Below are positions 1 to 63,972 of a stretch of DNA of 63,972 nt, one piece after another. The stretch is from NCBI GenBank assembly GCA_035461765.1, contig DATHUY010000101.1:1-63972 (forward strand), written 5' to 3'. Every line of letters starts with the position of its first letter. Within the stretch, counting starts at the first letter, position 1. Made by a program: the position numbers and the translations under genes. The notes beneath the pieces were generated by a model. That model saw nothing but the letters and a program-made list of their open reading frames with translations. It ran no database searches and had not been told where the DNA came from. The DNA comes from Longimicrobiales bacterium. Lineage in GTDB: Bacteria > Gemmatimonadota > Gemmatimonadetes > Longimicrobiales > RSA9.

Positions 1-11
1 TTGGTACCCAT
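1..11 (-). CDS. Start of a gene running off the left edge (possibly ribosomal protein L25)
   Basis: Reading leftwards after the prs stop, a GAGGAG ribosome binding site (18-23) is followed six bases later by an ATG at 11-9 and only three to four codons before the window ends. The strong Shine-Dalgarno sequence shows that a gene begins here, translated together with prs. In many bacteria the gene after prs is rplY (L25/Ctc). That identity is inference from gene order alone, because almost no coding sequence is visible. Confidence 0.4.
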
Positions 12-22
12 GGTGCTCTCCT

Positions 23-973
23 CTAGTCAAACAACTGGCTGACGGATTCATTCGAGTGCGTGTACCGGATGGCCCGGGCCAGCAGCTCCGCGATGGAGAG
101 GATGCGCAGCTTGTCGAAGCGCTTCTCCTCCGGTACATGCAACGTATTCGTGACGACGACTTCCTCTACGGGCGACGCGCTCAGCCGGTCGCGCGCCGGA
201 CCCGACAGGATCGGGTGGGTGGCCGCCGCATAGATGTTCTGTGCGCCACGCTCCTTCAGCGCCTCGACCACGCTGACGAGCGTGCCGGCCGTGTCGATCA
301 TGTCATCGACGATGATGCACGGCCGCCCCTCCACCTCGCCCACTACCTCCATCACTTCCGCGATGTTCTGCTGCGGTCGGCGCTTGTCGATGATCGCGAA
401 GCTCGCGTTCATGCGTCGCGCAAAACCGCGCGCCATCTTGGCTGCTCCGACGTCCGGCGCCACCACCACCGGGTGGTCCAGCTCCAGGCTGCGGAAGTAG
501 TGCGTCAGCACCGGCGCCGCATACAGGTGGTCGACCGGCACATCGAAAAAGCCCTGGATCTGGTGCGTGTGGAAATCCATTCCCAGCACCTTATCCGTGC
601 CCGCGGCCTCGATAAGGTTCGCAACCAGCTTGGCGCCGAGGGCCACACGCGGCTGATCCTTGCGGTCCTGCCGGGCGTACCCGAAGTACGGGATGATCGC
701 CGATACGCGCGCTGCCGATGCCCGCTTGGCAGCATCCACCAGGAGCAGCAGCTCCATGATGTGATCCGCGGACGGCGGCGTGGGCTGGATTATGTAGACA
801 TCCCGGCCGCGCGCATTCTGATTGATGCGGACGAAGATCTCGCCGTCCGCAAAGCGCTTGACGGTCGAATCGCCAAGCGGCAGTCCCATGTGCCTGCCGA
901 TCTCCTCCGCGAGCGGACGGTTCGCGGTGCCGGAGAGCAGGAGCATGGGCGCCTGCGCGGGATGATCCACCAT
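23..973 (-). CDS. prs: Ribose-phosphate pyrophosphokinase (PRPP synthetase)
   Basis: This cytosolic enzyme makes PRPP from ribose 5-phosphate and ATP, for purine, pyrimidine, NAD, histidine and tryptophan synthesis. The 316-residue length is typical. Visible class I signatures are the ATP-loop segment PYFGYARQDRK near residue 100, the FHTHQIQGFF segment and the PRPP-binding VDDMIDTAGT near residue 225. The start used is the ATG at 973. A second ATG nine codons in (946) is also possible, because neither has a strong Shine-Dalgarno site. It lies 42 bases after the unknown gene at 1016-1702 and directly before another gene start at position 11, so it is probably mid-operon. Confidence 0.97.
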   Translation of the reverse strand: MVDHPAQAPMLLLSGTANRPLAEEIGRHMGLPLGDSTVKRFADGEIFVRINQNARGRDVYIIQPTPPSADHIMELLLLVDAAKRASAARVSAIIPYFGYARQDRKDQPRVALGAKLVANLIEAAGTDKVLGMDFHTHQIQGFFDVPVDHLYAAPVLTHYFRSLELDHPVVVAPDVGAAKMARGFARRMNASFAIIDKRRPQQNIAEVMEVVGEVEGRPCIIVDDMIDTAGTLVSVVEALKERGAQNIYAAATHPILSGPARDRLSASPVEEVVVTNTLHVPEEKRFDKLRILSIAELLARAIRYTHSNESVSQLFD

Positions 974-1015
974 ACTTGCTGGTTCCAGGGCTCAGGGGCA
1001 CGACAGCCCGGCAAG

Positions 1016-1702
1016 CTAATGGTGGTCCGGGTCCTCGGGCAAGTCCGGCTGTTCGCCCACGTCAGGGTCCGACGCGGCTGAACGACGCGGCAGATGGACG
1101 TCGGCCAGGCGCGCCATCGTACGCTGGAATACGGCCTGCGCGCGCCCGCCGGAAACGTCGACCGAACGCAGGTAGGACTCGATGGCGCGGTCGAACGGCT
1201 CGTCGCCGAGGAGGGCCACGAAGCCGATCGCATTCTCGATATGGGTACGAATGGCGCGCTCCTCGGCCCGCGCCAGCGCGAGTTGCGTAAGACGCTCGTA
1301 TTCGTCGCTCCGCTTCTGGCGGCGGATCACGCCGCGCACCACGCGCTGGGGGTTGCGCAGCAGGCTCCAGCCCACATCCTCGTCCTCGAGATCATCGCCG
1401 GGAAACTGCAGTGGCGGATCGTCAAACAGGTCACCGGGCGCGACCGGCGGCTCTTCCTCGACAGCGGTCAGGACACGCGTGCGGATCGCGGCGGCCATCG
1501 CTGTCTGGATGTCCATCTCGCGCAGATATCGCGGCAGCGCCTCCTCGATCGGCTCATAGGGTGCCGCCAGCGCAACGAACTGCATCGCCTCATCGACGTG
1601 CGCGTCGACGAGTGCCTCCCAGGACATCGCCGACGTGACGTCCAGCTTCCGGCGTATGGCGTCGCCCCTGGTGCGGCCCGGGGTCCGGCGCACTGCGGTC
1701 AT
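1016..1702 (-). CDS. Unknown protein with an internal duplication
   Basis: A 228-residue soluble protein that I do not recognise. The ATG at 1702 is chosen because GGAAGAGGAG lies 7-8 bases upstream; the reading frame stays open further upstream only through a repeat-bearing intergenic region. The protein has two similar blocks of about 50 residues. The first, near residues 30-80, reads HVDEAMQFVAL and later YLREMDI. The second, near 160-210, reads HIENAIGFVAL and later YLRSVDV. They are joined by an acidic stretch and a basic RNPQRVVRGVIRRQKR segment. It has no signal peptide or membrane helix. It ends 42 bases before prs and is probably cotranscribed with it. The duplication suggests two copies of a small helical domain, but no function can be assigned. 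Confidence 0.8.
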   Translation of the reverse strand: MTAVRRTPGRTRGDAIRRKLDVTSAMSWEALVDAHVDEAMQFVALAAPYEPIEEALPRYLREMDIQTAMAAAIRTRVLTAVEEEPPVAPGDLFDDPPLQFPGDDLEDEDVGWSLLRNPQRVVRGVIRRQKRSDEYERLTQLALARAEERAIRTHIENAIGFVALLGDEPFDRAIESYLRSVDVSGGRAQAVFQRTMARLADVHLPRRSAASDPDVGEQPDLPEDPDHH

Positions 1703-2051
1703 GTTGCGGACTCCTCTTCCATGGGCGGAGTTTTCGTGGCAATGGCGGGAAGTGTAGCCGCGCCCGGCCGGGGGCGGAACCCCCTTCGGACGCGGAACCC
1801 ATTCTGCATCTTGGCCGAGCCGTCCATGCAGCCCGACTGGCGCCGCGCCAGAGGGCGTCCGGACCATCCCGCGCGCAACGGTGCCAGGGGCCGCCGACAC
1901 GGCGGCGTCTGCCATGGTGTTGGGCAACATCATGGTCCGTTGGAGCAATATGCAGAATGGGTTCCGCGTCCGACGGGAGGAGGCGTGGCGGCGGGCGCCC
2001 GTCCACCCACGGGTTTCGTGCGGCCGCACACGCCTGTTACTTTGTGTGCAC
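1703..2051. other. Intergenic region carrying an inverted repeat pair
   Basis: These 349 bases between the unknown gene (-) and tRNA-Gln (+) hold no convincing gene. Long frames run through on both strands, but they only translate the repeat arms and GC-rich sequence. The main content is the perfect inverted repeat described at 1787-1972. The promoter of the 1016-1702 gene should lie here, but I could not single out a convincing -10/-35 pair. Confidence 0.6.
1787..1972. repeat. Perfect 23-bp inverted repeat (dispersed family A)
   Basis: The left arm, 1787-1809, begins CGGACGCGGAACCCATTC and ends TGCAT. The right arm, 1950-1972, is its exact reverse complement. About 140 bases lie between them. 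The same core recurs at 34888-34909 (22 bases identical) and 37030-37052 (three mismatches), always outside recognised coding sequence, so this is a dispersed repeat. The paired arrangement resembles a small REP-like or miniature mobile element, or a long-loop hairpin in RNA. No transposase is linked to it here. Confidence 0.85.
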
Positions 2052-2122
2052 TCCCGGGTCGTCCAATGGCAGGACCGCAGACTTTGGATCTGCTAATGGT
2101 GGTTCGAATCCACCCCCGGGAA
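2052..2122 (+). tRNA. tRNA-Gln (anticodon TTG)
   Basis: All four arms fold. The acceptor stem is TCCCGGG with CCCGGGA, the D stem GTCC/GGAC, the anticodon stem GCAGA/TCTGC with loop CTTTGGA (anticodon TTG), and the T stem GGTGG/CCACC with loop TTCGAAT. The discriminator base is A, and no CCA is encoded, so the CCA-adding enzyme is needed; a cca-type gene lies at 14367. The tRNA reads CAA and CAG. It stands alone on the plus strand, convergent with the ispE operon. Confidence 0.96.
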
Positions 2123-2238
2123 TTTTCTGTTCCCTGCCCGCCAGCTCTTCCGCTCACGCTGCGTATCCGGCCGGTGCCGCGGCTCTCCAGGCCGCGATGG
2201 CTGCACATGATCAACGTCGGAGTCGCGCGTCCGCCGTC

Positions 2239-3123
2239 TCAGCTCAATAGCCGGGTCCGGGTGACGATCGCCGCGACATCCGGATGAGCCTCCTCGACGC
2301 GACGCGCCGCCTCATCGGCCGCCGCCACATCACCAAACACGGCGAATACCGCGCTACCGGTGCCCGTCATGCGAGCCATCAGCGCACCGGCATCGTCGAG
2401 AGCTGTCCTCAACTCCGCGAGCCGCGGGTGCCTCTCGAATATTATGGTCTCGAACTCATTCGCGGCTTCAGCGGCGATATCGTTCCACGTAGTCGGCACC
2501 CGAAGGAGCTTCGATGCGATGGAGCGTTCCTCCGCGAGGGCTGCGTAGGCCTCGGCAGTCGACACGCGCTCGGGCGGCACGGCCAGAACGACCGCGGCGG
2601 CGGGAAGCGGGGGAAGCGCCATCATGCGCTCACCGCGGCCCCAGGCGAGCGCCAGCGGGATGTCAGCGAGGAAGAACGGGACATCGCTGCCGAGCCGGAC
2701 ACCCAGCGCGAACAGCTCGTCGTCCGACAGCGAGCCCTCGGAGAGTTCGTTCAGCGCGCGCAACACAGCCGCAGCGTCGCTCGATCCGCCGCCGAGTCCG
2801 GCGCCCGCCGGGATCCGCTTCACCAGCCGGATGTGGACTCCGGAGCCCAGGGTGGCGGCAGTGGCGAACATGGATGCGGCGCGGAAAGCGAGGTTCTGCT
2901 CGAGAGGTCCGAGATCGGGCGCTGCGCCGGATTCTTCAGGCGGCAGCGCCACCTCGAGCTCGACGCCGGACGCGGTACGCACGATCTCTATTTCATCGGC
3001 CAACTCGAGTCCACAGAAGAGGGTCTCGATCTGATGGTAGCCGGTGACCTCACGCGCGAGCACATGCAGCGTCAGATTCAGCTTTGCATGCGCGAGGATT
3101 CTGTACGGGATGTCGCCGGACAT
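2239..3123 (-). CDS. ispE: 4-diphosphocytidyl-2-C-methyl-D-erythritol kinase
   Basis: A GHMP-family kinase that phosphorylates CDP-methylerythritol at the 2-hydroxyl in the MEP pathway to isopentenyl diphosphate. The 294 residues contain the substrate lysine in AHAKLNL (about residue 14), the glycine-rich ATP motif PAGAGLGGGSSDAA (105-118) and the GSDVPFF segment with the catalytic aspartate. The ATG overlaps the upstream stop by one base (TGATG), so it is translationally coupled. It is the last gene of the hflX-pdxJ operon. IspE products feed the polyprenyl chains used by the UbiA enzyme at 43 kb. Confidence 0.95.
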   Translation of the reverse strand: MSGDIPYRILAHAKLNLTLHVLAREVTGYHQIETLFCGLELADEIEIVRTASGVELEVALPPEESGAAPDLGPLEQNLAFRAASMFATAATLGSGVHIRLVKRIPAGAGLGGGSSDAAAVLRALNELSEGSLSDDELFALGVRLGSDVPFFLADIPLALAWGRGERMMALPPLPAAAVVLAVPPERVSTAEAYAALAEERSIASKLLRVPTTWNDIAAEAANEFETIIFERHPRLAELRTALDDAGALMARMTGTGSAVFAVFGDVAAADEAARRVEEAHPDVAAIVTRTRLLS

Positions 3124-4256
3124 CAGCGCGGAAAGGGTCGCGGCCCGCTGGAGTCCGGCCTGTCCTCCACGTCGAGCTCCTGTTCCACTGCCTCCTCCAC
3201 GATCTCCTCACTCTCGCGCACCTCACCGAGCGAAAGACCCATGCGCCAGGCGTAATACAGACCGATGACCGTCACGGGGATGAAACCGGCGAGGTGGAAG
3301 CCGATCGCAAAGGCTCCAGCCTGCTCCGCGGGGGCACCCCACAACTTCGCGAGCACGAAGACGACCATCCCGTGATAGGGACCGACGAAACCGGGCGCCG
3401 ACGGAATGGACACCGCGAGCGCGATCGCTGACTGAAGGAACAGCGCCGCAGTAAACGGCAGGTCGAAACCGAACGCGCGGAAAGCGACCCACGCACCAAC
3501 GGCGTTGTAGACCCAGAGAAAGAGAGACCATGCCGCGATGCGCAGAAGCAGCAGCGGCTCGCGCAGGACCCCCGTACCACTCAGGAACGCCTCGAGAGCA
3601 TCCACGATCGGGCGCCGCACCTTCCGCGGCAGAACGCGCACTAGAGACTCCAGTGTCCTTACGGCCCTGCGGGGAAACGCCACCAGCATCCCGATCACCA
3701 GCAATGCGGCGATGATGATGACGCCGAGGCTCTTTGCCAGGCCGGCGATCGTGATCGTTGCGTCCACGCCCGGCAGGTCGATCGCCTGCGATCCGCTGAA
3801 CGGCGGAAAGTCCGGCATCGCCATCGCGATGAACAACAGCGCGATGACGAAGATGCCGTCGAAGATTCTCTCGATCAGCAGTGACGCGAACGATGCCACG
3901 ATCGGCACCGGCTCGGTCCGCGACAGGGCATACGCGCGCATGAACTCGCCGACACGCGCGGGCAGCACGTTGTTGCCCATGAAGCCGATCGTGACGGCGG
4001 AGAACCGCGAGCGGAAGGACACGTCGGCCACCGGGGCGAGGATGGCCTTCCAGCGCCACGCCCGGATCCAGAATACGCCGGTGATCGCAGCCGCGCTGAG
4101 TATGAAAAGGAACGGATCGGCAGCACGCAGCTCGCTCATGACGCTGCGCAGTTCCATTCGGCTGAACGTGAAGTAGAGCGCTGCCGCGCTGATCACCAGC
4201 CCGAGCACCCCCTTCCAGTCGAGGAGGCCGCGCCGGCGTGACGTGGTCGCGCTCAA
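3123..4256 (-). CDS. Flippase-like integral membrane protein (lysylphosphatidylglycerol synthase TM family)
   Basis: A 377-residue polytopic protein with about eight hydrophobic helices and no soluble synthetase domain. Its sequence character (LPARVGEFMRAYALSRTEP near residue 100 and the PSAPGFVGPYHGMVVF segment near 290) fits the UPF0104/AglD-like membrane family. Those proteins are thought to move lipids or lipid-linked compounds across the membrane. The start is TTG at 4256, inside a TTGA overlap with the upstream stop, which implies coupling. It shares an operon with isoprenoid and vitamin B6 genes, which does not identify its substrate. The short charged C-terminal tail (about 30 residues, rich in Glu) is presumably cytoplasmic. 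Confidence 0.8.
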   Translation of the reverse strand: MSATTSRRRGLLDWKGVLGLVISAAALYFTFSRMELRSVMSELRAADPFLFILSAAAITGVFWIRAWRWKAILAPVADVSFRSRFSAVTIGFMGNNVLPARVGEFMRAYALSRTEPVPIVASFASLLIERIFDGIFVIALLFIAMAMPDFPPFSGSQAIDLPGVDATITIAGLAKSLGVIIIAALLVIGMLVAFPRRAVRTLESLVRVLPRKVRRPIVDALEAFLSGTGVLREPLLLLRIAAWSLFLWVYNAVGAWVAFRAFGFDLPFTAALFLQSAIALAVSIPSAPGFVGPYHGMVVFVLAKLWGAPAEQAGAFAIGFHLAGFIPVTVIGLYYAWRMGLSLGEVRESEEIVEEAVEQELDVEDRPDSSGPRPFPR

Positions 4257-6127
4257 CCGAGGGCCCTGCGGAGGATCGTCAGCAGCTCCTCGAGCGCACT
4301 TCGAGCCTGCGGATCGTGCGCCGTAGCACGTGCGACTATCTCATGCAGCTCGAGCGCTCGCTGTCGCAGCGCATCGGGCTCGCCGCCATCGACGGCGGCT
4401 TCTGCGTCCGGCCCGGGCACGTTTTCCCTCTCGTCGACCACGCTTGCATCGCCGAGCTCGAGCACATCGTAGTTCTCGTCGACCACGCTGGCATCGCCGA
4501 GCTCGAGCACATCGCCGTTCTCCTCGACCACGGTGGCATCGCCGAGCTCGAGGACGTCGTCGCTCTCTTCGACTACACTGGCATCGCCGAGCTCGAGCAC
4601 GTCTTCGCTCTCCTCCACCACACTGGCATCGGCGAGCTCGACCAGATCGCCGCTCTCCTCCTCGATGCCGGCCTCGCTCAGGTCCAGCACATCCTCGCTC
4701 TGGTCCACGACGCTTCCGGCATCGAGCTCGAGCAATTCCCCTTCATCATCAGCGAAATCCGGCGCCGCTCCATCAGCCTCGATGACGCTCGCTTCGTCCA
4801 GATCCATCACGGCGTCATCGCCCGTCACCCCCGCTTCAACGGCCTCCGGGCCGGCCGTCTCATCCCCGACGATGTTCTCCTCGCCCAGCTCGAGCACGTC
4901 CTCGCTATCTTGCGCGACGTCGGCGACGTCGGCGGCGCCGGTGCGCGGGTGACCGGCAGGAATGTCGGCATCGCGCCCATGCGCGGGCGAGTGCGCTGTC
5001 GGTCCGGCAATGTCAGGTGCCGGAGGAATGCGACTGCGTGCGCGGGCATCGGCTTCGTATGAGTCATCCACCGCGTTGTGCCCTGCTCCGATGGCCTCCC
5101 CTCGCGGAATCGCGATTCCGGCCTGCGGCCTCTCCGCTGTGGGGACCACGGCGTCGGCAGACGCGTCGGCATTCTCCGGACCCGCGGGCGTCCCCGGCTG
5201 CCACGGCGGTGCGGCTGGCGCGCGCGCGGCGTCGTGCGGCCGCGCTGCGGGCGCGGATGACGCGCTCGAGAGAAACGGGGCAGCGGGGTGCGACACGGTC
5301 GGGGGTGCGAGCGAGTCCTCCGGCGGTGGCGGCTGCTCGACGGCACTGCCATATCGCTCGAGCAATTCCTCGCGCATGTGGCGGAGTCGGCTGACGGAAT
5401 GCGACCCCTCGGGCAGCTCGTCGCGAAGCAGAGGCGCGATCGTGGTCTGCAACGCATCGCGCGCGACCCGATAGATATCGAGCCATTCCTTCTTTGCACC
5501 GACATCAAGTTTGACGATCACGCGCGTCAGATCCTCGACGGCGCGCAGGATGTCGGCGAGTACGGGGATCTCGTCCAGGCGTGCGGAACCGAGCAGCGCG
5601 CGCTGTCGCCGCAGGATGGCGGTCAGCGGCTCGCGGTCCATGGGATCGGCCTGCAGGTCCTGGATCCCGTGATCGAGCGTATCCGCGATGCCGGCAGCTT
5701 CGCGCGCGGCAAACTCGCGGAAGTCGGCCGTGCTACCGTCGCTGACCGGAGCTGCGGGCGCAGCTGCGGGGGCCGGGGCGGCCTCCCGCCACCGGGCGGC
5801 CGCCTCGTTCACACGCGCATCGAGCTGCTCGTCGTCCTCCGTGGGATCCAGCAGTACGCGCAGATCGGCGATCGTGTCGCGAGCGCGCGCGGCGACGTTG
5901 TCGGACCACGCCAGTGCGCCCTCGGCGATCGCGCGCGTCACGGACTCGAACGCGGACACCACATCGAAGATGCGCTGCTCACGGGCCATCTGCGCAGTGC
6001 CGCGCAGGCCACGCACGGCGCGATGCAGCTCCGCGGCGTCCGGGCCTGGGGGGCGCTGCAGACTGCGCTCGAGCGCCGTGAGGAACTCACGCGCCTCGGT
6101 CCGGAAGTATTCGCTCAGCGTCGCCAT
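4253..6127 (-). CDS. Hpt-like domain protein with an acidic 15-residue repeat tail
   Basis: A 624-residue cytoplasmic protein. Residues 1-110 look like a histidine-phosphotransfer helical bundle, but the segment matching the usual HTLKGSA reads RGLRGTAQ, so the phosphorylatable histidine appears to be arginine. A second bundle at about 145-250 has RALLGSARL at the same place, again without histidine. A Pro/Ala-rich linker follows (about 270-390), then a very acidic region (about 400-565) with repeats of the type DVLELGDASVVEES, and a short C-terminal helix. Such proteins may serve as scaffolds in two-component or polarity systems. No CheA kinase or receiver gene is present here. ATG start, 12 bases after pdxJ. 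Confidence 0.75.
   Translation of the reverse strand: MATLSEYFRTEAREFLTALERSLQRPPGPDAAELHRAVRGLRGTAQMAREQRIFDVVSAFESVTRAIAEGALAWSDNVAARARDTIADLRVLLDPTEDDEQLDARVNEAAARWREAAPAPAAAPAAPVSDGSTADFREFAAREAAGIADTLDHGIQDLQADPMDREPLTAILRRQRALLGSARLDEIPVLADILRAVEDLTRVIVKLDVGAKKEWLDIYRVARDALQTTIAPLLRDELPEGSHSVSRLRHMREELLERYGSAVEQPPPPEDSLAPPTVSHPAAPFLSSASSAPAARPHDAARAPAAPPWQPGTPAGPENADASADAVVPTAERPQAGIAIPRGEAIGAGHNAVDDSYEADARARSRIPPAPDIAGPTAHSPAHGRDADIPAGHPRTGAADVADVAQDSEDVLELGEENIVGDETAGPEAVEAGVTGDDAVMDLDEASVIEADGAAPDFADDEGELLELDAGSVVDQSEDVLDLSEAGIEEESGDLVELADASVVEESEDVLELGDASVVEESDDVLELGDATVVEENGDVLELGDASVVDENYDVLELGDASVVDERENVPGPDAEAAVDGGEPDALRQRALELHEIVARATAHDPQARSALEELLTILRRALG
4443..4757. repeat. 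Tandem 45-bp coding repeat, seven units
   Basis: Seven head-to-tail 45-base units lie inside the Hpt-like gene, at 4443, 4488, 4533, 4578, 4623, 4668 and 4713. Each encodes 15 residues of the form DVLELGDASVV plus an acidic spacer. The first four units are nearly identical at the DNA level (shared core CATCGCCGAGCTCGAG on the plus strand); the fifth is one step diverged and the last two are degenerate. A related copy at about 4870-4915 extends the series. The gradient suggests recent expansion at the C-terminal side, and the unit number may vary between strains. Confidence 0.9.
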
Positions 6128-6139
6128 CGCAGATCCAGT

Positions 6140-6904
6140 CTAGTCCCCGTGCAGCGCGGTACGCCGCGCATCACGAATGAGGTCCTTCATCTCACGTACC
6201 GCCCGCTCCATGCCTGTCATCATGGCCCGGCTGACGATGCTGTGTCCGATGTTGAGCTCCTCGATCTCACCGATCGCGGCGACGTACGCCACGTTCTCGT
6301 ACGTCAGACCGTGTCCGGCATGCACCGCGAGGCCGGACCCGTGCGCATGTGTCGCGGCACGCCGTAATCGCGTCACTTCATGCATCACGGCCGCGCGTCC
6401 ATCCGGTGTGTGCACGCTCCTGAAGGCCTCCGCGAACTCCCCGGTGTGCAGCTCGATTGCGGCCACACCCAGGGCCGCCGCGGCGTCGATCACCGATCGC
6501 TCCGGCGCGATGAACAGCGAGGTACGGATGCCTTCCGCATGCAGTCGCTCCACCACCTGCGCAGCGCGGCGTCCGCTTTCGCCATCCAGCGCGAGACCGC
6601 CTTCCGTCGTGATTTCCTCGCGCCGCTCCGGTACCAGCGTGGCCGCCATCGGATGCAGCGAGCATGCGATGTCGATGACGTCGCTGCCCGCGGCCAGTTC
6701 CAGATTCACGCCGGTGCGCACGGTCTCCATGAGCAGGCGAACATCGCGATCCTGGATGTGGCGCCGGTCCTCCCGCAGATGCACCGTGATGCCATCGGCG
6801 CCACCGAGCTCGGCGAGCACAGCTGCACGCACCGGATCCGGCTCGTCCGTTCGACGGGCCTGGCGCACGGTAGCGACGTGATCGACGTTGATATGAAGAC
6901 GCAT
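6140..6904 (-). CDS. pdxJ: Pyridoxine 5'-phosphate synthase
   Basis: Condenses 1-deoxy-xylulose 5-phosphate with 3-amino-1-hydroxyacetone 1-phosphate to pyridoxine 5'-phosphate, the last ring-forming step of the DXP-dependent vitamin B6 route. The 254 residues begin with the typical [15 protein letters not shown] and contain [15 protein letters not shown] (about 39-53) and the C-terminal [11 protein letters not shown] phosphate-binding segment. The ATG overlaps the upstream stop by one base. The product is the cofactor of the threonine aldolase and cystathionine gamma-synthase encoded elsewhere in the window. Its substrate DXP also feeds the MEP pathway of the neighbouring ispE. Confidence 0.96.
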
Positions 6905-7821
6905 CAGCCGGCGGTGAGGAGCATTTCGATCTCGGCAGCCCGTTCCTCATCCAGGCCCGCTGCCCGCGCCAGTCGCAGCAGCTCGAGACCGAGGCCGGAA
7001 TATAGCACGCGATCCCCCGGCGACAACCGCGCCAGGTGGAGGCGGACGGTATCGACGTCGCCGCGCGCGATCGGCCCCGTCACGGCGGCCTTCACGCCCA
7101 GATGCTCGACGTTGTCCAGGGTGCCGCGGAGAAGAGGGAGCAGCGCGCGAACCGCATCGTCGCCATCCACGCCGGCCTGCTCCAGCATCCGCACCGCGAC
7201 GCCGGTCAGGGCGACGAGGTAGTTGGAGGCGACCACGGCAGCGGCGTGATAGAGCGGGCGCTGCGTCGCGGCAATCGTGAGCGGCACGCCGCCCAGTGCG
7301 GAGACGAGCCGCCGGGCAGCCGCGTTCGCCGCCGGCTCGCCGGTCATCGCGAATGCGGCGCCGACCATGCGCTCACCAGCGAGCCACGGGTCGGCCACGG
7401 CCATGAGCGGGTGCATCGAGCCGATGGCGTACCCCCGGTGATGCAGCGGCGCCAGCGCGTCCGTCGACAACGCACCCGACAGGTGCAACGCGACGCAGCC
7501 TGCAGGCGCTTCGCCAATCATCGACAGATCATGGACCACTTCCGGCAGGGCATCATCCGGAACGCCGAGGATGACGATCGTCGTGCCAGGCGCCGGGAGC
7601 GCCGGCAGCATGTGATACTCGGCACCCGCCGGCGCCGTATCCACGTCACCCGCCATCGGGTGCGGATCGAAGAGCGGGTGGGGCGGCGGCTCGAGCGCGC
7701 GGCCGAAATACGTGAGCCGGTCGACCGCGCCCTGATGCCGCAGGGCAGCACCCAGAGCCAGTCCCATGCGACCCGGCCCGACGATGACGACGTTGTCGAG
7801 CCCGCTCGACTCCTCGTTCAC
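6904..7821 (-). CDS. Rossmann-fold / DUF2520 oxidoreductase-like protein
   Basis: A 305-residue protein with an N-terminal dinucleotide-binding motif [17 protein letters not shown] (about residues 11-27), followed by an all-helical C-terminal part of the DUF2520 type ([18 protein letters not shown] near 185-205). It resembles ketopantoate or pyrroline-carboxylate reductases in layout, but its substrate is unknown. In other bacteria this family often lies near pantothenate genes; here it is coupled to pdxJ (TGATG) and to hflX (GTG start in a GTGA overlap). A role in a cofactor pathway is inference. Confidence 0.8.
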
Positions 7822-9149
7822 GCGTCCGTCACCACGATGCCGCTGCGATGGCGCAGCCGCCCGAGCGTTGCGAGCGGCAGTCGCGCGACAATGCCGATCC
7901 GGCCGCCCGCACCATCCTCATCGCGGCTCAGTACCTCGCCCTCGCGATACACCGTCGCCAGCGCCTCACCGTCGGCATACGGAATCTGCACCAGTACCTC
8001 CGGCCGCTGCTTGCGCAGTTCCGACAGCAGCAGCGCCTTCAGCTCCGCGAGGCCTTCCGCCTCGACCGCCGACGTGAACACGGCCGGCTCCTCGAACAGC
8101 GCTGTCGCGCGATTGCGGAACGCCTTCTCCTCGCCGTGCGTCAGCCGGTCCATCTTGTTGAACACGAGGATCGTCGGCCGCTCATCCAGGCCGAGCTGGC
8201 GGAGCACATCCTCCACCACTTCCTTCTGCTCCTCCCAGCCGGGATGCGACGCGTCGATCGCGTGCAGCAGCACGTCCGCCGTCATCGCTTCCTCGAGCGT
8301 CGCCGAGAACGACGCGACGAGATGATGCGGCAGCTTCCGGATGAACCCGACCGTGTCCGTGACCAGCGCCTTCATCCCGGGCTCCAGCTCGACCACGCGC
8401 GTCGACGGATCCAGCGTCGCGAAGAGCCGGTCCTCGATGAAAATGTCGGAGCCCGACAGGGCGGCCAGGATGGATGACTTGCCGGCGTTCGTGTAGCCGA
8501 CCAGTGCGGCTGTGAACTCGTCGGAACGACCCTTCCGCTGCGTCTCGCGGCGGCGTGCCACGACCTCGAGCTTCTCGCGCAGGTCTCCGATCCGTCGGCC
8601 GATCAGGCGACGGTCCGTTTCCAGCTGCGTTTCACCCGGACCACGGAACCCGATACCGCCGCGGATGCGTGAAAGGTGCGTCCACATGCGCTTCAGCCGC
8701 GGCAGCATGTACTGCAGCTGCGCGAGCTCGACCTGCATCTGCGCTTCCGATGACCGCGCGCGGGTGGCGAAGATGTCGAGAATGAGCTCCGCGCGATCCA
8801 TCACGCGCGTCTTGAGCGAGTCCTCCAGGTTCTTGCCCTGGGCCGGAGAGAGCTCTTCGTCGAAAATGACGAGCGTCGCGTTCTTCTGCGCGATCAGCTC
8901 ACGCAGCTCGCCAACCTTGCCTTCGCCGAGGAAGAACTTCGGGTGGGGTGAATCCAGGCGCTGCTGCAGCATTCCGACCACTTGCGCACCGGCCGTATCC
9001 GTCAGGCGTGCGAGCTCCTCGAGGTGCTCATCGGTATCCTGCAGCGGCATCGATTTCAGCGGGGCCGCCACCAGTATGGCACGCTCCCGCGGGTCCTTCG
9101 TGTCGAGTATATCAGGCTCCTTGTGCTGCCCGTGAATCAGTCCGTTCAA
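7818..9149 (-). CDS. hflX: Ribosome-associated GTPase HflX
   Basis: HflX binds the 50S subunit and splits stalled or hibernating ribosomes, especially after heat shock. The 443-residue protein has the HflX N-terminal domain with FLGEGKVGELREL, a helical linker, and a G domain with VGYTNAGKSS (G1, about residue 215), DTVGFIRKLP (G3) and NKMD (G4). The C-terminal part ends with a basic GRLRHRSG segment. The best start in frame is TTG at 9149, about 35 residues before the first conserved block. It has no good Shine-Dalgarno site, so the exact start is uncertain. It appears to head the operon that runs down to ispE. Confidence 0.94.
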   Translation of the reverse strand: MNGLIHGQHKEPDILDTKDPRERAILVAAPLKSMPLQDTDEHLEELARLTDTAGAQVVGMLQQRLDSPHPKFFLGEGKVGELRELIAQKNATLVIFDEELSPAQGKNLEDSLKTRVMDRAELILDIFATRARSSEAQMQVELAQLQYMLPRLKRMWTHLSRIRGGIGFRGPGETQLETDRRLIGRRIGDLREKLEVVARRRETQRKGRSDEFTAALVGYTNAGKSSILAALSGSDIFIEDRLFATLDPSTRVVELEPGMKALVTDTVGFIRKLPHHLVASFSATLEEAMTADVLLHAIDASHPGWEEQKEVVEDVLRQLGLDERPTILVFNKMDRLTHGEEKAFRNRATALFEEPAVFTSAVEAEGLAELKALLLSELRKQRPEVLVQIPYADGEALATVYREGEVLSRDEDGAGGRIGIVARLPLATLGRLRHRSGIVVTDA

Positions 9150-9190
9150 TCTACTGCCGCGACCCCCGCCGCGTCAGTCCGGCGGACACG

Positions 9191-9667
9191 TCAGTCGCGG
9201 ACGCCGGCGAGCGATACAATCCCGGTCTTCGAGTACGGGATCGTGCGCCCGATCGGCTGCGACAGCCGTACGTCGCCCCGTACACGATAATTGAATGTGC
9301 CCGTGTCGAGTATCGAGCGAACGGCACCACCCAGGTCGTCGTAGCGGAACTGGATCGGCACCTCGACGATCGTGGACCCGTTGCCACGCACGCGGACCGG
9401 ATCTTCCACTGTGCCCTGCGAGAAGCTCACCCAGCGGCCGGCGCTGTCCGGATGCTCGACCTGCATGTCATAGCTGATCGACCGGGTCTCCAGATCGAAC
9501 CCGTTCGGGTTTCCGACATACACCTGGGCGTAAAGCGTGCCTCCGCGCAGGCCGATGCCGCCCACACGGACCGATTCGATACGCACCTCTGGCTCGCGCA
9601 CCACGCTCGAGCATGCCGCGGCGAGGAGCAGAACGGGAAGAAGCAGTGAACGGGTCCTGATCATCAT
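9191..9667 (-). CDS. LEA14-like (WHy domain) lipoprotein
   Basis: A 158-residue exported lipoprotein. The signal peptide ends in a lipobox, LLAAACSS, with cysteine near residue 19. The rest is a beta-rich domain with VYVGNPNGFDL and a second half TIVEVPIQFRYDDL, as in LEA type 2/water-stress (WHy) proteins. Members occur in cell envelopes and are linked loosely to desiccation or stress tolerance; no reaction is known. A second ATG lies directly after the first. It is 41 bases upstream of hflX, on the same strand. Confidence 0.8.
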   Translation of the reverse strand: MMIRTRSLLLPVLLLAAACSSVVREPEVRIESVRVGGIGLRGGTLYAQVYVGNPNGFDLETRSISYDMQVEHPDSAGRWVSFSQGTVEDPVRVRGNGSTIVEVPIQFRYDDLGGAVRSILDTGTFNYRVRGDVRLSQPIGRTIPYSKTGIVSLAGVRD

Positions 9668-9792
9668 GGCGCCCTGTTACGGTTCACGTGACGTTACTCG
9701 CCGTTCGATATGGCAAGTGCCGGACCCCCCGCCCCGCCTGTGCGAGAGCGGTATTCTGTGGTCCCGGCGATACTTGCAGAGGTCATGAGGCA

Positions 9793-9826
9793 GCGGCGGG
9801 TGTCCCGGTCCGGGGACGCCCGCCGC
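9793..9826 (-). terminator. Strong hairpin downstream of htrA
   Basis: GCGGCGGGTGTCCC pairs with GGGACGCCCGCCGC (14 pairs, one G-U) around a short loop. It lies 25 bases beyond the htrA stop and 125 bases before the lipoprotein start. There is no clear T-run on the minus strand, so termination may be Rho-assisted. Confidence 0.55.
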
Positions 9827-9850
9827 TCTTCCAGTGCCGAGCACGCTCTC

Positions 9851-11302
9851 CTACTGCCTGGTCCGATACACGCGCAGCACCTCGCCCATCTCCGGATCAA
9901 ACACCCGCAGCTCGACGGGCTGTCCGGGACGGATACCGCGTGCGACCTCGCGCACATCCCCCGGGGTCCGGATGCGACGGCCGTTGATCGCCAGCACGAT
10001 GGTACCCCGCGCGACCACATTCGCAGCCGATCCCTGCGGCTGGCCTGTCACCATGACGCCTCCTTCACCCCGATAGCCCGCCTCCTGCGCCAGCTGCGGC
10101 GTCAGCGCGGTGACAGCGAACCCGAGTACCTGTTCGGGCTCCTCCTGCTGCGGCTCCGGCGCCGGGCCTGCCGCCACGTCTGGACGCGGGAATTCGCCGA
10201 GCGTGACTCGCACTTCCTGCCGTCGACCGTCACGCAGGACGCCTAGCGCGACCTCCTGGTTGGGGCGCAGGCCGGCGAGCCGGGTGATCAGGTCGGAGTG
10301 GTCCAGTATGGGTGTATCGTTGACGGACAGGATGATGTCGCCGATGCGCAGGCCGGCGCGCTGGGCCGGGAGATCGTCCTGAACGCCCGTGATCAGAGCA
10401 CCGCGCACCTCGCGCAGCTCGTACAGCTCGGCCTCCGTGGCCGTAACGGGCTGGACGGCGACGCCGAGCTGCGGGCGCCGCAGGTAACCGAACTCGAGCA
10501 GGTCGGTCATTACGCGGCGCGCCAGCGTGATCGGCACCGCAAAGCCGTAACCCACGAACCGGTCACTGCCGAAGATGGCCGAGTTGATCCCCACGACCCG
10601 GCCGAACAGGTCGATCAGCGGACCGCCCGAATTGCCCGGGTTGATCACGGCATCCGTCTGAATGAACGACTCGAGCTGGAGATCCCCGCCCGATATCTGG
10701 CGGCCCGTGGCGCTTACGATGCCGGCTGTGACGGTAAAGTTCAGGCCCAGCGGATTGCCGAGCGCGAGCACCCAGTCGCCGACGCGCAGATTATCGGAAT
10801 CGCCGAGCGGCGCCGTGGGCAGGGACTCACCCGGCGCAGGATCGATCTTGATCACGGCAATGTCGGTCTCGAGATTGCCGCCAATCACCTCAGCGCGGTA
10901 CTCACGGCCATCCACCAGGCGCACGGTCAGCTGCGAGGCTTCCGCGACGACGTGGTTATTCGTCAGGATGTGCCCATCGGCATTCACGATCACGCCCGAG
11001 CCGCTCCCGCGGCGCGGCTGCTGCGGCCCGAATCCGGGCGGGAGCAGGTCGCGGAATCCGGGCGGGATCTGATCGTTCCGCGCGCTGAGCGGCGCCTGTT
11101 CCACCGAGATGTACACGACGGCGGGCAGCGCCTGCTCCGCTGCGGCGCGGAACGCCGCCGACAGGGCGATCGCCGTGGTCGTGTCCGCTATCCCGGGTGC
11201 GCCAAGCCGTTGGCGTACCTGCTGCTGCGCCGGCGTCTGCGCAGTTGCCACGACGGGCGTCAGCAGCAGCGCGATGGCCAGCCAGCGACCTCTTCTCAGC
11301 AT
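9851..11302 (-). CDS. htrA: Periplasmic serine protease, HtrA/DegP family
   Basis: An exported chaperone-protease that degrades misfolded envelope proteins. The 483 residues comprise a signal peptide (cleavage after about residue 21, ATAQT), a trypsin-like domain with His117 (TNNHVV), Asp147 (ETDIAV) and Ser225 (PGNSGGP), and two PDZ domains (about 255-345 and 380-475). GAGGAGATC gives a clear ribosome binding site before the ATG at 11302. It follows hsp20 on the same strand with a hairpin between them. A heat- or envelope-stress pairing of hsp20 and htrA is plausible, but no CIRCE or ROSE element was seen. The gene symbol degP would also fit. Confidence 0.95.
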   Translation of the reverse strand: MLRRGRWLAIALLLTPVVATAQTPAQQQVRQRLGAPGIADTTTAIALSAAFRAAAEQALPAVVYISVEQAPLSARNDQIPPGFRDLLPPGFGPQQPRRGSGSGVIVNADGHILTNNHVVAEASQLTVRLVDGREYRAEVIGGNLETDIAVIKIDPAPGESLPTAPLGDSDNLRVGDWVLALGNPLGLNFTVTAGIVSATGRQISGGDLQLESFIQTDAVINPGNSGGPLIDLFGRVVGINSAIFGSDRFVGYGFAVPITLARRVMTDLLEFGYLRRPQLGVAVQPVTATEAELYELREVRGALITGVQDDLPAQRAGLRIGDIILSVNDTPILDHSDLITRLAGLRPNQEVALGVLRDGRRQEVRVTLGEFPRPDVAAGPAPEPQQEEPEQVLGFAVTALTPQLAQEAGYRGEGGVMVTGQPQGSAANVVARGTIVLAINGRRIRTPGDVREVARGIRPGQPVELRVFDPEMGEVLRVYRTRQ

Positions 11303-11351
11303 GATCTCCTCGCTCTCGTTTCAATACCCACATGCGCGACGGGCGCACGAA

Positions 11352-11376
11352 GGGCCGGTGCTGCAAGCACCGGCCC
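11352..11376 (-). terminator. Hairpin between hsp20 and htrA
   Basis: GGGCCGGTGCT and AGCACCGGCCC form a perfect 11-bp stem with a GCA loop. It lies 33 bases after the hsp20 stop and 50 bases before the htrA start. Only a weak TTCG follows on the minus strand, so it may attenuate rather than stop transcription into htrA. Confidence 0.6.
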
Positions 11377-11408
11377 ACTGCGTGTCACGCCGCCGACGCG
11401 CGGCGGTC

Positions 11409-11897
11409 TCAGCCCTTGGCGTTCTCGATGCGACGGCCGCTCTCGCGGTTCGTCGCTTTCACCTGAATACGGCGCGGCTTCGCCTCCTCCGACTTCGGCA
11501 GACGCACACTCAGGATTCCATCCTCGTAGTGAGCCTCGCACTGGTCTCCCTTCACTGTCGGCGGCACAGTGAAGCTGCGCTGATAGCGCCCGTAGCGACG
11601 CTCGAACAGCCGGTAATCCGAATCCTTCCGGCCCTCCTCGCGCTGCACCTTCTTCTCGCCCGCGATCGTGAGGACGTTGTTTTCCAGCGTGATATCGAGG
11701 TCCTCATTGCGGAAGCCCGGCATCTCGACCTCGAACCGGATCTCGTCGTCCGTCTCCACCACCTCCGCCGGCATGGCCACCAGACCGCCGTTCTCCGCAT
11801 CCGGCCACATCGAGCCGGCCAGACGGTCCATCTCGCGGCTCATGCCCAGCAGCGAATCGAGTGCAGAGCCACCACGACCACGTGTCATAGGAATCAT
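11409..11897 (-). CDS. hsp20: Small heat shock protein, Hsp20 / alpha-crystallin family
   Basis: An ATP-independent holdase that binds unfolding proteins in the cytoplasm. The 162 residues include the alpha-crystallin domain (about 50-145) with VEMPGFRNEDLDITLENNVLT, and the C-terminal I/V-x-I/V-like anchor LSVRLP before a basic tail. The ATG at 11897 is chosen because GGAGG lies 8 bases upstream. The open frame continues another 66 codons upstream, but that sequence looks non-coding. A second ATG follows three codons later. Confidence 0.95.
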   Translation of the reverse strand: MIPMTRGRGGSALDSLLGMSREMDRLAGSMWPDAENGGLVAMPAEVVETDDEIRFEVEMPGFRNEDLDITLENNVLTIAGEKKVQREEGRKDSDYRLFERRYGRYQRSFTVPPTVKGDQCEAHYEDGILSVRLPKSEEAKPRRIQVKATNRESGRRIENAKG

Positions 11898-12161
11898 TGC
11901 TCCACCTCCATGGTTTCTCCACGTCGGCGCGCCCGCCGCACACCCTGCACGGCGCTGCGACGCGCCCCACGATATATCACGGCATTGGCCGTGCCCGTCG
12001 CGCGCGCCGATGTGGCAGATGCGCAGCCGCTTCAGAGGTGGTGTGTTTGTCGATTCGACATGCCGCTTGCCGAAATTGCCGACTGTACCGAGCATGGCAC
12101 GGCAATCACGCCGCTGGCGACCGTCAATGGACCGCCACGGCGCTCGAGCGGAGCACGACGA

Positions 12162-13613
12162 CTATTCCGACTCGGCCTCCCGGCGGAGACGGTCCCAGTA
12201 CTCGATGCGCTTGCGGACGTCCTTCTCGAAGCCGAGCGCGCCGGGCTCGTAGAACCGTGCGCCACGCAGCTCATCGGGCAGGTGCTCCTGCGGGACGAAG
12301 CTGCCCTCGTAGTCGTGGGCGTACCTGTAGCCGTCGTGATATCCGAGATCCTTCATGAGACGCGTGGGCGCGTTGCGGATATGGAGCGGCACGGCTGCAG
12401 CGGGCGTCTTCCTCGCGGCATCGAGTGCAGCGTTGAGCGCGCGATAGGACGCGTTCGACTTCGGCGCCGTTGCCAGATAGATCGTCATCTCGGCCAGGGG
12501 CAGGAAACCCTCCGGCGGTCCGAGGATCTGGAACGCCTGCCGCGCGCCGACGGCGACCTGGAGCGCGTTCGGATCGGCCATCCCGATGTCTTCCGCCGCC
12601 ATTGCGATCGCGCGCCGGAAGATGATCAGCGGATCCTGACCGCCCTCGATCATGCGTGCCATCCAGTAGAGTGCGCCGTCGGCGTCGCTGCCGCGCAGCG
12701 CCTTGTGATAGGCGGACAGGATGTTGAAATGCTCTTCACCGCCCTTGTCGTAGCGCGCGAAACGCAGCTGCATGGCCTCGCGCGCGAGATCCACCGTGAT
12801 CCGTCGGTCAGCACCCGCAAGCGTCGCTGCGGTTTCCAGCGTATTGAGCGCACGGCGCGCATCGCCATCCGCTTCGACACTGATCATCTCGAACGCATCG
12901 TCATCGACGTTCAGCTGGAGGCCCCCGAGGCCATGAACGCTGTCGGCAACCGCGCGCCGGAGGATCACCTGCAGCGCGTCGGGGGACAACGGTTTCAGCA
13001 CGAACACCCTGGAGCGGCTGAGCAGCGCGCCGATTACCTCGAATGACGGGTTCTCCGTCGTCGCCCCGATCAAATCGATAGTGCCCGCCTCGACATGCGG
13101 CAGAAACGCATCCTGCTGCGCCTTGTTGAAGCGATGTATCTCATCGCAGAACAGGATCGTGCGACGCTGCACCGCGCGGTGGCGCTCCTTCGCCTCGGCA
13201 ATGATCGCGCGTACGCGCGCGACACCTTCCGTTACCGCGCTGAAGTGCACGAACGCCGCCTGCGTGCGCTCAGCGATGATCCGTGCGAGCGTAGTCTTGC
13301 CGGTGCCCGGCGGACCCCAGAAGATGACACTGCCGATCGCATCCTTCTCGATCAGCTCACGGAGCGCCTTGCCTGACCCCAGCAGATGCTCCTGTCCAAC
13401 GTAATCGTCCAGCGTGCGCGGGCGCATGCGCGCGGCGAGCGGCGCAGCGGCGTCCGCACCGCCATCGTCCGCGCCGCCGCGGGTGCCCGCCGCCGGCGAT
13501 GCCGAGTCGGGCGTCCCACCGGCCGCAGCGCCGCCAGGTGCGGAACGGGAGTCGCGCCCGTGCGTGCCCCCGCCGGGTGCCTCTCCGAACAGGCTCAGCT
13601 CATCATCTTCCAT
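12162..13613 (-). CDS. rarA: Replication-associated recombination protein A (RarA/MgsA AAA+ ATPase)
   Basis: A AAA+ ATPase related to clamp loaders and RuvB that acts at stalled replication forks. The 483 residues hold Walker A GPPGTGKTT (100-108), Walker B ILFCDEIH (about 153-160), sensor 1 GATTENPSFEV and the C-terminal MgsA tetramerisation region. The first 60 residues are Gly/Ala/Asp-rich and low in complexity, a linker absent from E. coli RarA; the sequence LSLFGEAP at the extreme N-terminus looks like a sliding-clamp-binding peptide (inference). The ATG overlaps the ZIP gene's stop by one base. Confidence 0.95.
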   Translation of the reverse strand: MEDDELSLFGEAPGGGTHGRDSRSAPGGAAAGGTPDSASPAAGTRGGADDGGADAAAPLAARMRPRTLDDYVGQEHLLGSGKALRELIEKDAIGSVIFWGPPGTGKTTLARIIAERTQAAFVHFSAVTEGVARVRAIIAEAKERHRAVQRRTILFCDEIHRFNKAQQDAFLPHVEAGTIDLIGATTENPSFEVIGALLSRSRVFVLKPLSPDALQVILRRAVADSVHGLGGLQLNVDDDAFEMISVEADGDARRALNTLETAATLAGADRRITVDLAREAMQLRFARYDKGGEEHFNILSAYHKALRGSDADGALYWMARMIEGGQDPLIIFRRAIAMAAEDIGMADPNALQVAVGARQAFQILGPPEGFLPLAEMTIYLATAPKSNASYRALNAALDAARKTPAAAVPLHIRNAPTRLMKDLGYHDGYRYAHDYEGSFVPQEHLPDELRGARFYEPGALGFEKDVRKRIEYWDRLRREAESE

Positions 13614-14335
13614 CAGTGCGGCATGTCGGGCAGGAGCATCTGAAGGGCGATGTAGGCGAGGACACCGGCTAGGAACCCGCCATGGACGCCGATACTGCGC
13701 TCATGCTGTGATTCGGGAATGAGGTTCGACGCGGCGACATACAGTGTGACACCGGCGGCGAGCGGCAGGCCGTAGGCGGCCATCGTGCCAACGAACGGCG
13801 TGATGAGCGCGCCCGCAACCGTGGCGGCGGCAATGCCGAGCACGGCTCCGATCGTCTTCTGCGGTGTGTTGCCGCTCGCGAGCATGATGCTCCCGAGCGA
13901 TACGCCGGTCGGCACCTTGTGCAGCAGGATGCCGGTAAATACCAGCAGTCCGAGCGAGCCGCTCTCGAGGAAGCCGCTGCTGATGGCTACGCCGTCGAAA
14001 AACGAGTGCGGGAGCAGCCCGACGAGTGCCCAGACCCCGATTCCGCGTGACACCATCGCATCCGTGTGTGTCTCCTCGCCGAAATGGAAATGAGGCGTGA
14101 GCGTGTGCTGCGTCACGTGCACGACCAGGTAGCCGAGGAGAACGGCAATGAACCCGCCGCGCACATCGATCGCGTGCGGGAGCATGCCGAGAATGACGAG
14201 CGCCAGCATGAAGCCGGCGCCGAAGCCTGTCAGCGCTGCGAGCAGACCGCGGTCACGACCGCTGCGCCAGATGACGAGGAGGCCCCCGCCGACGTCGCCA
14301 AGCGCCGCGAGCGCGGCAAACAGGACGCCGGTCAC
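13613..14335 (-). CDS. ZIP family metal transporter
   Basis: A 240-residue inner-membrane carrier, probably for zinc or other divalent cations. It has about eight helices, and the ZIP signature helices HSFFDGVAI (about 109-117) and LLHKVPTGVSL (about 138-148) carry the metal-binding His, Asp and Lys positions. A histidine-rich loop, TPHFHFGEETH, precedes them. The GTG start lies 31 bases after the cca stop, and the stop overlaps rarA. Metal specificity cannot be read from the sequence. The lysine in HKVP, in place of HE, marks a GufA-like or bacterial variant of the family. Confidence 0.88.
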   Translation of the reverse strand: MTGVLFAALAALGDVGGGLLVIWRSGRDRGLLAALTGFGAGFMLALVILGMLPHAIDVRGGFIAVLLGYLVVHVTQHTLTPHFHFGEETHTDAMVSRGIGVWALVGLLPHSFFDGVAISSGFLESGSLGLLVFTGILLHKVPTGVSLGSIMLASGNTPQKTIGAVLGIAAATVAGALITPFVGTMAAYGLPLAAGVTLYVAASNLIPESQHERSIGVHGGFLAGVLAYIALQMLLPDMPH

Positions 14336-14366
14336 GTCGTACCTGTGCGCGGGTGCGGCCGGCGCG

Positions 14367-15704
14367 TCACGCGTCGCCGTCCATCTCGCGCACCATGCGC
14401 AGCAGCGCCTTGCGATCGTTCAGGGATGGGTCCTCGATCACACAGTCGAGCAGCTCGCGCAGGATCTCGCCGTAACGCGGGCCGGGCGGCAGGCCGAGTG
14501 TCTTGAGATCATCGCCATCGATCGCGAGGTCACCGGTGGCCAGCGGCGGCTGGGCCGCGAGCACGCGGCGCACATGGCGCCAGCGACCGGCAAGATCGTC
14601 ATCGCCGCGCGCGACCGGATTTGCGCGCCAGAGCGCGATACGCAGCCGGAACAGGTCCGGCACGAGAGCCGGCGGGACGTGGAGTAGCCATCTGCGTACG
14701 CCGGCATCCGGCGAATCGGGCGGGAAGAGATCGGACTGCTTTGCGACGAGTGTCGCGACGCGCTCCGTATCCGCGTTCGATGCCTTGAGCCGTTCCATCA
14801 GCTCGCGCGCCTTGCGCGCGCCAAACACCTCGTGCCCGGTGAAGCGCCAGCCGCCGCGCAGGTCGCGCGAAGCGGCGGCCGGCATGCCGACGGCATGGAG
14901 GAGCGCCGTGAGCCGCAGCAGCGGCCGCGTCTGCGGAATGGCATCGACTGCCGCCAGCGTCCGCCGCCACGCGTCACTCGGAGCATCGCCGAGCGTGAGC
15001 GATGCGAGCTGCTGCAGCTCCGGGTAGAGCTGCGCGAGTGCACCGGATCGCTCGTAAAGCAGCAGCGCGGCGGACGCGTGCGGCGTCCGGCCGAGCACTT
15101 TCAGCAGCTCCTCGCGCACGCGTTCGGCCGAGAGAACGGTGAGGTGCGGCACTGCGGCCGTGAGTGCCGCCCAGGTGGACGGCTCCGGCTCCAGCACGAA
15201 ATGGCCGGCAAAGCGCAGCCCGCGCAGCACGCGCAGATAGTCCTCGGCAAATCGTTCGGCCGGCTCGCCGACCGTGCGCAGCCTGGCCGCCTTCAGGTCG
15301 GCCAGGCCGTGATACGGGTCGCGCACCTCATCATGGATGGGATGCCATGCCATGGCGTTGAACGTGAAGTCGCGCCGTGACAGGTCCTCGTCGATCGTGT
15401 GCGCGAACTCGACGACCGCATGGCGTCCGGACGTCTCGATGTCGCGCCGGAACGTCGTTACCTCGTACAGCACGCCGTCCGCACCGAACACACCGACCGT
15501 GCCGTGCTCGATGCCGATCGGCACTGTGCGACGGAAGAGCCGGCGCACCTCGTGCGGTCGTGCGCTCGTGGCCAGGTCCCAGTCAACATGCGGCGTCCCG
15601 AGCAGCGCGTCGCGAACGGCGCCGCCCACGGCCCATACGTCGTGGCCGGCGTGATCGAGTTTCTGCGCGATCTCGAGAACGGAGCGCGGCGGACTGAGCT
15701 GCAT
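14367..15704 (-). CDS. cca: CCA tRNA nucleotidyltransferase / poly(A) polymerase family
   Basis: A class II nucleotidyltransferase of about 445 residues. The catalytic head has the GGAVRDALLG motif, the DWDLAT metal-binding pair (about residues 40-45) and the RRDFTFNAMA motif that follows it. The C-terminal region has an HD-like segment, LLHAVG...GHE, in which the usual HD pair is altered. It adds or repairs the CCA end of tRNAs; tRNA-Gln in this window lacks an encoded CCA. A poly(A) polymerase role cannot be excluded. I prefer the ATG at 15704, which overlaps the SDR stop by one base (TGATG); a GTG three codons earlier (15713) is in frame. Confidence 0.9.
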   Translation of the reverse strand: MQLSPPRSVLEIAQKLDHAGHDVWAVGGAVRDALLGTPHVDWDLATSARPHEVRRLFRRTVPIGIEHGTVGVFGADGVLYEVTTFRRDIETSGRHAVVEFAHTIDEDLSRRDFTFNAMAWHPIHDEVRDPYHGLADLKAARLRTVGEPAERFAEDYLRVLRGLRFAGHFVLEPEPSTWAALTAAVPHLTVLSAERVREELLKVLGRTPHASAALLLYERSGALAQLYPELQQLASLTLGDAPSDAWRRTLAAVDAIPQTRPLLRLTALLHAVGMPAAASRDLRGGWRFTGHEVFGARKARELMERLKASNADTERVATLVAKQSDLFPPDSPDAGVRRWLLHVPPALVPDLFRLRIALWRANPVARGDDDLAGRWRHVRRVLAAQPPLATGDLAIDGDDLKTLGLPPGPRYGEILRELLDCVIEDPSLNDRKALLRMVREMDGDA

Positions 15705-16465
15705 CAGCCGCACATCACGGAGCCGCCGTTCACATTGACCGTCTCCCCCGTGATGTGGCGCGCCAGATCCGAGCAGAGGAAAACGACGGGGCCTGCGACA
15801 TCATCCGCACTCGCCACGCGGCCGAGGGGAATGCCTGCCTCGATCCTCCTCCGACCGCCACCCGCGTACGGCAGCTCCGCCATCTCCGTGTCGATCCAGC
15901 CGGGCGCTACGCAGTTGACGGTCGTGCCCTGCCCCGCCAGCTCGACCGCTACGCCCTTCACGAACGAGATCAAAGCGCCTTTCGACGCCGCGTAGTCGGC
16001 GTGTCCCGCTTCACCGCGCTGCCCGGCCGTCGAGCTGATCAGCACGATCCGGCCGTCGTCGGACATCATGCGCGCGGCCTCGCGCGTACTGTAGAAAATG
16101 GAGTCCAGGTTGATCGCGATGGTGCGCTGCCACTGCTCGTCCGACATCAGAGAAACCGGCTGGTATTCGGGCGGCCAGATACCGGCGTTGCCGACGAAGA
16201 TGTCCAGGCCGCCGAACTCCTCGCGCGCATGCCGGAACAGCTGCTCGACCTCGCGCCGCGTCGACAGGTCGCCCGAGTGACGCCACGCCGGCACGCCCAG
16301 CTGCTCCAGCTCCGTGACCACCGCCGCGGCATCTTCGTGCCGGCTCTGATAGGAGATACCCACCCGGGCTCCTGCGCGGCCCAGCATCAGCGCGATGGCG
16401 CGACCGACGCCGCGCGAGCCGCCCGTCACGAGGGCGCGTTTCCCCAGAAGGTCGATACCGAGCAC
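15704..16465 (-). CDS. Short-chain dehydrogenase/reductase (FabG-like)
   Basis: A 253-residue NAD(P)-dependent oxidoreductase of the classical SDR fold. It has the cofactor motif TGGSRGVGRA (about 14-23), GNAGI (about 92-96), and the catalytic Ser145, Tyr158 and Lys162 (YAASK). It resembles 3-oxoacyl-ACP reductases, but no fatty acid genes are adjacent, so the substrate is open. The GTG start directly abuts the upstream TGA. It is coupled to cca downstream. The C-terminal NVNGGSVMCG replaces the VDGGM ending common in FabG. Confidence 0.88.
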   Translation of the reverse strand: MLGIDLLGKRALVTGGSRGVGRAIALMLGRAGARVGISYQSRHEDAAAVVTELEQLGVPAWRHSGDLSTRREVEQLFRHAREEFGGLDIFVGNAGIWPPEYQPVSLMSDEQWQRTIAINLDSIFYSTREAARMMSDDGRIVLISSTAGQRGEAGHADYAASKGALISFVKGVAVELAGQGTTVNCVAPGWIDTEMAELPYAGGGRRRIEAGIPLGRVASADDVAGPVVFLCSDLARHITGETVNVNGGSVMCG

Positions 16466-16909
16466 TCAGGCCCCCATCCACTTCCCGCCGAGCACCGACG
16501 CATGCGAGCGCTCAGCCGTGAGGAACTCTTCGATCATGGTGCGCGTCCTTTCATCCAGCGCCTCGGCCAGCAGTTGCTCATAACGTTCGATCTCGTCCTC
16601 TTCGCTGGCGCGGGCGACGCCCTCCCAGCTGTCCAGGTCAACCGCCGGCGCTGGCTCCGCACCGAGGTCGGCGACCGGTTCGCCGAACTCCACGAGCCGC
16701 ACCGTCAACCGCGACAGATGATGCTGCTCGTCCGCGTGCAGCCCGTTCATGCGCTCGGACAGATCCACGGCGTTTGCTTCCTCGGCCGCAGCAGCGAGCG
16801 CGCGGTAGAACAACGCCTGGCGCTTTTCCGCGAGACGCGCCTCGTGCAGGAGTCTTATCGCCCCGGGCGCCGGCCTCATCGTGGCGGATTCCGATGGCGC
16901 ACCGCTCAT
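16466..16909 (-). CDS. Ferritin-like / rubrerythrin-like protein
   Basis: A 147-residue all-helical protein. Four helices supply the expected di-iron ligands: Glu in EKRQ (helix 1), ADEQHH (ExxH, helix 2), EEDEIERYE (helix 3) and TAERSH (ExxH, helix 4). This pattern fits a small erythrin or rubrerythrin-type oxidase for peroxide or iron handling, without the rubredoxin domain. It overlaps gmhA by four bases (ATGA) and sits inside the alaS-cca operon. The link to tRNA and heptose genes is unexplained. Confidence 0.75.
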   Translation of the reverse strand: MSGAPSESATMRPAPGAIRLLHEARLAEKRQALFYRALAAAAEEANAVDLSERMNGLHADEQHHLSRLTVRLVEFGEPVADLGAEPAPAVDLDSWEGVARASEEDEIERYEQLLAEALDERTRTMIEEFLTAERSHASVLGGKWMGA

Positions 16910-17523
16910 GCCCGTTCTCCTGTCGGCCGTTCCACGATGCCACGTTCCATGGCAACGGCGTCGATGACGCCACAGATGGCGTGGCCGATGGCGAGGTGCA
17001 GTTCCTGCGCGTGGGCGCCATCCGCGGTCGGCAGCACGATCGCATGGTCCACCTCCGCGCGCAGACGACCGCCGCCGCGCGCGAGCATACCGACCGTAAT
17101 GACGCCGGCCGCGCGCGCCGCGCGCGCGGCGGCAATGAGGTTGTCGGACTCACCTGATGTGCTGTGCAGAAAGAGGATGTCTCCGCGCACGCCGAGCGCC
17201 TGTACCTGACGGGCGAAGATCTCGTCGAATCCGAGGTCGTTGCCAGCGGCCGTCAGCAGCGACGTATCCGTCGTCAATGCTATGGCGGGGAGCGGCGTGC
17301 GATCACGGCGGAAGCGCACCACGTACTCGGTGGCCAGGTGCTGCGCGTCGGCAGCCGAGCCGCCGTTGCCGCAGAACATGAGCTTGTTGCCGCGCTCGAA
17401 CGCGGTACCCACGAGACGTGCGATCTCCGCGATGTCATCGCACAGCGCGTCCGCCGCGCGGGTCGCGGCGCGCGCGAGTCCCGTCAGATGCGCAGCGACG
17501 GCATCGCGCGCCGCATCACTCAC
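16906..17523 (-). CDS. gmhA: Phosphoheptose isomerase (SIS domain)
   Basis: Converts sedoheptulose 7-phosphate to D-glycero-D-manno-heptose 7-phosphate, the first step of ADP-heptose synthesis for LPS inner core or S-layer glycans. The 205 residues carry FCGNGGSAADAQHLATEYVVRF (about 50-71), TTDTSLLTAAGND and LHSTSGESDNL typical of GmhA. The GTG start overlaps the unknown gene by four bases. No other heptose gene (hldE, gmhB) is present nearby. A related SIS isomerase function is possible but less likely given the motif match. Confidence 0.9.
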   Translation of the reverse strand: MSDAARDAVAAHLTGLARAATRAADALCDDIAEIARLVGTAFERGNKLMFCGNGGSAADAQHLATEYVVRFRRDRTPLPAIALTTDTSLLTAAGNDLGFDEIFARQVQALGVRGDILFLHSTSGESDNLIAAARAARAAGVITVGMLARGGGRLRAEVDHAIVLPTADGAHAQELHLAIGHAICGVIDAVAMERGIVERPTGERA

Positions 17524-17849
17524 GAAGGGCCGTCCGTGTCGAGCAGCAATGCCAGTCGCTCGGGCGCGGCGGCGCGCGCCACGACATCGAACTCAGCGTC
17601 CCTGCCGTCCGCGGCCGCCTCGCACGCATAAGTGATCAGCGCGTCGGCCGCCAACAGGTGCACCGCCGCCGAACGATCGTCTCCTGCGGCCAGCGCGTCG
17701 CGCATACACACGCGCGCGGCAGCCGCGAGCGCGGCCGGAACGGTGTCCTGGCCAACCACGTCATCCATCGCGCTCTCCATCCGCGCTTCCAGCGCGGGCG
17801 GAACTGCGCCGGCGCGCGTTGCGAGCCACGCCCGCGCACGATCGCTCAT
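17520..17849 (-). CDS. Small unknown protein between alaS and gmhA
   Basis: A 109-residue Ala-rich soluble protein that I do not recognise. It overlaps alaS (ATGA) and gmhA (GTGA) by four bases each, so it is clearly translated as part of this operon. It is predicted to be all helical, with acidic patches and a motif-like VCMRDALAAGDDRSAAVHLLAADALITYAC split across two helices. It has no signal peptide or metal-binding motif. A partner or adaptor for GmhA or AlaS is one guess, based only on location. Confidence 0.7.
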   Translation of the reverse strand: MSDRARAWLATRAGAVPPALEARMESAMDDVVGQDTVPAALAAAARVCMRDALAAGDDRSAAVHLLAADALITYACEAAADGRDAEFDVVARAAAPERLALLLDTDGPS

Positions 17850-20524
17850 CGGGCGCCACCGAGCAGGCGGGTCACAATCTCGACCGTACCGCCCAGTGCC
17901 GCCTCCAGCTGCGACTCATCACCGACGCCGCCCTGCGCCATGTGCGGCCGGCCGCCGCCGGATCCGCCCGTTCGTTTCGCGATCTCCCTTACGATCGCAT
18001 CCGCACGCACGCCGCGGCTGATCATGTCGTCCGTGACGACGGCGATGAGTGCCACGCGATCCGGCGCGCGGCCCGCCAGCACCGCCGCGCCGGACCCGAG
18101 CCGGTCACGCAATCTGTCACCGAGGGTGCGCAGCTCGTTCGCGTCCGCGACCTCGATTTCCCGGGCGATCACCTTCACGCCGTTCACCGCGGCCGCCGAC
18201 CCGATCAGCTCGTTCACAATGTCGCCGGAGCCCGTCTGTCGTGCGCGCTCCAGCTGGCGCCGCAGCTCCCGATTCTCCTCCAGCATCTGCTCGATGCGGC
18301 GGACCAGCGCGTCGGGTGTCGTCTTCACCGCCGCAGCCGCTTCCTCCAGCAGGTCCTCGCGTGCGACCGCCCGCCGGTACGCAGCCGATCCGCTGACGGC
18401 CTCGATGCGACGGATGCCCGCCGCAACACCGCTCTCACTCACGATCCGGAACAGCCCGATGTCGCCCGTGTGCCGAACGTGCGTGCCGCCACACAGCTCC
18501 GTGCTCACGCCGGGGACCATCACGACGCGCACCACGTCGCCGTACTTCTCACCGAACAGCGCCATGGCGCCGAGCGCGATCGCCTCCGGATACGGCTTCT
18601 CCTCGATTCGCAGGTCGATGTCCGCCAGGATCGCACGGTTAACGTGTTCTTCGACCGCACGGATCTCATCGGGCGACAACGGCCGCGGGTGTGCGAAGTC
18701 GAAACGGAGTCGATCGGGCGCCACGAGTGATCCGCGCTGCACGACGTGCGTGCCGAGCACGTCCCGGAGCGCCGCGTGCAGCAGGTGCGTCGCGGTATGA
18801 TGGCGCATCGTGTCGCGTCGGTCAGGGTAGACACGCGCCCTGACCGGCAGCGGTGCATCTCCGACTGCAGGCATCTCCCCGTCGACGTTGCCCAGCACGG
18901 CCGTACGTCCGCCGACCTTGCGCACGTCATCGACATCGACCCGCCAGCCATCACCCTCGACCACGCCGCGGTCGCTGATCTGACCGCCCGACTCGGCGTA
19001 GAACGGATTCGCGCGGAGCTGAAGGCCGACGCGGCCGTTCTCGCGGCGTACTGCGATCACATCGGTCTCCGCATCGAACGTCGCGTAGCCGACGAACTCC
19101 TGTTCCGCCACCTCGTCGAGCACCGTCCAGCCTGTCGATAGGGTATCGCCTGCATCGATGCCCGACGACCGGCGGTCCTGGCGCGAACGCTCCCGCTGTT
19201 CCTCGAGGGCCTCCTCGAAGCGCCCGGAGTCCACCTCGTAGCCGCGCTCCCGCGCGATCAGCTCCGTGAGGTCGATCGGGAAGCCGAACGTGTCGTACAT
19301 CCGGAACGCGTCATCGCCGGAGATCACCGGCTGTGCGTGCGAACCTTCCCGGATACGCTGCCACTCCGCGTCATTCAGACGCGGCGCGAGCTCGTCGAAG
19401 CGCGCCATGCCGCTGTCGATCGTGTCGAGGAACCGCTGCTCCTCGTCCTGCGTGACGCGCAGCAGGTGCTCACGGCGCTGCACGAGGTCGGGGAACGCGT
19501 CGCCCATGACTTCGATCACGCGGTCCACCACGTGCACCAGCGTCGGCTCGCGCCGGCCGAGCAGCCACGCATGCCGCACGGCACGGCGGAGCACGCGACG
19601 CAGCACGTAGCCGCGACCCTCGTTCGACGGGAAGACGCCATCCGAGAGCAGAAACGCGACCGCGCGCGCATGATCCGCGAGCACGCGGTAGCTCACGCCC
19701 TGGTCCGTGGCGTAGACATAAGGTACGCCGACGATGTCCACAGCACGATCGATCAGAGACGTGAACAGGTCGGTCTTGTAGTTGGAGTCGACACCCTGCA
19801 TCACGGCCGCGAGCCGCTCCAGGCCCGCACCGGTGTCTATCGACGGCTTCGGCAGCGGCGTCAGCGTCCCATCGGCGGAGCGGTCGTACTGCATGAAGAC
19901 GAGGTTCCAGAGCTCCAGGAACTCGCCGCGATCGCCGTACGCTATGAACGAATCCACGTCGAGGTCGGTGCCGCGCTCACCCTCCGCGCGCATGTCGAAG
20001 TGGATCTCGCTGCACGGCCCGCACGGCCCCGTCTCGCCCATCTGCCAGAAGTTGTCCTTGTCACCGAGTCGGAAGATGCGCGATGGCGGCAGACCCGCGA
20101 CTTCCTCCCACAGCTTTGCCGCCTCATCATCCGTGTGGTGGACCGTGGCCCACAGGCGGTCTTTCGGGATGCCGAGCTCCTCCGTGAACAGCTCCCACGC
20201 ATACCGGATCGCATCACGCTTGAAGTAGTCACCGAAGGAGAAGTTGCCGAGCATCTCGAAGAACGTGTGATGCCGCGCCGTGACGCCGACCTCCTCGAGG
20301 TCGTTGTGCTTGCCGGACACGCGCAGACACTTCTGCGACGTCGTCGCACGACGGAACGGCACCTGCTCCTCGCCCAGGAACACGCGCTTGAACTGTACCA
20401 TCCCTGCGTTCGTGAACAGCAGCGTCGGATCGTCGCCCGGCACCAGCGTGGAGCTGGGCCGGATCGCGTGGCCGTTGCGTTCGAAGTACTTCAGGAACCG
20501 CTGTCTGATTTCGGACGAGTTCAT
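17846..20524 (-). CDS. alaS: Alanine-tRNA ligase
   Basis: Charges tRNA-Ala with alanine. The 892 residues contain the class II catalytic core (about 1-460), the editing domain with HHTATHLLHAALR (HxxxH zinc site, about 575-587) and CGGTHVRHTG (about 680), and the C-Ala domain with the GGGRPHMAQGG ending. Length and domain order are complete. ATG start at 20524, with a possible TATATT -10 element about 43 bases upstream. It is the first gene of a long minus-strand operon that runs through gmhA, cca and rarA. Confidence 0.97.
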   Translation of the reverse strand: MNSSEIRQRFLKYFERNGHAIRPSSTLVPGDDPTLLFTNAGMVQFKRVFLGEEQVPFRRATTSQKCLRVSGKHNDLEEVGVTARHHTFFEMLGNFSFGDYFKRDAIRYAWELFTEELGIPKDRLWATVHHTDDEAAKLWEEVAGLPPSRIFRLGDKDNFWQMGETGPCGPCSEIHFDMRAEGERGTDLDVDSFIAYGDRGEFLELWNLVFMQYDRSADGTLTPLPKPSIDTGAGLERLAAVMQGVDSNYKTDLFTSLIDRAVDIVGVPYVYATDQGVSYRVLADHARAVAFLLSDGVFPSNEGRGYVLRRVLRRAVRHAWLLGRREPTLVHVVDRVIEVMGDAFPDLVQRREHLLRVTQDEEQRFLDTIDSGMARFDELAPRLNDAEWQRIREGSHAQPVISGDDAFRMYDTFGFPIDLTELIARERGYEVDSGRFEEALEEQRERSRQDRRSSGIDAGDTLSTGWTVLDEVAEQEFVGYATFDAETDVIAVRRENGRVGLQLRANPFYAESGGQISDRGVVEGDGWRVDVDDVRKVGGRTAVLGNVDGEMPAVGDAPLPVRARVYPDRRDTMRHHTATHLLHAALRDVLGTHVVQRGSLVAPDRLRFDFAHPRPLSPDEIRAVEEHVNRAILADIDLRIEEKPYPEAIALGAMALFGEKYGDVVRVVMVPGVSTELCGGTHVRHTGDIGLFRIVSESGVAAGIRRIEAVSGSAAYRRAVAREDLLEEAAAAVKTTPDALVRRIEQMLEENRELRRQLERARQTGSGDIVNELIGSAAAVNGVKVIAREIEVADANELRTLGDRLRDRLGSGAAVLAGRAPDRVALIAVVTDDMISRGVRADAIVREIAKRTGGSGGGRPHMAQGGVGDESQLEAALGGTVEIVTRLLGGAR

Positions 20525-20566
20525 GCGCCTGATCGTGTCGCGTTCGGGTTCGGTATGGAACTCGGT

Positions 20567-20572
20567 AATATA
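20567..20572 (-). promoter_or_regulatory. Possible -10 element for the alaS operon
   Basis: TATATT on the minus strand about 43 bases upstream of the alaS ATG, the same hexamer as in the recA promoter candidate. No good -35 is seen at 17 bases, so this is tentative. Confidence 0.3.
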
Positions 20573-20604
20573 GGGGTGTGGGGGCGGGCGGACGAGGAGG
20601 CTCG

Positions 20605-20657
20605 GATTCGGGAGCGGGAGCGGGAGCGTGTTCGCGTGCGGGATCGGGTTCGGCCGG
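20605..20657. repeat. Degenerate hexanucleotide repeat upstream of alaS
   Basis: Plus-strand sequence built from GGGAGC-type hexamers: CGGGAGCGGGAGCGGGAGCG, then spaced GGGATC and GGGTTC variants. It lies in the 270-base divergent region between alaS (-) and the ferritin-like gene (+). It is purely low complexity and no coding function is likely. Confidence 0.6.
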
Positions 20658-20794
20658 ACCGAGGGCAGCGCCGGGCCGTTTACGGCGAGGGGAACGGAGC
20701 TTGCCCTTCCTGCTGGACCTCAGGCGGCACAACGGATGGGACCGGCATGCGCCGGGGGCGTCGCTCGAAAGAACCGCATCACGGAGTCATCACC

Positions 20795-21463
20795 ATGGAG
20801 AACACCCGTACAGTGGACGCCACGCTCGTGGCCCGACTCAATGACCTGCTTCAGCTCGACCACGACGCCGTGGCTGCGTACGGCATCGCCATCCGGGAGC
20901 TCGAGTCGCCCCAGCTGAAGACCGAGCTCCAGGCGCACCTCGAAGATCACGAGCGCCATATCGACGAGCTCGAGCGGCACATCACGCGGATCGGCGGCAT
21001 GAAGATACCTCTGCCGCATCTCTCGGGCGTGTTCAAGCTCGCCGTGCAGAGTGCCGTCGCCGCCGCCAGCGACCGCTCCGTGCTCCTCGCCTTCAAGGCG
21101 AATGAGATGCAGGTGCGCGACAAGTACGCACGCGCCGCAGAAGAGGTGGACATGCCGGTCGATATCCGCGATACGGTGACCCGCGCCGCCGATGACGAGC
21201 GTCGCCACTACGACTGGGCGGTCCGCTCACTCGAAAACCTGGGTGCCGAAACCGGCGATACGGATGTGAAGGCCACGCGGGCGTTCGCCCAGGTCCACGG
21301 GCGCTCCGCGGACGCCATTGAGGCGGCGGAGCGCGGTGCGATGAACATCGCCGAGCGCGCACGCCGCGCCGTGAAGCGCGATCCGGTCAAGACCCTGCTC
21401 ACAGCAGGTCTGGCGGTCGTCGGCGCGGGCGCCGTGCTCGGCACGCTGCTGCGACGCAGGTAG
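20795..21463 (+). CDS. Ferritin-like protein with C-terminal membrane anchor
   Basis: A 222-residue protein. Residues 1-150 form a four-helix ferritin-like bundle with LDHDAVAAY, EDHERHIDEL and DERRHYDWA supplying likely Glu/His/Asp metal ligands (a DUF2383/DUF892-like pattern). After a short linker the C-terminal 30 residues, DPVKTLLTAGLAVVGAGAVL followed by arginines, form a single glycine-rich membrane helix like that of the ElaB/YqjD anchor. The start is the ATG at 20795, preceded by CGGAG; the frame is open far upstream, but that part is antisense to alaS. Function is unknown; stress or envelope iron handling is a guess. Confidence 0.8.
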   Translation: MENTRTVDATLVARLNDLLQLDHDAVAAYGIAIRELESPQLKTELQAHLEDHERHIDELERHITRIGGMKIPLPHLSGVFKLAVQSAVAAASDRSVLLAFKANEMQVRDKYARAAEEVDMPVDIRDTVTRAADDERRHYDWAVRSLENLGAETGDTDVKATRAFAQVHGRSADAIEAAERGAMNIAERARRAVKRDPVKTLLTAGLAVVGAGAVLGTLLRRR

Positions 21464-21508
21464 GGGACGGCCTTCCTCATCCGAGGAACGATATGCATAA
21501 AAGGCAGA

Positions 21509-21543
21509 GGGCGCCGGGAACTGACCTTCCAGTTCCGGCGCCC
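21509..21543. terminator. Bidirectional terminator between the ferritin-like gene and recA
   Basis: GGGCGCCGGGAACTG and CAGTTCCGGCGCCC form a long stem with one bulged G and a six-base loop. A TTCGTCTT stretch follows on the plus strand, and CTGCCTTTT on the minus strand. It lies between two convergent genes and can serve both. Confidence 0.8.
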
Positions 21544-21583
21544 TTCGTCTTGTCAGGCGGTATTCGACTATCGCTCGAGACTT

Positions 21584-22645
<1,062 letters not shown>

Positions 22646-22699
22646 CCTGCCACCTTGTTCTGGGATCCACGTCCACCGCATGCGGGGATGCACGCGGAG

Positions 22700-22728
22700 A
22701 ATATACTCTTCGGGTGATCTTCGGGCAA
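22700..22728 (-). promoter_or_regulatory. Candidate sigma-70 promoter of recA
   Basis: On the minus strand TTGCCC (-35, 22723-22728) is followed after exactly 17 bases by TATATT (-10, 22700-22705). Transcription would begin near 22693, giving a leader of about 48 bases before the recA ATG. Confidence 0.55.
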
Positions 22729-22871
22729 TCCTCTCGTGTCCGAGGCGGGCCGCGCACTCCCGAAGATGGCGACGGGGGTGCGGACGGAGAAGGCCGGGTA
22801 GGGACGAGTCGATAGCCGGAACGGACGGCGTCCGGGTGTCATCCACGGCTGGCGGGCGATGCAACCGAACA

Positions 22872-23045
22872 GAATATTCACCACAGAGCACCCGGAGCAC
22901 ACAGAGGGGCGCCGCTGCGTAAGCCGAACGCGCCCAGGAAGCGCCCCGCGTTCATTGTTACAAAACGGATTTCGGCGCTGCCGGACGCCAGGACGCAGCA
23001 CCGCGAAGCGCTCTGTGTGCTCCGGGTGCTCTGTGGTGAATATTC
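22872..23045. repeat. Perfect 35-bp inverted repeat (dispersed family B)
   Basis: The left arm, 22872-22906, begins GAATATTCACCACAGAGCAC and ends ACACAGAG. The right arm, 23011-23045, is its exact reverse complement. A 104-base centre separates them, and similarity extends a few bases outside each arm. A weaker pair with the same TTCACCACAGAGCAC core is at 36689-36929. The structure is like a transposase-free miniature element or a long hairpin. No target-site duplication is obvious. Confidence 0.9.
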
Positions 23046-23181
23046 CGTTGAGCGTCTGCCCACGCCGCGCCGCCAGCCTCGCGGCCGCGCACCCCGCTCG
23101 CCCCTGGGAACTTGCGCAACCGCATGGCGGTAGCTTGTTTGACAGGTGCGCAATACCCGCCCCTTCATCTCAGAGGTCGAT

Positions 23182-24744
23182 TTGCGAAGCACGCTCAGAA
23201 GCAATGTCGCCATTCTCCTGCTGCTGCCTGCGCTGGCGGGCGGCTGGGCAGTGCGCGGGCTGCTGCCTGATGACGGTCCGAAGCTGCTCTCGCAGGTACT
23301 GCAGATTGTGAACACGCAGGCGATCGGCGAGTTGACGGAGGATGCGGTCTACGAACAGGCGGCCCGGGGTCTGGTGGACCGGCTGGATGACCGGTACGCG
23401 GACCTGTATTCGCCGGAGGAGTTGGCGACGTTCTCACGTGAGCAGCTGCGGTCGGCCTATGGCGGCCTCGGCATGCAGATCGAGGATCAGGACGGCCAGA
23501 TCACGGTCACGCGGGTGTTCCCGAACACGCCGGCCGAGCGCGGGGGCGTGCGCGCGGGTGACCGGGTCGTGGCGGTGAACGGCGAAACGACCCGGGGTCT
23601 GAAGATCGAGGAGGTCTCGGGCCGGCTGGTGGGCGAAGCGGGCACGATGGTCGAAGCGACGTTCACGCGCGCGGGCGTGAGCGAGCCGATCACGGGCAGG
23701 TTCAAGCGCGCGGTAGTGCACGTACCGGCGGTGCCGTACGCGGTGGTGCTGGACGGCGGCGTGGGCTACCTCCCGCTGCAGAGTTTCAACGAGACATCGA
23801 GCAACGATGTACGCAACGCCGTTCGCGCTCTCCAGTCGAAGGGTGCGACATCCCTCGTGCTCGACGTGCGCGGCAACGGCGGCGGCAGTCTGGAAGAGGC
23901 GCTCATGATCAGCAACCTCTTCCTGCCAGCCGGCCAGGAACTGGCCCGCGTGGAGTACCGTGAACGCAAGGCCGATGTCTACACTGCCCGCAACACGACG
24001 CTGACGACGGACCTGCCGATGGTCGTGCTGACGGACGGCTACTCGGCGTCGGCATCGGAAATCGTGGCCGGCGCGCTCCAGGATCATGATCGTGCGCTGG
24101 TGCTCGGCACGACGTCGTTCGGCAAGGGACTCGTTCAGCAGATCTATCCGCTCGACGGCGGGTGGGCGCTCAAGCTGACGACCGGCAAGTGGTTCACGCC
24201 GAGCGGCCGCTCGATCCAGCTGGATCGCAGGGAGGACGGCACGCCGATGGTGGACTCCGCGGCGGCACGTCCGGAGTTCCAGTCGGACGCGGGTCGCGTG
24301 GTCTACGGCGGCGGCGGCATCACGCCGGATCTGACGGTGCGTCTCGACACCATGGATGCTGCGGAGCGCGAATTCTCACGAGTGGTGGGCGCGAAGGGGC
24401 CGCAGGTGTACGTCGCGGTGTACGACCAGGCGCTCGCGGTGAAGGACCGCGCGGCACCGGACTTCACGGTGACGCCGGCGTGGCGGGATGAGCTGTTTGC
24501 CCGGTTCGAGGCGGCAGAGATTCCGGTCACGCGTGCTCAGTTCGACGCCGCGCGTCCGCTCATCGACCGGCTGCTCGAGCAGCGAGTGGCTGCGCTGGCG
24601 TTCGGCGATTCCGCTGCGTTCCGTCGCATGGCTCCCGAGGACGCGCACGTCCGCGCCGCGGTGGACCTGCTACAGCAGGGCCGCACGCAGCAGGACCTGT
24701 TCGCGATCGTGGATCGGAAGAACGCACAGGCGAAGTCGAACTGA
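23182..24744 (+). CDS. S41 family carboxyl-terminal processing protease
   Basis: An exported serine/lysine protease of the CtpA/Prc type that trims or degrades envelope proteins. From the chosen start it has about 520 residues: an N-terminal membrane anchor (NVAILLLLPALAGGWAV), a PDZ domain (about 85-170, QITVTRVFPNTPAERGGV) and the S41 domain with DVRGNGGG, the nucleophile serine in DGYSASASE and the general-base lysine in SFGKGLVQ. A helical C-terminal extension of about 100 residues follows. I chose TTG at 23182 because AGAGG lies six bases upstream. GTG at 23146 is an in-frame alternative with no clear Shine-Dalgarno site. Confidence 0.92.
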   Translation: MRSTLRSNVAILLLLPALAGGWAVRGLLPDDGPKLLSQVLQIVNTQAIGELTEDAVYEQAARGLVDRLDDRYADLYSPEELATFSREQLRSAYGGLGMQIEDQDGQITVTRVFPNTPAERGGVRAGDRVVAVNGETTRGLKIEEVSGRLVGEAGTMVEATFTRAGVSEPITGRFKRAVVHVPAVPYAVVLDGGVGYLPLQSFNETSSNDVRNAVRALQSKGATSLVLDVRGNGGGSLEEALMISNLFLPAGQELARVEYRERKADVYTARNTTLTTDLPMVVLTDGYSASASEIVAGALQDHDRALVLGTTSFGKGLVQQIYPLDGGWALKLTTGKWFTPSGRSIQLDRREDGTPMVDSAAARPEFQSDAGRVVYGGGGITPDLTVRLDTMDAAEREFSRVVGAKGPQVYVAVYDQALAVKDRAAPDFTVTPAWRDELFARFEAAEIPVTRAQFDAARPLIDRLLEQRVAALAFGDSAAFRRMAPEDAHVRAAVDLLQQGRTQQDLFAIVDRKNAQAKSN

Positions 24745-24768
24745 TCAGCTGATCGGGCCGGACGGAGA

Positions 24769-24799
24769 CGGCGCGCCGGGCATCGAGCCCGGCGCGCCG
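24769..24799 (+). terminator. Rho-independent terminator after the S41 protease
   Basis: CGGCGCGCCGGGC and GCCCGGCGCGCCG form a perfect 13-bp stem around ATCGA, followed by TTCTTC. It lies 25 bases after the stop and before the convergent threonine aldolase gene. Confidence 0.8.
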
Positions 24800-24837
24800 T
24801 TCTTCATACCGGTGCGATGACGGGACTGGGCGAGGGG

Positions 24838-25878
24838 TCAGCCGAGCGCCGCTGCGATCGCCTCTGCCGCACGACCGATTGCGTCGTCGTCCACGTCGAG
24901 ATGCGTCACCGCACGCACGCGCGTCGCCGTGAATTCCGCCAGCAGCACCCCACGTTCGCCGAGCGCCCTGATGAGGGAAGCCGCGGCGAGCCCCGGCTTC
25001 ACGATGTCGAACATCACGATGTTCGTCTCCGGCTCGATCACGTTGATCCCTGCGATGCCGCGCGTCAGCTCAGCGAGTCGACGTGCGCGTGCATGATCGT
25101 CGTGCAGACGCGCGCGGTGGTGCTCGAGCGCATACAGGCCGGCAGCCGCGAGGATACCCGCCTGACGCATCGATCCGCCGAGTCGGCGGCGGACAACGCG
25201 CGCCCGGTCGATCAGATCGACATCGCCCGCCAGCATGGATCCGACCGGACAGCCCAGTCCTTTCGACAGAGTGACCATGACAGTGTCGGCGTACGCTGCG
25301 AACTCCGCTTCGGCAGCCCCGGCTGCCGTCGCCGCGTTCCACAGACGCGCGCCGTCCAGGTGAACCGGCAGTCCGTGCCGCGCGGCCAGGTCACGGATGT
25401 CACGCGCGACCGCCAGCGGCATCACCCGCCCGCCCGCGGCGTTGTGGGTGTTCTCGACAGCGATCAGCGAAGTCTGCAGCTGAAGTTTCGCCGTGCGCGG
25501 GCGGATACCCGCTTCCACGGCATCGGCCGAGAGCATGCCGTCGGCCGTGACAATGCCGCGGAGCTGGGCGCCCGCATTTGCGGCAGCTCCGCCGAGCTCC
25601 CAGTCCACGAGATGAGCGGTCGCTTCACAGACCACTTCAGTGCCCGGCGAGGTGTGCAGGAGGAGAGCGGTCTGGTTGGCCATGATGCCGCTGGGGAATA
25701 ACAACGCCGACGGCTTGCCCAGCAGCTCCGCAATGCGGTGCTCCAGCTCGCGGACGGTGGGATCGTCGCCGAGCGCATCATCGCCGACTACGGCACGTGC
25801 GATGGCGTCGCGCATCCCCGCGGTCGGTCGCGTGACGGTGTCGCTGCGCAGATCGACTGTGTCGGCGGCGACCACCAT
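24838..25878 (-). CDS. ltaE: Low-specificity threonine aldolase
   Basis: A PLP enzyme that cleaves L-threonine or L-allo-threonine to glycine and acetaldehyde. The 346 residues start with VDLRSDTVTRPT, typical of the family, and contain HLDGARLWNAA (PLP aspartate, about 170-180) and the Schiff-base lysine in TLSKGLGCPVGSM. The C-terminal domain is complete. ATG start, three bases after the zinc-ribbon gene's stop. It is the last gene of the glmM-glpK operon. Confidence 0.92.
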   Translation of the reverse strand: MVVAADTVDLRSDTVTRPTAGMRDAIARAVVGDDALGDDPTVRELEHRIAELLGKPSALLFPSGIMANQTALLLHTSPGTEVVCEATAHLVDWELGGAAANAGAQLRGIVTADGMLSADAVEAGIRPRTAKLQLQTSLIAVENTHNAAGGRVMPLAVARDIRDLAARHGLPVHLDGARLWNAATAAGAAEAEFAAYADTVMVTLSKGLGCPVGSMLAGDVDLIDRARVVRRRLGGSMRQAGILAAAGLYALEHHRARLHDDHARARRLAELTRGIAGINVIEPETNIVMFDIVKPGLAAASLIRALGERGVLLAEFTATRVRAVTHLDVDDDAIGRAAEAIAAALG

Positions 25879-25881
25879 CCG

Positions 25882-26262
25882 TTACTCGAACTCCCTGGCG
25901 TCCGCGAGCGGGAGACGCGCGCCGCACTCGAAGCAGTACAGGCTGTCCGCCGGATTCGCCTGGCCGCACTTCCGGCACACCGTGCCGGCGCGGACGGCCT
26001 CGCGGTAACGCATGACCTCCGCCTCGATCGGGTCCTCGCCCGTGGCGGCGTCCGGCGCCGCTCCGCCCGCGGCTCCGTGCGCCGCGCGAGGCGCGTCTGC
26101 TGCGGTCCCGGCAGCTCCGGCCGCGGTACGCTCGACGGTACTCGCGGGCGGTATGTTTTCGAACTCCGTCTCGTCACCGAAGCCGGGTCTCCGACGGAAA
26201 AGCGGGAACAGCACCGCTGCGAACGCTGCGACCGCAATGAGTCCGATGACCAGCATTTCCAT
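25882..26262 (-). CDS. Membrane-anchored zinc-ribbon protein
   Basis: A 126-residue protein with one N-terminal membrane helix (MLVIGLIAVAAFAAVLFPLF), an Ala/Gly-rich linker and a C-terminal zinc ribbon with four cysteines, CRKCG and, 13 residues on, CFECG. Function is unknown. GGGAGG lies 8 bases before the ATG at 26262, and that ATG overlaps the YfiM-like stop by one base. Such short anchored ribbons occur as accessory subunits in several systems; nothing here identifies the partner. Confidence 0.75.
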   Translation of the reverse strand: MEMLVIGLIAVAAFAAVLFPLFRRRPGFGDETEFENIPPASTVERTAAGAAGTAADAPRAAHGAAGGAAPDAATGEDPIEAEVMRYREAVRAGTVCRKCGQANPADSLYCFECGARLPLADAREFE

Positions 26263-26747
26263 CAGTGCACCTCCCGGAGGAAAAGCCAGGCCGCGCCCGC
26301 GCCGAGCGCGTCCGCCGCGAGGTCGCGAAAGCTGAACGGGCCGCCGTGCCGATGATCGACGATCTCCTTCGCGATCCCGAACGCGGCCGTTACGGGAACC
26401 GCGATCGCCAGAGCCGTATCGGGCTCGTCGTGCACCGAGCGCACCGCAGCGAACGTGAACACCATGGCCGCCCACGACGCCGCGACGTGCCGGAACTTGT
26501 CCTCGCTGGTCCACGGATCCGACGGTGCCTGCATTTCGACGCGCAGCGGCCGGGTCACGAAAGCTGCCGCGGAGGTAGGCTGGTCCGTCGGCACCATGTC
26601 CCCGGCATGAGGAGGATTGATCATGCGGTCGCCAGCGCCGAAAGCAGGAACCCTGTCTGGCATGAGCGCGTCAGCAGGCGCGACAGCACTGTGCGCAGGA
26701 CCGTTGAGCGCGGCGAGCAGGACGGCGAGCTGAAGGATGCCGTCCAT
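26262..26747 (-). CDS. YfiM/DUF2279-like membrane protein
   Basis: A 161-residue protein with an N-terminal hydrophobic segment and three further hydrophobic segments. The blocks DKFRHVAASWAAMVFTFAAV, AFGIAKEIVDHRHGGPFSFRD and LAADALGAGAAW match the pattern of the YfiM/DUF2279 putative lipoprotein family (His, KE.D, SxxDLxAD). No lipobox cysteine is visible, so it may simply be membrane embedded. It is coupled to glpK (TGATG). Function is unknown. Confidence 0.65.
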   Translation of the reverse strand: MDGILQLAVLLAALNGPAHSAVAPADALMPDRVPAFGAGDRMINPPHAGDMVPTDQPTSAAAFVTRPLRVEMQAPSDPWTSEDKFRHVAASWAAMVFTFAAVRSVHDEPDTALAIAVPVTAAFGIAKEIVDHRHGGPFSFRDLAADALGAGAAWLFLREVH

Positions 26748-28240
26748 CAGGCGTCCACCCAGCTGAGCGTCGTGCCGATGGCTCGATGCCAGCCCTCCAG
26801 CAGCTCCGTGCGCTCCGTATCGTCCATGCGCGGCTCGAACACTGACGGCGCGGGTCGCTCGCCGAGGAAGTGCGCCGCATCGCGCCACACGCCGGTCGCG
26901 ATGCCGGCCAGCCCCGCCGCCCCGAGGGCAGTGGTCTCGACCATCTGCGGACGTCGAACCGGCAGACCGATCACGTCCGACTGGAACTGCATCAGCCAGT
27001 CGTTCAGCGACGCGCCTCCATCGACACCGAGCTCGGTCGCGGTGATACCGGAGTCCTGCTCCATGGCGCGCAGCACATCGTTCGTCGCATATGCCATCGC
27101 CTCGAGTGCGGCGCGTACGAGATGGGCCCGCTCCGTCCCGCGCGTCAGGCCGACGATCGTGCCACGCGCTTCCGCGTTCCAATGCGGCGCGCCCAGACCC
27201 ACGAAAGCAGGGACGAAGTAAACACCTTCATTCGACTCGATCGATGCCGCCATGACCGCCGTCTCTTCCGCCTTCTCGATGATGCGCAGCCCATCGCGCA
27301 GCCACTGAACCGCGGCACCCGCGATGAAGATGCTGCCCTCGAGCGCGTAGCATGGCTCGCCCTTGGGTCCACACGCGACCGTCGTCAGGAGCCCGCTCTT
27401 CGATGCGACGCGTTCGTCGCCGGTGTTGAGCAGCAGGAACGCGCCCGTGCCGTACGTGTTCTTGGCCAGACCGGGCGTGACGCAGCCCTGGCCGAACAGC
27501 GCCGCCTGCTGGTCACCGGCGATACCGGCCACGGGGACCGTGATGCCGATCCCATCGACGGTCGATTCGCCGTACACCTCAGCCGAATGACGGACCTCCG
27601 GCAGCATCGCACGCGGCACGCCGAACAGCGACAGCAGCTCGTCATCCCAGCCGAGCGTGTCGATGTTGTAGAGCAGTGTACGCGACGCATTCGTAGGGTC
27701 AGTCACGTGTGCCGCGCCGCCGGTCAGCTTATAGATCAGCCACGAATCGATGGTTCCCGCGGCGAGCGCACCGCTCTCCGCGCGGCTGCGCAGTTCGGCA
27801 TCGCTCTCGAGCAACCACTCCAGCTTGGTGCCCGAGAAGTACGGATCGAGCACGAGGCCGGTGCGCTCACGCACCCATTCCTCCCGTCCCTGCTCGCGCA
27901 GCTCCCGGCAGCGTGCCGCCGTGCGCCGGTCCTGCCAGACGATGGCACGGTGTACCGGCTCGCCCGTCTCGCGATCCCATACCACGACGGTTTCCCGCTG
28001 GTTCGTGATGCCGATCCCCGCGACCTCGATGCGGCCATGTCCCCGTGCCTGCTCGACCGCCTCGCGCGCGGTCCGTCGCGTGACATCCCAGATCTCCGCC
28101 GCGTCGTGCTCGACCCAGCCGGGCCGCGGGTAGTGCTGCGTGAACTCGGAGTACGCGCGCGCGATGAGCGTGCAGTGCTCATCGAGCACGAGGCACGTGG
28201 TCCCCGTGGTTCCCTGGTCGATCGCGAGTAGCGTCTTCAT
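26747..28240 (-). CDS. glpK: Glycerol kinase
   Basis: Phosphorylates glycerol to glycerol 3-phosphate with ATP for lipid synthesis and catabolism. The 497-residue FGGY kinase has the N-terminal phosphate loop DQGTTGTTCLVLD, GIGITNQRETVVVWD (about 76-90), the catalytic-aspartate region GIAGDQQAALFGQGC and LGVDGGASLNDWLMQFQ. It is complete and of normal length. No glpF or glpD lies next to it. ATG start, 22 bases downstream of maf. Confidence 0.97.
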   Translation of the reverse strand: MKTLLAIDQGTTGTTCLVLDEHCTLIARAYSEFTQHYPRPGWVEHDAAEIWDVTRRTAREAVEQARGHGRIEVAGIGITNQRETVVVWDRETGEPVHRAIVWQDRRTAARCRELREQGREEWVRERTGLVLDPYFSGTKLEWLLESDAELRSRAESGALAAGTIDSWLIYKLTGGAAHVTDPTNASRTLLYNIDTLGWDDELLSLFGVPRAMLPEVRHSAEVYGESTVDGIGITVPVAGIAGDQQAALFGQGCVTPGLAKNTYGTGAFLLLNTGDERVASKSGLLTTVACGPKGEPCYALEGSIFIAGAAVQWLRDGLRIIEKAEETAVMAASIESNEGVYFVPAFVGLGAPHWNAEARGTIVGLTRGTERAHLVRAALEAMAYATNDVLRAMEQDSGITATELGVDGGASLNDWLMQFQSDVIGLPVRRPQMVETTALGAAGLAGIATGVWRDAAHFLGERPAPSVFEPRMDDTERTELLEGWHRAIGTTLSWVDA

Positions 28241-28262
28241 CCTCCGAGCCCGGTTTGAGCGT

Positions 28263-28889
28263 TCAATGTGCAGCCTGCCGGAACCCTGGCCCGCCCCACT
28301 TCAGACCCTCGAAGTCGTACGTGAACCCGGCGGACTCCAGCAGCTCGATCATGCGGCATATGGGAAGGCCCATGACCGCAAAGAAATCGCCCTCGATCCG
28401 TTCGACAAGGGTGGCGCCGAAGCCCTGGATGCCGTAGGCGCCCGCCTTGTCCATCGGCTCGCCGGTGGCCGCATACGCGCCCGCGAGCGCGGCGTTGAAT
28501 GGCCGGAAACGAACACGAACGCGCTCCACGGCGCTGCGAAGCGTCCCCTGCACGCACACGGCGATGCCGGTCGCCACCTCGTGTTCCCTGCCCTGCAGCC
28601 GCATCAGCATCTGGACGGCTTCGTCATGGTCACGCGGCTTGCCCAGGACTTCGCCGTCGACGACGACGACCGTGTCACTGCCGATGATCACCGCGTCCGG
28701 CACACGTGCGGCGATCGTTCGGGTCTTCCCGCGCGCCAGCCGTTCCGCGTGCGGCGCCGGCTTCTCACCCGCGCGGTAGGTCTCATCGATGTCCGCTGGC
28801 ATCGTCTCGAACGTCAGCCCCAGCATGCGGAGCAGGTCAGCGCGGCGCGGCGACTGTGAGGCGAGGATGATGCGCGGAGCGGCGCTCAT
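28263..28889 (-). CDS. maf: Maf-family nucleoside triphosphate pyrophosphatase
   Basis: Hydrolyses non-canonical or modified nucleoside triphosphates (dTTP/UTP or m7GTP types) to the monophosphate, as a house-cleaning and septum-related enzyme. The 208 residues begin RIILASQSPRRADLLRMLGL, with the catalytic SxxR and the later SDTVVVVDGEVLGKP (about 71-85). EKPAPHAERLA is the second conserved block. The ATGA overlap couples it to dtd. Which subfamily it belongs to cannot be settled from the sequence alone. Confidence 0.92.
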   Translation of the reverse strand: MSAAPRIILASQSPRRADLLRMLGLTFETMPADIDETYRAGEKPAPHAERLARGKTRTIAARVPDAVIIGSDTVVVVDGEVLGKPRDHDEAVQMLMRLQGREHEVATGIAVCVQGTLRSAVERVRVRFRPFNAALAGAYAATGEPMDKAGAYGIQGFGATLVERIEGDFFAVMGLPICRMIELLESAGFTYDFEGLKWGGPGFRQAAH

Positions 28890-29368
28890 GATTTGGTCGG
28901 GCTGTCGAGGATGAGCGTGACGGGTCCGTGGTTGACGAGCTCGACATCCATCATCGCGCCGAACTCTCCCGTCTCGACGCGCCCCGGCGCGCGCTCACGC
29001 AGCAGTGCGACAAACCGATCGTACAACTCGACGGCAAGCGCGGGTGGGGCGGCGTCACTGAAGCCGGGACGTCGGCCCCTGCGCGCGTCCCCGTAGAGCG
29101 TGAACTGGCTCACGACGAGGAGACCGCCGCCGACGGCCGAGAGGTCACGGCTGAACGATGATGGCTTTTCGCCCTCATCCGCGCGGCTGTCGCCGTCGTC
29201 GGGGAACAGACGCAGCGATGAGATCTTGTCGGCCATCCACTGCAGCGACGTGCTCGTGTCATCGCTACGGAATGCAGCGAGCACCACGTAGCCGCCATCG
29301 ATGCGGCCGCTGACGCGATCGTCGATGCGGACTTCCGCACGGCTCACGCGCTGCAGTACGACGCGCAT
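28886..29368 (-). CDS. dtd: D-aminoacyl-tRNA deacylase
   Basis: Removes D-amino acids, and glycine from mischarged tRNA-Ala, from tRNAs. The 160 residues begin MRVVLQRVSRAEV and contain the active-site SQFTLYGDARRGRRP (about 107-121) and the cross-subunit GxPxx element as NHGPVTL near the C-terminus. A loop near residues 60-80 (DDGDSRADEGEKPS) is longer than usual, making the protein about 15 residues longer than typical DTD. The start is the ATG at 29368. Confidence 0.93.
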   Translation of the reverse strand: MRVVLQRVSRAEVRIDDRVSGRIDGGYVVLAAFRSDDTSTSLQWMADKISSLRLFPDDGDSRADEGEKPSSFSRDLSAVGGGLLVVSQFTLYGDARRGRRPGFSDAAPPALAVELYDRFVALLRERAPGRVETGEFGAMMDVELVNHGPVTLILDSPTKS

Positions 29369-29414
29369 GAGCCGGTGGCGCGTGCGACCGCGCGGCGCGT
29401 AAGCCGGGTCACCG

Positions 29415-31250
29415 TCACTCGACGGTGACGGACTTCGCCAGGTTGCGCGGCATGTCCACGTTGCAGCCGCGCATGACGGCAATGTGATACGCGAGCAGCT
29501 GCAGCGGGATGGTCGTCACGATCGGGGTCAGCATATCGATCGTATCGGGCACCGGGATCATGTGGTCCACCATCCCGGCGAGCTCCGAGTTGCCGGTCGT
29601 CGCAACCGCGATGACCCGGCCGCCGCGCGCCTTCACTTCCTGGATGTTCGACAGCACCTTCTGATACACCGCGTCGTGCGGCGCAATGACGACGACCGGC
29701 ATGTTCTCGTCGATCAGTGCGATGGGGCCGTGCTTCATCTCTGCCGCCGGCAGGCCCTCCGCGTGGATGTAGCTGATCTCCTTCAGCTTGAGCGCGCCCT
29801 CCAGCGCGGTCGGGAAGTTGTAGCCCCGCCCGAGATAGAGGAAGTTCGATGCGCTCTTGTATATCCGCGCGAGCTCACGGATCGCATCGTTCAGCTCGAG
29901 CACCTGCTCGACCTTGTCCGGCAGCTCCCGCAGCGCCTGCAGGATCTCGCGTCCCTGCTCGGCCGTGAGGTTACCGCGCAACCGGCCCATGCGGACGGTG
30001 AACAGCGTGAGGGCGACGACCTGGCTGGTGAACGCCTTCGTCGAAGCGACGCCGATTTCCGGCCCTGCATGCAGATAAATCCCCCCGTGCGCCTCACGCG
30101 CGATCGTCGATCCGACGACATTCACGATGCCGAGCACCTTCGCGCCCTGCGCCTTCGCCTCGCGCATCGCCGCCAGCGTGTCCGCCGTCTCGCCTGACTG
30201 GCTGATGACGAGCATCAGTGTGCGCTCGTTCACGATCGGACTGCGATAGCGGAACTCGGACGCGTACTCGACGTCGACCGGCAGACGGCAGATCTCCTCG
30301 AGCATGTATTCGCCGATCAGGCCGGAGTGCCACGACGTGCCGCATGCGCAGATGATGATCCTGTCGAATGCCGCCAGCTCATCATCCTCGAGGTTCAGCC
30401 CGCCGAACTTCACCGTACCGTCCTCTTCCAGGACGCGGCCGCGGTAGGCCTGCATGATCGTTTCCGGCTGCTCGAAGATCTCCTTGATCATGAAGTGGTC
30501 ATGACCGCTCTTCTCGATCGCATCGAGATCCCACGCGATCTGCTTGACCTCCTTCTCGAGCGATTCACCGCGGAGCGACTGCGTCTCGTAGCCGTCGTCG
30601 GTGAGCACCGCCATCTCGCCATCGTCGAGATAGATCACCTGGCGAGTCTGCGCGAGCACGGCCGCGACGTCGCTCGCGACGAAATACTCGCCGTTGTCGG
30701 TCACACCGAGCAGCAGCGGGCTGCCCTTGCGCGCCGCCACGATCTTGCGCGGCTCGCGGCTGCTGACGATCGCCAGGCCGTAGGCGCCCTCCACCTGGCG
30801 CAGTGCCTCACGCACCGCATCCTCGAGGTTGCCCTCGTACGCCTCCTCGATCAGGTGCGCGATGACTTCCGTGTCCGTCTCGCTTCGGAAGGTGTGGCCC
30901 ATCTGCTCGAGCTTCTTGCGCAGTGTGCCCGCATTCTCGATGATGCCGTTGTGCACTACCGCGAACTCGCCGTTGCAGCTGAGGTGCGGATGTGCATTGC
31001 GCTCGTTCGGCGCGCCGTGCGTCGCCCAGCGGGTATGCGCTATACCGATCGTCGCATCCGGCTGGCGGCCGTTGCCGACCTGCTTCTCCAACTCCGCGAT
31101 CTTGCCAACGGCCTTGCGGGTATCCAGGCCGTCGCCATTGACCAGGGTCAGACCGGCCGAGTCGTACCCGCGATACTCCAGGCGCTTGAGCCCCTCGAGC
31201 AGCAGCGGCACCGCCGGCCGGTCACCGATATATCCTACGATTCCGCACAC
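29415..31250 (-). CDS. glmS: Glutamine-fructose-6-phosphate aminotransferase (isomerising)
   Basis: Makes glucosamine 6-phosphate from fructose 6-phosphate and glutamine, the entry to UDP-GlcNAc. The GTG start gives CGIVGYIG, with the N-terminal nucleophile Cys2. The glutaminase domain spans 1-235, followed by two SIS sugar isomerase domains (CGTSWHSG, SQSGETADT) and the C-terminal DMPRNLAKSVTVE. The 611-residue length is normal. It lies 124 bases downstream of glmM, the next enzyme but one of the same pathway. No glmS ribozyme was recognised in that gap. Confidence 0.98.
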   Translation of the reverse strand: MCGIVGYIGDRPAVPLLLEGLKRLEYRGYDSAGLTLVNGDGLDTRKAVGKIAELEKQVGNGRQPDATIGIAHTRWATHGAPNERNAHPHLSCNGEFAVVHNGIIENAGTLRKKLEQMGHTFRSETDTEVIAHLIEEAYEGNLEDAVREALRQVEGAYGLAIVSSREPRKIVAARKGSPLLLGVTDNGEYFVASDVAAVLAQTRQVIYLDDGEMAVLTDDGYETQSLRGESLEKEVKQIAWDLDAIEKSGHDHFMIKEIFEQPETIMQAYRGRVLEEDGTVKFGGLNLEDDELAAFDRIIICACGTSWHSGLIGEYMLEEICRLPVDVEYASEFRYRSPIVNERTLMLVISQSGETADTLAAMREAKAQGAKVLGIVNVVGSTIAREAHGGIYLHAGPEIGVASTKAFTSQVVALTLFTVRMGRLRGNLTAEQGREILQALRELPDKVEQVLELNDAIRELARIYKSASNFLYLGRGYNFPTALEGALKLKEISYIHAEGLPAAEMKHGPIALIDENMPVVVIAPHDAVYQKVLSNIQEVKARGGRVIAVATTGNSELAGMVDHMIPVPDTIDMLTPIVTTIPLQLLAYHIAVMRGCNVDMPRNLAKSVTVE

Positions 31251-31374
31251 GTTCGTTGTCTTTCGTCAGCTGGTTTGCGCTCTACTCCGACCGGACTGCG
31301 GGGTGTCTCGCCGGCACTCTCCCATCCCCCATGCTGCTTTCCCGCTACGGATCCATCGACCAGCGCGCCGGGGC

Positions 31375-32766
31375 TCACCCTGTAGATGACAGGGCCGCGC
31401 GCGCGCGGTCAACCAGCTCCCGGGCGCCTTCCTCCGAGGGAGCCTCGGCGATGATGCGCAGGATCGGCTCGGTCCCCGACGCCCGGAGGTGCACCCAGCG
31501 GCGGTCCTGAGGCCAGTCCAGGCGCAGGCCGTCCTGGCGGTCCGACCGGGGCGCCCCGAGCTGTTCTTCGAGCACGCTGTATGCCGCGTCGAGCGACCCG
31601 GAGTCCCGGGGCAGCTTGTCCTTGACGATCGTATACCCTTGTTGAGAGGCCACGATCTCACTCACCTTCCGGCCGTCCTCCAGCAGGAGCTGGAGCACGA
31701 GCGCGGCAGCGACCGCAGCGTCGCGCGTCAGCTGGACGTCGGGCAGGATTACACCGCCGTTGCCCTCGCCGCCGACCACCGCACCGGCGCTTTCCATGCG
31801 CCGGGCGACATTGATCTCGCCGACAGGCGCACGCTGGAGCTCCACACCCGCGGCGTCGGCGACGTCCTGCACTACCCGGCTGGTGGACAGGTTCGTCACC
31901 ACGGGGCCCTTGCGGTGCCGCAACACGAGCGCTGCGGCCAGCGCGAGCGTGTAGTCCTCACCGATAGCGCGGCCGGCGTCGCTCACGAGCGAGAGACGAT
32001 CCGCGTCGGGATCCGTCGCCAGTCCGATGTCGAGGCCGTTGTCACGAACGAGCCGTTCCAGATCACCCAGGTTCTCCGCCACGGGCTCCGGCTCCCGGGC
32101 GAACCGGCCGGTCGGCTCCAGGTTCAGCCCCATGACCTCGCAGCCGAGCTCCTCGAGCAGCCGCGGCAACAGCACGGAGCCGGCGCCGTTGATGCACTCC
32201 AGGCCGACCCGGAACCGCCTCTTCTTCAGCGCGGGGATGTCGAGGTACGGGATCCCGAGGACCGCCTCGAGATGCCGCTGTACCGCCCCCTCGTCCCTAA
32301 CCACCTCGCCCAGCGCATTCCACTCCGCCCGCTCGATCGGGCGGTCATTGACGTAGGCACGCATCTGCGGCGCCTCGTCGGCGTCCAGGAACATGCCCGC
32401 CGACGACGCCAGTTTGAGCGCGTTCCACTCGACGGGATTGTGGCTCGCCGTCACGACGATCGCGCCATCGGCGCCGAGCGCGCGGATGGTGTAGAGCGCC
32501 GTCGGGGTCGGCGCGACACCGATCTCGACGACATCGCATCCCACTGACTGGAGGGCGCCAGCGACGATGCGGCTGAACATGGGTCCGGACGTGCGCGAGT
32601 CCCGCCCCAGCACCACCTTCGGGCGGGCCTTGCCGCTGCGCTCGCGGACCCAGGCGCCGAATGCGGACGCGAAGCGCGCCACGACCTCCGGTGTCAGGCC
32701 CGCGCCAACGCGGCCACGCACGCCGGACACACTCACCATCAGGTCGGACGGTATCTCGAATGACAT
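31375..32766 (-). CDS. glmM: Phosphoglucosamine mutase (phosphohexomutase family)
   Basis: Expected to convert glucosamine 6-phosphate to glucosamine 1-phosphate. The 463-residue product starts at the ATG at 32766, with GGAGG eight bases upstream; the frame is open for 240 codons further, but that is antisense to the hydrolase gene. The phosphoserine is Ser108 in TASHNP, the metal loop is DPDADR (about 245), the sugar-binding loop is GEGNGG and the phosphate site is RASGTEP. The residues after the phosphoserine (VEWNALK) differ from the usual DNGIK of GlmM. A mannose/glucose mutase activity is therefore possible, although glmS adjacency supports GlmM. Confidence 0.88.
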   Translation of the reverse strand: MSFEIPSDLMVSVSGVRGRVGAGLTPEVVARFASAFGAWVRERSGKARPKVVLGRDSRTSGPMFSRIVAGALQSVGCDVVEIGVAPTPTALYTIRALGADGAIVVTASHNPVEWNALKLASSAGMFLDADEAPQMRAYVNDRPIERAEWNALGEVVRDEGAVQRHLEAVLGIPYLDIPALKKRRFRVGLECINGAGSVLLPRLLEELGCEVMGLNLEPTGRFAREPEPVAENLGDLERLVRDNGLDIGLATDPDADRLSLVSDAGRAIGEDYTLALAAALVLRHRKGPVVTNLSTSRVVQDVADAAGVELQRAPVGEINVARRMESAGAVVGGEGNGGVILPDVQLTRDAAVAAALVLQLLLEDGRKVSEIVASQQGYTIVKDKLPRDSGSLDAAYSVLEEQLGAPRSDRQDGLRLDWPQDRRWVHLRASGTEPILRIIAEAPSEEGARELVDRARAALSSTG

Positions 32767-32801
32767 GAATACGGCCTCCAGCGCCGTCTGGTGTGATAAA
32801 G

Positions 32802-33620
32802 TCAGATCGGGGGCAACATCTGCACCAGCAGCGCCTCCAGCGCCGCCGGGCTGTCCGCGTTGACCCAGTGGCCGCCGGGAACCCTGTGCACGAAAGTGCG
32901 CCCGCCCGCCGCCGCAGCCTCCGCCCGTTCCAGAGCGGCGCCCGACAGGACCCGCGATTCCTCCGCCTTGACCAGGTGGATCTCGGTCCCCTCGGGAGGG
33001 TCCTCGACGACGGCCCAGGCGTCCGTGTCGAAGAAGCTCATGAGCAGCTCGCGAATGGAATCGAAGTCGAACCGCCAGCGATAGTCGCCATTGTCGGATA
33101 CGAGGTTCGTTGCCATCCACTGCGCCAGCACCTTCGGCTGGCCGCGTTCCATCAGCTGCGCGATCAGGTCGTCGCGACTGTCGAAGCGGCGCGGCAGCGA
33201 CTCGAGCAGCTCCAGCATATCCCACGCGCTGCCGTCCGGCTCGCGCTCCTGAGGCGTGGAATCGATGACCCACACCTGACGCGGCGCCGACGCGGTCTGA
33301 CCGGCATGCACGAGCGCGACCTTGCCGCCGAACGAATGACCGAGGACGACGTCCGGCCGGATCCCGGTGTGCTCCGCCAGGCGATCCAGGTCCGCTGCCG
33401 CTGCCTGCACCGTATGCGGGCCGGCGAAGCCCTGGGAGTCGCCGTGCTGCCTCAGATCGATGAGCAGTCCACCCCATTCCGGCCGCTCGCGTGTGATGCG
33501 ACGGACGACGGACGCCCAGTTGCGGCCCGCGCCGTAGATGCCGTGCAGCACGTACATCCAGGCGCGCGGCTCGGCGGCGTCGGCAGTGACGCGGTCATGG
33601 GACAGGATTGGATCGGCCAC
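32802..33620 (-). CDS. Alpha/beta hydrolase fold protein
   Basis: A cytoplasmic hydrolase of about 272 residues. It has the oxyanion motif LHGIYGAGRNW (about 25-35), the nucleophile elbow GHSFGGKVA (about 95-103), an acid DSTP region and the C-terminal histidine in PGGHWVNAD. It resembles YbfF/ABHD11-like esterases, whose natural substrates are mostly unknown. The GTG at 33620 is preferred because GGGAGC lies about five bases upstream; another GTG 15 codons earlier (33665) is possible. It is 35 bases upstream of glmM and probably the first gene of this operon. Confidence 0.85.
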   Translation of the reverse strand: MADPILSHDRVTADAAEPRAWMYVLHGIYGAGRNWASVVRRITRERPEWGGLLIDLRQHGDSQGFAGPHTVQAAAADLDRLAEHTGIRPDVVLGHSFGGKVALVHAGQTASAPRQVWVIDSTPQEREPDGSAWDMLELLESLPRRFDSRDDLIAQLMERGQPKVLAQWMATNLVSDNGDYRWRFDFDSIRELLMSFFDTDAWAVVEDPPEGTEIHLVKAEESRVLSGAALERAEAAAAGGRTFVHRVPGGHWVNADSPAALEALLVQMLPPI

Positions 33621-33736
33621 GGCGGCTCCCAGGCTGATGTTGCGCGCGGAGTGTATGTCGAACACGAGCCTCGCGCCAGCGCACGCCGCCAGATATGTTC
33701 GCAGCGATCCCCACCGTCACACGTACCGGAACGGTC

Positions 33737-34885
33737 ATGGCAAAAACACAGCGGTTCGGCACGCTCGCGATCCACGCGGGCCAGCATCCCGAAGAGACGA
33801 CCGGCGCCATCATGCCGCCGATCTTTCAGACATCGACGTACGTGCAGCCAAAGCTTGGCGAGCCGAAGGGCGGATACGAGTACGCGCGCGTGCAGAATCC
33901 GACACGCGAGGCGCTGGAGCGCAACGTCGCAGCCCTCGAGAGCGGCACGCACGGGATGGCGTTTGCCAGCGGCATGGCGGCGATCGGCGCGATCGTGCAG
34001 AGGCTCTCAGCCGGCGACCACGTGATCTACGAGGAGAACGTGTACGGCGGCACGCACCGCTTCTTCGACAAGGTCATGCGCCGGCTCGGTCTCGATTTCA
34101 CGCCGGTAGACTCCAGCGACCCGCAACGTGTCGAGGATGCGATCCGGCCGAATACGAAGCTGATCCATCTCGAAACGCCGACCAACCCGATGATGAAGCT
34201 GACGGACCTGCGCGCGGTCGCGGAGATCGCCGCGCGTCAGGACGTGCAGATCGTGGTCGACAATACATTCGCGTCACCCTACAACCAGCGGCCGCTCGAG
34301 CTGGGCGCGCACATGGTTGTGCATTCCAGCACCAAGTACCTGAACGGACATTCCGACGTCGTCGGCGGGATCGTGGTGACGAACGACGACGGCATCGCCG
34401 AGGAGCTGCGCTTCCTCCAGAAGGCCGCCGGCGCGGTGCCCGGTCCGTGGGACGCCTGGCTGGTGCTGCGGGGGACGAAGACGCTCGACGTGCGGATGGA
34501 GCGACACAACCGCAACGGCGCACGCGTCGCCGAGTACCTGGCCGCCCACAGCGGCGTGCAGAAGGTGTTCTATCCCGGCCTGAGCGATCATCCCCAGCAT
34601 GAGCTCGCGAAGCGGCAGATGAAGGGGTTCACCGGAATGATCAGCATGGAGCTGGGCTCGCTGGAGCGGGCGCAGCGCGTGGTGCAGGGGACGCGGCTAT
34701 TCTCGCTGGCCGAGTCACTCGGCGGGGTCGAGTCGCTCATCGGACATCCGGCCATCATGACGCACGCGTCGGTGCCGAAGGAGATGCGCGATCGCATGGG
34801 AATCAGCGATGGCCTGGTAAGACTGTCGGTCGGCATCGAGGATGTGGAGGATCTCCTCGAGGACCTCGAGACTGCGCTGAAATGA
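33737..34885 (+). CDS. metB: Cystathionine gamma-synthase / trans-sulfuration PLP enzyme
   Basis: A 382-residue Cys/Met-metabolism PLP enzyme. It has IPPIFQTSTYV-like MPPIFQTSTYV near the N-terminus, ETPTNPMMKLTDL, the PLP lysine in HSSTKYLNGHSDVVGG (about 200-215), and the C-terminal LGGVESLIGHPAIMTH and RLSVGIED. It may form cystathionine from activated homoserine, or cleave cystathionine (MetC/CGL); the motifs do not separate these. The ATG at 33737 is used, with a weak GGAACGG site. The stop is followed at once by a repeat (34888) and overlaps an ATGA of the next open frame. Confidence 0.9.
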   Translation: MAKTQRFGTLAIHAGQHPEETTGAIMPPIFQTSTYVQPKLGEPKGGYEYARVQNPTREALERNVAALESGTHGMAFASGMAAIGAIVQRLSAGDHVIYEENVYGGTHRFFDKVMRRLGLDFTPVDSSDPQRVEDAIRPNTKLIHLETPTNPMMKLTDLRAVAEIAARQDVQIVVDNTFASPYNQRPLELGAHMVVHSSTKYLNGHSDVVGGIVVTNDDGIAEELRFLQKAAGAVPGPWDAWLVLRGTKTLDVRMERHNRNGARVAEYLAAHSGVQKVFYPGLSDHPQHELAKRQMKGFTGMISMELGSLERAQRVVQGTRLFSLAESLGGVESLIGHPAIMTHASVPKEMRDRMGISDGLVRLSVGIEDVEDLLEDLETALK

Positions 34886-34887
34886 AT

Positions 34888-34909
34888 CGGACGCGGAACC
34901 CATTCTGCA
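34888..34909 (+). repeat. Copy of dispersed repeat family A
   Basis: Twenty-two bases beginning CGGACGCGGAACCCATTC are identical to the arm at 1787. This copy starts three bases after the metB stop codon. It has no nearby inverted partner. Confidence 0.8.
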
Positions 34910-34971
34910 GATTGGCGCATCGAGGCAGCGCGGCGCCCCATCGTCTTATCGAGCGCAGCTGGCCCTTCGGA

Positions 34972-36645
34972 ATGCGGCCCCGCGAGGCCGGCGCCGTGTT
35001 CCGGAACGCGGGAAGCGCACGCTCGCTGGTACAGTCGGTGTCCGCGCGATGCGCACGCGTCGCCACAAGCGCAGTCGTTGCCGTGGCATTGCTGGGTTCG
35101 GGTGTCCAGGCTCAGCAGTGGGACCTGCTGATCACCGGAGGCACCGTGATCGATGGCACGGGCAGCGCGCCGTACGCGGCCGACGTCGCCACCGCCGGAG
35201 GGATAATCGTGCGCGTATCGCGGACTGCGCTCGATCCGTCGCTCGCAAACCGCGTGATCTACGCGCGCGGCCTCATGGTCGCCCCCGGCTTCATCGATCT
35301 GCATGCGCATCTCGATCCACTTATGGAGCTGCCCGCGGCTGAAAGTCACGTGCGGCAGGGTGTCACCACGGCGCTCGGGAATCCCGATGGTGGAGGGCCG
35401 CTGCCGCTGGGACCCTATCTCGACTCGCTCGCCACGATCGGCGTCGGCATGAACGTCGGCTTCCTGGCCGGCCACAATACGATCCGGCGTTCGACGATGG
35501 GAATGGACGACCGCGCGCCGACACCGGCGGAGCTGGAACGCATGGTCGCAATGGTGGACGCCGCGATGCGCGATGGCGCCTTCGGACTCTCAACCGGCCT
35601 GCGTTACACTCCCGGCTTCTACGCCTCGACGGACGAAGTCGTCGCCCTGGCGCAGGCGGCAGCTCGCCGGGGCGGCATCTACACGTCGCATCTGCGCGAC
35701 GAGGGACTGGACCTGTTCGCTGGCGTCGCCGAAGCGATCGACATCGGCAGGCGCGCCCGCATTCCGGTGGTGCTGACGCACCACAAGGTAGTGGGCGCGG
35801 ACATGTGGGGAGGCAGCGAGCGCACACTCGCGATGATCGACTCCGCACGCGCGGCCGGCATCGACGTGATGGCCGATCAGTATCCCTACACCGCAACGCA
35901 CACGGGCATCAGCATCCTCATGCCGCCATGGTCCCTCGCGGGAGGCACGTCGGCGCTCATGGAACGGCTGGAGAACACGCAGCTGCGCGACAGTATCGTC
36001 GCCGGCATCATCTGGAACCTCGTCAACGACCGCGGCGGCCGCGACCTGCGACGGGTCCAGTTCTCGCGCGTCCGATGGGATGAGTCACTCGAAGGTCGGA
36101 CCCTGCACGACTGGGCCGTTCGCGAGGGCCGCGAGCCTACCATGGAAACGGGAGCAGAGCTCGTGCTCGAGGCGATGCAGCGCGGCGGAGCCAACGCCAT
36201 TTTCCACGTCCTGGACGAGCGCGACGTCGAACGCATCATGTCGCATCCCTGGACGGCGGTCGCATCCGACGGAAGGCTGTCGCGACCCGGCGAGGGTCAT
36301 CCTCATCCGCGCGCTTACGGCACGTTTCCGCGAGTGCTCGGCGAGTACGTGCGCGAGCGCGGCACTCTGACTCTGGAGGAAGCGGTGCGCCGCATGACCG
36401 GTCTGCCTGCGGATCGCCTGGGCCTGACCGATCGCGGTCGCATCGCCGAGGGTCGGCGTGCCGATATCGTGATCTTCGATCCGGGAACTGTGCGTGACCG
36501 CGCCACCTTCGCGCAGCCGCATCAGTATCCCGAGGGAATTCCGTACGTCATCGTGAACGGCGCGGTGACGGTCGACGGCGGGCGATTCATGGACCTGCGA
36601 CCTGGTACGATCCTGCGCGGGAAGGGGCAGGCCGCGGAGTATTGA
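34972..36645 (+). CDS. N-acyl-D-amino-acid deacylase family amidohydrolase (exported)
   Basis: A periplasmic metal-dependent amidohydrolase related to D-aminoacylase, which removes acyl groups from D-amino acids. After a secretion signal ending in GSGVQAQ, the protein has DLLITGGTVIDGTG, the metal-binding FIDLHAHLD, STGLRYTPGFYAST, the metal-lysine region and the C-terminal GRIAEGRRADIVIFDP. The frame opens at an ATG overlapping the metB stop (34882), but those first 30 codons translate a dispersed repeat. I therefore used the ATG at 34972 (557 residues); a GTG at 35038 would place the signal peptide at the very N-terminus. Its substrate could be peptidoglycan-derived. Confidence 0.82.
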   Translation: MRPREAGAVFRNAGSARSLVQSVSARCARVATSAVVAVALLGSGVQAQQWDLLITGGTVIDGTGSAPYAADVATAGGIIVRVSRTALDPSLANRVIYARGLMVAPGFIDLHAHLDPLMELPAAESHVRQGVTTALGNPDGGGPLPLGPYLDSLATIGVGMNVGFLAGHNTIRRSTMGMDDRAPTPAELERMVAMVDAAMRDGAFGLSTGLRYTPGFYASTDEVVALAQAAARRGGIYTSHLRDEGLDLFAGVAEAIDIGRRARIPVVLTHHKVVGADMWGGSERTLAMIDSARAAGIDVMADQYPYTATHTGISILMPPWSLAGGTSALMERLENTQLRDSIVAGIIWNLVNDRGGRDLRRVQFSRVRWDESLEGRTLHDWAVREGREPTMETGAELVLEAMQRGGANAIFHVLDERDVERIMSHPWTAVASDGRLSRPGEGHPHPRAYGTFPRVLGEYVRERGTLTLEEAVRRMTGLPADRLGLTDRGRIAEGRRADIVIFDPGTVRDRATFAQPHQYPEGIPYVIVNGAVTVDGGRFMDLRPGTILRGKGQAAEY

Positions 36646-36688
36646 CGGGTCCACGGGCCTGGTGATCATCCAGTCAGACAACGGACTG

Positions 36689-36929
36689 TTCACCACAGAG
36701 CACAGGGAGCTCACGGAGGACGGGATCGGGGAGATCACACGACCGAGAAGTTGATACCGCGTGCACGTTGAAATCTGAAGTCATTTATGCCACGCGCCAC
36801 GCCTCAGTAGTTTTCCCACGGCAAACGGTCAGGCACGGCGAAAACGCCGATGGCTGCCACCGACTGAGATATACGTCGGCCAGCGTCACCGCCGTAACTC
36901 TGTGTGCTCTGTGTGCTCTGTGGTGAATA
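36689..36929. repeat. Imperfect inverted repeat, family B
   Basis: The left arm, 36689-36718, begins TTCACCACAGAGCACAGG. The right arm, 36898-36929, ends CTCTGTGGTGAATA and has a direct triplication of CTCTGTGTG-type words. The two arms match at about 25 of 30 positions, with the outer TTCACCACAGAGCACA perfect. The centre is 179 bases. It is the same family as the perfect pair at 22872-23045 but more decayed. Confidence 0.8.
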
Positions 36930-37029
36930 TCAGTACGGTTGCCCGTCCACGATATCAGTTCCATATGCGGAACGGGATGCTCACTCGTGCGTATCCGGGA
37001 GGGACGGTGCCATGACGCCCCGGGCCATC

Positions 37030-37052
37030 TTGCAGAACGGGTGCCGCGTCCG
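37030..37052 (-). repeat. Diverged copy of dispersed repeat family A
   Basis: Read on the plus strand, TGCAGAACGGGTGCCGCGTC matches the reverse of the 1787 arm with three mismatches over 23 bases. It lies 64 bases upstream of the M48 start. Confidence 0.7.
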
Positions 37053-37115
37053 ATTGCGAAACCGCGCTCCGGCTCCGCACGTAGACACGTCAGAACCCCT
37101 CGAGGAGAATCACTC

Positions 37116-38105
37116 ATGTCCGAGCCCATTGACGCCCGCTCGCACCGCATTCTGCGCGACATTGATCCCAGCGCGTGGGAACACCCTGCAGATCGTGCCG
37201 CCCTGATGGCCGCCCGTCGCATCCCGGTCTTCGACCAGGTGCTGCGCACGATCTTCGGACTTTTCGGTGAAAAGCCGATCCGCCTGGCGTTCCAGGCCAA
37301 TGCCGTGCGTGTCGGGCCGCGTCAGTTCCCGGAGGTGTGGAGCCACTACCTCGAGGTGTGCCAGACGCTGGACGTGAAGACGCCGCCCGAGCTCTTCATC
37401 TCGCAGACGCCGCTGGTAAACGCGGGTGCCTACGGCATGGACCGCCCTTTCATCGTGATGAACTCGGGCACGATCCGTCTGCTGGACCGCGACGAGATGA
37501 CCTACATCCTCGGCCATGAGCTCGGCCATGTGATGTCCGGCCATGTGCTGTACCGCACCATGATCGTCCTTCTCATGCAACTCGCCCAGATGGGGTTCCC
37601 CGTGGTGGGGATTGCCGCGCGGGTCGTGCTCGTCGCACTGCTCGAGTGGCAGCGCAAGAGCGAGCTCTCCGCCGACCGCGCCGGCCTGCTCGCCCTCCAG
37701 CAGCCGGAGAAGACCCTCCATACCTTCATGCGCCTCGCGGGCGGCGGCCATGACACCGAGACCAACCTCAACGAGTTCCTGATCCAGGCCGACGAATACC
37801 GCGACGGCGGCGACGCGGCGGACATGGTCTTCAAGGTCCTCAACCTCCTCGGCGCGACGCACCCGTTCCACGTCCTGCGTGCCGCAGAGCTGCGCGACTG
37901 GATCGAAGCCGGCGACTACGACCGCGTCCTCCGCGGCGAGTACCGCCATCGCACGGACGGCGCGGCACCCTACAAGGAGGATCTCGCGGCGGCCGCCCAG
38001 GCGTACCGCGAAGATGCCCAGACCTTCGCGCGACAGTTCAGTGACGCGCTGCGGCAGACCCGCGAACGGTTCACCGAGGGATTCCGGCGCACCACGGACG
38101 CGTAG
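37116..38105 (+). CDS. M48 family zinc metallopeptidase
   Basis: A 329-residue peptidase of the Ste24/HtpX type. The zinc motif HELGH is at 134-138, and the third ligand Glu183 is in KSELSADRAG. A hydrophobic segment between them (about 143-177) probably forms one or two membrane helices. The C-terminal 80 residues are charged and helical (AAAAQAYREDAQTFARQFSDAL). The family degrades membrane or envelope proteins. The ATG at 37116 has a clear CGAGGAG site; upstream codons belong to the repeat region. Confidence 0.9.
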   Translation: MSEPIDARSHRILRDIDPSAWEHPADRAALMAARRIPVFDQVLRTIFGLFGEKPIRLAFQANAVRVGPRQFPEVWSHYLEVCQTLDVKTPPELFISQTPLVNAGAYGMDRPFIVMNSGTIRLLDRDEMTYILGHELGHVMSGHVLYRTMIVLLMQLAQMGFPVVGIAARVVLVALLEWQRKSELSADRAGLLALQQPEKTLHTFMRLAGGGHDTETNLNEFLIQADEYRDGGDAADMVFKVLNLLGATHPFHVLRAAELRDWIEAGDYDRVLRGEYRHRTDGAAPYKEDLAAAAQAYREDAQTFARQFSDALRQTRERFTEGFRRTTDA

Positions 38106-38122
38106 CGCCTCGCCGCCTCCGG

Positions 38123-38152
38123 AGCCCGACGAGCATCCGCTGCTCGCGGGCT
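38123..38152 (+). terminator. Hairpin after the M48 gene
   Basis: AGCCCG(A)CGAGCA and TGCTCGCGGGCT form a 12-bp stem with one bulged A and a TCCGC loop, 18 bases after the M48 stop. No T-run follows, so it is a weaker candidate. Confidence 0.4.
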
Positions 38153-38242
38153 TCACGGCGTTTGCCGCCTGCGTCGTTTGCAGTCCCCGATCCCCGTGCC
38201 TAGCTTCCGTCAGCGCCATTCGTCACCAGATGCGACCTCGCA

Positions 38243-39535
38243 ATGAAGATCCTCATCGTCGGCAACGGCGGCCGTGAGCACGCCCTGCTGCGCAAGCTGC
38301 GGTCGGATGCACCTGCCGCCGAGTTCTACATCACGCGCGGCAACGGCGGCACGCAGTCCGACGCTACCTCCCTCCCTCTCGACCCTGCCGATGTACCGGC
38401 GCTCGCTACGTGGGCGGAACAGAACGCGATCGATCTGACGGTGTGCGGCCCCGAGGGGCCGCTCGCGCAGGGTATCGCCGACGTGTTCATGCGCCACGGT
38501 ATCCCCCTCTTCGGTCCGACACTCGGCGCCGCCCGGATCGAGTCCTCGAAGGCGTACGCGAAGGCGCTGATGAAGAAGGCAGGCGTGCCTACGGCACGCT
38601 TCGGCACGTTCACGGAGTACGATCAGGCGGCGGCGTTCATCCGCGAACGCGGCGCCCCGATCGTCGTAAAGGCGTCCGGGCTCGCGGCCGGCAAGGGTGC
38701 GATCGTATGCGAGACGGTCGATGAAGCGCTCGACCACGCGCGCGCGATGCTCGCGGGCGAATCCTTCGGCACGGCGGGCGACCAGGTTGTGGTCGAGGAG
38801 TTCCTGTCAGGCGAGGAGCTGTCCGTGTTTGCGCTGTGCGACGGCGCGGAGGCCGTGCCGATGCTTGCGGCCCAGGACCACAAGCGCATCGGCGAAGGAG
38901 ACACCGGTCCGAACACGGGCGGAATGGGAGCCTACGCGCCGGTCGCTGTCGCGACGACTGAACTGCTCGAGCGGGTTCGGCGTGAGATACTGCTCCCTGT
39001 CCTCGCCGCGCTGCGCGACGATGGCCACGAGTTCCGGGGACTGCTCTACGCGGGACTGATGCTCACGGAGAGCGGGCCGAAGGTCATCGAGTTCAACGCC
39101 CGTTTCGGTGATCCCGAGACGCAGGTGGTCGTGCCGCTGCTGCATTCATCGCTGCTCGATCCGATGCTCGCGATCGCGCGTGGCGGCTCCATTCGCGGGC
39201 TCCGGCTCGACTGGCACGGCGGCGCCGCGCTCACCACTGTCCTCGCGGCGGGCGGTTACCCGGGCACATACGTATCCGGTGCGGAGATCACGATCCCGCC
39301 GGAGGTGTACGAGGCGAAGGACGTCTACGTCTATCACGCCGGCACGAAGCTCGAGGACGGACATCTGGTCACGGCCGGAGGGCGCGTGCTCGCGGTCACT
39401 GCGCTGGCGGCAGACATGCGCGGCGCAGCAGAGCGCAGTCGCTGGGCGGCGGATGCGATTCACTTCGAGGGCAAGTACCACCGCCGCGACATCGGCTGGC
39501 GCGAGCTCGCACGCGCGGCCGCGCCCAGCGCCTGA
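38243..39535 (+). CDS. purD: Phosphoribosylamine-glycine ligase (GAR synthetase)
   Basis: The second step of de novo purine synthesis: ATP-dependent joining of glycine to phosphoribosylamine. The 430-residue ATP-grasp enzyme begins MKILIVGNGGREHAL and contains VKASGLAAGKGA, DHKRIGEGDTGPNTGGMGAY and the metal-binding EFNARFGDPETQ. It is full length. The stop overlaps the mutM start by one base (TGATG). Confidence 0.97.
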   Translation: MKILIVGNGGREHALLRKLRSDAPAAEFYITRGNGGTQSDATSLPLDPADVPALATWAEQNAIDLTVCGPEGPLAQGIADVFMRHGIPLFGPTLGAARIESSKAYAKALMKKAGVPTARFGTFTEYDQAAAFIRERGAPIVVKASGLAAGKGAIVCETVDEALDHARAMLAGESFGTAGDQVVVEEFLSGEELSVFALCDGAEAVPMLAAQDHKRIGEGDTGPNTGGMGAYAPVAVATTELLERVRREILLPVLAALRDDGHEFRGLLYAGLMLTESGPKVIEFNARFGDPETQVVVPLLHSSLLDPMLAIARGGSIRGLRLDWHGGAALTTVLAAGGYPGTYVSGAEITIPPEVYEAKDVYVYHAGTKLEDGHLVTAGGRVLAVTALAADMRGAAERSRWAADAIHFEGKYHRRDIGWRELARAAAPSA

Positions 39536-40359
39536 TGCCGGAGCTGCCGGAGGCAGAGACGATCGTACGGGATCTGCGCGCACGCATCCCGGGCAGCACC
39601 GTGACGCGCGTCGTCGTCACGCACGCGGACGTCCTGCACAAGGGACTCACTCCGGCTCTCCTGGGGCGCCGGCTCCGGGGCCGCACCGTGTCCGGCGTAT
39701 CGCGCAGAGGCAAGAACGTCGTCATCGAGTTCGACGCCGGCCTGCGACTGGTGATCAATCTCGGCATGACCGGGCGCGTCGTCACGAGCGATGCCGCACG
39801 GGCGGGCGAGCTGCGTCACGTCGCCGTCAGCCTGCACCTGCGCGATGGGCGCGCCATCCTCTATGATGACTCCCGCAGGTTTGGCGATCTCGATCTGCGC
39901 GACGCATCCGGCTGGGCCGCACGCGACGCGGAGCTGGGCGTGGAGCCGCTGTCCGATGCATTCACCGCCGAGCGGCTGCACGAACTGACACGGACATCGA
40001 TCACGCCGATCCGCAACTGGCTTCTCGATCAGCGACGCGTGGCCGGTGTCGGCAACATTTACGCGGTGGAGGCCCTGTTCCGCGCCGGCATCCGCCCGAC
40101 CCGACGCGCACGCACCCTCCGCAGACGGGAGACGGCCGCGCTCCGTGAGACGCTCCGGGACGTGCTTCAGGAATCGATCGATGCCCGCGGCACCACGATC
40201 AGCGACTATCGCGACGCCAGCGGTGAGCCGGGCTCGTTCGTCCGGCGGCTGCGCGCGTACGACCGGCAGGGGGAGCCATGTGTGACGTGCGGCACGCCGA
40301 TCAAGCGCGTCGTGCTGTCAAACCGCTCGGCGTTCTACTGCCCGAGCTGCCAGAAGTGA
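39535..40359 (+). CDS. mutM: Formamidopyrimidine-DNA glycosylase
   Basis: A bifunctional glycosylase/AP lyase that removes 8-oxoguanine and Fapy lesions. The 274 residues start with PELPEAE (catalytic Pro2 and Glu3 after Met removal). They carry the substrate lysine in HKGLTP (near residue 40-45 by order), the helix-two-turn-helix DQRRVAGVGNIYAVEALF, and a C-terminal zinc finger with CVTC and CPSC. It is coupled to purD. A plant-type or Nei-like variant is unlikely given the intact FPG zinc finger. Confidence 0.95.
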   Translation: MPELPEAETIVRDLRARIPGSTVTRVVVTHADVLHKGLTPALLGRRLRGRTVSGVSRRGKNVVIEFDAGLRLVINLGMTGRVVTSDAARAGELRHVAVSLHLRDGRAILYDDSRRFGDLDLRDASGWAARDAELGVEPLSDAFTAERLHELTRTSITPIRNWLLDQRRVAGVGNIYAVEALFRAGIRPTRRARTLRRRETAALRETLRDVLQESIDARGTTISDYRDASGEPGSFVRRLRAYDRQGEPCVTCGTPIKRVVLSNRSAFYCPSCQK

Positions 40360-40369
40360 TGCGCGGCTG

Positions 40370-41464
40370 ATGCTGCCCACCCGTCCCCGCCCGGCCTGCG
40401 AGCTGCGCGCCGACGTGCGTTCCGGGTGCGAGAACCGACCCGGCATCTACCGCATGATCGGTCCCGGCGATGAGGTGCTCTACGTCGGCAAGTCGGTGCG
40501 CGTGCGAACGCGGCTGATGTCCTATTTCCGGGCGGACCGTGGCGAGAAGGCGGCGGACATCATCGCGCACACGCACCGCATCGACTGGGAGTACGCGCCG
40601 AGCGAGTTCGCCGCACTGATCCTCGAAATGCGGTCCATCCAGCGATGGCGGCCGCCGTTCAACGTCGAGCACAAGCGTGACCGCGTCTTCTGCTTCGTGA
40701 AGCTGACGCGCGAGGAAGCGCCGCGGCTGCTGGTCGTGCGCGAGGTCCTGGATGACGGCGCCATCTACTTCGGGCCGTTCCGTGGCCCGCAGCGCGTGCG
40801 CGACGTCGTGCGCGAGATCCGCGATCTGCTGGAGCTGCGCGACTGCGCCGGCGGTACGCGCATGCGCTTCGCCGACCAGCTCGATCTCTTTGGCGCCGAT
40901 CCGCAGCCGCTCTGCATGCGTGCAGACGTCCGCAAGTGCATCGCGCCGTGTGCCGGGCGCTGCACGAAGGCGGAGTACGGTGCGCAGGCCGAGCTCGCGC
41001 GTCGATTCCTCGATGGCGACGCCGACATTCCGCTCACGATCCTGCGCAGACGCATGGATGCCGCCGCGGACCGGCTCCAGTACGAATACGCGGCGGAGTT
41101 GCGCGACCGCATGCATCGCCTCGAGGACGCCCGCGCGGAGCTCGTCTCACTGCGCGGGTTCATCGAATCGCTATCGTTCGTGTACGAGGTGCCCGGCCAC
41201 GCGGCCGACGACCGCGTGTACATCATCCGGCGTGGCAGCATCCGCGAGGAGTCGCGCGCGCCGGGCGACGACGCTGCGCGCGCAGCACTCACCGACCGAG
41301 CCCGCCGGCTGCTGCAGCGACGGGAGACCTATGCCCGGGTAGCGCCGACTCAGGCCGCGGAGATCCTTCTGCTTGCCCGCTGGTTCCGGCTCCGTCCCCA
41401 CGAGCTCGAGCGCACCTGGCGCGTCGATGGCCGCGCCGGCCCGCGCCGACTACCAATCCTGTAG
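40370..41464 (+). CDS. Short UvrC-like GIY-YIG nuclease
   Basis: A 364-residue protein resembling the N-terminal half of UvrC. The GIY-YIG domain is at 20-100 (GIYRMI at 25, YVGKS at 38, metal-binding Glu86 in LILEMRS). A cysteine cluster (KCIAPCAGRC, about 190-200) follows, then a UvrB-binding UVR-type helix pair (LQYEYAAELRDRMHRLEDA near 235-253). The C-terminal RNase H-like and helix-hairpin-helix domains of UvrC are missing. It could make only the 3' incision, like Cho, or act with another nuclease. ATG start 10 bases after mutM, so probably a DNA-repair pair. Confidence 0.82.
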   Translation: MLPTRPRPACELRADVRSGCENRPGIYRMIGPGDEVLYVGKSVRVRTRLMSYFRADRGEKAADIIAHTHRIDWEYAPSEFAALILEMRSIQRWRPPFNVEHKRDRVFCFVKLTREEAPRLLVVREVLDDGAIYFGPFRGPQRVRDVVREIRDLLELRDCAGGTRMRFADQLDLFGADPQPLCMRADVRKCIAPCAGRCTKAEYGAQAELARRFLDGDADIPLTILRRRMDAAADRLQYEYAAELRDRMHRLEDARAELVSLRGFIESLSFVYEVPGHAADDRVYIIRRGSIREESRAPGDDAARAALTDRARRLLQRRETYARVAPTQAAEILLLARWFRLRPHELERTWRVDGRAGPRRLPIL

Positions 41465-41487
41465 GTCAGCCCTCCGCACCGCTGCCT

Positions 41488-41946
41488 TCAGCGCTTCCGC
41501 AGTGCGGCCGTAAGCACGCGGTCCAGGGTGCCGGCAAAGGCCTGCCGGTCCTTCGGGCCGTAGGGCCGCGAGCCGCCGGTCTCGACGCCTGAGCCACGCA
41601 GTGACTCCATGAAGTCGCGAATCGAGAGCCGCTCCCGGACGTTCTCCGGGCTGTACAGCTCGCCGCGCGGATCCAGCGCGTGGATCCCCTTCTCCACCAG
41701 TATCGCCGCCAGCGGTATGTCCGCGGTGATGACGAGATCGCCGGCGACCGCGTGGTCGGCAATGTGCTGATCCGCCACGTCGGGCCCACCCTGCACAAGC
41801 ACGGCACTCACGAAGGGATTGTCGAGCGGCCTGGACAGCCGCTGGTTCGCGACCATGACCGTCTCCAGCTCCAGGCGCTTCGCAGCGCGGAACACGATCT
41901 CCTTCACGTCCCGGGGTGCGGCGTCGGCGTCGATCCAGATGCGCAT
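41488..41946 (-). CDS. DUF188/YaiI-YqxD family protein
   Basis: A 152-residue cytoplasmic protein of the UPF0178 family, with MRIWIDADAAPRDVKEIVFR at the start and GDLVITADIPLA (about 84-95), arranged like a PIN-type metal-binding fold. The family's biochemical role is not established. It lies 6 bases downstream of the phosphoesterase gene, and its stop converges on the GIY-YIG gene with a 23-base gap. Confidence 0.9.
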   Translation of the reverse strand: MRIWIDADAAPRDVKEIVFRAAKRLELETVMVANQRLSRPLDNPFVSAVLVQGGPDVADQHIADHAVAGDLVITADIPLAAILVEKGIHALDPRGELYSPENVRERLSIRDFMESLRGSGVETGGSRPYGPKDRQAFAGTLDRVLTAALRKR

Positions 41947-41952
41947 GGCGTG

Positions 41953-42432
41953 TCAGCGCGTGACGATGGGGATGTGCTCCACGCGCGGGGCGGCGCCGTG
42001 CTCGAGCGTCAGAATCGCAACGCTCGGCTTCAGGTCGAAGCGGGCCGCTCCTGCCGCACCGGGATTCACGATCATGCAGCCGTCCCGTTCATCGACACGC
42101 TGACGGTGCGTGTGGCCGTACACGATCACGTCCGTGTCGGGGTAGGCAATGCGCAGCAGTGCCGCGTTCGGTGATCCGAGCGCGTGCCCATGCACCAGAA
42201 CCAGGCGATGCCCCTCCAGCTCGAGCACGACCTCGTCACGCGCGCGCGGCCGCAACGCCGCGGAGTCCGTGTTGCCCATGACAACGTGGACCGGCGCAAT
42301 CGCCTCCAGCTCCACGATGATGTCCATGCTGCCGACGTCGCCGGCATGCAGGATCAGCTCGACGCCTTCGAAGATGTCGAACACCTGCGGCCGGAGCAGA
42401 CCGTGCGTATCGCTGATCAGCCCGATCTTCAC
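41953..42432 (-). CDS. YfcE/MJ0936-type metallophosphoesterase
   Basis: A 159-residue calcineurin-like phosphodiesterase. The metal-binding motifs are SDTHG (about 6-10), HAGDVGS, MGNTD, HGH and YGHTHRQ (about 107-113). The natural substrate is unknown. The GTG at 42432, giving MKIGLISDTHG, overlaps the ubiX stop by four bases and is the typical family start; a GTG six codons earlier is possible. Confidence 0.9.
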   Translation of the reverse strand: MKIGLISDTHGLLRPQVFDIFEGVELILHAGDVGSMDIIVELEAIAPVHVVMGNTDSAALRPRARDEVVLELEGHRLVLVHGHALGSPNAALLRIAYPDTDVIVYGHTHRQRVDERDGCMIVNPGAAGAARFDLKPSVAILTLEHGAAPRVEHIPIVTR

Positions 42433-43019
42433 GACTCGCCCGACTCCCACCGCGGCCCGATGTCCGACTCGACACCGAGATGCGCAAGCACGCGGCCGAC
42501 CACGAAATCAATCAGATCCTCGATCGAGCGGGGCCTGTGGTAGAATCCGGGTGAAGCAGGCAGCACCACGGCGCCGGCCTGCGTGAGGCGCAGCATGTTC
42601 TCCAGGTGGATCTGCGAGTACGGCGTCTCGCGCGGGACCAGGATCAGCCGCCGCCGCTCCTTCAGTACGACGTCGGCCGCACGTTCGATCAGTGAGCGCG
42701 TCGTGCCCTGGGCGATGCTTGCCAGTGTGCCCATGGAGCACGGGCATATCACCATGCCGCGGGACGGCGCCGATCCGGATGCAGGCGTGGCGCCCCGGTC
42801 ATCGTCGCGATACAGCAGCACGTTCGACCAGTCGCCCGTCCGCTGTCGGAGTCCTGTCTCATCCGCAATGTCCAGCTCTTCCTGCAGCAGTCGCCAGCCT
42901 GTATGCGAAACGATCAGGCGCACCGGCACGGCTGCCGCGTTCAATGCGCCGAGGAGACGCACCGCATAGGGCGCACCGGATGCGCCGGTGACGGCCATGG
43001 TCACGGGGGTCGCTGTCAT
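42429..43019 (-). CDS. ubiX: Flavin prenyltransferase UbiX
   Basis: Makes prenylated FMN, the cofactor of UbiD decarboxylases, from FMN and dimethylallyl phosphate. The 196 residues include VTGASGAPYAVRLL (flavin site, about 9-22), PCSMGTLASIAQG (about 95-107) and RETPYSQIHLENML. The start is the ATG at 43019, one base after the UbiA stop. A UbiD partner is not in the window. Together with UbiA and MenG elsewhere it fits a menaquinone pathway, probably the futalosine route (inference). Confidence 0.94.
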   Translation of the reverse strand: MTATPVTMAVTGASGAPYAVRLLGALNAAAVPVRLIVSHTGWRLLQEELDIADETGLRQRTGDWSNVLLYRDDDRGATPASGSAPSRGMVICPCSMGTLASIAQGTTRSLIERAADVVLKERRRLILVPRETPYSQIHLENMLRLTQAGAVVLPASPGFYHRPRSIEDLIDFVVGRVLAHLGVESDIGPRWESGES

Positions 43020-43020
43020 A

Positions 43021-43998
43021 TCAGAGCACTGGCGAGCTGCCCAGAACGCGGTCGAGCAGCGTGAACACGAAGAACGCCAGCGAGACGCCGACGTTCGCAT
43101 GGAAGAACGCGCGATCGATCCGCCCGAGGTCGAGCAGGGCGGGATCGCCCGAACCGATCAGCCGATGCTCGTAAACGAGAAGTCCGGCCATGACCACGAG
43201 CGCACCGGAATAGAGCAGCCCCACCGGCAGCATGCGGAAGACGGGAATAGCCGCGAACAGCAGAAAGGAGAGGCCGTGAAAGATGCGCGCGCGCCGGAGC
43301 GCACCCTGTGCGCCGACGCGTGCGGGTATCGAGTGCAACCCGTGCGTGCGATCGAACTCCACGTCCTGCAGTGCGTAGATGACATCGAAACCGGCCACCC
43401 AGAACATGACGGCTGCCACGAGTACGGGCAGCACGTACCACGGATCGGGCCACACGCCCGAGATCGCGAGGAACGCACCCGCCGGTGCAATCCCGAGCCC
43501 CATGCCGAGCACGTGATGCGCCCATGGTGTGAATCGCTTGGTGTAGGAATAGAAGAAGACCCAGCCGAGTGCCGGCGGCGCCAGCAGCCCGCACAGCGGA
43601 TTCAGCATGAACGCCGCCACCAGGAAGACGATCGACGCGACCACCACAGCCGTGACCGCCTGCGCGAGTGACAGCGTGCCGGCCGGCAGCTCACGGCGCG
43701 CGGTCCGTGGATTCAGTGCGTCGAAACGACGGTCCACGATGCGGTTGAAGCCCATGGCCGCGAAACGTGCCGCGGTGAACGCAAGCACGATCCAGCCGAC
43801 GGCCTCGATCGTTAGATTCCGTCCGTATTCCCACGAGGCGAGAATCGCACCGACACCAGCAAAAGGCAGGGCGAACAGCGTGTGCGGCAGCTTGACGAAG
43901 CTGGCATACCGCGCCGCGAGCGAGCTCCCGCCAAACGTCTGGCCTTCACGCACGTCTGCTTTCACGTTCATTCGAGTCGGTTGCCTGGTGCCGCTCAT
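43021..43998 (-). CDS. UbiA-family polyprenyltransferase (4-hydroxybenzoate type / MqnP-like)
   Basis: An integral membrane prenyltransferase of about 325 residues with eight to nine helices. The two Asp-rich metal motifs are NRIVDRRFD (about 75-83) and DVEFDRTHG (about 205-213). The sequence fits the UbiA-like group that attaches polyprenyl tails in quinone synthesis. The first motif has the normal N...D...D spacing. The ATG at 43998 overlaps the ICMT-like stop (ATGA); an ATG nine codons later is an alternative. It lies beside ubiX, supporting menaquinone synthesis. Confidence 0.88.
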   Translation of the reverse strand: MSGTRQPTRMNVKADVREGQTFGGSSLAARYASFVKLPHTLFALPFAGVGAILASWEYGRNLTIEAVGWIVLAFTAARFAAMGFNRIVDRRFDALNPRTARRELPAGTLSLAQAVTAVVVASIVFLVAAFMLNPLCGLLAPPALGWVFFYSYTKRFTPWAHHVLGMGLGIAPAGAFLAISGVWPDPWYVLPVLVAAVMFWVAGFDVIYALQDVEFDRTHGLHSIPARVGAQGALRRARIFHGLSFLLFAAIPVFRMLPVGLLYSGALVVMAGLLVYEHRLIGSGDPALLDLGRIDRAFFHANVGVSLAFFVFTLLDRVLGSSPVL

Positions 43999-44576
43999 GA
44001 TTTGGGACGCCGCGGCAGCACACGCGGGAACAGCGCCGGGGTGCGTGCCTGGTACTCCAGCCATTCCTCACCGAAATGCGCCGCGAAGAATCGCTCCTCG
44101 ATGCGGATCTGGGCGGTAAACCATATGACGAACAGGAACGCTGCGGAGAGCAGTGCCACATCGTTGAAGTAGAGCGCCGAACCGATCAGGAAATCGATCA
44201 GCCCGAGATAGATGGGGTGGCGGACGACGGCATATGGACCCGTCGTCACCAGCCGGTGGCCCTCCTGCACGCCGAGGTGCGGCGAGAACAGGCTGCCGAG
44301 CCGCGCCTTGCCCCAGGCGGCGAACAACGCCCCCGTCAGGGCGAGCACGGCCCCCGCCACGGCGACGCCCGGGTCCTGTTCGGGCAGGAAACGCCAGCGC
44401 CCCTGTACTGCCAGCCAGGCCAGGAGTGTCCCGACCTCGAGGACGCCGAGCAGCACGCGCTCGCGCGTCGCGCGGTCGAGCCACTGCTGCGGCCCGATCG
44501 TCCGCTGCACCAGATCCAGAAACGGCAGCACGAGGGCTGCCGCGGCCATCCACCACAGAAAACGTGCTGCTTCCAT
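43995..44576 (-). CDS. Isoprenylcysteine carboxyl methyltransferase-like membrane protein
   Basis: A 193-residue inner-membrane protein with about five helices and the methyltransferase segment LVTTGPYAVVRHPIYLGLID, then EERFFAAHFGEEWLEYQART. This is the SAM-binding pattern of the ICMT/PEMT family. Bacterial members methylate small or lipid substrates that are mostly unknown. It is coupled to the UbiA gene, so a quinone or isoprenoid substrate is one possibility (inference). Confidence 0.85.
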   Translation of the reverse strand: MEAARFLWWMAAAALVLPFLDLVQRTIGPQQWLDRATRERVLLGVLEVGTLLAWLAVQGRWRFLPEQDPGVAVAGAVLALTGALFAAWGKARLGSLFSPHLGVQEGHRLVTTGPYAVVRHPIYLGLIDFLIGSALYFNDVALLSAAFLFVIWFTAQIRIEERFFAAHFGEEWLEYQARTPALFPRVLPRRPKS

Positions 44577-44638
44577 ATCCGGCGGAAACTACGACGCCGG
44601 TTCGATATCGCCAACGGACGGCGTCGCCGGCCCGTCGG

Positions 44639-45088
44639 TCAGTATACTCGCAATGTCGTTGTCATGCCCCGGGCCCGGTGGCTTTCACCGTCCTCGATCG
44701 GGCAATAGACCTCGTACACCCCGGGAGCGAGGTTCAGACTCATTGTCACCTCGTCACCGGGATTGATGTCCTCCGACGCCCATTCCTCGCCGTTTCCCTC
44801 GACCTCGAACCGGTGCACCAGGGAGCCGGTGTTCCGGACGCTGATGGCCAGCGCGCCGGCCGTGACACTGTCCCGCGACAGGGTCACACTCCATTCCGCG
44901 AGCGTCGCGTCCACCGCAGCGAGATCGGCGTCGTCCGGAGGCAGGGTGGTGCCGCCAGGCTGCGCCTCACCGGACTCCAGCGCGGGCGCATCCGACTCCA
45001 GACCGTCCGTTTCGGGCAGCGTGTCCGTGTCGCCACACGCAGCCGCGAGCAGTACCATGATCGATACCGCCGTCATCCTCCGCATCAT
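44639..45088 (-). CDS. Cupredoxin-domain lipoprotein
   Basis: A 149-residue exported lipoprotein. The signal peptide ends in LLAAAC with Cys18. After an acidic linker, the domain at 60-149 looks like a small blue-copper fold; the likely type 1 copper ligands are His92 (SLVHRF), Cys129 (YCP), His137 and Met142. It may carry electrons or bind copper in the envelope. GGAGGAAG precedes two adjacent ATGs; the first, at 45088, is used. It is transcribed away from the glucan operon. Confidence 0.8.
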   Translation of the reverse strand: MMRRMTAVSIMVLLAAACGDTDTLPETDGLESDAPALESGEAQPGGTTLPPDDADLAAVDATLAEWSVTLSRDSVTAGALAISVRNTGSLVHRFEVEGNGEEWASEDINPGDEVTMSLNLAPGVYEVYCPIEDGESHRARGMTTTLRVY

Positions 45089-45215
45089 CACTTCCTCCAT
45101 CTGACTGTGGCATGTGCCGGTGCGACCCGGTCGCGCACCCCCCGGGTGCAACATCCACACCGGCCTCGACGCGCGGGCGAATCTAGCGCCGCGGCTCGCG
45201 TCCTGCGAGTGACGT

Positions 45216-45244
45216 TTGCCCCCGCAGGCGTGCCACTCTACCCT
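45216..45244 (+). promoter_or_regulatory. Possible promoter of the glucan/trehalose operon
   Basis: TTGCCC (45216-45221), 17 bases, then TACCCT (45239-45244). The -35 equals that of the recA candidate, but the -10 is poor. It lies 76 bases upstream of glgE. Weak support. Confidence 0.25.
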
Positions 45245-45319
45245 TCGACACCGCGGCGGCAGCAAGGGAGATGCGCGAATCTTGCGTTTGGAGTGCGGAC
45301 AGGAATTGATGGGGGAGGA

Positions 45320-47386
45320 ATGGGAGCAGCGGAACCGAAGAGCGGAAGGGATCGGCGGCGCATCATCATCGAAGGCGTGCAGCCTGAAGTGGCATGTGGT
45401 CGCTTCCCGTGCAAGCGCGTGGTCGGTCAGGATGTGGTGGTAGAGGCGGACATCTTCACGGACGGGCACGAAGCGATATCGGCTCGCCTGCTCTCGCGCT
45501 TCGAGCGGGACCGCAGGTGGCGTGAACAGGTCATGGAGCCGTTGGGCAATGACCGCTGGCGCGCGTCGTTCACGGCCGAGCGGCTGGGCCGATACCGCTA
45601 CACGATCGAGGCGTGGCTCGACACGTGGAAGGGGTGGCGCCGTGACATGCAGAAGCGGCTGGCCGCATACCAGGATGTGAGCGTCGACATCATCACGGGC
45701 GGGCAGCTGCTGGAGGCCGCCGGGCGCCGCGCGCTGGGTCGCGACGCCAGCACGCTCGCACAGATCGCGCAACGCGTTCAGGACCGCGACGTCGACATCA
45801 CGGAGCGGATCCGGCTCGTCATGGGCGACGATGTCGACGCGCTCGCCCTGCGTTACCCCGACTTCACTCATGCCACGCGTTACGAGCCGGAGCTCGAGGT
45901 CGCCGTCGATCCGGTGCGTGCGGCGTTCTCTGCCTGGTACGAGCTGTTCCCCCGCTCCGCCGCGCCGGAACCCGGCCGCCACGGCACGTTTGCGGACGTG
46001 GAGCGCCGGCTCGACTACGTCGAGCAACTCGGCTTTGATGTGCTCTATCTGCCGCCCATCCACCCGATCGGGTTCCTCAAGCGGAAGGGACCGAACAACA
46101 GCGAGTCGGCCGGCGAGCTGGACGTCGGCAGCCCCTGGGCGATCGGCAGTGCCGAGGGCGGCCACATGTCCGTACATCCGGACCTCGGCACGCTGGACGA
46201 CTTCCGCCGCCTGGTGCGCTCGGCCCGCGACCGCGGCATCGAGGTGGCACTCGACATCGCGTTCCAGGCTGCACCCGACCACCCGTACGTCGAGGAGCAC
46301 CCCGACTGGTTCCGCGCGCGCCCCGACGGTACGATCCAGTACGCCGAGAATCCGCCGAAGAAGTACCAGGACATCTATCCGTTCGACTTCGAGTCGAGCG
46401 ACTGGCGCGCGCTGTGGACGGAGCTCGCTGCCGTCTTCGAGTTCTGGATCGATCAGGGCGTGCGCATCTTCCGTGTCGACAATCCCCACACCAAGCCGTT
46501 CGGCTTCTGGGAGTGGTGCCTGGGGAGACTCCGCTCGAAGAATCCGGACACGATCTTTCTCGCCGAGGCGTTCACGACGCCGCGTCGCATGGAGCGGCTG
46601 GCGAAGCTCGGCTTCAATCAGTCGTACACGTACTTCGCCTGGCGCCACAGCAAGGCCGAGATCACTGAATACATGCGCGAGCTCACCACGACCGGGACGG
46701 CCGAGTTTTTCCGGCCGAACTTCTGGCCGAACACGCCCGACATCCTCACGGAGTACCTCCAGACGGGCGGCAGGGCCGCGTTCATGAACCGCGTGGTGCT
46801 GGCCGCTACGCTGTCGTCATCATATGGGATTTACGGCCCCGCGTTCGAGCTCATGGAGCACGAGCCGCGCGAGCCGGGCAGCGAGGAGTATCTGGATTCC
46901 GAGAAATACCAGATCCGCAGCTGGGACCTGGATCGCCGTGACAGCCTGCGCCATCTCATCGCGCGGATCAACCGCATTCGGCGCGCCAACGCAGCCCTGC
47001 ATGACAACCGCACGCTCCGTTTCCACGCCGTGACGAACGGCGGCGCCGATGTGCCGGACCTGATCGCATATACGAAATCGAGCGCCGCGGCACCCGTGAC
47101 ACCCACGGGCCGCGCGCTGTACAGGTACGAGGATTTCAAACCCCCGCGCCCGGGGCCTGAGAACAACGTGATTCTGACGGTGGTGAACCTCGACCCGGCG
47201 CACAGGCACACGGGCTGGGTGGAGCTGCCGCTCGCGCAGCTGGGGCTCGATGAGAGTCGGGCCTATCTGGTTCATGACCTGCTCGGCGACGCACGCTACA
47301 CCTGGCAGGGCGCATGGAACTACGTGGAGCTGGACCCGAGCGTGGTCCCCGCGCACATCTTCCGCATCACACAGCAGTCCGAATAG
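45320..47386 (+). CDS. glgE: Alpha-1,4-glucan:maltose-1-phosphate maltosyltransferase
   Basis: Transfers maltose from maltose 1-phosphate onto alpha-1,4-glucans, the polymerising step of the trehalose-to-glucan (GlgE) pathway. The 688-residue GH13 subfamily 3 protein has a long N-terminal domain. Its barrel carries YLPPIHPIGFLKRKGPNN, the nucleophile aspartate in FRVDNPHTKPF (about residue 390), the acid/base glutamate in LAEAFT (about 415) and the C-terminal beta domain. The ATG at 45320 directly follows GGGGGAGGA; the frame is open far upstream, but that part is antisense to the ICMT and cupredoxin genes. It is the first gene of a seven-gene operon. Confidence 0.95.
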   Translation: MGAAEPKSGRDRRRIIIEGVQPEVACGRFPCKRVVGQDVVVEADIFTDGHEAISARLLSRFERDRRWREQVMEPLGNDRWRASFTAERLGRYRYTIEAWLDTWKGWRRDMQKRLAAYQDVSVDIITGGQLLEAAGRRALGRDASTLAQIAQRVQDRDVDITERIRLVMGDDVDALALRYPDFTHATRYEPELEVAVDPVRAAFSAWYELFPRSAAPEPGRHGTFADVERRLDYVEQLGFDVLYLPPIHPIGFLKRKGPNNSESAGELDVGSPWAIGSAEGGHMSVHPDLGTLDDFRRLVRSARDRGIEVALDIAFQAAPDHPYVEEHPDWFRARPDGTIQYAENPPKKYQDIYPFDFESSDWRALWTELAAVFEFWIDQGVRIFRVDNPHTKPFGFWEWCLGRLRSKNPDTIFLAEAFTTPRRMERLAKLGFNQSYTYFAWRHSKAEITEYMRELTTTGTAEFFRPNFWPNTPDILTEYLQTGGRAAFMNRVVLAATLSSSYGIYGPAFELMEHEPREPGSEEYLDSEKYQIRSWDLDRRDSLRHLIARINRIRRANAALHDNRTLRFHAVTNGGADVPDLIAYTKSSAAAPVTPTGRALYRYEDFKPPRPGPENNVILTVVNLDPAHRHTGWVELPLAQLGLDESRAYLVHDLLGDARYTWQGAWNYVELDPSVVPAHIFRITQQSE

Positions 47387-47388
47387 AC

Positions 47389-50759
<3,371 letters not shown>

Positions 50760-50763
<4 letters not shown>

Positions 50764-52829
50764 AGACACGCATGAGCGGGCTTCCCGAGCTCGCCCGGCT
50801 GTACGGCGTCGAGACTGCATATGAGGACATGGCGGGCGCACGCAGACGCGCGGATGCCGAGGCACTCGCGCTCACGCTGCGGGCGCTCGGTGCTCCCCTC
50901 GGCGACGCCGGCGACACGCTGGACGCGCTTTCGGCCCGGCGTACCGAGCTGGACATGATGGGGATTCAGCCGGTGCAGGTGGCATGGGATGGCGCGTTGC
51001 CGCAGGCGCGCGTGCGCCTCGCGCACGGCGAGTCGGAGCGTGCCGCCATTGAGATACGTCTGGAGTCCGGCGAAGTCATCGCACAGGCCTGCAGGGCGGA
51101 GCCCGTGAACGCGCGTGCTCGTCGCGGCTGGAGCGCTACCCACGCGCTGCATATCGGCCGCCGCCTGCCGCACGGCTATCACCGTCTTGTGGTCGAGACG
51201 TCCGGCGCCACGTTCCAGTCACTCATCATCTCGGCGCCGCGCCGCGCGCACACACCGCTGCACGAGCGTGAATGGGGTGTGTTCGTACCGCTCTACGCAC
51301 TCTGTTCGACGAACAGCTGGGGCATCGGCGATTACAGCGATCTTGCCCGGCTGGCGCAGTGGGCAGGTGAACAGGGTGCCGGCTTTCTGTCGACGCTCCC
51401 GCTGCTCGCCACGTTCCTCGATGCCCCGTTCGAGCCGAGTCCCTACTCGCCGGCCAGCCGCCTCTTCTGGAACGAGCTGTTCATCGATGTGACGGCCGTT
51501 CCGGGCTGGACCCGCGATCCCGATACGGACGCGGAGATCGCTGCCTGCCGGTCCGGCGGGCTCGTCGACTACCGTCGGACGGCGGCCCTCAAGCGGCGCG
51601 AGCTCGAGCGCGCACGCGTCGCCGCCTCGTCGGATGCGGCGGTTCGCGACGGGCTCGACCACTTCGCCGCCGCACACGGGCATGCGTCCGATTACGCTCG
51701 CTTCCGCGCCGTATGCGACCGCCGACGCGACGGCTGGATGACATGGCCGGAGCGCATGAAGAACGGCGACATCCGTGATGGCGACTTTGCGCCGGAGGAC
51801 TACGAGTACCACCTGTTCGCGCAGTGGCAGGCCGAGCACCAGATCGCTGCCGTCGGCGCGGCCCGCCACGCGGGTGCTGCAAGTCTATACCTGGACATGC
51901 CGCTGGGCGTGAATCCCGCCGGGTATGATGCATGGCGTTTCCGCGAGCTGTTTGCCGACGGTGTCTCGGCCGGCGCCCCGCCGGATCCGCTCTTCACCGG
52001 GGGCCAGAACTGGGGCTTCCGTCCGCTCGTGCCTGAGGCGCTGCGCGCGAGCGGGTACACATACCTCATCGAGACGTTGCGCCACCATTTCCGCCATGCA
52101 CCGATGCTCCGGCTCGACCACGTCATGTCTCTTTATCGCCTCTACTGGGTCCCGGACGGGGTGGACGCCCGGCGCGGCGTGTACGTGCGTTATCCGGAGG
52201 ATGAGCTGTTTGCCATCCTCGTGCTCGAATCAGCGCGACACCAGGCCGTCGTGATCGGCGAGGATCTCGGCACAGTCCCCGCCGCCGTGCGCGGTGCCAT
52301 GGACCGGCACGGTGTGCATCGCATGCACGTCGTCCAGTTCGAGGCGGCGCCCAATGGCGCTTCTGCCGTGAACGTGCCGGGTGAGAGCGTGGTCGCGAGC
52401 CTGAACACGCACGACATGCCGCTGTTTGCCGGGTTCTGGCGCGGGAGCGAGATCGACGATCAGCTCGATCTGGGGCTGATCGATCAGGATGAACACGACG
52501 CGGCCATGCATGAGCGCGCCCGCCTGCGTCGTTCGCTCTCGAGGAGTGTCGGCGCCGGCGGCGAGGTGGAGCCGGGCCTGGTACGACAGCGTCTGCTCGA
52601 GCGGCTGGCCGCGTCACCGGCGCGGTATGTGCTCATAACACTGGAAGACCTGTGGCTGGAGGAGCGCCCGCAGAACGTGCCGGGCACGTCGAGCGAAAGG
52701 CCCAACTGGCAGCGTCGCGCCCACAGGTCGCTCCAGGAGATCATTGGGGATGCGGCCGTTCGCCGCATGCTGAACGCAATTGGCGAGCGTCGCAGGACGC
52801 CGCCCGTCCGGACAGAGGCTCATGGCTGA
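50760..52829 (+). CDS. malQ: 4-alpha-glucanotransferase (amylomaltase)
   Basis: Moves alpha-1,4-glucan segments between chains, releasing glucose. The 689-residue GH77 protein has an N-terminal extension of about 170 residues with beta-rich character before the catalytic domain. The nucleophile is the Asp in [16 protein letters not shown] (about 452), the acid/base Glu in GEDLGTVP (about 500), and the third Asp in NTHDMP (about 550). The GTG at 50760 overlaps the upstream TGA and has GAGGAG eight bases before it; an ATG four codons later is possible. Confidence 0.94.
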
Positions 52830-54759
52830 CACGACACGAAGGAGAAAGACACGGACCGTCCTGACGAAGGACGACCTCCACTGGTTCAACGAGGGCACGC
52901 ACAACCGCCTCTACGACAAACTGGGGGCCCATCGACGCACTACGTCCGGTGTGGAGGGGACGAACTTCGCCGTATGGGCCCCGAACGCCGAGCGCATCAG
53001 CGTCATCGGCGACTTCAATGACTGGCAGCCGGGCGTCACTCCGCTCGCGCCGCGCGGCAACTCGGGCATCTGGGAGGAGTTCGTGCCCGGCATCGGCCGC
53101 GGCGCGCGCTACAAGTACCGCATCGAGTCGCGTTACAACGGCTTCCGCGTCGACAAGGCCGACCCGTTTGGCCGGATGCACGAGGAGCCGCCCGCGACTG
53201 CATCGATTGTCTGGGATACGGACTACGACTGGAGCGATGCCGATTGGATGGCGGGACGTGCCGCGCACAACGGCATCGACCGCCCACTCTCCATCTACGA
53301 AATGCACATCGGTTCCTGGCGGCGCGACGATGGCGCACCGCTCGGTTACCGCGAGATGGCCGAGCCCCTCGCCGATTACGTCGCCACGCTGGGCTTCACA
53401 CACGTCGAGTTCCTGCCCGTCATGGAGCACCCTTTCTTCGGGTCGTGGGGCTACCAGACTACCGGCTACTTCGCGCCGACCAGCCGCTTCGGCACACCGC
53501 AGGACTTCATGTACCTGATCGATGTTCTGCACCAGCGCGGCATCGGCGTGCTGCTCGACTGGGTACCATCGCATTTCCCCGGTGATGCGCACGGTCTGCA
53601 CTACTTCGATGGCACACATCTCTTCGAGCACTCCGACCCGCGGCAGGGTTTTCATCCGGACTGGAAGAGCTTCATCTTCAATTACGGTCGCAACGAGGTA
53701 CGCTCCTTCCTGCTGAGCAGCGCGATGTTCTGGATGGACGTGTACCATGCCGACGGCCTGCGCGTCGATGCTGTCGCCTCCATGCTCTACCTCGATTACT
53801 CCCGCGAGGCGGGCGAGTGGATCCCGAACCGGTTCGGCGGGCGCGAGAACCTGGAGGCGATCGAATTCCTGCGGCGACTCAACAGCGATATCTATCAGGC
53901 GTTCCCGGATACACAGACGATCGCAGAGGAATCCACGGCGTGGCCGATGGTGTCACGGCCGACGTACGTCGGCGGCCTCGGCTTCGGCATGAAGTGGGAC
54001 ATGGGATGGATGCACGACTCGCTCGATTACATGTCGCGCGACCCGATCCATCGCAGCTATCACCACGGCAAACTCACGTTCCGGGGCGTGTATGCGTTCA
54101 CGGAGAACTTCGTGCTGCCGCTCTCGCACGACGAGGTCGTGCACGGCAAGGGCTCACTCGTGAACAAGATGCCGGGCGATCACTGGCAGAAGCTGGCCAA
54201 TCTCCGGCTGCTGTACGGCTACATGTTTACACAGCCCGGCAAGAAGCTGCTGTTCATGGGAGGAGAGCTGGCGCAGTGGCAGGAGTGGAATCACGACGCG
54301 CAGCTCGACTGGCCGCTGCTCGGTCACGAATCCCACGCGGGCATCCAGCGCTGGGTGCGCGACCTCAATCATTTCTATCGCCATGAACCCGCCGCACATG
54401 AGCTTGATTTCGATACCGCCGGGTTCCAGTGGCTCGATGCCGATGATGCGTGGAACAGCGTGCTCTCGTACGTCCGTCGCTCACGAGTCGATCAGAACAC
54501 GGGTCAGTGTGAGGAGCTGCTCATCATCTGCAACTTCACCCCGCTGGTGCGGGAGAATTATCGTGTCGGCGTCCCGCACACCGGATTCTGGCGCGAGGTC
54601 CTGAACAGCGACAGCGAGCTGTACGGCGGCAGCAGCGTTGGCAACCTCGGCGGGACGAATTCCGTACCGGTGCCGTTCCACGGCCGCCCCCATTCGCTGA
54701 ACCTGACGCTGCCGCCGCTCGGCATGCTCGTCCTGAAGCACGAACCGGAGGTTGCGTGA
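52822..54759 (+). CDS. glgB: 1,4-alpha-glucan branching enzyme
   Basis: Forms alpha-1,6 branches in glycogen. The 645 residues start with a CBM48 domain ([20 protein letters not shown]), lacking the extra N1 domain of some bacterial GlgB. The GH13 barrel has [12 protein letters not shown] (nucleophile Asp about 315), IAEEST (Glu about 369) and [12 protein letters not shown] (Asp about 437). The ATG overlaps malQ by eight bases, with AGAGG upstream. It branches the linear chains made by GlgE. Confidence 0.96.
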
Positions 54760-56708
54760 GCGGGGCGGCGCTGCCGGATGAAATACGAACCCGCCGTGCC
54801 GGCCGGGCCGACGCCCCGATGAGCGGGCGCCGGCCGTGGCTGCCGGCAGCCGGCACGTCGGACATGCCGGCTTCCGCCGCGACCCGACTGCCGCTGGGCG
54901 CCGACGTGCGCAGCGATGGCAGCGCGAGTTTCGTTGTGTGGGCGCCCGCGGCCGGCGGTGTGCTGCTGCGCCTGCACACCGACCCGCCCCGCGCAGTAGA
55001 GATGGCCACCGAGTCGCACGGATATCACACAGTCATCGTGCCGGACGTCCCGGCGGGCACGCGCTACATGTTCGAGCTGCCGGATGGCTCGGAGCTGCCC
55101 GACCCGGCCTCCCGTCATCAGCCGGACGGCGTGCACGGCCCTTCGGAGCTGCTGGGCGTGGATTTCCAGTGGCAGACGGACGACTGGCGGGCGCCGCAAC
55201 TGCGCGACCTTGTCATCTACGAGATGCACATCGGCACGTTTACGCCGGAGGGGACGTTCGACGCGGCGATCGGGCGACTCCCCGCCCTGCGCGAGCTCGG
55301 CGTAACGGCCATCGAGATCATGCCGGTCGCGCAATTCCCCGGCAGTCGCAACTGGGGCTATGACGGCGTGTTTGCATTCGCGGCGCAGAGCTCGTATGGC
55401 GGCCCGGCGGGCCTGAAGCGTTTCGTGGACGCCGCGCATGCCCACGACCTCAACGTGATCCTGGACGTCGTGTACAACCACCTCGGGCCGGAAGGCAATT
55501 ATCTGCCGCGCTTCGGCCCGTACTTCACGGAGACGTACCACACGCCCTGGGGCGCCGCACTGAACTTCGACGATGCAGGCAGCGACGAAGTGCGCCGATA
55601 TTTCATCGAGAGCGCACTCCAGTGGACGGACGAGTTCCGTATCGACGGCCTGCGCCTGGATGCCATTCATGCCATCATCGATCGGTCCGCAACGCCGTTC
55701 CTGCGTGAGCTGGCGACCGCCGTCCATGATCGCGCGGCTGAGCGAGGCCGGAACGTCGTACTGATCGCGGAGAGTGACCTGGGGGACGCCCGCGTCCTTC
55801 GCCCCGAAAGCCTGGGCGGCATGGGCATTGATGCACAGTGGCTGGACGATTTCCACCACTCCCTGCGTACTCTCCTGACCGGGGAGGATGTGGGATACTA
55901 CACCGACTTCGGCACACTCGCGCATTTCGCCACGGCCTGCCAGCACGGATTCGTCTACGCCGGCGAATACTCGCGATATCGCGGCAGGCGCCATGGAGCC
56001 CCGGCGCCCGATGTACTGCCGCAGCAGTTCGTCGTATACGCTCAGAACCACGACCAGATCGGCAACCGCATGGCGGGCGACAGGCTGACCGGGGAAGTGG
56101 CGCCGGCCCAGCTGCGGCTCGCCGCGGCGGCGGTACTCCTGGCACCGTTCACACCCATGTTGTTCATGGGCGAGGAGTACGGCGAGAGGAGACCGTTCCC
56201 GTTCTTCGTCGAGTTCGGCGATCCGGAGCTCATTGCCGCGGTACGGGAGGGCCGGCACGCAGAGTTCGCCGCGTTCAGCTGGCGGGGCGAGCCACCCGAT
56301 CCCCAGTCGGCCGGGACGCATCGCAGTGCGGTGTTGAACTGGAACGCGCGCGAGCAGGATGGCCACCGCGAGCTGCTTCAGCTGTATGCGCGCCTGATCG
56401 AGCTGAGGCGTACTCACCCCGGCATTCACGCGGCGGACGCCATCAGCACGGAGGTGCTGGACACGCGTGGCCAGCCGTCCGATGCAGCGACCCGCAAGGG
56501 AGTGGTGGTGATCCGCCGACGCGCAGCCGAGCAGAGCTCAATCCTGCTGCTCAACTTCGCGCCCGATGCGGCGCAGTTCGATCTACCGGATACCGCCGGT
56601 GCGTGGCGCATCGAGCTCGACACAGCCGACACCAGGCGAGCCGGTCTCAATCAGCGCATCGAGCTGGCGCCGCACAGCGCGGTTCTGCTGCTTCACGACG
56701 AAGTATGA
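54756..56708 (+). CDS. treZ: Malto-oligosyltrehalose trehalohydrolase
   Basis: Releases trehalose from the trehalose-capped chain ends made by TreY. The 650-residue GH13 enzyme has a CBM48-like N-terminal domain ([15 protein letters not shown]) and motifs [12 protein letters not shown] (Asp about 300), IAESDLGD (Glu about 340) and NHDQIGNR (Asp about 432). About 45 N-terminal residues (Arg, Ala and Pro rich) precede the domain; an internal ATG at residue 22 or 36 could be the real start. The GTG overlaps glgB by four bases. Confidence 0.95.
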
Positions 56709-59128
56709 CAATCATGGAACGCTACGTCTGCATCCACGGGCACTTCTATCAGCCACCTCGTGAGAACGCGTGGCTGGAGACAATCGAACAGCAGGACTCC
56801 GCGTACCCGTACCACGACTGGAACGAGCGCATCACCGCCGAGGCGTATGGCCCGAATGCGGAGGCGCGGATTCTCGACGAGCGCGATCGTATCATCCGCA
56901 TCGTGAACAACTACGCCCGCATCAGCTACAACTTCGGCCCGACGCTCCTTTCGTGGCTGCGTGAGCACGCGCGCGACACCTACGACGCAGTACTGGAGGC
57001 AGACCGTGAGAGCATAGCCCGCTTCGGTCGCGGGTCCGCGCTTGCACAGGCTTACAATCACCTGATCATGCCGCTCGCCAACGATCGCGACCGCCGCACG
57101 CAGGTGATCTGGGGCATCCGTGATTTCGAGTGGCGTTTCGAACGCAGGCCGGAGGGTATGTGGCTCCCGGAGACTGCGGTCGATACGGCTACACTCGAGG
57201 ATCTGGCAGCGCAGGGCATTCGCTTCACGATACTCGCACCGAACCAGGCCGCAGCGGTGCGGCCCATCGGGGCGCGCGACTGGCAGGACGTCCGGCAGAC
57301 CGGCCTCGACACGCGGCGGAGCTATCTCTGCACGCTGCCGTCCGGCGCCGAGATCGTGCTGTTCTTCTATGATGGCACCACGTCCCGTGCCGTAGCATTC
57401 GAGGGTCTGCTGCGGAACGGCGAGCATTTCGCCCAGCGGATCCTGGCAATCAACGACGACACGCAGGATGTCAGTCTCGCACACATCGCCACGGACGGCG
57501 AGACGTACGGTCATCACCACTCGCACGGCGAGATGGCACTGGCCTATGCGCTTCACCACATCGAGGAGCGCGAGCTCGCTACACTGACGAACTACGCGGC
57601 CTTCCTCGAGAAGCACCCGCCGCGCTGGGAAGCCGTCATCGAGGAGAACACGTCATGGAGCTGCGCTCACGGCATTGAGCGCTGGCGGAGTGACTGCGGC
57701 TGTCACACGGGCGGAGGACCGGGGTGGAACCAGCAGTGGCGGGCACCGTTGCGCGCAGCCCTGGACTGGCTCCGCGATGAAGTCACACCGCATTTCGAGC
57801 GGCGCGCGAGTGAGCTGATGCACGACCCGTGGGCCGCGCGCGACGACTACATCGATGTCGTGCTCGACCGCCGTCGCAACACCATTCCGTTCATCGCCAG
57901 GCACGCCCGCGGCACGCCGGGCAACACTGACGTGACCACGCTGCTCGAGCTGATGGAGCTGCAGCGCCATACGATGCTGATGTATACGAGCTGCGGCTGG
58001 TTCTTCAACGAGATCTCGGGGATCGAGACGGTGCAGGTCCTGCAGTATGCCGGCCGGGTGGTTCAGCTGGCAGAGAAGCTGTTCGATGCACGGTTCGAGA
58101 AGGGGCTGCTCGACAGGCTCGAGGATGCCCATAGCAATCTCCCGGACGCCGGCAACGCACGTCGGATCTACGAGCAGCAGGTCGTGCCGGCGCGGGTCGA
58201 CCTGTTGAACGTGGCCGCGCACTACGCTGTGAGCTCCCTGTTCGAAGAGACGCGCAAGGAGATGCGCATATATTCCTATCAGGTGGAGCTGGAGCACGGC
58301 GATCGCAGGCAGAGCGGCGAGACCGTGCTCCTGGTCGGGCGCGCGCGTGTGACCTCCGAGATCACGCAGGAAGCCGATGTGGTCACATTCGCCGTGTTGC
58401 ATTTCGGCAACCACAACCTGACGGGTGGCATACGCAGATTCGCGGGTGACGAGGAATTCCGCGCGCTGCGAGACGAGCTGCTGCGTGCATTCTCCACCGC
58501 CGACCTGTCGGCGGTCGTACGACAGCTGGCCAACTTCCCGGAATATACGTTTTCGCTCAAGTCGCTGTTCGGCGATCGCCAGCGACAGATCCTGTACCGC
58601 GTGCTGGAGTCGAGCGTTACGGAGGCCGAGCGCTCATACCGTCGGCTGTACGAGGAGAATGCATCGCTGATGCGCTTCCTGATCGCGCAGGACCTGCCGC
58701 TGCCTCGTGTGTTCCGGATGGCCGCCGAGTTCGTCCTGAATCGTGACATACGCGCCACGCTCGCCTCCCCGGAGGTCGATCTGGACCGGGCGCGCTCGCT
58801 GCTGGAAGAAGCGGAGGCGACGCGTGTGCAGCTCGACCGCGAAGGCCTCAGCTACGTCGTTGGCAAGTCCCTCGAGAACATCGCACTCGCGCTCCTGGAA
58901 CAGCCTCATGATGTGGGTCTGCTCCAGGCATGGTCGGACCTGGCGACGCTGACCGCATCACTGCCGTTCGATATGAACCTCTGGAAATCCCAGAACGTGT
59001 TCTACGAGCTGCTGCGAACGGTCTACCCCGCTGTGCAGGAGCGGGCGGGCGCCGGTGATGAGGACGCGCGCCGGTGGGCGGAACTGTTCACGGCGCTCGG
59101 CGACCAGCTGTCCGTGGTCGTTGCCTGA
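56705..59128 (+). CDS. GH57 / DUF3536 family alpha-glucan-active protein
   Basis: An 807-residue protein of unassigned activity inside the glucan operon. The N-terminal GH57 domain has the first motif HGHFYQPPRE (about 11-20), the nucleophile motif GMWLPETAV (Glu about 156) and the acid motif TDGETYGHHH (Asp about 263), so the catalytic residues appear intact. The C-terminal DUF3536 region (about 330-807) is mostly helical. Related GH57 enzymes are amylopullulanases, branching enzymes or glucanotransferases. The ATGA overlap with treZ and the one-base gap to treY show coupled expression with both. Confidence 0.88.
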   Translation: MTIMERYVCIHGHFYQPPRENAWLETIEQQDSAYPYHDWNERITAEAYGPNAEARILDERDRIIRIVNNYARISYNFGPTLLSWLREHARDTYDAVLEADRESIARFGRGSALAQAYNHLIMPLANDRDRRTQVIWGIRDFEWRFERRPEGMWLPETAVDTATLEDLAAQGIRFTILAPNQAAAVRPIGARDWQDVRQTGLDTRRSYLCTLPSGAEIVLFFYDGTTSRAVAFEGLLRNGEHFAQRILAINDDTQDVSLAHIATDGETYGHHHSHGEMALAYALHHIEERELATLTNYAAFLEKHPPRWEAVIEENTSWSCAHGIERWRSDCGCHTGGGPGWNQQWRAPLRAALDWLRDEVTPHFERRASELMHDPWAARDDYIDVVLDRRRNTIPFIARHARGTPGNTDVTTLLELMELQRHTMLMYTSCGWFFNEISGIETVQVLQYAGRVVQLAEKLFDARFEKGLLDRLEDAHSNLPDAGNARRIYEQQVVPARVDLLNVAAHYAVSSLFEETRKEMRIYSYQVELEHGDRRQSGETVLLVGRARVTSEITQEADVVTFAVLHFGNHNLTGGIRRFAGDEEFRALRDELLRAFSTADLSAVVRQLANFPEYTFSLKSLFGDRQRQILYRVLESSVTEAERSYRRLYEENASLMRFLIAQDLPLPRVFRMAAEFVLNRDIRATLASPEVDLDRARSLLEEAEATRVQLDREGLSYVVGKSLENIALALLEQPHDVGLLQAWSDLATLTASLPFDMNLWKSQNVFYELLRTVYPAVQERAGAGDEDARRWAELFTALGDQLSVVVA

Positions 59129-59129
59129 C

Positions 59130-61655
59130 ATGCGCATTCCTGTCGCGACGTATCGTCTCCAGATCAACGACGACTTCACGCTCGACGATGCGCGCCGGAT
59201 CGTGCCGTACCTGGCACACCTCGGCATCAGTGATCTCTACCTGTCCCCGATCTTCGAGGCACGCAGCGGCAGCACGCATGGCTACGATGTCACTGATCCT
59301 ACGCGCATCCGCGCTTCGATTGGCGGCATCGACGCTCTGCACCGGCTCTCGGCGGAGGTCCGGGAGCATCACATGGGAATACTGCTCGATATCGTGCCCA
59401 ACCACATGGCCGCTTCCGTGGAGAACCCGTGGTGGCGCGATGTGCTCGAGCACGGGCGCGAGTCCGAGTACGCGACGTTCTTCGACATCGACTGGGGCTC
59501 TCCGTCCGAGCCGCGCAGACTTGCGCTGCCCATACTTGGCGATCAGCTGGGCGCCGTGGTCGAACGGGGCGAGATCCGGATGGACACAGAGAACGGCCTC
59601 ATCCTCTGCTATGACCGCGGGCTGCCTCTCGCGCCGGGCAGCGCCAGCCGCGACCTCGACGAAACCCTGCGTGCGCAGCACTACGAGCTGGTGCCGTGGT
59701 GGATCGCCTCCGAGGAGATGACCTATCGTCGCTTCTTCGACATCACGGATCTGGCCGGCGTGCGCGTCGAGGATGATCACGTGTTCCAAAGCACGCACTG
59801 CCTCGTCCGGGACCTGGCGGCCGAAGGCGTCATAACGGGTCTGCGCGTCGATCATATCGACGGACTCGCCGATCCGGTTCAGTATCTGCGATCCCTCCGT
59901 GAGTACGTCCGCGGACCGGAGGGCGAGCCCGTCTATACGCTGGTCGAGAAGATCCTGGAGCGTTCCGAATCGCTCCCGCCCGACTGGGAGTGCGAGGGCA
60001 CAACCGGCTACGAGTTCCTGAGCCTTGCCACGGCTCTGCTGGTGGAGCCGACCGGACAGGGGCGCATCGAAATGTTCTATCGCAGGGTTACCGGCGATTC
60101 CCGCCCGTTCGGCGAGCTCGCGCGCGAGAAGAAGTTGCTGGTGATGGAACGACTGTTCGGCGGGGAGCTGGCGTCGCTCGCTCGAGGTCTGGTCCGCCTG
60201 ACGGGCACCGATTATGGGCCTGCCCGGCGGGCGATCGCGGAAGTCACGGCGAGCATGGAAGTGTATCGCACGTATACGCGGGACCTGCATGTGTGTCCTG
60301 TTGACCGCCGCCGTATCGCAGAGGCTGTAACGGACGCTCTGCGGCATACGCAGGCGGCAAGTCTCGAGCGGGTGATCGAACTGATGAGACGTGTCGCACT
60401 GCTGGAGCACGACGGCGATCCGGCAGCGCAGCTGGAGTGGGTAAAACGCTGGCAGCAGTTCACCGGTCCGGTCATGGCGAAAGGCTACGAGGACACCGCC
60501 CTATACTGCCACAACGCACTGCTGGCCGCAAACGATGTCGGCAGCGATCCGGAACGTCCCTGCATGAGTCCGAAAGAGCTGGGCACCGCGCTCGCTCGGC
60601 GCACCGGAACCGGCGCCCTCTCCCTCAATGCGACCGCCACGCACGACACCAAGCGCGGAGAGGACACGCGCGCCCGCATCGCCGTGCTTTCCCAGCTTCC
60701 GGACGAATGGCGCAGCCGGCTGCGGCGCTGGATGCGTGAGGGCGACGAGTGGAAGAACGAGGTGGCCGAGGAAGAGGAGACGGTGGCACCGTCGGCCGAC
60801 GTGGAGAGCCTGCTTTACCAGACTCTCCTCGGGGCCTGGCCGCTCGATGCCGTGGATCACGCCTACCGACAGCGTATCCAGGCCTACATGACCAAGGCGG
60901 TGCGGGAAGCGAAGGAACAGACGAGCTGGCGCCGGCCGGACGAGGATTACGAAAACGCGCTCGCCGGCTTCATCGAGCGGCTCATGGCCGAGTTCGGCCG
61001 TGAAGGACTGGCCGAGGATGTCGGCGCGTTCGCGGCACTTCTCGCGCCGCACGGCGCTCTCAACAGCATCTCGCAGATGCTGTTCAAGGTCATGGCCCCC
61101 GGCATTCCCGACATTTATCAGGGCACCGAGCTGTGGTCACATACGCTCGTCGACCCGGACAACCGTACCCCTGTCGATTTCCCGCTCCGTCAGCGTCTGT
61201 TCCATGACGTCATGGCGCTGCGCGATACACCGGACGCCGGAGCGGTCCGTGCCCTGCTCGGCGCGTGGCAGGACGGGCGGATCAAGCTGCTGCTCACGGC
61301 AATGGCGCTGCGTTTCCGCGCCACGCACCGCGACGTGTTCGAAGACGGCGACGTAGTCATGATCCCGGCTGCGGGACCGCGCGAAGACCACGTCTTTGCC
61401 TTCGCCCGTACGTGGGAAGACCGCGCGTGCATCGCGGTCGTCCCGCGCTGGAGCGCGTCGCTCAGCCGGGATGCGCTGATCGATCCGGACGTGTGGGGAG
61501 ACACTGCTCTTCAGCTGCCGCCACAGCTGCGCCAGACCTGGCACAACGCGATCACCGGAGAGACCCTTCCCGCCGACACGACCCTGCCTCTCGGGAATGT
61601 CTTCCGCCAGGTCCCGTTCGCCCTGCTGGAGGTGTCCCAGCCGATCGGGGCCTGA
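59130..61655 (+). CDS. treY: Malto-oligosyltrehalose synthase
   Basis: Turns the reducing end of an alpha-1,4-glucan into an alpha,alpha-1,1-linked trehalosyl end, for TreZ to release. The 841-residue GH13 enzyme begins RIPVATYRLQINDDFTLDDA, the hallmark of TreY, and has DIVPNHMA, GLRVDHIDGLADP (nucleophile Asp about 238) and, late in the sequence, PGIPDIYQGTELW. The ATG at 59130 follows the GH57 stop by one base. It is the last gene of the operon; no strong terminator was seen before the convergent menG. Confidence 0.96.
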   Translation: MRIPVATYRLQINDDFTLDDARRIVPYLAHLGISDLYLSPIFEARSGSTHGYDVTDPTRIRASIGGIDALHRLSAEVREHHMGILLDIVPNHMAASVENPWWRDVLEHGRESEYATFFDIDWGSPSEPRRLALPILGDQLGAVVERGEIRMDTENGLILCYDRGLPLAPGSASRDLDETLRAQHYELVPWWIASEEMTYRRFFDITDLAGVRVEDDHVFQSTHCLVRDLAAEGVITGLRVDHIDGLADPVQYLRSLREYVRGPEGEPVYTLVEKILERSESLPPDWECEGTTGYEFLSLATALLVEPTGQGRIEMFYRRVTGDSRPFGELAREKKLLVMERLFGGELASLARGLVRLTGTDYGPARRAIAEVTASMEVYRTYTRDLHVCPVDRRRIAEAVTDALRHTQAASLERVIELMRRVALLEHDGDPAAQLEWVKRWQQFTGPVMAKGYEDTALYCHNALLAANDVGSDPERPCMSPKELGTALARRTGTGALSLNATATHDTKRGEDTRARIAVLSQLPDEWRSRLRRWMREGDEWKNEVAEEEETVAPSADVESLLYQTLLGAWPLDAVDHAYRQRIQAYMTKAVREAKEQTSWRRPDEDYENALAGFIERLMAEFGREGLAEDVGAFAALLAPHGALNSISQMLFKVMAPGIPDIYQGTELWSHTLVDPDNRTPVDFPLRQRLFHDVMALRDTPDAGAVRALLGAWQDGRIKLLLTAMALRFRATHRDVFEDGDVVMIPAAGPREDHVFAFARTWEDRACIAVVPRWSASLSRDALIDPDVWGDTALQLPPQLRQTWHNAITGETLPADTTLPLGNVFRQVPFALLEVSQPIGA

Positions 61656-61732
61656 GAAACGAATCCGGGAGCGGCAGGGGATCGTTGTCGGGATCGTATT
61701 CGGGCACTGCATCCGGCTATGCCAGAAGAAGC

Positions 61733-62458
61733 TCAGATCTGCAGTGTGCCGCGGTGTGCGGCGACGATCCCGCCGGTCATCACATCCCATTCGACAGAGG
61801 CGAAGCCCGCGCGCTCCATGCGGTGCGCCAGCTCCGCCGGCTCCGGAAACTGCAGCACGGACTCGGGCAGATACGTATAGGCGCTGCCGTGACGGCTGAC
61901 CAGTCGGCCGATCAGCGGGAGGATGCGGCGGAAGTAGGCGAGGTACAGGGCGCGGAAGGGCTGCCACTGCGGGGTCATGAACTCCAGCACCACCAGCTTG
62001 CCACCCGGCCGGATCACGCGTGCGAACTCGCGCAGACCGGCGTCCAGGTCAGCGAGGTTCCGCACGCCGAAGGCGACCATCGCGCCATCCACACTCCCGT
62101 CGCGCAGGGGGAGCCGCAGGGCATCCGCGCATGCCGGCTCGATGTTCCGGCCGCGCAGCTTGCTGCGGCCGGCGTCCAGCATCGGATATGCGAAGTCGAA
62201 CCCGAGCACGGTACCGCTGAACCCCGGACGGTCCGCCAGCTCCACGGACAGGTCGAGCGTGCCCGCACACGCATCGAGCCATATTCCGCCGGCCGGCGCC
62301 CCCTCCAGCAGCCGGTCCACGGCACGGCGCCGCCAGGCGCGGTCACGGTTGGCGCTGAGTACGTGGTTCAGGAGGTCGTAGCGGGGCGCGATTGCGCCGA
62401 ACATGCGGCGCACCTCCGTCGCCTTCGTCTCCGGGGGCGGCAGCGGTGTGCCTGCCAT
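61733..62458 (-). CDS. menG: Demethylmenaquinone methyltransferase (UbiE/MenG family)
   Basis: A SAM-dependent methyltransferase that methylates demethylmenaquinone, and in other bacteria also ubiquinone precursors. The 241 residues contain VRRMFGAIAPRYDLLNHVLSANRD in two adjoining conserved blocks near residues 15-38, the SAM loop LDACAGTLDL (about 58-67), GFDFAYPML and FGVRNLADL (about 115-123). The start is the ATG at 62458, with AAGGA upstream; a longer frame upstream is not supported. The UbiX and UbiA genes at 42-44 kb complete the quinone picture. Confidence 0.93.
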   Translation of the reverse strand: MAGTPLPPPETKATEVRRMFGAIAPRYDLLNHVLSANRDRAWRRRAVDRLLEGAPAGGIWLDACAGTLDLSVELADRPGFSGTVLGFDFAYPMLDAGRSKLRGRNIEPACADALRLPLRDGSVDGAMVAFGVRNLADLDAGLREFARVIRPGGKLVVLEFMTPQWQPFRALYLAYFRRILPLIGRLVSRHGSAYTYLPESVLQFPEPAELAHRMERAGFASVEWDVMTGGIVAAHRGTLQI

Positions 62459-62601
62459 CGCGCTGATCCTTCGCTTTTCATTACATTGAGGCTGCGGCCG
62501 AACGCGCCGGAAGGTACTCCCCGCGCCAGGCATCAGCAACCGCGCGCCGACCGCGAAACCGGGCACCCGCCGCAGCCGTATGGTGGGTTCAGGACGGCGC
62601 T

Positions 62602-63243
62602 GTGCCGGCGCGCGGCACACACGGGGACAGCCGTCCCACTCCCGCGAGGATATTGGACTACTCGAGCCTCACCGACCAGCAGGTCGTCCAGCTCGCACGA
62701 GATGGTCGCGAGCGGGCGTTCCGCGAGTTGATCGGGCGCTACCAGCGTCCGGTCTTTTCGCTCATCTACCGGCTAGTGCGCGACCGCGAAAAGGCCGAGG
62801 ACCTGGCCCAGGACACGTTCATCAAGGTCCTCAACGCCATCGACCGCTACAATCCGGAGTACAAGTTCAGCTCCTGGATCTTCAAGATCGCCCACAACAC
62901 GGGGCTCGACCACCTGCGGCGGAAGCAGCCTGAGACGCTGTCGCTGGACGGCTCCCCGCACGCGCGCACCGCGGCGGAGACGGAGGCGAGCACGATCACC
63001 CCCGAGAGCCATGAGGAGACGCCCGAGCAGTTCACGGCCAATCGTGAGCTGGGCAGCGAGATCGACGAGGCCATGGGGACGCTTCGGGCGGAGTACCGGA
63101 CGGCCATCGTGCTGTGCCACGTGGAGGGCCGGCCGTATGAGGAAATCGCGGAAATCATGGATGTCCCGCTGGGGACCGTGAAGACCTATATCCACAGGGG
63201 ACGCAAGGAATTAATGCAGCGGCTGGAGCACCTGCGATGTTGA
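62602..63243 (+). CDS. ECF RNA polymerase sigma factor (RpoE-like)
   Basis: A 213-residue extracytoplasmic-function sigma factor. Region 2 lies at about 25-105 (AFRELIGRYQRPVFSLIYRL, EDLAQDTFIKVLNAIDRY and SSWIFKIAHN). Region 4 lies at about 155-210 (GRPYEEIAEIMDVPLGTVKTYIHRGR, a helix-turn-helix). A linker of about 40 acidic residues joins them. The GTG at 62602 has AGGA seven bases upstream; TTG at 62653 is an alternative. The following gene is its likely anti-sigma factor, 61 bases away. Targets are unknown. Confidence 0.92.
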   Translation: MPARGTHGDSRPTPARILDYSSLTDQQVVQLARDGRERAFRELIGRYQRPVFSLIYRLVRDREKAEDLAQDTFIKVLNAIDRYNPEYKFSSWIFKIAHNTGLDHLRRKQPETLSLDGSPHARTAAETEASTITPESHEETPEQFTANRELGSEIDEAMGTLRAEYRTAIVLCHVEGRPYEEIAEIMDVPLGTVKTYIHRGRKELMQRLEHLRC

Positions 63244-63304
63244 AACCGGGCGGCGGGTCGCATCGTAAGGAGTCACGGACACCAGGTTTGGAGAATCAGG
63301 GGAC

Positions 63305-63964
63305 ATGAGCGAAACGTATCATCCGACAGCGGACCGACTGGAGGCCTTCGTGGAAGGCGCTCTGGGGGATGGTGACCGCGTTGTTCTGGAATCGCACCTG
63401 CTGTCCTGCCAGGCGTGCCAGATGCAGGTGGAGGAGTGGCGCGGGCTGTTCAACGCGCTGGCTTCGCTGCCGCAGTTCGAGCCGTCGATCGGCTTCGCCA
63501 ACCGCGTCATGGCGCAGGTGCGGGTCGCACCGCGGGCGGCCTGGCAGGAGTGGGCCGATCGCGCGACCGCTCTGGTTACGCAGGTGGCGCCGAAAACCAA
63601 TTACGGCTGGTCTCTCGCAGCCGCGCTGTTCGCACTGCCCGTACTTCTGGGCGGCACCGCGATCGCGTGGCTGATCTCGAAGTCATACATCACGCCGGGA
63701 GCGTTGATGGGCTATACCCGCGAGTCGCTCGTTGAGGGACTCCAGGGTGTCGGCTCGACGGCGATCGCGGCTCTCATGCAGACAGACATCGCTGCCTGGG
63801 TCGTGGCAAACGTCGGCGCGGTCATCAGTATGGCCGGCGTCACCGGTCTCGGCGCCATACTCGCCGGTGCCGGCACCATGACGGTCGTCTCGACCTGGGT
63901 CCTTTATCGCAACCTGTTCCGCTCGCCGTCGAGGGAATCAGATTATGCTCTCTACTCGTTCTAA
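63305..63964 (+). CDS. Membrane anti-sigma factor with zinc-finger (ZAS) domain
   Basis: A 219-residue predicted inner-membrane protein. The cytoplasmic N-terminus has the ZAS motif HxxxCxxC (His31, Cys35, Cys38 in SHLLSCQAC), which binds the ECF sigma factor. A membrane helix at about 100-122 is followed by a second hydrophobic region at about 165-205 and a short charged tail, so the topology is probably two or three spans. It presumably releases the sigma factor upon envelope or redox stress. ATG start at 63305, with AGGGGAC upstream. Confidence 0.88.
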   Translation: MSETYHPTADRLEAFVEGALGDGDRVVLESHLLSCQACQMQVEEWRGLFNALASLPQFEPSIGFANRVMAQVRVAPRAAWQEWADRATALVTQVAPKTNYGWSLAAALFALPVLLGGTAIAWLISKSYITPGALMGYTRESLVEGLQGVGSTAIAALMQTDIAAWVVANVGAVISMAGVTGLGAILAGAGTMTVVSTWVLYRNLFRSPSRESDYALYSF

Positions 63965-63972
63965 CCGGCTCG

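Follow-up and report, generated by a model that had tools for sequence, protein, structure and literature searches.

Dispersed hairpin-forming repeats of a Longimicrobiales genome as the ends of a REPIN-like family, probably cognate to a resident RAYT/TIRYT-type transposase

The main finding of our analysis is that the short inverted repeats seen in a 63,972-nt stretch of Longimicrobiales DNA (hereafter the window) very probably form the ends of non-autonomous, REPIN-like elements, a family whose cognate transposase is a resident HUH (Y1) enzyme of RAYT/TIRYT type. The elements consist of paired end modules whose arms covary, they recur in many copies without target duplication, and their presence at particular sites differs between two species of the genus, namely the genome from which the window comes (the own genome, G000) and the single same-genus relative compared (G001), taken to be Gemmatimonadetes bacterium SH-MAG3 on the strength of identical contig positions. 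Two transposase-type genes lie between end modules at conserved loci, and the own genome contains a dispersed family for each of these genes. From this we infer that the RAYT spreads the elements.

In the window, a perfect 23-bp inverted pair (1787-1809 and 1950-1972), an exact copy of its 18-mer core at 34888 and a diverged copy at 37035-37052 (2 mismatches in 18, or 3 in 23) are all present as described in an earlier note on this DNA. Four window matches at up to 3 mismatches, where 0.13 are expected and none of 100 shuffles reached four, place the repeat beyond chance. A supposed weak relative at 22976-22990 does not belong to the family, being absent from the window matches at up to 3 and up to 4 mismatches; on reading, it has little in common with the core past CGGACGC and was rejected as a copy. 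The 22-23 bp repeat of the earlier note is thus real, but it is only the outer tip of an end module of about 52 nt, and the unit is an inverted pair of such modules spanning about 131 or 187 bp. The features of the window are the following:

1787..1972, no strand assigned: complete element of 186 bp, its two 52-nt end modules inverted around a spacer of 82 nt
1787..1838, plus strand: left end module of this element, with a CGGACGCGG tip and CATG at module positions 39-42
1921..1972, minus strand: right end module of this element, with a CGGACGCGG tip and CATG at module positions 39-42
2052..2122, plus strand: tRNA-Gln gene, a neighbour and not part of the element, 79 nt past its right end
34888..34939, plus strand: lone end module (half-element), 0 mismatches to the longer pattern described below, 2 nt past a stop codon
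37001..37052, minus strand: lone end module (half-element), 0 mismatches to the longer pattern, with GGCC, CATG and CGTCCC at their module positions

The module at 34888-34939 has CGCCCC at positions 47-52 and CAGC where CATG is expected. Both half-elements are absent at the same locus in SH-MAG3, and the complete element has a 186-bp counterpart there at the same locus (G001:C345:3040-3225). As a single strand, the complete element is predicted to fold strongly (z of -7.97 as DNA and -7.95 as RNA, with 0 of 200 shuffles as good). The claim that all copies lie upstream of a coding start is partly wrong for 1787-1972, since it is bordered by a minus-strand ORF, whose 5' end our gene caller places at 1702, and by the tRNA-Gln gene, which had been overlooked; the ORF beyond the tRNA (2239-3123) is on the minus strand, so that its 3' end faces the element. 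The placement of the 34888 copy just past a stop codon holds (TGA at 34883-34885, 2 nt before the module, in a gene that the earlier note named metB), and an ATG at 37116 comes 63 nt after 37052.

The own genome (4.68 Mb in 171 contigs, with 4.86% contamination) contains 130 half-sites matching the core CGGACGCGGAACCCATTC at up to 3 mismatches (67 in forward and 63 in reverse orientation), and the reversed pattern has none. A second, longer pattern gave 128 half-sites against 10 in the control, 94 of them without mismatch at its fixed positions, and in this looser count about 10 of the 128 are expected by chance. Half-sites often pair head to head, and at least 47 complete elements were extracted from the own genome, drawn from the best 100 of the 130 half-sites, and 10 from SH-MAG3. 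These 57 remain from 67 candidate pairs, of which ten were dropped because they were alternatives nested within one element or, in the case of L098, a doubtful 211-bp pair. Three pairs found by the longer pattern alone (C121, C147:27903 and C159) stand outside the 47, and the element statistics refer to complete elements, leaving aside half-elements and the wider pairs L091 (476 bp) and L110 (about 1.46 kb).

Two size classes are apparent, of 122-143 bp (n = 31, with 22 of exactly 131 bp) and 185-199 bp (n = 26), and the spacer between end modules is typically 27 or about 83 nt. Read from the tip inward, the end consensus of about 52 nt comprises CGGACGCGG (positions 1-9), a partly variable stretch, GGCC or similar (27-30), CATG (39-42) and YGYCCC (47-52); in some SH-MAG3 elements the tip is CGGACCTGG instead. 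This module is a consensus and not a strict rule, with CATG at position 39 in 57 of the 114 family-A ends, CAT in 74 and YGYCC at position 47 in 51. The elements have no evident coding capacity and are mostly intergenic, some gene calls by our home-made caller overlapping them.

The arms of an element pair over about 30 bp, and they do so with clear covariation. In the short class (22 of the 31, those measuring exactly 131 bp), 12 of 32 pairs have changed on both sides, for a score of 0.166 against 0.083 when shuffled; among 23 long sequences (22 of the 26, plus L249, which was found later), 14 of 30 pairs have done so, for a score of 0.248 against 0.094. None of 500 shuffles scored as high in either class, and slid controls gave 0.017-0.077. 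A weaker measure, the count of further pair types, was matched by 5 and 33 of 500 shuffles in the two classes. Single 52-nt modules do not fold beyond chance (n = 114, mean z of -0.22, five below -2).

The interiors are far less uniform. Their median identity across elements is 0.57 against a shuffle mean of 0.54, and they fold mildly above control (z below -2 in 14 of 57 versus 3 of 40, p 0.03). Nearest interiors in the own genome are at the median 74% identical, and the closest two share just 85%, which gives no sign of recent activity. The 34 constant arm positions are unchanged in 36 of the 47 own-genome elements, with a mean of 0.51 changes where a rough reckoning predicts 4.7 if the arms drifted like the interiors, a contrast that is inflated, at positions 1-14 above all, by the selection of elements through their ends. 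The conservation of the arms hints at a constraint that is still continuing. At the locus of 1787-1972, 10 of the 32 arm pairs differ from the SH-MAG3 counterpart: in pairs 18 and 20 both sides have changed and pairing persists, in one pair a single side has changed, and the remaining seven are unpaired in one genome or the other, so that pairing in the inner arm is loose.

A RAYT-type Y1 transposase, which the earlier note had proposed to look for, is present twice, in each case between end modules of the same kind. Of 13 genomes searched with Pfam Y1_Tnp, three contained matches (the own genome, SH-MAG3 and G013), and the own genome and SH-MAG3 each have two RAYT-type genes, every one of them between two end modules. 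A 1082-bp unit bounded on either side by family-A modules contains RAYT1 (G000:C107:99580-100527), and one of 1072 bp bounded by modules of a second family, B, contains RAYT2 (G000:C107:1806-2738, L158). The SH-MAG3 units occupy the same loci with 1081 and 1071 bp; the loci are syntenic, and protein matches number two per genome, one at each locus. Module positions 39-42 read CATG in the four RAYT2 ends and CATT or AATC in the RAYT1 ends. An automatic flank comparison found both own-genome units to exceed shuffles; by this crude test the inverted flanks of the SH-MAG3 units did not, and their modules were recognised by position.

The four proteins, of about 305-320 aa, have NCBIfam REP_Tyr_transpos as their best match (E 5e-18 to 1e-15), with scores of 58-65 bits that fall under the curated cut-off of 80, and two of the four are below the cut-off for Pfam Y1_Tnp in hmmscan. 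Among PDB entries there was one match up to E 1, TnpArep 4er8 (E 0.0023). H58-x-H60, Y117 and N121 are invariant in all four, and the HUH and Y---N motifs are present, with the next P kept in the two RAYT1 proteins only. C-terminal matches to HTH_23 are weak (E 3.6e-4 to 0.12, all below the Pfam cut-off), as are those to HTH_28. RAYT1 is 72.5% identical between the two genomes. The RAYT2 proteins are 47.2% identical, about the same as either is to RAYT1 (44-50%), and this divergence at a shared locus points to very fast change or to replacement in place.

In the own genome, the RAYT2 ends (CGGACCTGGCTTCACTTT) also form a dispersed family, with 37 half-sites against 0 in the control. Eleven family-B elements were read (10 distinct, from the own genome), with CATG at 38-40 in 15 of 22 ends. 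Thus, the two transposase-type genes of the own genome are paralogues, and each is matched by a separate repeat family, RAYT1 by family A and RAYT2 by family B. In SH-MAG3, the pattern taken from the own-genome RAYT2 ends, and not from those of SH-MAG3 RAYT2, gives 2 half-sites (one pair) versus 2 in the control. As separate observations, the flanking DNA of the RAYT2 locus (G000:C107:1806-2738 and G001:C214:2192-3106, L156) is 86% identical beside proteins that are 47% identical, and at one place a family-A and a family-B element are 66 bp apart (G000:C56:46083-46213 and 46280-46453).

Family A has a narrow distribution. Across 61 genomes (the own genome and 60 relatives), more than two pattern matches occur in the own genome and SH-MAG3 only. 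One or two matches are found in 21 of the other 59 relatives, 24 in all and every one at 2 mismatches, compared with 9 for the reversed control, a slight excess that does not amount to a family there. Within the same GTDB family, ten further genomes together contain 3 matches to the pattern, where the control gives 2, and they yielded no RAYT (Y1_Tnp search over seven, protein search over nine). The exact 22-position degenerate pattern occurs in 8 stretches among contigs of 84,980 species, all of them in SH-MAG3 (records of the own genome may be left out of this set), and in none of the viral contigs.

RAYT relatives themselves are more widespread, and a protein search found them in 20 of 395 genomes of the phylum. 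These gave 22 loci outside the genus, of which 20 have an open frame, the one at L207 evidently being the wrong frame. Inverted flanks exceed shuffles at 14 loci, and 11 of the 14 carry GGGGTCAGA, which fits the published TIRYT motif GGGGWSAS; within family A this motif occurs in 3 of 57 elements only and was rejected as their mark. In Gemmatimonadota outside the genus (L203-L226), inverted repeats of the GGGGTCAGAGTC type flank RAYT-like genes, with several tandem units of this type at L209 and L216 and a different unit at L223.

Seven own-genome elements or halves were traced in SH-MAG3, where two of the sites are occupied (1787-1972 and the second of L116) and five are not, the latter including two L095 elements that share one flanking gene with SH-MAG3 and whose absence is judged from that side. 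Two further shared loci (L111/L140 and L086/L136) come from the comparison of element loci and are outside this count. Both arms at L111/L140, and both at the second of L116, have CGGACGCGG in one genome where the other has CGGACCTGG. Neither a clean empty site nor a transposition intermediate was seen.

Elements occur in all four arrangements of neighbouring genes, often close to a 3' end. Neighbouring 3' ends lie 1-15 nt from the element in 36 of 63 cases, and 10 more run into it; 5' ends lie within 15 nt in 3 of 50, and 6 more overlap (36/63 versus 3/50, Fisher p 3e-9, with gene positions from a home-made codon-score caller that missed the tRNA and whose calls overlapping elements are doubtful). 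The element at 1787-1972, with the 5' side of an ORF on one hand and tRNA-Gln on the other, is an exception to this placement. At the junctions, direct comparison of flanks showed no target duplication reaching 4 nt in any of 47 own-genome and 10 SH-MAG3 elements, and target-site duplications of 4-9 nt, or of 3-5 nt at offsets up to 5, were rejected on this basis; a 3-nt direct match at offset 0 was found in 2 of 47 elements where 0.15 are expected. The element tips (CGGACGCGG, or CGGACCTGG in some SH-MAG3 elements) have no GTAG tag. For the two outer bases, own-genome elements mostly have G followed by T/C and SH-MAG3 elements AG, and CGTC can be read across part of the own-genome junctions (flank plus first C), not in SH-MAG3.

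Of 114 element junctions, 14 have tandem repeats that extend outward, compared with 3 of 454 control pieces (p 3e-8), for example at L087, L090, L107, L134 and L138 and also at L097, L104, L121 and L129. Nine of these 14 have a 9-nt unit and the others one of 8, 11, 12 or 18 nt; the unit often opens with CGG or CGGA, the first bases of the element itself, and continues with flank sequence. A recurrence of end modules at 40-nt steps is seen at L112.

How might such elements have spread? Where the DNA is single-stranded, as in the lagging-strand template, the arms would form a long hairpin by pairing. The transposase would then probably recognise the paired or single-stranded ends, cleave via its tyrosine, and move or copy the elements in trans, the targets being other intergenic sites and often ones directly after a stop codon. 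Less certainly, old copies would not merely decay, their arms perhaps being kept intact and paired by continued action of the transposase or by a role in the host. A classical MITE moved by a double-strand DDE transposase that recognises terminal inverted repeats would share the size of 122-199 bp, the inverted ends of about 30 bp, the mostly intergenic location and the lack of evident coding capacity, and the 3-nt flank matches could be seen in the same light. However, the lack of longer target duplications, and a gene between the same ends that encodes a Y1/RAYT-type protein and not a DDE enzyme, make this reading improbable. A structured regulatory RNA of the riboswitch or sRNA type, which would be in keeping with the strong predicted fold and the covarying helix, seems more improbable still, as the interior is hardly conserved, a symmetric element occurs in all four gene arrangements and the same ends flank a transposase-type gene. 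Rfam 15 at curated thresholds returned the tRNA as its sole match, and the binding site or regulatory RNA that the earlier note had entertained is unsupported as a primary identity; an RNA or protein-binding role may have been acquired after insertion. Chance or an assembly artefact might come to mind with so many contigs and some contamination, but the pattern controls, and a second assembly in which the element recurs at its locus, leave it a negligible prospect.

A greater challenge to transposase-driven spread comes from the idea that the elements are hairpins maintained by the host at gene 3' ends (as mRNA stabilisers, barriers to transcription between convergent genes, or protein sites), selected locus by locus, with a link to the RAYT that is historical. 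The crowding of gene 3' ends near the elements, the intact arms around interiors that have diverged widely, and the two fully compensated pairs among the 32 at 1787-1972 all speak for it. Yet only two of the seven traced sites are occupied in SH-MAG3, so that most sites are dispensable; the counts of intact arms are biased by the picking of elements through their ends; and seven other arm pairs are unpaired in one genome at the very locus that shows compensation. Ordinary intrinsic terminators were also rejected as an identity, TTTT lying within 14 nt of the end in 0 of 94 own-genome and 1 of 20 SH-MAG3 ends. We regard host maintenance as a genuine though doubtful possibility. Rather more speculatively, the HTH-type RAYT and its genome-wide hairpin family could have become a stable and partly domesticated system. 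Old sites would then undergo continual selection or rewriting of both the arm sequence and its pairing, and the tandem units of about 9 nt (CGG/CGGA) outside some ends would be scars left by repeated processing of the ends, or iterons bound by the HTH domain. This somewhat unlikely suggestion of arm maintenance draws on the uniform arms, the saturated interiors and the change from CGGACGCGG to CGGACCTGG on both arms at two shared loci.

The preferred reading, a REPIN-like family cognate to a RAYT, has precedents. REPINs, doublets of REPs that form hairpins and are associated with RAYTs, have been described in Pseudomonas fluorescens SBW25, and their movement in trans by RAYTs has been proposed (PMC3116915). 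As characterised there, they resemble family A in their inverted doublet unit, conserved ends, less conserved spacer in which length and hairpin capacity matter, compensatory hairpin changes, lone halves as remnants, RAYT-specific repeat groups and extragenic location; family A likewise consists of high-copy, extragenic, hairpin-forming inverted doublets. Unlike the SBW25 REPINs of that account, a family-A end alone forms no significant hairpin and lacks GTAG, the arms are about 30 bp and the units about 131 or 187 bp long, and the RAYT has a weak C-terminal HTH-like match. The unit therefore behaves like a REPIN and not like a strict REP, for which a self-palindromic unit and the GTAG tag are missing, and the REP-like idea of the earlier note, right in kind given the RAYT genes, was too narrow in this respect.

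By gene arrangement, this is a TIRYT/TIRtron system, and strictly a TIR-type (TIRYT) REPIN-like family. In the main text of PMC3733652, TIRYTs or 'TIRtrons' have a RAYT-like Y1 gene enclosed by long terminal inverted repeats that bear no relation to GTAG REPs, with dispersed TIR families that are partly dimers, as here, and GGGGWSAS is common to some or most published TIRs, not all. Family A differs from that description in its rarity of GGGGWSAS, its two size classes and the two paralogous systems in one genome; the string 'Gemmatimon' is absent from that main text. The proteins also recall TnpA-REP subclass 2.1, which in the text of PMC6006769 drawn on here has C-termini like HTH_23, HTH_28 or Bac_DnaA_C and no REP-like sequences nearby. 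The likeness, judged from motifs, lies in the length, the HUH and Y---N motifs and the weak C-terminal HTH_23/HTH_28 matches, and the difference in the dispersed hairpin-forming families of the RAYT genes here. Small palindromic elements offer a further comparison. ERIC, NEMIS and similar palindromic elements are small and intergenic and have inverted ends. Judged by their descriptions, family A is set apart from them through the Y1 gene between the same ends and the lack of target duplication; ERIC and NEMIS are named as MITEs in the main text of PMC3733652.

If the proteins do belong to subclass 2.1, a new point would be that HTH-bearing RAYT relatives have large, hairpin-forming, covarying families. 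The finding also places a dispersed-hairpin system in Gemmatimonadota, for which our literature search, judged from its listings, returned no prior report. Two paralogous systems in one genome, together with a sister species with changed arms, provide a natural test of RAYT/repeat co-evolution, and the same two-genome setting provides one of what keeps REPIN arms intact past insertion. Finally, a second, unrelated inverted pair (TTCACCACAGAGCACAGG.../...CTCTGTGTGCTCTGTGGTGAA) lies in the window to the left of the half-element at 37001-37052, with arms of 30 nt at 36689-36718 and 36898-36927 that are 87% complementary and separated by 179 nt; the stretch containing it spans 494 bp between flanking matches in the window versus 72 bp in SH-MAG3.
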